14,876 nt of DNA, from NCBI GenBank assembly GCA_021154065.1, contig JAJKJG010000270.1:1-14876 (forward strand), in the 5' to 3' direction. Numbering within the stretch: position 1 is the stretch's first letter; each line of letters starts with the position of its first letter. The notes beneath the pieces are model-generated. The model was not told where the DNA came from and did no database searches. It saw nothing but the letters and a program-made list of their open reading frames with translations. The stretch is from Methylobacterium sp. Its GTDB lineage: Bacteria; Pseudomonadota; Alphaproteobacteria; Rhizobiales; Beijerinckiaceae. Both the position numbers and the translations under genes were made by a program. Below, in pieces: positions 1 through 14,876 of the stretch.

Positions 1-183
1 GCGGCCGCCCGAGTCGGACGCCACCGAGCGCCCGCCGCGGGACCGCCTCCCCTCCGCCTGCATGACCCGGTGCGCACGCGGCTCCTCGCCGGAGGGGAGT
101 GCCGGCAGATGAACACTGATGGGAATACATGTCAAGGACTATTTTCTACAATTTTTCCCAAGATCCTTGCCGCTCCTTCCACC
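1..183. other. left-edge stretch without a supported gene
   Basis: I find no convincing gene here. One plus-strand frame stays open from base 1 to 303, but its translation runs through the palindromic repeat and resembles nothing I recognise. On the minus strand an ATG at 63-61 opens a frame that runs off the window edge (starts MQAEGRRSRGG), with no good ribosome binding site. It does not look like CcmC, which would be the expected neighbour of ccmB. Bases about 118-180 are noticeably more AT-rich than the surroundings, which suggests an intergenic or promoter region. Confidence 0.4.
107..135 (-). promoter_or_regulatory. possible leftward promoter (weak)
   Basis: Read on the minus strand, 135-130 is a perfect TTGACA -35 hexamer. 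With a 17-base spacer the -10 position (112-107) reads TCATCT, a poor match to TATAAT. It would transcribe leftward, off the window, about 45 bases before the minus-strand ATG at 63. The AT-rich setting supports it; the poor -10 argues against it. Confidence 0.25.
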
Positions 184-304
184 GTCATGGCCGGGCTCGG
201 CCCGGCCATCCACGCCTTTGCGTCCACACGCGCGAGGAGACCCGACATGAGCTCGACCCAACCAGGGCAAAGTCGTGGATGCCCGGGCCAAGCCCGGGCA
301 TGAC
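184..304. repeat. facing pair of REP-like palindromic repeats
   Basis: Two 31-base units face each other: 184-214 and 274-304. One matches the reverse complement of the other at 28 of 31 positions, and the similarity runs a few bases further inward (CTTTGC). Each unit is itself a hairpin: ATGGCCGGG/CCCGGCCAT at 187-195/201-209, and ATGCCCGGG/CCCGGGCAT at 279-287/293-301, both with 5-base loops. The pair can also fold into one large cruciform with a loop of about 60 bases. From memory, units beginning GTCATGCCCGGGC and ending in CATCCACG are abundant between genes of Hyphomicrobiales. Here it lies 46 bases beyond the ccmB stop, where it could protect the mRNA 3' end or help end transcription (inference). 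Confidence 0.85.
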
Positions 305-350
305 GAAGGGGGGTGGCCAATCTGGTAGCCGAACGGGAGAGGTTGGAGTC

Positions 351-1019
351 CTACTCCCCCCATCTGAGCGCGGCGGCGGCTCCGGCGGTGCCGATGACGG
401 CGGCGGCGAGCGACAGCGCCGCGAGGATCAGGAAGGGCGTCGCAAAGGGCACGGTGCCGCCGAGCGCCGCGTTCGCGGCCGAGACCCCGAAGATCAAGGT
501 CGGAACCATCAGCGGCACGACGAGGATCGCAAGGATCAGCCCGCCGCGGCGGATGCCGCTCGTGAGAGCGGCGCCGGTCGCGCCGATGAAGGTCAGGGCC
601 GGCGTGCCGACGAGGAGCGTCGCAACCATCGCGGCCATGCCGGGCGGCGTCAGCGCGACGAGGAGGCCGAACAGCGGCGAGGCGAGGGCGAGCGGCAGCC
701 CGGTCGTCAGCCAATGGGCGACCGCCTTCGCCAGGACGACGAGCTCGAGCGGCAGCGGGCTCTGGCGCAGAAGGTCGAGCGAGCCGTCCTCCTCGTCGGC
801 CTGGAACAGCCGGTCGAGGCCGATGAGGGTCGCGAGCACGGCCGAAAGCCACAGCACCGCCGGCCCGATCCGGGCGAGGAGGTTGAGATCGGGCCCGAGC
901 GCGAACGGCACGATGGTGACGATCATCAGGAAGAAGACGAGCCCGAGCGCGCCCGACCCGCCGACCCGGGCCGCGAGCCTGAGATCGCGAGCGACGAGCG
1001 CGAGGAAGGCGCGGGTCAT
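351..1019 (-). CDS. ccmB: CcmB, heme exporter channel subunit (cytochrome c maturation)
   Basis: This is the membrane subunit of the CcmABCD ABC complex, which helps release holo-CcmE for heme attachment to c-type cytochromes in the periplasm. The 222-residue product matches the usual CcmB length. A short cytoplasmic N-terminus ([16 protein letters not shown]) precedes about six hydrophobic segments, the first around residues 22-42. The family-typical stretch FQADEEDGSLDLL and a following QSPLPLE lie in the first third. The ATG at 1019 overlaps the ccmA stop as ATGA, so the pair is translationally coupled; the longer frame starting at 1199 only extends into ccmA. In related genomes ccmC and ccmD normally follow, but here the next 350 bases contain a palindromic repeat and no ccmC. 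Confidence 0.93.
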   Translation of the reverse strand: MTRAFLALVARDLRLAARVGGSGALGLVFFLMIVTIVPFALGPDLNLLARIGPAVLWLSAVLATLIGLDRLFQADEEDGSLDLLRQSPLPLELVVLAKAVAHWLTTGLPLALASPLFGLLVALTPPGMAAMVATLLVGTPALTFIGATGAALTSGIRRGGLILAILVVPLMVPTLIFGVSAANAALGGTVPFATPFLILAALSLAAAVIGTAGAAAALRWGE

Positions 1020-1636
1020 TTCCCCTCCCCCTTGTGGGGAGTCCGCTCGATCCTCAGCTCGCGCGCACCCGCGATGGGCAGCGCGGCGTGCGTCGCGGCG
1101 ACGATGAGGCCCCCTCCGGCGAGATGCGTCCGCATCAGCCCGGCGAGCGTCTCTTGCGCGGCGGCGTCGAGCGCCGCGGTCGGCTCGTCGAGGAGCCACA
1201 AGGGGCGGCGCGCGACGAAGAGGCGGGCGAGCGCCACGCGCCGGCGCTGGCCGGCCGAGAGATAGGCGACGGGAAGGCGCGCCGCGTGCGCGAGTCCCAC
1301 CGCCTCGAGCGCCTCGCCGGGCGTCGCCGCCTCCTCGCCGAGAAGGTCGCGGGCGAAGGCGAGGTTCTCGGCCGCGGTCAGCGCCCCTTTGAGGGCGTCG
1401 CGATGGCCGACGAGATGGAGCGCCTCCGCGAGCGGCCGCTCGCCGATGCCGTCGGCCCGGACCGTACCCGCGTCCGGCCGCAGCTGGCCGGCGAGGATGC
1501 CGAGCAGGCTCGACTTGCCGGCGCCGTTGCGGCCGGTGACGACGAGCGCCTGCCCTTCGTCGAGCGCGAACGACAGGCCCTCGAAAACGAGCCGCCCGGA
1601 GCGGCGGCAGGCGAGGTTCTCGACGGCGATCCGCAC
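1016..1636 (-). CDS. ccmA: CcmA, ATP-binding subunit of the cytochrome c maturation ABC complex
   Basis: This cytoplasmic ATPase powers the CcmABCD complex that frees heme-loaded CcmE. All ABC motifs are present: Walker [10 protein letters not shown] near residues 35-43, signature [15 protein letters not shown] near 125-139, Walker [13 protein letters not shown] near 146-157, and a switch histidine in AATHAAL. I chose the GTG at 1636 because the family begins with a short strand before ENLACRRSG, it gives 206 residues (typical for CcmA), and a G-rich GGGGG lies just upstream. The open frame reaches back to 1858, but that extension is arginine-rich junk inside the divergent acnA leader. It is the first gene of a two-gene unit with ccmB. 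Confidence 0.93.
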
Positions 1637-1851
1637 CCGGCGGCCCCCTGCGGCAAGCGCAAATCGCAACAGCCCGGACCCGTGTAGCGGGCGCCTTCGA
1701 AATGATCTATACCGCGCCCGGCTGCGCCGCGCGCTACCCGACGTCCAAACCGTCCCGCGCGCATCGAAACGTCCGGGCACCCCCGGGGCGGCGCGCGCAT
1801 TCCGCGCTTCGGCCGGACCTTGTTCGTTCACCCGCTCGCGAGGACACCGCC
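1637..1851. promoter_or_regulatory. divergent ccmA/acnA intergenic region
   Basis: These 215 bases separate two divergent genes and must hold both promoters. The only AT-rich island is around 1699-1712 (AAATGATCTATA). It could supply a -10 in either direction, but I could not pair it with a convincing TTGACA-like element at the right distance. No clear operator palindrome was seen. Confidence 0.4.
1840..1844 (+). promoter_or_regulatory. acnA ribosome binding site
   Basis: GAGGA lies 7 bases before the GTG at 1852. It decides the acnA start, which would otherwise be placed at an upstream ATG at 1702 in the same frame. Confidence 0.7.
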
Positions 1852-4557
<2,706 letters not shown>

Positions 4558-4558
4558 G

Positions 4559-4626
4559 GCCGGCGCGTAGCGCCGCGCCGGCTGCTCCTCCGGGGGCCGG
4601 ACGGGGCAAATGCCCCGAAACCGGCC
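4559..4626 (+). terminator. tandem hairpins after acnA, possible terminator
   Basis: Immediately after the acnA stop is a 9-bp perfect stem, GCCGGCGCG (4559-4567) with CGCGCCGGC (4574-4582). A second compound hairpin follows: GGCCGG (4595-4600) with CCGGCC (4621-4626), enclosing CGGGGC/GCCCCG with an AAAT loop (4602-4617). Neither is followed by a T-run, so this is not a classic intrinsic terminator. It may still act as a weak terminator or mRNA 3' end in this GC-rich genome. Confidence 0.4.
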
Positions 4627-4811
4627 GCCCGGCCTCGGCTCGCCCGAGGGGCGGCGCGCGTCAGGAGCCCTGTTGCCGCCCTCACCCCCGTCGTGTAAGG
4701 GGTGCGGTTCCATCAGGGCTATCCACAAGCGGAGGCGACCGGGGGGGCAGGGCTGTCGCGCCCGGCAGCATCGCGCCACGATTGCATGAATGTTCGGGAG
4801 AGCGACGAGAG

Positions 4812-5093
4812 ATGTCGTCCACCTTCGAGACCGTCGCCAACATCATCTCCGAGACGGCGGACATTCCGCGCGAGCAGATCACGCCCGACGCCCACGCGAT
4901 CGACGATCTCGGCATCGATTCGCTCGCCTTCCTGGATATCGCCTTCGCGATCGACAAGGCCTTCGCCATCAAGCTGCCGCTGGAGCAATGGACCCAGGAG
5001 GTCAACGAAGGCAAAGTCCCGGCCGAGGAGTATTTCGTGCTGAAGAACCTGGTGGCGCGGATCGACGCGCTCGTCGCTGCGAAGAACGCGTAA
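4812..5093 (+). CDS. acpXL: AcpXL, acyl carrier protein for lipid A very-long-chain fatty acid
   Basis: This small acidic protein carries the growing acyl chain on a 4'-phosphopantetheine arm. In rhizobia AcpXL is the dedicated carrier for the 27-hydroxyoctacosanoate-type chain placed on lipid A by LpxXL. The 93-residue product closely matches rhizobial AcpXL as I remember it. The attachment site is Ser37 in DLGIDSLAF, and the C-terminal half carries the diagnostic [13 protein letters not shown] and EEYFVLKNL stretches, which are not found in housekeeping AcpP. The ATG at 4812 is preceded by a purine-rich GACGAGAG. It is the first gene of the VLCFA operon, 254 bases after acnA. The upstream gap holds acnA's trailing hairpins, then a G7 run at about 4740-4746; I found no convincing promoter. 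Confidence 0.96.
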
Positions 5094-5100
5094 GGGAAGA

Positions 5101-5183
5101 GCGAATGGCGAATAGCGAATAAGGTCTCTCGACTTGGGGCGGCGTGCCGCCCCGACCTCGCGCTTCGCCACGCGCTATTTGCC
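5101..5183. repeat. intercistronic long hairpin with GCGAATA tandem repeats
   Basis: Three 7-base units (GCGAATG, GCGAATA, GCGAATA) run from 5101 to 5121. Part of them, 5107-5117, matches the reverse complement of 5173-5183 at 10 of 11 positions, forming the outer arms of an imperfect inverted repeat. Inside is a perfect 8-bp GC stem, GGGGCGGC (5136-5143) with GCCGCCCC (5146-5153). The element fills almost the whole gap between the acpXL stop and the fabZ ATG. It looks like a small inserted palindromic element or its relic, and could fold in the mRNA to affect fabZ translation or the level of downstream message (inference). Confidence 0.7.
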
Positions 5184-5190
5184 CAGCCGC

Positions 5191-5652
5191 ATGCGCCTCG
5201 AATACTTCGAAATGATCGACCGCGTCGTGTCGCTCGACCGCACCGGGAAGCGCATCGAGGCGCGCTCGGTCGTGCCCGATGAGAGCCCGATCTTCGAGGG
5301 CCATTTCCCCGGGCACCCGCTGATGCCGGGCGTCCTTCTCACCGAGACCATGGCCCAGGCCTCGGGCTATCTCGTGCTCGGCCTCATGGATTTCAGCCAC
5401 ATGCCGTTCCTAATGGCGGTCGACAAGGCGCGCTTCCGGACCTTCGTCGGCCCGCGCTCCGAGCTTGCGATCACGGCCGAGCTCGAGCACGAGGGCTCGG
5501 GCTACGCGGTGACGAAGGCGGCGATCGCGGTCGCCGGCAAACGCATCTGCGACGCCTCGCTGCGCTTCAAGACCATGCCCTTCCCGGACGGGATGGCGGC
5601 GGCGATGCGCGAGCAGGCGCGGCGGATCGGGCTTCTCGCGGCGGCCGGATGA
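5191..5652 (+). CDS. fabZ: FabZ-like 3-hydroxyacyl-ACP dehydratase of the VLCFA cluster
   Basis: This hot-dog-fold enzyme would dehydrate 3-hydroxyacyl-AcpXL during VLCFA elongation. The signature GHFPGHPLMPGVLL carries the catalytic His38, and the partner acid is Glu52 in TETMAQASGY, so the active site looks intact. The length is 153 residues, normal for FabZ. I chose the ATG at 5191 because MRLEYFEMIDRV matches the family N-terminus. A TTG at 5134 in the same frame would add 19 residues encoded by the GC hairpin and is unlikely. No Shine-Dalgarno sequence is visible before 5191, where an inverted-repeat arm ends, so translation may be weak or depend on acpXL. The stop overlaps the next start as ATGA. 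Confidence 0.93.
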   Translation: MRLEYFEMIDRVVSLDRTGKRIEARSVVPDESPIFEGHFPGHPLMPGVLLTETMAQASGYLVLGLMDFSHMPFLMAVDKARFRTFVGPRSELAITAELEHEGSGYAVTKAAIAVAGKRICDASLRFKTMPFPDGMAAAMREQARRIGLLAAAG

Positions 5653-6776
5653 TGCGCGAGGTCGTCATTACCGGCGTCGGGCTTGTGTCGTGTGTCGGCG
5701 AGGACGCCGAATCCCACCTCGCGGCGCTGGCGAGCGGCGCCCCGCCGCGGCTCGACACGACGACCTTCGCGCCCTACGCGGTACACCCGGCGGTGCATCT
5801 CGACTACGACCGGCAGATCCCGAAGAAGTCGGACCAGCGGCAGATGGAGCCCTGGCAGCGCCTCGGCGTCTACGCCGCCGGGCTCGCGCTCGAGACCGCC
5901 GGCGCGAAGGCCGACGCAGGCCTGAAGGGGCGCATGCACCTCATCGTCGCGGCGGGCGGCGGCGAGCGCGACTACGCCGTCGACGGGCAGATCCTGACCG
6001 GCATCCGCAACGCCGCCGATCCGGGGGTGTTCCTCAACGAGCGCCTGATGAGCGACTTGCGCCCGACGCTCTTCCTCGCCCAGCTCTCGAACCTGCTGGC
6101 CGGCAACATTTCGATCGTGCACGGCGTCACCGGCGCCTCGCGGACCTTCATGGGCGAGGAGAGCGCCGGCCTCGACGCGATCCGCGTCGCTCATGCCCGC
6201 ATCGCCGCCGGCCAGGGCGATATCTTCCTGGTCGGCGGCGCCTACAACGCCGAGCGGCCGGACGTGCTCCTGATGTTCGAGCTCGGCGGGTTCCTCTGGA
6301 AGAAGCCGTTCCGGAGCGTCTGGGACCGCGCGGCCGAGGGCGGCGGCTTCATCCCCGGATCCGGGGCTGCGTTCCTGGTCATGGAGGCGCGCGAGCATGC
6401 GGCGCGGCGCGGCGCGACGCCGCTCGCCGCGCTCGCCGGGGTCGTCTCCGAACGGACCCGGCGCACCCCGGGCGCGCTTCCGGCCGCGCTCGCGAGGCAT
6501 TGGGCGACGCTCGGGGCGAGCCCCGGCGCCGTCGTGCTCTCCGGCGCGACCGGGGTATCGCCGGCGAGCGAGGAAGAGCGGGCCTGGCTGACCACCGTGG
6601 GTGCGGCAACGATCCACGCCACCGGCGACCTCGTCGGCCATACTGTGGAAGCCCAGGCGCCGACCGGGGCGGTGCTGGCGACGGCACTTCTGCAGCGCGG
6701 CGCAGCCGAGGCGGTCGTGACCTCGGTCGGGCATTGGCGCGGCGATGGCGCGATCCGCCTGACCCGCGCCGAGTGA
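5649..6776 (+). CDS. degenerate beta-ketoacyl-ACP synthase (FabF2, chain-length-factor-like)
   Basis: This 375-residue thiolase-fold protein is homologous to FabF but lacks the catalytic set. Where FabF has a TACTSG-type nucleophile elbow it reads ISIVHGVTGAS, putting Val160 at the cysteine position. The NAHGT region reads LSGATGV, without histidine. The KSMTGH region becomes GDLVGH, keeping His331 but losing lysine. The C-terminal GFGG loop reads GHWRGDG. It is also shorter than the usual 410 or so residues. Rhizobial VLCFA clusters are known to carry two fabF-like genes side by side. By analogy with KS-alpha/KS-beta pairs of type II polyketide synthases, this one probably dimerises with FabF1 and helps set chain length (inference). 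It overlaps fabZ by 4 bases and ends 7 bases before fabF1. Confidence 0.88.
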   Translation: MMREVVITGVGLVSCVGEDAESHLAALASGAPPRLDTTTFAPYAVHPAVHLDYDRQIPKKSDQRQMEPWQRLGVYAAGLALETAGAKADAGLKGRMHLIVAAGGGERDYAVDGQILTGIRNAADPGVFLNERLMSDLRPTLFLAQLSNLLAGNISIVHGVTGASRTFMGEESAGLDAIRVAHARIAAGQGDIFLVGGAYNAERPDVLLMFELGGFLWKKPFRSVWDRAAEGGGFIPGSGAAFLVMEAREHAARRGATPLAALAGVVSERTRRTPGALPAALARHWATLGASPGAVVLSGATGVSPASEEERAWLTTVGAATIHATGDLVGHTVEAQAPTGAVLATALLQRGAAEAVVTSVGHWRGDGAIRLTRAE

Positions 6777-6783
6777 GGGCAAG

Positions 6784-8061
6784 ATGGCGCATCGGGATCG
6801 TCAGGGACGTCCGCTCGTCGCGGTGACCGGCCTCGGGGTCGTCACCTCGCTCGGGCAGGGGCGGGAGGACAACTGGACGGCGCTCACCGCCGGCCGCTCG
6901 GGCATTCACGCCATCAACCGCTTCCCGACCGAGGCGCTGCGGACGACGATTGCCGGCACCGTCGACTTCGTCGCGGCAGAGCCCTTCTGCGCACCGATGC
7001 TCTCCGAGCGGCTGGCGATGCTCGCCGCCGAGGAGGCGGTAGGCGAAGCAGGCGCCGGCCGCACCGGCGACTTCCCGGGCGCCTTGTTCATCGCGGTGCC
7101 GCCGGTCGAGCTCGAATGGCCGCAGCGCCAGGCGCTCGCCGAGGCCTCGGGGCAAAACGACGGCGTCACCTACCGGGATCTTCTCGGCGCGGCGGCGACC
7201 GGCCGCTTCAAGCCTTGGCACGATCTCTTCCTGTTCGGCACCGTCGCCGACCGGATCGCCGATCGCTTCGGCACCAAGGGCTCGCCGATCTCGCTGTCGA
7301 CGGCGTGCTCCTCGGGCGCGACCGCGATCCAGCTCGGGGTCGAGGCAATCCGGCGCGGCGAGACCGACGCCGCCCTGTGCATCGGCACCGACGGCTCGGT
7401 GCACGCCGAAGCGCTGATCCGGTTTTCCCTGCTTTCGGCGCTGTCGACCCACAACGATCCGCCCGAGGCCGCCGCCAAGCCCTTCGCGAAGAATCGGGAC
7501 GGCTTCGTCATGGGCGAGGGCGCCGCAGCGCTCGTCATCGAGAACGCCGAGGCGGCGCGCGCCCGCGGCGCCGCCATTCTCGGCTACGTCCTCGGCTGCG
7601 GCGAGCGCGGCGACGGCTTCCACCGCACCCGCTCGAGCCCGGACGGGGCGCCGATCGTCGCCGCGATCCGCGGCGCGATCGAGGACGCCGGCCTCACGCC
7701 GGACGACATCGACTACGTCAACGCGCACGGCACCGGAACGCCCGAGAACGACAAGATGGAGTCGATGGGCTGCATGGCGGTGATCGGCGAGCGCATGAAA
7801 TCGGTCCCGATCTCGTCCAACAAGTCGATGATCGGCCACACGTTGACCGCCGCCGGGGCGGTCGAGGCCGTGATGTCGCTCTTGACGATCCGCAGTGGCC
7901 GCATCCCGCCGACGATCAACTACCACGTCCCGGACCCGGCGATCCCGCTCGATGTGGTGCCGAACGAGGCCCGGGACGCCGACGTCGGCATCGTGCTGTC
8001 GAACTCCTTCGGCTTCGGCGGCCAGAACACCTGCCTCGTCATCGGAGCCGAGCCGAAGTGA
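6784..8061 (+). CDS. beta-ketoacyl-ACP synthase II-type, active condensing enzyme (FabF1)
   Basis: This enzyme would condense malonyl-ACP with the growing chain on AcpXL. It has the full Cys-His-His catalytic set: Cys175 in STACSSGA, His315 in NAHGTGTP, and Lys347/His352 in SSNKSMIGH. The C-terminal gating loop NSFGFGGQN is also intact. At 425 residues it is slightly longer than E. coli FabF. The ATG at 6784 follows GAGGG from the end of fabF2. Its stop overlaps the start of the reductase gene as GTGA, so the two are co-translated. It is the likely catalytic partner of the degenerate ketosynthase upstream. The gene belongs to the lipid A VLCFA cluster rather than to housekeeping fatty acid synthesis, judging by its neighbours. 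Confidence 0.94.
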   Translation: MAHRDRQGRPLVAVTGLGVVTSLGQGREDNWTALTAGRSGIHAINRFPTEALRTTIAGTVDFVAAEPFCAPMLSERLAMLAAEEAVGEAGAGRTGDFPGALFIAVPPVELEWPQRQALAEASGQNDGVTYRDLLGAAATGRFKPWHDLFLFGTVADRIADRFGTKGSPISLSTACSSGATAIQLGVEAIRRGETDAALCIGTDGSVHAEALIRFSLLSALSTHNDPPEAAAKPFAKNRDGFVMGEGAAALVIENAEAARARGAAILGYVLGCGERGDGFHRTRSSPDGAPIVAAIRGAIEDAGLTPDDIDYVNAHGTGTPENDKMESMGCMAVIGERMKSVPISSNKSMIGHTLTAAGAVEAVMSLLTIRSGRIPPTINYHVPDPAIPLDVVPNEARDADVGIVLSNSFGFGGQNTCLVIGAEPK

Positions 8062-8807
8062 CGCGGCGGGTCCTCGTCACCGGCGGCGGCCGCGGGCTCG
8101 GCGCCGCGATCGTCCGGGCGCTCGTCGCGGCCGAGCACGACGTCGACTTCACCTATCGGGCGTCTGGCGACGCCGCCGAAGCGCTCGTCGACGAGCTCGC
8201 CGCGGCCCATCCGGGGCGCAGCATCAAGGCGCATGCCATCGATCTTTCCGAGAAGGGCTCGCTCGACATCTTCTGCGACGCTATCGAGAAGGAGGGCTTC
8301 TTCGGCTTCGTGCACAATGCCGGCCAGGCCTATGACGCTCTTGCCGCCATGATGGCCCAGGACAAGGCCGAGGCGGCGATGCAGGTCAACTTCTGGTCAA
8401 TGACGCGCCTCGCGAAGGCCGTGCTCCGCGGCATGATCCGGGCCCGCGCCGGCCGCATCGTCGCCATCGGCTCGGTCGCGGCGCTGCAAGGCAATCCCGG
8501 GAACGCCGCCTACGCGGCCTCCAAGGGAGCGCTCCTGTCCTACTGCCGCACGCTGGCGATCGAGACCGCGAAACGCGGCATCACCGTCAACACGGTCGCG
8601 CCGGGCTTCGTCGACACCGAGATGATGGCCCCCTACGCGAGCCACCGGGCCGGGATGGAGAAGCAGATCCCGGCCGGCCGCTTCGCCAGATCCGAGGAGG
8701 TCGCCGGCCTCGTCGCGTTCCTGATGAGCCCGCCCGCAGCCTACATCACCGGCGCGGTGCTGCCCGTCGACGGCGGCCTCACCGCGATGATCGGGGTGCA
8801 TCGGTAG
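8058..8807 (+). CDS. FabG-like 3-oxoacyl-ACP reductase (SDR family)
   Basis: This NAD(P)H-dependent short-chain dehydrogenase probably reduces 3-oxoacyl-AcpXL to the 3-hydroxy form. The 249-residue product has the cofactor loop TGGGRGLG (residues 8-15), HNAG (87-90), structural Asn111, and the catalytic Ser139, Tyr152 and Lys156 in the YAASK context. The C-terminus, with TGAVLPVDGG, is also typical of FabG. The start is a GTG overlapping the fabF1 stop as GTGA, which indicates tight coupling. As I recall, the best-studied rhizobial acpXL clusters lack a fabG in this position, so its presence gives this operon its own ketoreductase. The cellular FabG may also serve the pathway; substrate assignment is inferred from context. 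Confidence 0.9.
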   Translation: MTRRVLVTGGGRGLGAAIVRALVAAEHDVDFTYRASGDAAEALVDELAAAHPGRSIKAHAIDLSEKGSLDIFCDAIEKEGFFGFVHNAGQAYDALAAMMAQDKAEAAMQVNFWSMTRLAKAVLRGMIRARAGRIVAIGSVAALQGNPGNAAYAASKGALLSYCRTLAIETAKRGITVNTVAPGFVDTEMMAPYASHRAGMEKQIPAGRFARSEEVAGLVAFLMSPPAAYITGAVLPVDGGLTAMIGVHR

Positions 8808-8844
8808 CAGTGGCGAGGCGCTTTCCCTACATTGAGGAGCTCTT

Positions 8845-8850
8845 GGGGAG
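8845..8850 (+). promoter_or_regulatory. ribosome binding site of the antitoxin gene
   Basis: GGGGAG ends 4 bases before the ATG at 8855 and supports that start over the in-frame GTG at 8810, which has no good site. Confidence 0.55.
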
Positions 8851-8854
8851 AACC

Positions 8855-9091
8855 ATGGCTGATCCCGTGACCCTTCACATCGAGCCGTCGACGATCGGCG
8901 CGATCGATGAACTCGCCAGGAAGGCCAACCAGCCACGAGACGTGCTCGTGGAGGAGGCGCTTCAGAATTTCGTCAAACTGCGCGCCTGGCAGATCGCCAA
9001 GATCGAGGAGGGGATCGCGGCGGCGGATCGGGGCGAGTTCGTGAGCGATGAGGAGATGGACCGGATCTTCTCCAAATACGACTCGGCATGA
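8855..9091 (+). CDS. ParD/CopG-like antitoxin of a type II toxin-antitoxin pair
   Basis: This 78-residue protein has the ribbon-helix-helix pattern of CopG/ParD-type antitoxins. A short strand (VTLHIEPS) leads into helix TIGAIDELARKANQ, then PRDVLVEEALQNFVK. The acidic C-terminal tail, with EEGIAAADRGEF and DEEMDRIFSKYD, is the part that usually wraps the toxin. It would neutralise the toxin encoded next and repress its own promoter as a dimer. The 47-base gap after fabG is the widest within the operon apart from the acpXL-fabZ gap and could hold an autoregulated promoter. None is obvious. Its stop overlaps the toxin start as ATGA, the usual antitoxin-first order. Confidence 0.88.
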   Translation: MADPVTLHIEPSTIGAIDELARKANQPRDVLVEEALQNFVKLRAWQIAKIEEGIAAADRGEFVSDEEMDRIFSKYDSA

Positions 9092-9384
9092 GGATCGTCT
9101 GGACCGAGCCCGCCTCTCGCGATCTCGAGGACATCGGCGACTACATAGCGAAGGACAATCCAGCCGCGGCACGCCGTGTGGTCCGGGCCATCGAGGCCGC
9201 GGCGCGACGGCTCGCCCGCTTCCCGCATAGTGGGCGCCCTGGACATCGGGCGGGCACCCGAGAACTCGTTGTCCCGAGAACTCCCTATATCGTGCCGTAT
9301 CGTGTCGGTCCCAGAGCGGTCGAAATCCTGGCGGTCTTTCATGGCGCGCGGGATTGGCCCAACACCTTCAACCCGGAATCCTGA
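9088..9384 (+). CDS. RelE/ParE superfamily toxin
   Basis: This 98-residue basic protein has the RelE/ParE fold. It opens with strand MRIVWTEPASRDLEDIGDYI, followed by helix RRVVRAIEAAARRLARFP, the family G-R-x-G turn (SGRPGHRAGTRELVV), and the closing strands YIVPYRV and VEILAVFHGARDWP. The overall pattern is closer to ParE-like members than to mRNA-cleaving RelE, so the target (gyrase or ribosome-bound mRNA) is not settled. The gene overlaps the antitoxin by 4 bases, and its stop is followed directly by the ATG of the dehydrogenase with no base between. The pair is thus embedded in, and coupled to, the fatty-acid operon. It appears intact, with no frameshift. Confidence 0.9.
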   Translation: MRIVWTEPASRDLEDIGDYIAKDNPAAARRVVRAIEAAARRLARFPHSGRPGHRAGTRELVVPRTPYIVPYRVGPRAVEILAVFHGARDWPNTFNPES

Positions 9385-10407
9385 ATGCGCGCCCTCCAGC
9401 TCTTCGGCGACCGCGACCTTCGCCTGACCGAGATCGATCCGCCGGCGCCGCCGGCGGAAGGCGAGGTGCAGGTGCGGGTGCGGGCGATCGGCCTCAACTA
9501 CCTCGACCTGTGGGGCTTCCGCGGCATGGCTTTCGCCAAGCGCAAGATGCCCCAGGTGGTCGGCGTCGAGGCGGCCGGCGAAGTCGCTGCCGTCGGCCCC
9601 GGCGGGTCGCGCTTCGAGGTCGGCGATCCGGTCGTGATGTACGGGGCCGAAACCTGCGGCCATTGCCGCGCCTGCCGGGAGGGCCGCGACAACCTGTGCG
9701 AGAACGTCGCCGGCATCCTCGGCTTCCACCTCGACGGCTTTGCGCGTGCGCTCATCAACCGGCCCGAGCGGCTCGTCGTCCCGGTGCCGCAAGGGGTGAC
9801 GTTCGAGCAGGCGGCGTGCGCGCCGATCGGCTTCGGCACCGTGCAGCACATGCTGTTCGATAACGCCCGGCTCGAGCCCGGCGAATCGATCCTCGTCCAT
9901 GCCGGCGGCTCCGGCATCGGCACCGCCGCGATCAAGATGGCAAAGGCGATCGGCTGCACCGTGTTCACGACCGTCGGCGACGACGAGAAGGGCCGCGGCG
10001 CGAAAGCGCTCGGGGCCGACCACGTCATCAACTACAAGACCGAGCGCTTCGAAGGCGAGGTCCGCAAGCTCACGAAGCGAAAGGGCGTCGACGTGGTGTT
10101 CGAGCATGTCGGCGCCGACACCTGGAACGGCTCGCTCCTGTGCCTCAAGCGCGGCGGACGCCTCGTCACCTGCGGCTCGACCTCGGGCGTGTCCGCGACC
10201 ATGAACCTGATGCAGCTGTTCCAGCAGCAGTACCGCATCTTCGGCTCCTTCGGATGCTCGCTACGCAACATTGCCGATGCGCTCGCCAAGATGGCGGGCG
10301 GCCTCACGCCGGTGATCGATTCGGTCTACCCGCTCGACGACTTCGCCAAGGGCCTCGGCAAGCTCGAGGCCCGTCAGGCCTTCGGGAAGGTCATCGTGAC
10401 CTTCTGA
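9385..10407 (+). CDS. MDR-family dehydrogenase of the VLCFA cluster (AdhXL-like; probable enoyl reductase)
   Basis: This 340-residue medium-chain dehydrogenase/reductase corresponds to the zinc-type alcohol dehydrogenase gene found in rhizobial acpXL-lpxXL clusters. The cofactor loop is HAGGSGIGTAA (glycines at about 174-179). The structural zinc lobe is complete: Cys91, Cys94, Cys97 and Cys105 in CGHCRACREGRDNLC. The catalytic zinc ligands are missing. The usual Cys position reads GLNYLDLW and the GHE motif reads GVEAAGE. A quinone-oxidoreductase or enoyl-reductase type hydride transfer is therefore more likely than alcohol oxidation (inference), which would complete the elongation cycle. 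It starts at the base after the toxin stop and ends 7 bases from the convergent glycosyltransferase gene, with no terminator between them. Confidence 0.88.
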   Translation: MRALQLFGDRDLRLTEIDPPAPPAEGEVQVRVRAIGLNYLDLWGFRGMAFAKRKMPQVVGVEAAGEVAAVGPGGSRFEVGDPVVMYGAETCGHCRACREGRDNLCENVAGILGFHLDGFARALINRPERLVVPVPQGVTFEQAACAPIGFGTVQHMLFDNARLEPGESILVHAGGSGIGTAAIKMAKAIGCTVFTTVGDDEKGRGAKALGADHVINYKTERFEGEVRKLTKRKGVDVVFEHVGADTWNGSLLCLKRGGRLVTCGSTSGVSATMNLMQLFQQQYRIFGSFGCSLRNIADALAKMAGGLTPVIDSVYPLDDFAKGLGKLEARQAFGKVIVTF

Positions 10408-10414
10408 CGCGCTC

Positions 10415-11488
10415 TCAAGCCGTTCGGATCGCGGCCTCGACGACGCGGGCGACCTCGGCGGCGCGCGCCTCCCAGGAGTGCTCGGCCGCAACGATCAGCG
10501 CACCCTTGTGGCCGAGGGCCGAGGCCAGCTCCGGATCGCCGGCGAGCCGCGCCACCGCCGCCGCAAGCCCGTCCGGATCGGCGATCGGCACCACGAGACC
10601 GCAGCCCGTCGCGCGCACGAACTCGGCCTGGCCGCGCAGGTCGCTGATGATGACGGGAGTTCCGCAGGCAAGCGCCTCGAACATCTTGAGCGGCATCACG
10701 CCCCGCGACGACCGGCCTTCCGGATCGGAGATCGGCACGAGCGCCGCAACCGCGCCGCGGATCAGGGCCGGCAGCTCGTTCTGCCGCCGTCCGCCGAGCC
10801 ACACCACGTTGCGCGGCGGACTCTCGAGCTGCGGCCGCAGGCTTTCGTCCACCATCGCGCCGGCAATGACGAGATCGACACCCTCCGGCCATGCCGGCGA
10901 GCGCGCCGCCTCGAGCATCACGTCGACGCCGTGCCAGCGCACGAGCCCGCCGAAAAACATTACGTAAGGCCGCTTGTGCGCCATCCGCGGACCGTCCTCG
11001 CGAAACAGCGCTGTGTTGGCTCCGTTGCTGATCAGCGACACGCGCTGATGTCTCGCCTCCTCCCGGCCCCACGAGACAAGGTCCGGGGTGACGGCGACGA
11101 GGGCGGTCGCCCAGCGGTATTGAACCCGCTGAGCCCAGGCCAGCATCGACCGCAGCACCATGAAGCGCGGATGGGTCACGAAAGCGTCGTCGTAGGCGCC
11201 GTTGATCTCATGGATCGTAGGACGGCGCAGGAGCCGCGCCGCGAGCGCGACCGGCAGGGCCGCGAAATGCGAGCGGAAGAACACGGCCTTGGTTCGCGGC
11301 AGCGCCGCCATGCTGCGGCCGAGGACCCGGAAATAGCGCAGCACGCGGTCGCCGAAGCGCCACTTGTCGCCGCCTTCGGCGATGAGGTCGACCGCGATAC
11401 CCCGCCGTCGCAGGCCCTCGCAGATCTCGTGCACATGGGTCGCCGCGGCGCTTCCGGGCACGATCCGCTCGAAGCAGACGTAGAGCAG
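10415..11488 (-). CDS. GT4-family glycosyltransferase
   Basis: This GT-B retaining glycosyltransferase probably adds a sugar to a surface polysaccharide or LPS at the cytoplasmic face; donor and acceptor are unknown. The N-terminal Rossmann domain begins RLLYVCFERIVPGSAAATHV. The C-terminal domain has FFGGLVRWHGVDVMLEA and the donor-binding stretch PLKMFEALACGTPVIISD (Glu271 and the CGTPV turn). No usual start codon fits. The frame reaches back to an ATG at 11656 inside asnB, but the first 56 residues are not domain-like. A CTG at 11488 with GAGGG 7 bases upstream gives a 357-residue domain-complete protein and is my choice. GTG at 11464 would remove the first strand. It is cotranscribed after asnB and ends tail to tail with the dehydrogenase. 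Confidence 0.85.
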   Translation of the reverse strand: MLYVCFERIVPGSAAATHVHEICEGLRRRGIAVDLIAEGGDKWRFGDRVLRYFRVLGRSMAALPRTKAVFFRSHFAALPVALAARLLRRPTIHEINGAYDDAFVTHPRFMVLRSMLAWAQRVQYRWATALVAVTPDLVSWGREEARHQRVSLISNGANTALFREDGPRMAHKRPYVMFFGGLVRWHGVDVMLEAARSPAWPEGVDLVIAGAMVDESLRPQLESPPRNVVWLGGRRQNELPALIRGAVAALVPISDPEGRSSRGVMPLKMFEALACGTPVIISDLRGQAEFVRATGCGLVVPIADPDGLAAAVARLAGDPELASALGHKGALIVAAEHSWEARAAEVARVVEAAIRTA

Positions 11489-11495
11489 GCGCTGG

Positions 11496-11500
11496 CCCTC
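11496..11500 (-). promoter_or_regulatory. probable ribosome binding site of the glycosyltransferase gene
   Basis: GAGGG on the minus strand overlaps the asnB stop codon (TGA) and lies 7 bases before a CTG. The spacing is ideal, but CTG starts are rare. It supports stop-start coupling of asnB and the glycosyltransferase. Confidence 0.4.
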
Positions 11501-13397
11501 AGAGGGTGACGCCGAATCGCTCGCCCCAGATGCCCATGCTGACGATACGCCAGGCGGTGAAGTCGACAGGTCTTTGCCCCTCAAGCATCGCGCTGACCAG
11601 CGCTCGTGTGGCCCGAGCGTCGAGAAGGCCAGGGAAGCGCGCCAAGGTCGCCTCAACGCCGTCGAGAATCAAGGGCTTGAGCGGCCCTCTGAACCACGCC
11701 TGCTCCGGGGTCGCAAAGCCGAGCTTGTCGCGGCGCGCCAGAATCGCGGGCGGCAGCACGTCCGTCATGGCGCGCCGGAGCACCCGTTTGGTGTCGGCGC
11801 CGACGAGCTTGTGGTCGTTGCCGAGCGCCAGCGCGAACTCGACCAGGCGATGATCGAGGAACGGCACGCGCGCCTCGATGGAGTGCGCCATCGAGTTGCG
11901 GTCCTCCCAATGCAGCAGCATCTGGAGGTTCGCCGAGAAGGTCAGCACGACACAGAGCGTCGCCACGTCGATCACCTGCGGCAGGCCGTTGATGGCGCTC
12001 GCGAGCTCGAGCGCGCCGTGGTCGGGCGCGAGCGTCCCGAACGCCTCGGACTGAAGCCAGCGCCGGCCGGCGCCGTTGCGGCCCGCCTTGAGGGCTTGCG
12101 CGAGGCGTGGCGGCAAGGCGACCGCGGCGAGGCGCGTCAGCTGATCGGCGACGCCGCAGCTGTGAGCGCCGACCCGTTGCGACACCGTGCTCGCGAGCGC
12201 CGTCAGCCGGCCCTGGCGGATCAACGTCAGGAGGTGCCAGGCATAGGTCCAGTGATAGCCGGCGAGCGCTTCGTCGGCGCCCTGGCCGTCGAGCATGACC
12301 TTGATCCCGGCGCGGCGCGCTTCCTCGAACACGCACCACTGCGCGAAGATCGAGGTCGAGCCGAAAGGCTCGTCCTGGTGCCAGGTGAGATCGGATGCCC
12401 GGGCGAAGACATCCTCCGGCCTTGGAAACACCCGGTGCGGTATCGCGCCGGCGTGCGCCACCACAGCCGCCATGAACGGCGTCTCGTCGACGGCTTTCTC
12501 GTCGTAGCAGGCCGAGACCGTGTTGACCCGAGCGCCGCGCCCCTCGGCATCGAGCATCCGGCTCATGAGGCAGACGATCGAGGAGGAATCGAGCCCTCCC
12601 GAGAGGCAGGACCCGATCGGCGCGTCCGAGCGCAGATGCAGGCGCACCGAATCGACGAGCAGCGACCGGAACTGTTCCGCCGCCTCCGCCTCGGAGAGCC
12701 GGAGCGTCCCGTGCGGGGGGATCGCGTACCAGCGCTTCGGCTCGATCCGCCCCGTCCAGGCCCGCCCGGCCGCGATCGCGACGCAGCAGCCGGGCTGGAG
12801 CTGGACGACGCCCTCGAACAGCGTTTCCTGCGTGTGGTCGCTCATCCCGGCGGCGAGGAAATCGCGCACGCGGGCAAGATTCATCCGTCCGCTCAGGCCG
12901 GGGAGTCCCAGAAGCTGCTTGATCTCCGAGGCGAAGGCGATCCCGCGCTGATTGCCCGCCATGTAGAGCGGCTTGATGCCGAAACGATCGCGCGCCGCGA
13001 ACAGGATCTGCTCGCGCTCGTCCCAGATCAGAAACGCGAACATGCCGAGGAAGCGATGAAGGCAGTCTTCGCCCCACTCCCGATAGGCCGCGAGCAGGAC
13101 CTCGCTGTCGGTGTCCGACGAGAACTGGTGCCCTTTGGCCCGCAACTCGTCCCTAAGCTCGAGGTAGTTGTAGATCTCGCCGTTCAAGACGAGATGGTAG
13201 CGGCCGGATGCGTCGGCCATCGGCTGCAGCCCGGCCTCGCTGAGATCGATGATCGCGAGCCGCCGGTGCCCGAGCGCCACCGGACCGGCCGCAGAGGCGA
13301 ACTCGCGCCACCCCGATCCGTCAGGCCCGCGATGAGCGACACGGTCGATTCGCGCCCGCTCCGGGGCGAAGGCGATGGATGCGTAGAGGCCGCACAT
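11499..13397 (-). CDS. asnB: asparagine synthase (glutamine-hydrolysing)-like amidotransferase
   Basis: This 632-residue AsnB-family enzyme couples an N-terminal glutaminase to a C-terminal synthetase. The glutaminase nucleophile Cys2 follows the initiator Met (MCGLYASIAF). Glutamine-binding motifs are HRRLAIIDLS (44-53) and NGEIYNY (72-78). The ATP pyrophosphatase loop SGGLDSSS is at 266-273, and the later motif EARVPFLDHRLVEFA is present, so both sites look functional. The length and glycosyltransferase partner match the AsnB-like enzymes of polysaccharide clusters (WbpS-type), which amidate uronic acids, better than housekeeping AsnB; this is inference. The linker between Cys2 and HRGPDGSGW is shorter than usual. 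The ATG has no visible Shine-Dalgarno sequence, and a perfect hairpin lies 4 bases upstream. It is divergent from lpxXL. Confidence 0.92.
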   Translation of the reverse strand: MCGLYASIAFAPERARIDRVAHRGPDGSGWREFASAAGPVALGHRRLAIIDLSEAGLQPMADASGRYHLVLNGEIYNYLELRDELRAKGHQFSSDTDSEVLLAAYREWGEDCLHRFLGMFAFLIWDEREQILFAARDRFGIKPLYMAGNQRGIAFASEIKQLLGLPGLSGRMNLARVRDFLAAGMSDHTQETLFEGVVQLQPGCCVAIAAGRAWTGRIEPKRWYAIPPHGTLRLSEAEAAEQFRSLLVDSVRLHLRSDAPIGSCLSGGLDSSSIVCLMSRMLDAEGRGARVNTVSACYDEKAVDETPFMAAVVAHAGAIPHRVFPRPEDVFARASDLTWHQDEPFGSTSIFAQWCVFEEARRAGIKVMLDGQGADEALAGYHWTYAWHLLTLIRQGRLTALASTVSQRVGAHSCGVADQLTRLAAVALPPRLAQALKAGRNGAGRRWLQSEAFGTLAPDHGALELASAINGLPQVIDVATLCVVLTFSANLQMLLHWEDRNSMAHSIEARVPFLDHRLVEFALALGNDHKLVGADTKRVLRRAMTDVLPPAILARRDKLGFATPEQAWFRGPLKPLILDGVEATLARFPGLLDARATRALVSAMLEGQRPVDFTAWRIVSMGIWGERFGVTL

Positions 13398-13620
13398 GGT
13401 TCGGCTCGGCCGCGAGCCGAGTCTTGATCAGGATGGAACGGAAGACCGCTTGTAGCGGCCGCGCTACGCGTCGTCGACGGCCGGATCGTGGCAGCGGGGA
13501 GGCGGATTGCTTGCCCTGGGGCGCCAGCGTCTCTAACTCGGCCGTGATGAACCCCTCCCTGCCCCCGCCCTGGCTGCCCTTGCCGTCGCGGCCCGTCCCT
13601 GTCCTCGCGGGCGAACCGGC
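13398..13620. promoter_or_regulatory. divergent asnB/lpxXL intergenic region
   Basis: These 223 bases must drive asnB leftward and lpxXL rightward. They hold two small perfect palindromes, 13401-13420 next to asnB and 13452-13467 (GTAGCG/CGCTAC), both with a GCCG loop. No convincing -35/-10 pair was seen. A short proline-rich frame (13549-13624, 24 residues, MNPSLPPPW...) ends in a GTGA overlap with the lpxXL start. It could be a leader peptide or chance. Confidence 0.45.
13401..13420 (-). promoter_or_regulatory. hairpin over the asnB ribosome binding region
   Basis: TCGGCTCG (13401-13408) pairs perfectly with CGAGCCGA (13413-13420), an 8-bp stem with a 4-base loop. In asnB mRNA it ends 3 bases before the ATG, exactly where a ribosome binding site would be. 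It may limit asnB translation, or be a protein-binding palindrome. Confidence 0.5.
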
Positions 13621-14568
13621 GTGATTCACAACCCGTCTCGTCTCAGGCGCGCGCTGTGGAAGATCGGCGAGGTCGGCATGATCGGCGTCGTCCGCGGCGT
13701 GTTCGCGCTGGCGCGCGCGCTCGGGCCCGACCGGTCGAGCGCCGTCGGGGGCGCCATCGCGCGCCGGCTCGGCCCGCTCCTGCCGCAGCACCGGATCGGC
13801 CTCGAGAATCTGCGCGCCGCCTTTCCGGACAAGAGCGAAGCCGAAATCCGCGCGATCCTCGCCGGCGCGTGGGAGAACATCGGCCGCCTCGGCGCCGAAT
13901 ACCCCCATCTCGGCCAGCTCTTCGACTACGACCACTACTCCGGCGAGATCGGGCGCATCGAGGTCGACGGCATCGAGCACTTCATCGCCCTCGCCGAGGA
14001 CGGCAAGCCGGCCCTGATCTTCTCGGCCCATCTCGCGAACTGGGAGCTGCCGCCGATCTGCGCCGCCCGCTATGGCCTCGACGCGACCGTGGTCTTCCGC
14101 CCGCCGAACGAGCCGGCGGCCGCCCATGTGCTGCACGAGATCAGGAGCCAAACCATGGGCGGCCTCGAGGCGGCGCGGCAGGGCGCCGCCTTCGCGATGC
14201 GTGGCGTGCTCGAGCGCGGCGGCCATCTCGGCATGCTGATCGACCAGCATTTCACCCGCGGCGTGACGGTCGACTTCCTCGGCCGGCCGGCATTCACCAA
14301 TCCGATCATGGGCAAGTTCGCGCGCGCCTTCGACTGCCCGGTCCACGGCGTGCGGGTGATTCGGCTGCCGGCCGGCCGTTTCCGGCTGCAGCTCACGCCG
14401 GCGCTCGACCTGCCGCGCGATGCCGAAGGCCTCGTCGACGTGCAGGGCGCCATGCAGGCGATGACGCGCGTCGTCGAGGATTGGGTGCGCGAGCACCCGG
14501 AGCAGTGGCTCTGGATGCACCGGCGGTGGCGGCCGCCGCTCCCTCACGCGCGCCTCAAGGCAACGTGA
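13621..14568 (+). CDS. lpxXL: LpxXL, VLCFA lipid A acyltransferase (HtrB/LpxL family)
   Basis: This inner-membrane acyltransferase would transfer the very-long-chain acyl group from AcpXL to the lipid A precursor. The catalytic H-x4-E motif is seen as SAHLANWELP (His137, Glu142). Further family stretches are DQHFTRGVTVDFLGRP and the C-terminal EQWLWMHRRWRP. A hydrophobic N-terminal segment (about residues 18-34) anchors it to the membrane. The length is 315 residues, normal for the family. The start is a GTG at 13621 with a weak ribosome site; the next in-frame ATG (13678) would cut the N-terminal segment. In rhizobial clusters this gene follows adh directly, but here two minus-strand genes (about 3.2 kb) lie between, so it needs its own promoter. 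Confidence 0.92.
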   Translation: MIHNPSRLRRALWKIGEVGMIGVVRGVFALARALGPDRSSAVGGAIARRLGPLLPQHRIGLENLRAAFPDKSEAEIRAILAGAWENIGRLGAEYPHLGQLFDYDHYSGEIGRIEVDGIEHFIALAEDGKPALIFSAHLANWELPPICAARYGLDATVVFRPPNEPAAAHVLHEIRSQTMGGLEAARQGAAFAMRGVLERGGHLGMLIDQHFTRGVTVDFLGRPAFTNPIMGKFARAFDCPVHGVRVIRLPAGRFRLQLTPALDLPRDAEGLVDVQGAMQAMTRVVEDWVREHPEQWLWMHRRWRPPLPHARLKAT

Positions 14569-14604
14569 CTTCTCGCCGGGCGGCGTTTGAGTGTTTATGG
14601 CGGC

Positions 14605-14876
14605 ATGACCTCGAAGCTGATCGCGCGGTTTGCCGCCCTGACGATGGGGTGGCTCGCGGCCGCGGGTTCGGCTGCGCCAGGCTCCGCCGGCGAAAACCCG
14701 AAGGCCGTCGTCGAGCTCTTCACCAGCCAGGGCTGCTCCTCCTGCCCGCCGGCCGACCGCGTTCTCGCCGAGCTGGCGCGCGAAGCCGACGTCATCGCGC
14801 TCAGCCTGCCGGTCGACTACCGGGACTATCTCGGCTGGAAGGACACGCTCGCCTCGCCGGCCTTCAGCGCCCGCCA
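14605..14876 (+). CDS. DUF1223 family secreted protein (5' part, cut by window edge)
   Basis: Only the first 90 codons are present; the frame is open at the right edge. Residues 1-29 form a signal peptide ([20 protein letters not shown], then small residues), so the protein is probably periplasmic. The family motif follows: [20 protein letters not shown] with a thioredoxin-like CxxC, then [17 protein letters not shown]. The role of DUF1223 proteins is not established; the CxxC suggests a redox or metal function. Where I remember the family reading HVDYWDYLGW, this one reads [10 protein letters not shown], so a usually conserved His and Trp may be changed. The ATG at 14605 lies 36 bases after lpxXL and could be cotranscribed with it. 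No strong ribosome site was seen. Confidence 0.88.

Follow-up and report, generated by a model that had tools for sequence, protein, structure and literature searches.

Two adjacent ketosynthase-fold genes in a 14,876-nucleotide stretch of Methylobacterium sp. DNA (the window) probably encode a pair resembling the ketosynthase (KS) and chain length factor (CLF) of type II polyketide synthases. FabF2 would be the non-catalytic partner of the intact ketosynthase FabF1; we infer both the heterodimer and its control of chain length. The window places fabF2XL in an acpXL-fabZXL-fabF2XL-fabF1XL cluster, in keeping with membership of the FabF2XL family, and the stop codon of fabZXL overlaps the start of fabF2. 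The positions and orientation that a preliminary description had given for the two ketosynthase genes were confirmed (Table 1). A relative of the fabG-like gene was present in 58 of the 71 loci with full flanks. The adhXL product is possibly an enoyl reductase. All NCBIfam matches shown fell under their cut-offs; a PIG3-family quinone oxidoreductase model led the list, and models for acryloyl- and crotonyl-CoA reductases ranked lower.

Table 1. Genes, codons and segments of the window, with the evidence for each.
Feature	Positions	Strand	Evidence
acpXL, specialised acyl carrier protein, 93 aa	4812..5093	+	NF005079 168.7 bits (cut-off 83); PF00550
fabZXL, 3-hydroxyacyl-ACP dehydratase-like, 153 aa	5191..5652	+	PF07977 77.7 bits; under FabZ equivalog cut-offs
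fabF2XL, protein of ketosynthase fold lacking the catalytic residues of ketosynthases, 375 aa	5649..6776	+	NF005084/PRK06519 527.8 bits (cut-off 320); alignment; structure model
FabF2 segment 136-171, DLRPTLFLAQLSNLLAGNISIVHGVTGASRTFMGEE, peak of conservation with the nucleophile position as its last residue	6054..6161	+	block scores; letters checked
Glu171 codon, position of the ketosynthase nucleophilic Cys, motif MGEE	6159..6161	+	E in 112/112 FabF2 rows; C in 112/112 FabF1 rows
Thr301 codon, position of the first catalytic His	6549..6551	+	alignment; letters checked
Gly326 codon, position of the catalytic Lys	6624..6626	+	alignment; letters checked
His331 codon, second catalytic His, retained	6639..6641	+	H in 108/112 FabF2 rows
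GHWRG replacing the GFGG gating loop	6729..6743	+	alignment; letters checked
fabF1XL, intact ketosynthase, 425 aa	6784..8061	+	NF005076/PRK06501 751 bits (cut-off 629); residues checked
fabG-like ketoreductase, GTG start	8058..8807	+	PF13561 164 bits; overlaps fabF1 end
adhXL, zinc-binding MDR-family dehydrogenase	9385..10407	+	PF00107, PF08240
lpxXL, lipid A acyltransferase	13621..14568	+	NF005120 444.1 bits (cut-off 273)

We aligned 112 FabF2 rows (108 distinct; L081-L084 repeat L069, L045, L001 and L016) with the 112 matching FabF1 sequences and with 12 further FabF-type proteins from alphaproteobacterial genomes. Nine FabF2 loci with no adjacent FabF1 in the DNA examined stood outside this alignment (L036, L041, L051, L054, L056, L062, L065, L074 and L100, with the contigs of L074 and L100 ending near or in FabF2). 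The preliminary description had rightly reported that FabF2 lacks the nucleophilic Cys, and Glu is found there in every FabF2 row. It had placed the position at Val160, which the alignment and a check of the letters ruled out, as this residue lies 11 residues upstream of the true position, Glu171. Its other claims for FabF2, that the first His and the Lys are lost and the gating loop changed, agree with Thr301, Gly326 and GHWRG in the window; across all 112 rows the first-His column holds T, S, C or A and the Lys column G, A, S, N or T. FabF1 is intact, as had been described, and carries Cys175, His315, Lys347, His352 and GFGG at 410-413. Among its rows H, K, H and the Phe of GFGG are kept in 111 of 112, the exception being L060, where FabF1 is cut by a contig end (210 aa). 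The Cys, His, Lys and His are all kept in 12/12 FabF-type proteins, whereas FabF2 retains the second His only. With Glu171, Thr301 and Gly326 at the catalytic positions and His331 alone remaining, FabF2 does not qualify as an active beta-ketoacyl-ACP synthase (KAS I/II). The retained His331 had not been mentioned in the preliminary description.

Judged from these sequences, the catalytic loss is family-wide. MGEE is present in 121/121 FabF2 loci (117 distinct), and both it and GGERD (residues 104-108) are invariant in the 112 alignment rows. FabF2 is under purifying selection, with dN/dS values of 0.07-0.27 in 12 hand-picked pairs. The preliminary description had named Cys loss in this genome alone, alongside other decay, as grounds for rejecting its reading; the loss is instead family-wide, and recent decay of FabF2 is ruled out by the MGEE count together with the dN/dS values. 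Conservation peaks in FabF2 at residues 136-165 (block scores 0.94 for 136-150 and 0.90 for 151-165, against a FabF2 mean of 0.67) and in FabF1 around its catalytic motifs. We considered it improbable that FabF2 has gained new chemistry, such as chain priming, release or hand-over, through His331 acting with the two invariant glutamates (Glu170 and Glu171), or through GGERD. Such a role would fit the invariance of both motifs and the genetic requirement for fabF2XL indicated by the literature passages seen. However, His331 is not invariant, and the stretch that contains it together with the positions of the lost His and Lys (residues 256-360) has some of the lowest conservation in FabF2 (block scores 0.47-0.66).

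FabF2 and FabF1 occur together. Among 385 class genomes, the scope of this comparison (299 phylum genomes lay outside the FabF1 search), FabF2 exceeded its cut-off in 18 and FabF1 matched at E<=1e-150 in 17, with 17 common to both; in G231, the sole genome with FabF2 and no FabF1 match, a contig end truncates FabF2. Of 422 confirmed loci the genome scan retained the 80 best, and 71 of these had sufficient flank for a gene-order tally; FabF1 directly follows FabF2 in 64 of the 71. In the remaining 7 the operon is split and FabF1 lies elsewhere in the genome; both genes persist.

We also searched for natural fusions. There were 833 matches, of which 120 were listed; 12 were picked by length and coverage and compared with both halves, and 6 sequences were read. 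One clean FabF2-FabF1 fusion was obtained among the 12, P0140 (818 aa; 3 member sequences, all on 1 contig). It scored 398.5 bits with the FabF2 model (cut-off 320; best stretch 1-379) and 549.8 bits, under the cut-off of 629, with the FabF1 model (best stretch 401-817). P0134 and P0135 are garbled between the halves, P0136 has lost its FabF2 end and has a broken FabF1, P0250 is of a different kind, and the rest of the 12 were partial or garbled. It may be that FabF1 works as a homodimer and that FabF2 serves the same pathway from outside the ketosynthase dimer, as a non-catalytic scaffold or a helper that binds AcpXL, although we regard this as unlikely. Co-occurrence, operon linkage and genetics leave room for this arrangement in that they show joint function, not contact, but the clean fusion argues against it.

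The structure model of FabF2 (pLDDT 84.5, pTM 0.85) aligns with full-length FabF over nearly its entire length, and the best PDB matches by both sequence and structure are FabF, not CLF. A fused-chain AF2 prediction for L001, the nearest named relative, gave no defined pairing (pLDDT 70.6, pTM 0.50), a result that suits the scaffold arrangement and that came from a shallow 12-row alignment in which the FabF1 half also folded poorly. Deeper alignments are within reach, as at least 8,000 candidate sequences, all of those scored from a capped list, matched at E<=1e-30. On the other side, the FabF2 conservation peak coincides in part with the region that forms the dimer interface in Listeria FabF (residues about 140-180). 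In the alpha6 interface helix FabF2 is more similar to FabF-type proteins than FabF1 is in 41/41 pairs, as is CLF relative to KS in 5/5. This order is reversed for the catalytic segments in 40/41 FabF2/FabF1 pairs (the exception again being L060, with its truncated FabF1) and 5/5 CLF/KS pairs. The interface-helix argument is weakened because two ApeR-like ketosynthases, presumed homodimers, score as low in this helix as FabF1 (mean 0.99 versus 1.01); these controls were assigned by gene order, and their homodimer state was taken from published ApeR.

In a 78-row tree, from which the half-size row L135_hyp was left out, FabF2 forms one clade apart from the CLFs, and the 26 FabF2 rows and 26 FabF1 rows each lie on one side of a branch with 100/100 support. 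In a 28-row subset FabF2 instead grouped with 2 CLFs (support 92/94, not starred). The separate 100/100 groups disfavour a recent duplication of FabF1 as the origin of FabF2, although a sister relation between the two was not rejected in the 28-row set (p 0.15).

FabF2 shares with CLFs a KS fold without the nucleophilic Cys and a gene encoded with that of an intact KS partner. As in actinorhodin-type systems, a carboxylate or amide occupies the Cys position, and the partner keeps the interface helix and loses the catalytic segments while the active subunit does the reverse. As CLF references we used 5 KS/CLF pairs, every one of them from a Streptomyces plasmid (L156, fetched as a sixth, was without an annotated CLF); at sites beyond the nucleophile, 2 of the 5 CLFs were compared. 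No NCBIfam model named CLF appeared among the matches of the two CLFs scanned. The KS/CLF-like pair proposed in the preliminary description is partly supported by the conservation of FabF2, its co-occurrence with FabF1, the one clean fusion and a keep/loss pattern resembling that of annotated Streptomyces CLF beside KS; the likeness breaks down at three sites. The nucleophile position is Gln in 5/5 sampled CLFs and Glu in FabF2, and the 2 CLFs compared at the other sites keep the Lys and have Arg for the second His, whereas FabF2 has lost the Lys and keeps that His. The product also differs, being a fatty acid for lipid A rather than a polyketide, and FabF2 precedes FabF1 here, in contrast to KS then CLF in the 5 Streptomyces loci.

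An acid where the 5 sampled CLFs have Gln, preceded by an acidic residue in both (Glu170 in FabF2; Glu in four CLFs and Asp in one), could suggest that FabF2 is a KSQ-type malonyl-ACP decarboxylase that supplies starter units, with Glu171 in place of Gln. KSQ enzymes are known to retain both the first His and the Lys, whereas both are lost in all 112 FabF2 rows, and decarboxylation alone would leave the strict pairing with FabF1 unexplained, making this reading very unlikely.

A KS/CLF heterodimer, ApeO-ApeC, is described for the Gram-negative, lipid-linked aryl polyene pathway (PMC8358021). The putative FabF1/FabF2 heterodimer would resemble it in kind and in pathway. ApeC is about half-size and has lost most of its second thiolase domain (PMC8358021), in contrast to the nearly end-to-end alignment of FabF2 with FabF.

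We propose that FabF2 has been kept as the partner of FabF1. In the KS/CLF-like heterodimer that the two would make up, condensation would fall to FabF1, and FabF2 would contribute the conserved segment 136-171 to the interface. Because FabF2 is without bulky residues at two sites (Gly104, where 11/12 FabF-type proteins have Ile, and Thr140, where 12/12 have Phe), the acyl chain on AcpXL could extend across the interface to C26-C30; LpxXL would then transfer this chain to lipid A. Least certain of these steps is the setting of chain length by FabF2. More tentatively, and with rather less than even confidence, the acpXL locus might be a dedicated, fully reducing type II polyketide synthase-like line for membrane lipid, with AcpXL as carrier, FabF1/FabF2 as the KS/CLF pair (Glu for Gln) setting a C26-C30 length, a dehydratase and, in this clade, FabG as ketoreductase and AdhXL as MDR-type enoyl reductase. 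It is doubtful, but conceivable, that the omega-1 hydroxyl derives from a 3-hydroxybutyryl starter whose hydroxyl was retained; we considered this origin since no hydroxylase was among the nine cluster proteins scanned with NCBIfam and Pfam-type models.

The literature passages seen offered no explanation of how lipid A chains reach C28-C30 in these bacteria, and a disarmed twin as the probable partner of a working enzyme could account for such unusually long chains. If so, the KS/CLF principle of secondary metabolism would extend to a primary membrane lipid, and outer-membrane lipid chain length would become testable by altering one interface. The rhizobial FabF2XL is named 3-oxoacyl-ACP synthase II or beta-ketoacyl-ACP synthase in the passages seen; neither "catalytic" nor "chain length factor" occurs in the searched main texts on the rhizobial cluster, and no CLF reading of FabF2XL was found in the literature searched. 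In the available text on A. fabrum, a fabF2XL mutant is without very-long-chain fatty acids (VLCFA) and is partly complemented in trans by a fabF2XL plasmid. Should FabF2XL act as a partner in the manner of a CLF, then a gene that VLCFA formation reportedly requires has been named for chemistry that is most likely beyond its product.

The rhizobial FabF2XL/FabF1XL of the acpXL-lpxXL cluster belong to the same family as the window proteins and share their gene order. FabF2XL of S. meliloti scores 618 bits against NF005084 and has the same Glu and the same losses; the window differs from that locus in having fabG and a toxin-antitoxin pair.

The cluster in the window is the one known to serve the very-long-chain fatty acid (VLCFA) of lipid A; its features are listed in the table.

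Features of the VLCFA cluster in the window
Feature	Position	Strand	Remark
acpXL	4812-5093	+	
fabZXL	5191-5652	+	
fabF2XL	5649-6776	+	
fabF1XL	6784-8061	+	
fabG-like gene	8058-8807	+	
ribbon-helix-helix/ParE-type toxin-antitoxin pair	8810-9384	+	between fabG and adh
MDR-family dehydrogenase gene (adh, AdhXL)	9385-10407	+	
two ORFs between adh and lpxXL	10415-13397	-	glycosyltransferase-like and asparagine synthase-like, both by eye
lpxXL	13621-14568	+	

Among the 80 genome loci compared (the best 80 of 422 confirmed), the nearest relative was L001 from a Rhizobiales bacterium, with a FabF2 identity of 76%; among the database matches listed, two proteins (P0110 and P0122) were 96-97% identical to FabF2 of the window. 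In L001, lpxXL directly follows adh, without the two minus-strand ORFs. Within the 71 loci with full flanks, a similar toxin-antitoxin pair occupies the same place in L001, L018, L046 and L073, and ParE alone is found in L070.

Mutants of these genes have been described. An A. fabrum fabF2XL mutant makes lipid A without VLCFA, the wild type having 28:0(27-OH) and 30:0(29-OH) (PMC11901934). Because this mutant was partially rescued by a plasmid constructed with a 1513-bp fragment that includes fabF2XL (PMC11901934), the gene itself appears to be needed for the VLCFA. In Bradyrhizobium ORS278, neither fabF1XL nor fabF2XL mutants could be obtained (PMC5613085). The terms 'catalytic' and 'chain length factor' are absent from the main texts of PMC11901934 and PMC5613085, and the available portions of PMC5539429 and PMC7663294 do not discuss the missing FabF2XL residues. 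Among the literature matches listed, from a search that mostly excluded subscription journals, we found none treating FabF2XL as a chain-length factor (CLF).

FabF2 has Glu171 (motif MGEE) at the position of the nucleophile, Thr301 at that of the first histidine and Gly326 at that of the lysine, and keeps the second histidine (His331). The preliminary description had correctly reported the loss of all three residues; however, it named Val160 as the lost nucleophile, a residue that lies 11 positions upstream of the true site. The altered gating loop it noted is also present, as FabF2 has GHWRG in place of the ketosynthase GFGG gate, in which Phe400 is the putative gating residue of E. coli FabF (PMC7138838). 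FabF1, as described, retains the full set (Cys175, His315, Lys347, His352 and GFGG).

This loss is not confined to the present genome; such confinement, alongside other decay, would have spoken against a KS/CLF-like pair. In a FabF2 alignment of 112 rows (108 distinct), the nucleophile column is Glu in every row, the first histidine and the lysine are absent from every row, and the second histidine is present in 108. MGEE occurs in all 121 FabF2-bearing loci (117 distinct, window included), and the suggested comparison with rhizobial proteins found the same pattern in FabF2XL of S. meliloti. In 12 hand-picked pairs, dN/dS was 0.07-0.27 for FabF2 and 0.07-0.17 for FabF1. The family is sharply bounded: matches over the cut-off, all of at least 371 bits, came from 18/385 genomes of the class and 28/299 of the phylum, and in neither sample did a match under the cut-off exceed 94 bits.

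FabF1 (E ≤ 1e-150) was found in 17/385 class genomes, each of which also encodes FabF2, although only 10 of the 17 exceed the cut-off of the FabF1 model itself. The eighteenth FabF2 genome is G231, where a contig end cuts FabF2 and a search for FabF1 over the cut-off found none. FabF2 is followed by FabF1 in 64 of the 71 full-flank loci. The other seven (L036, L041, L051, L054, L056, L062 and L065) have acpXL-fabZ-fabF2 without an adjoining fabF1; these genomes carry fabF1-fabG at a separate locus, with adh seen there in five, and the two loci have no 40-mers in common. In addition, the 818-aa protein P0140 is a clean FabF2-FabF1 fusion, the only one among 12 long matches compared (from 120 listed of 833). 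Its first half has MGEE and scores 398.5 bits with the FabF2 model (cut-off 320; best stretch 1-379), and its second has an intact catalytic set and scores 549.8 bits with the FabF1 model, below the cut-off of 629 (best stretch 401-817). The remaining 11 were garbled, partial or of another kind. Other single-chain proteins combine a ketosynthase with a ketosynthase-like half that lacks the Cys; one is encoded on a Streptomyces plasmid (L139, 3953-6319; 788 aa) and one on another contig (P0250; 860 aa).

In a 78-row tree, FabF2 and FabF1 each formed one side of a branch (100/100), and the FabF2 branch was very long. A 28-row tree placed FabF2 with two CLFs at 92/94, a grouping that was not starred, and a sister relation of FabF2 and FabF1 was not rejected (p 0.15). 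FabF2 scored 52.8 bits against one CLF versus 32.0 bits against its own neighbor FabF1, and its best PDB matches by both sequence and fold were FabF. Sampled CLFs have Gln after Glu or Asp at the nucleophile, whereas FabF2 has Glu-Glu. Two CLFs scanned against NCBIfam matched no CLF model. FabF2 may be a derived CLF or may have arisen in parallel.

Conservation, scored in blocks on 40 non-redundant loci, peaks in FabF2 at residues 136-165 (0.94 and 0.90 versus a mean of 0.67). In FabF1 it is lowest at 121-150 (0.49) and highest around the catalytic motifs (0.92 at 166-180, 0.96 at 346-360 and 0.92 at 406-420). The Listeria FabF dimer interface includes residues at approximately 140-180 and the loops near 260-270 and 398-402 (PMC5206705). 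The alpha6 helix was closer to other FabF-type proteins in FabF2 than in FabF1 in 41/41 pairs, and in CLF than in KS in 5/5 annotated Streptomyces pairs. Catalytic segments gave the reverse order in 40/41 pairs, the sole exception (L060) having a FabF1 cut at 210 aa, and in 5/5 KS-CLF pairs. As controls, two ApeR-like proteins had an alpha6 score of 0.99, as low as FabF1 (1.01), and two ApeO-like proteins scored lower still (-0.23); both names were assigned by gene order and are absent from the records. Published ApeR is a homodimer and published ApeO the KS of a heterodimer (PMC8358021). Because kin of a homodimer score as low as FabF1, a low alpha6 score is no proof of heterodimers.

Two further columns distinguish FabF2, which has Gly (112/112 rows) where 11/12 other FabF-type proteins have Ile, and Thr (112/112) where 12/12 have Phe. 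Judged by alignment, these columns would correspond to the regions of Ile108 and Phe133, the role of Phe133 being presumed. In Listeria FabF, Phe400 and Ile108 control access to the pocket (PMC5206705).

In type II polyketide synthases, KS/CLF is an obligate heterodimer of one active and one inactive KS, with an interface channel that is the main determinant of extension number (PMC12664062). We propose that FabF1 and FabF2 probably pair likewise. FabF1 would condense malonyl units onto the AcpXL-borne chain, and FabF2 would form the other half of the dimer, providing the interface, with a putative acyl tunnel, and an unblocked pocket wall; together these could allow growth beyond C18, so that FabF2 may set chain length. 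FabG, FabZ and possibly AdhXL, a candidate enoyl reductase, would complete each cycle, and LpxXL would transfer the finished product.

FabF2 also has a GGERD motif at residues 104-108 (window 5958-5972), invariant in 112/112 rows; its last three residues are an insertion relative to FabF in one alignment and lie opposite FabF residues in another.
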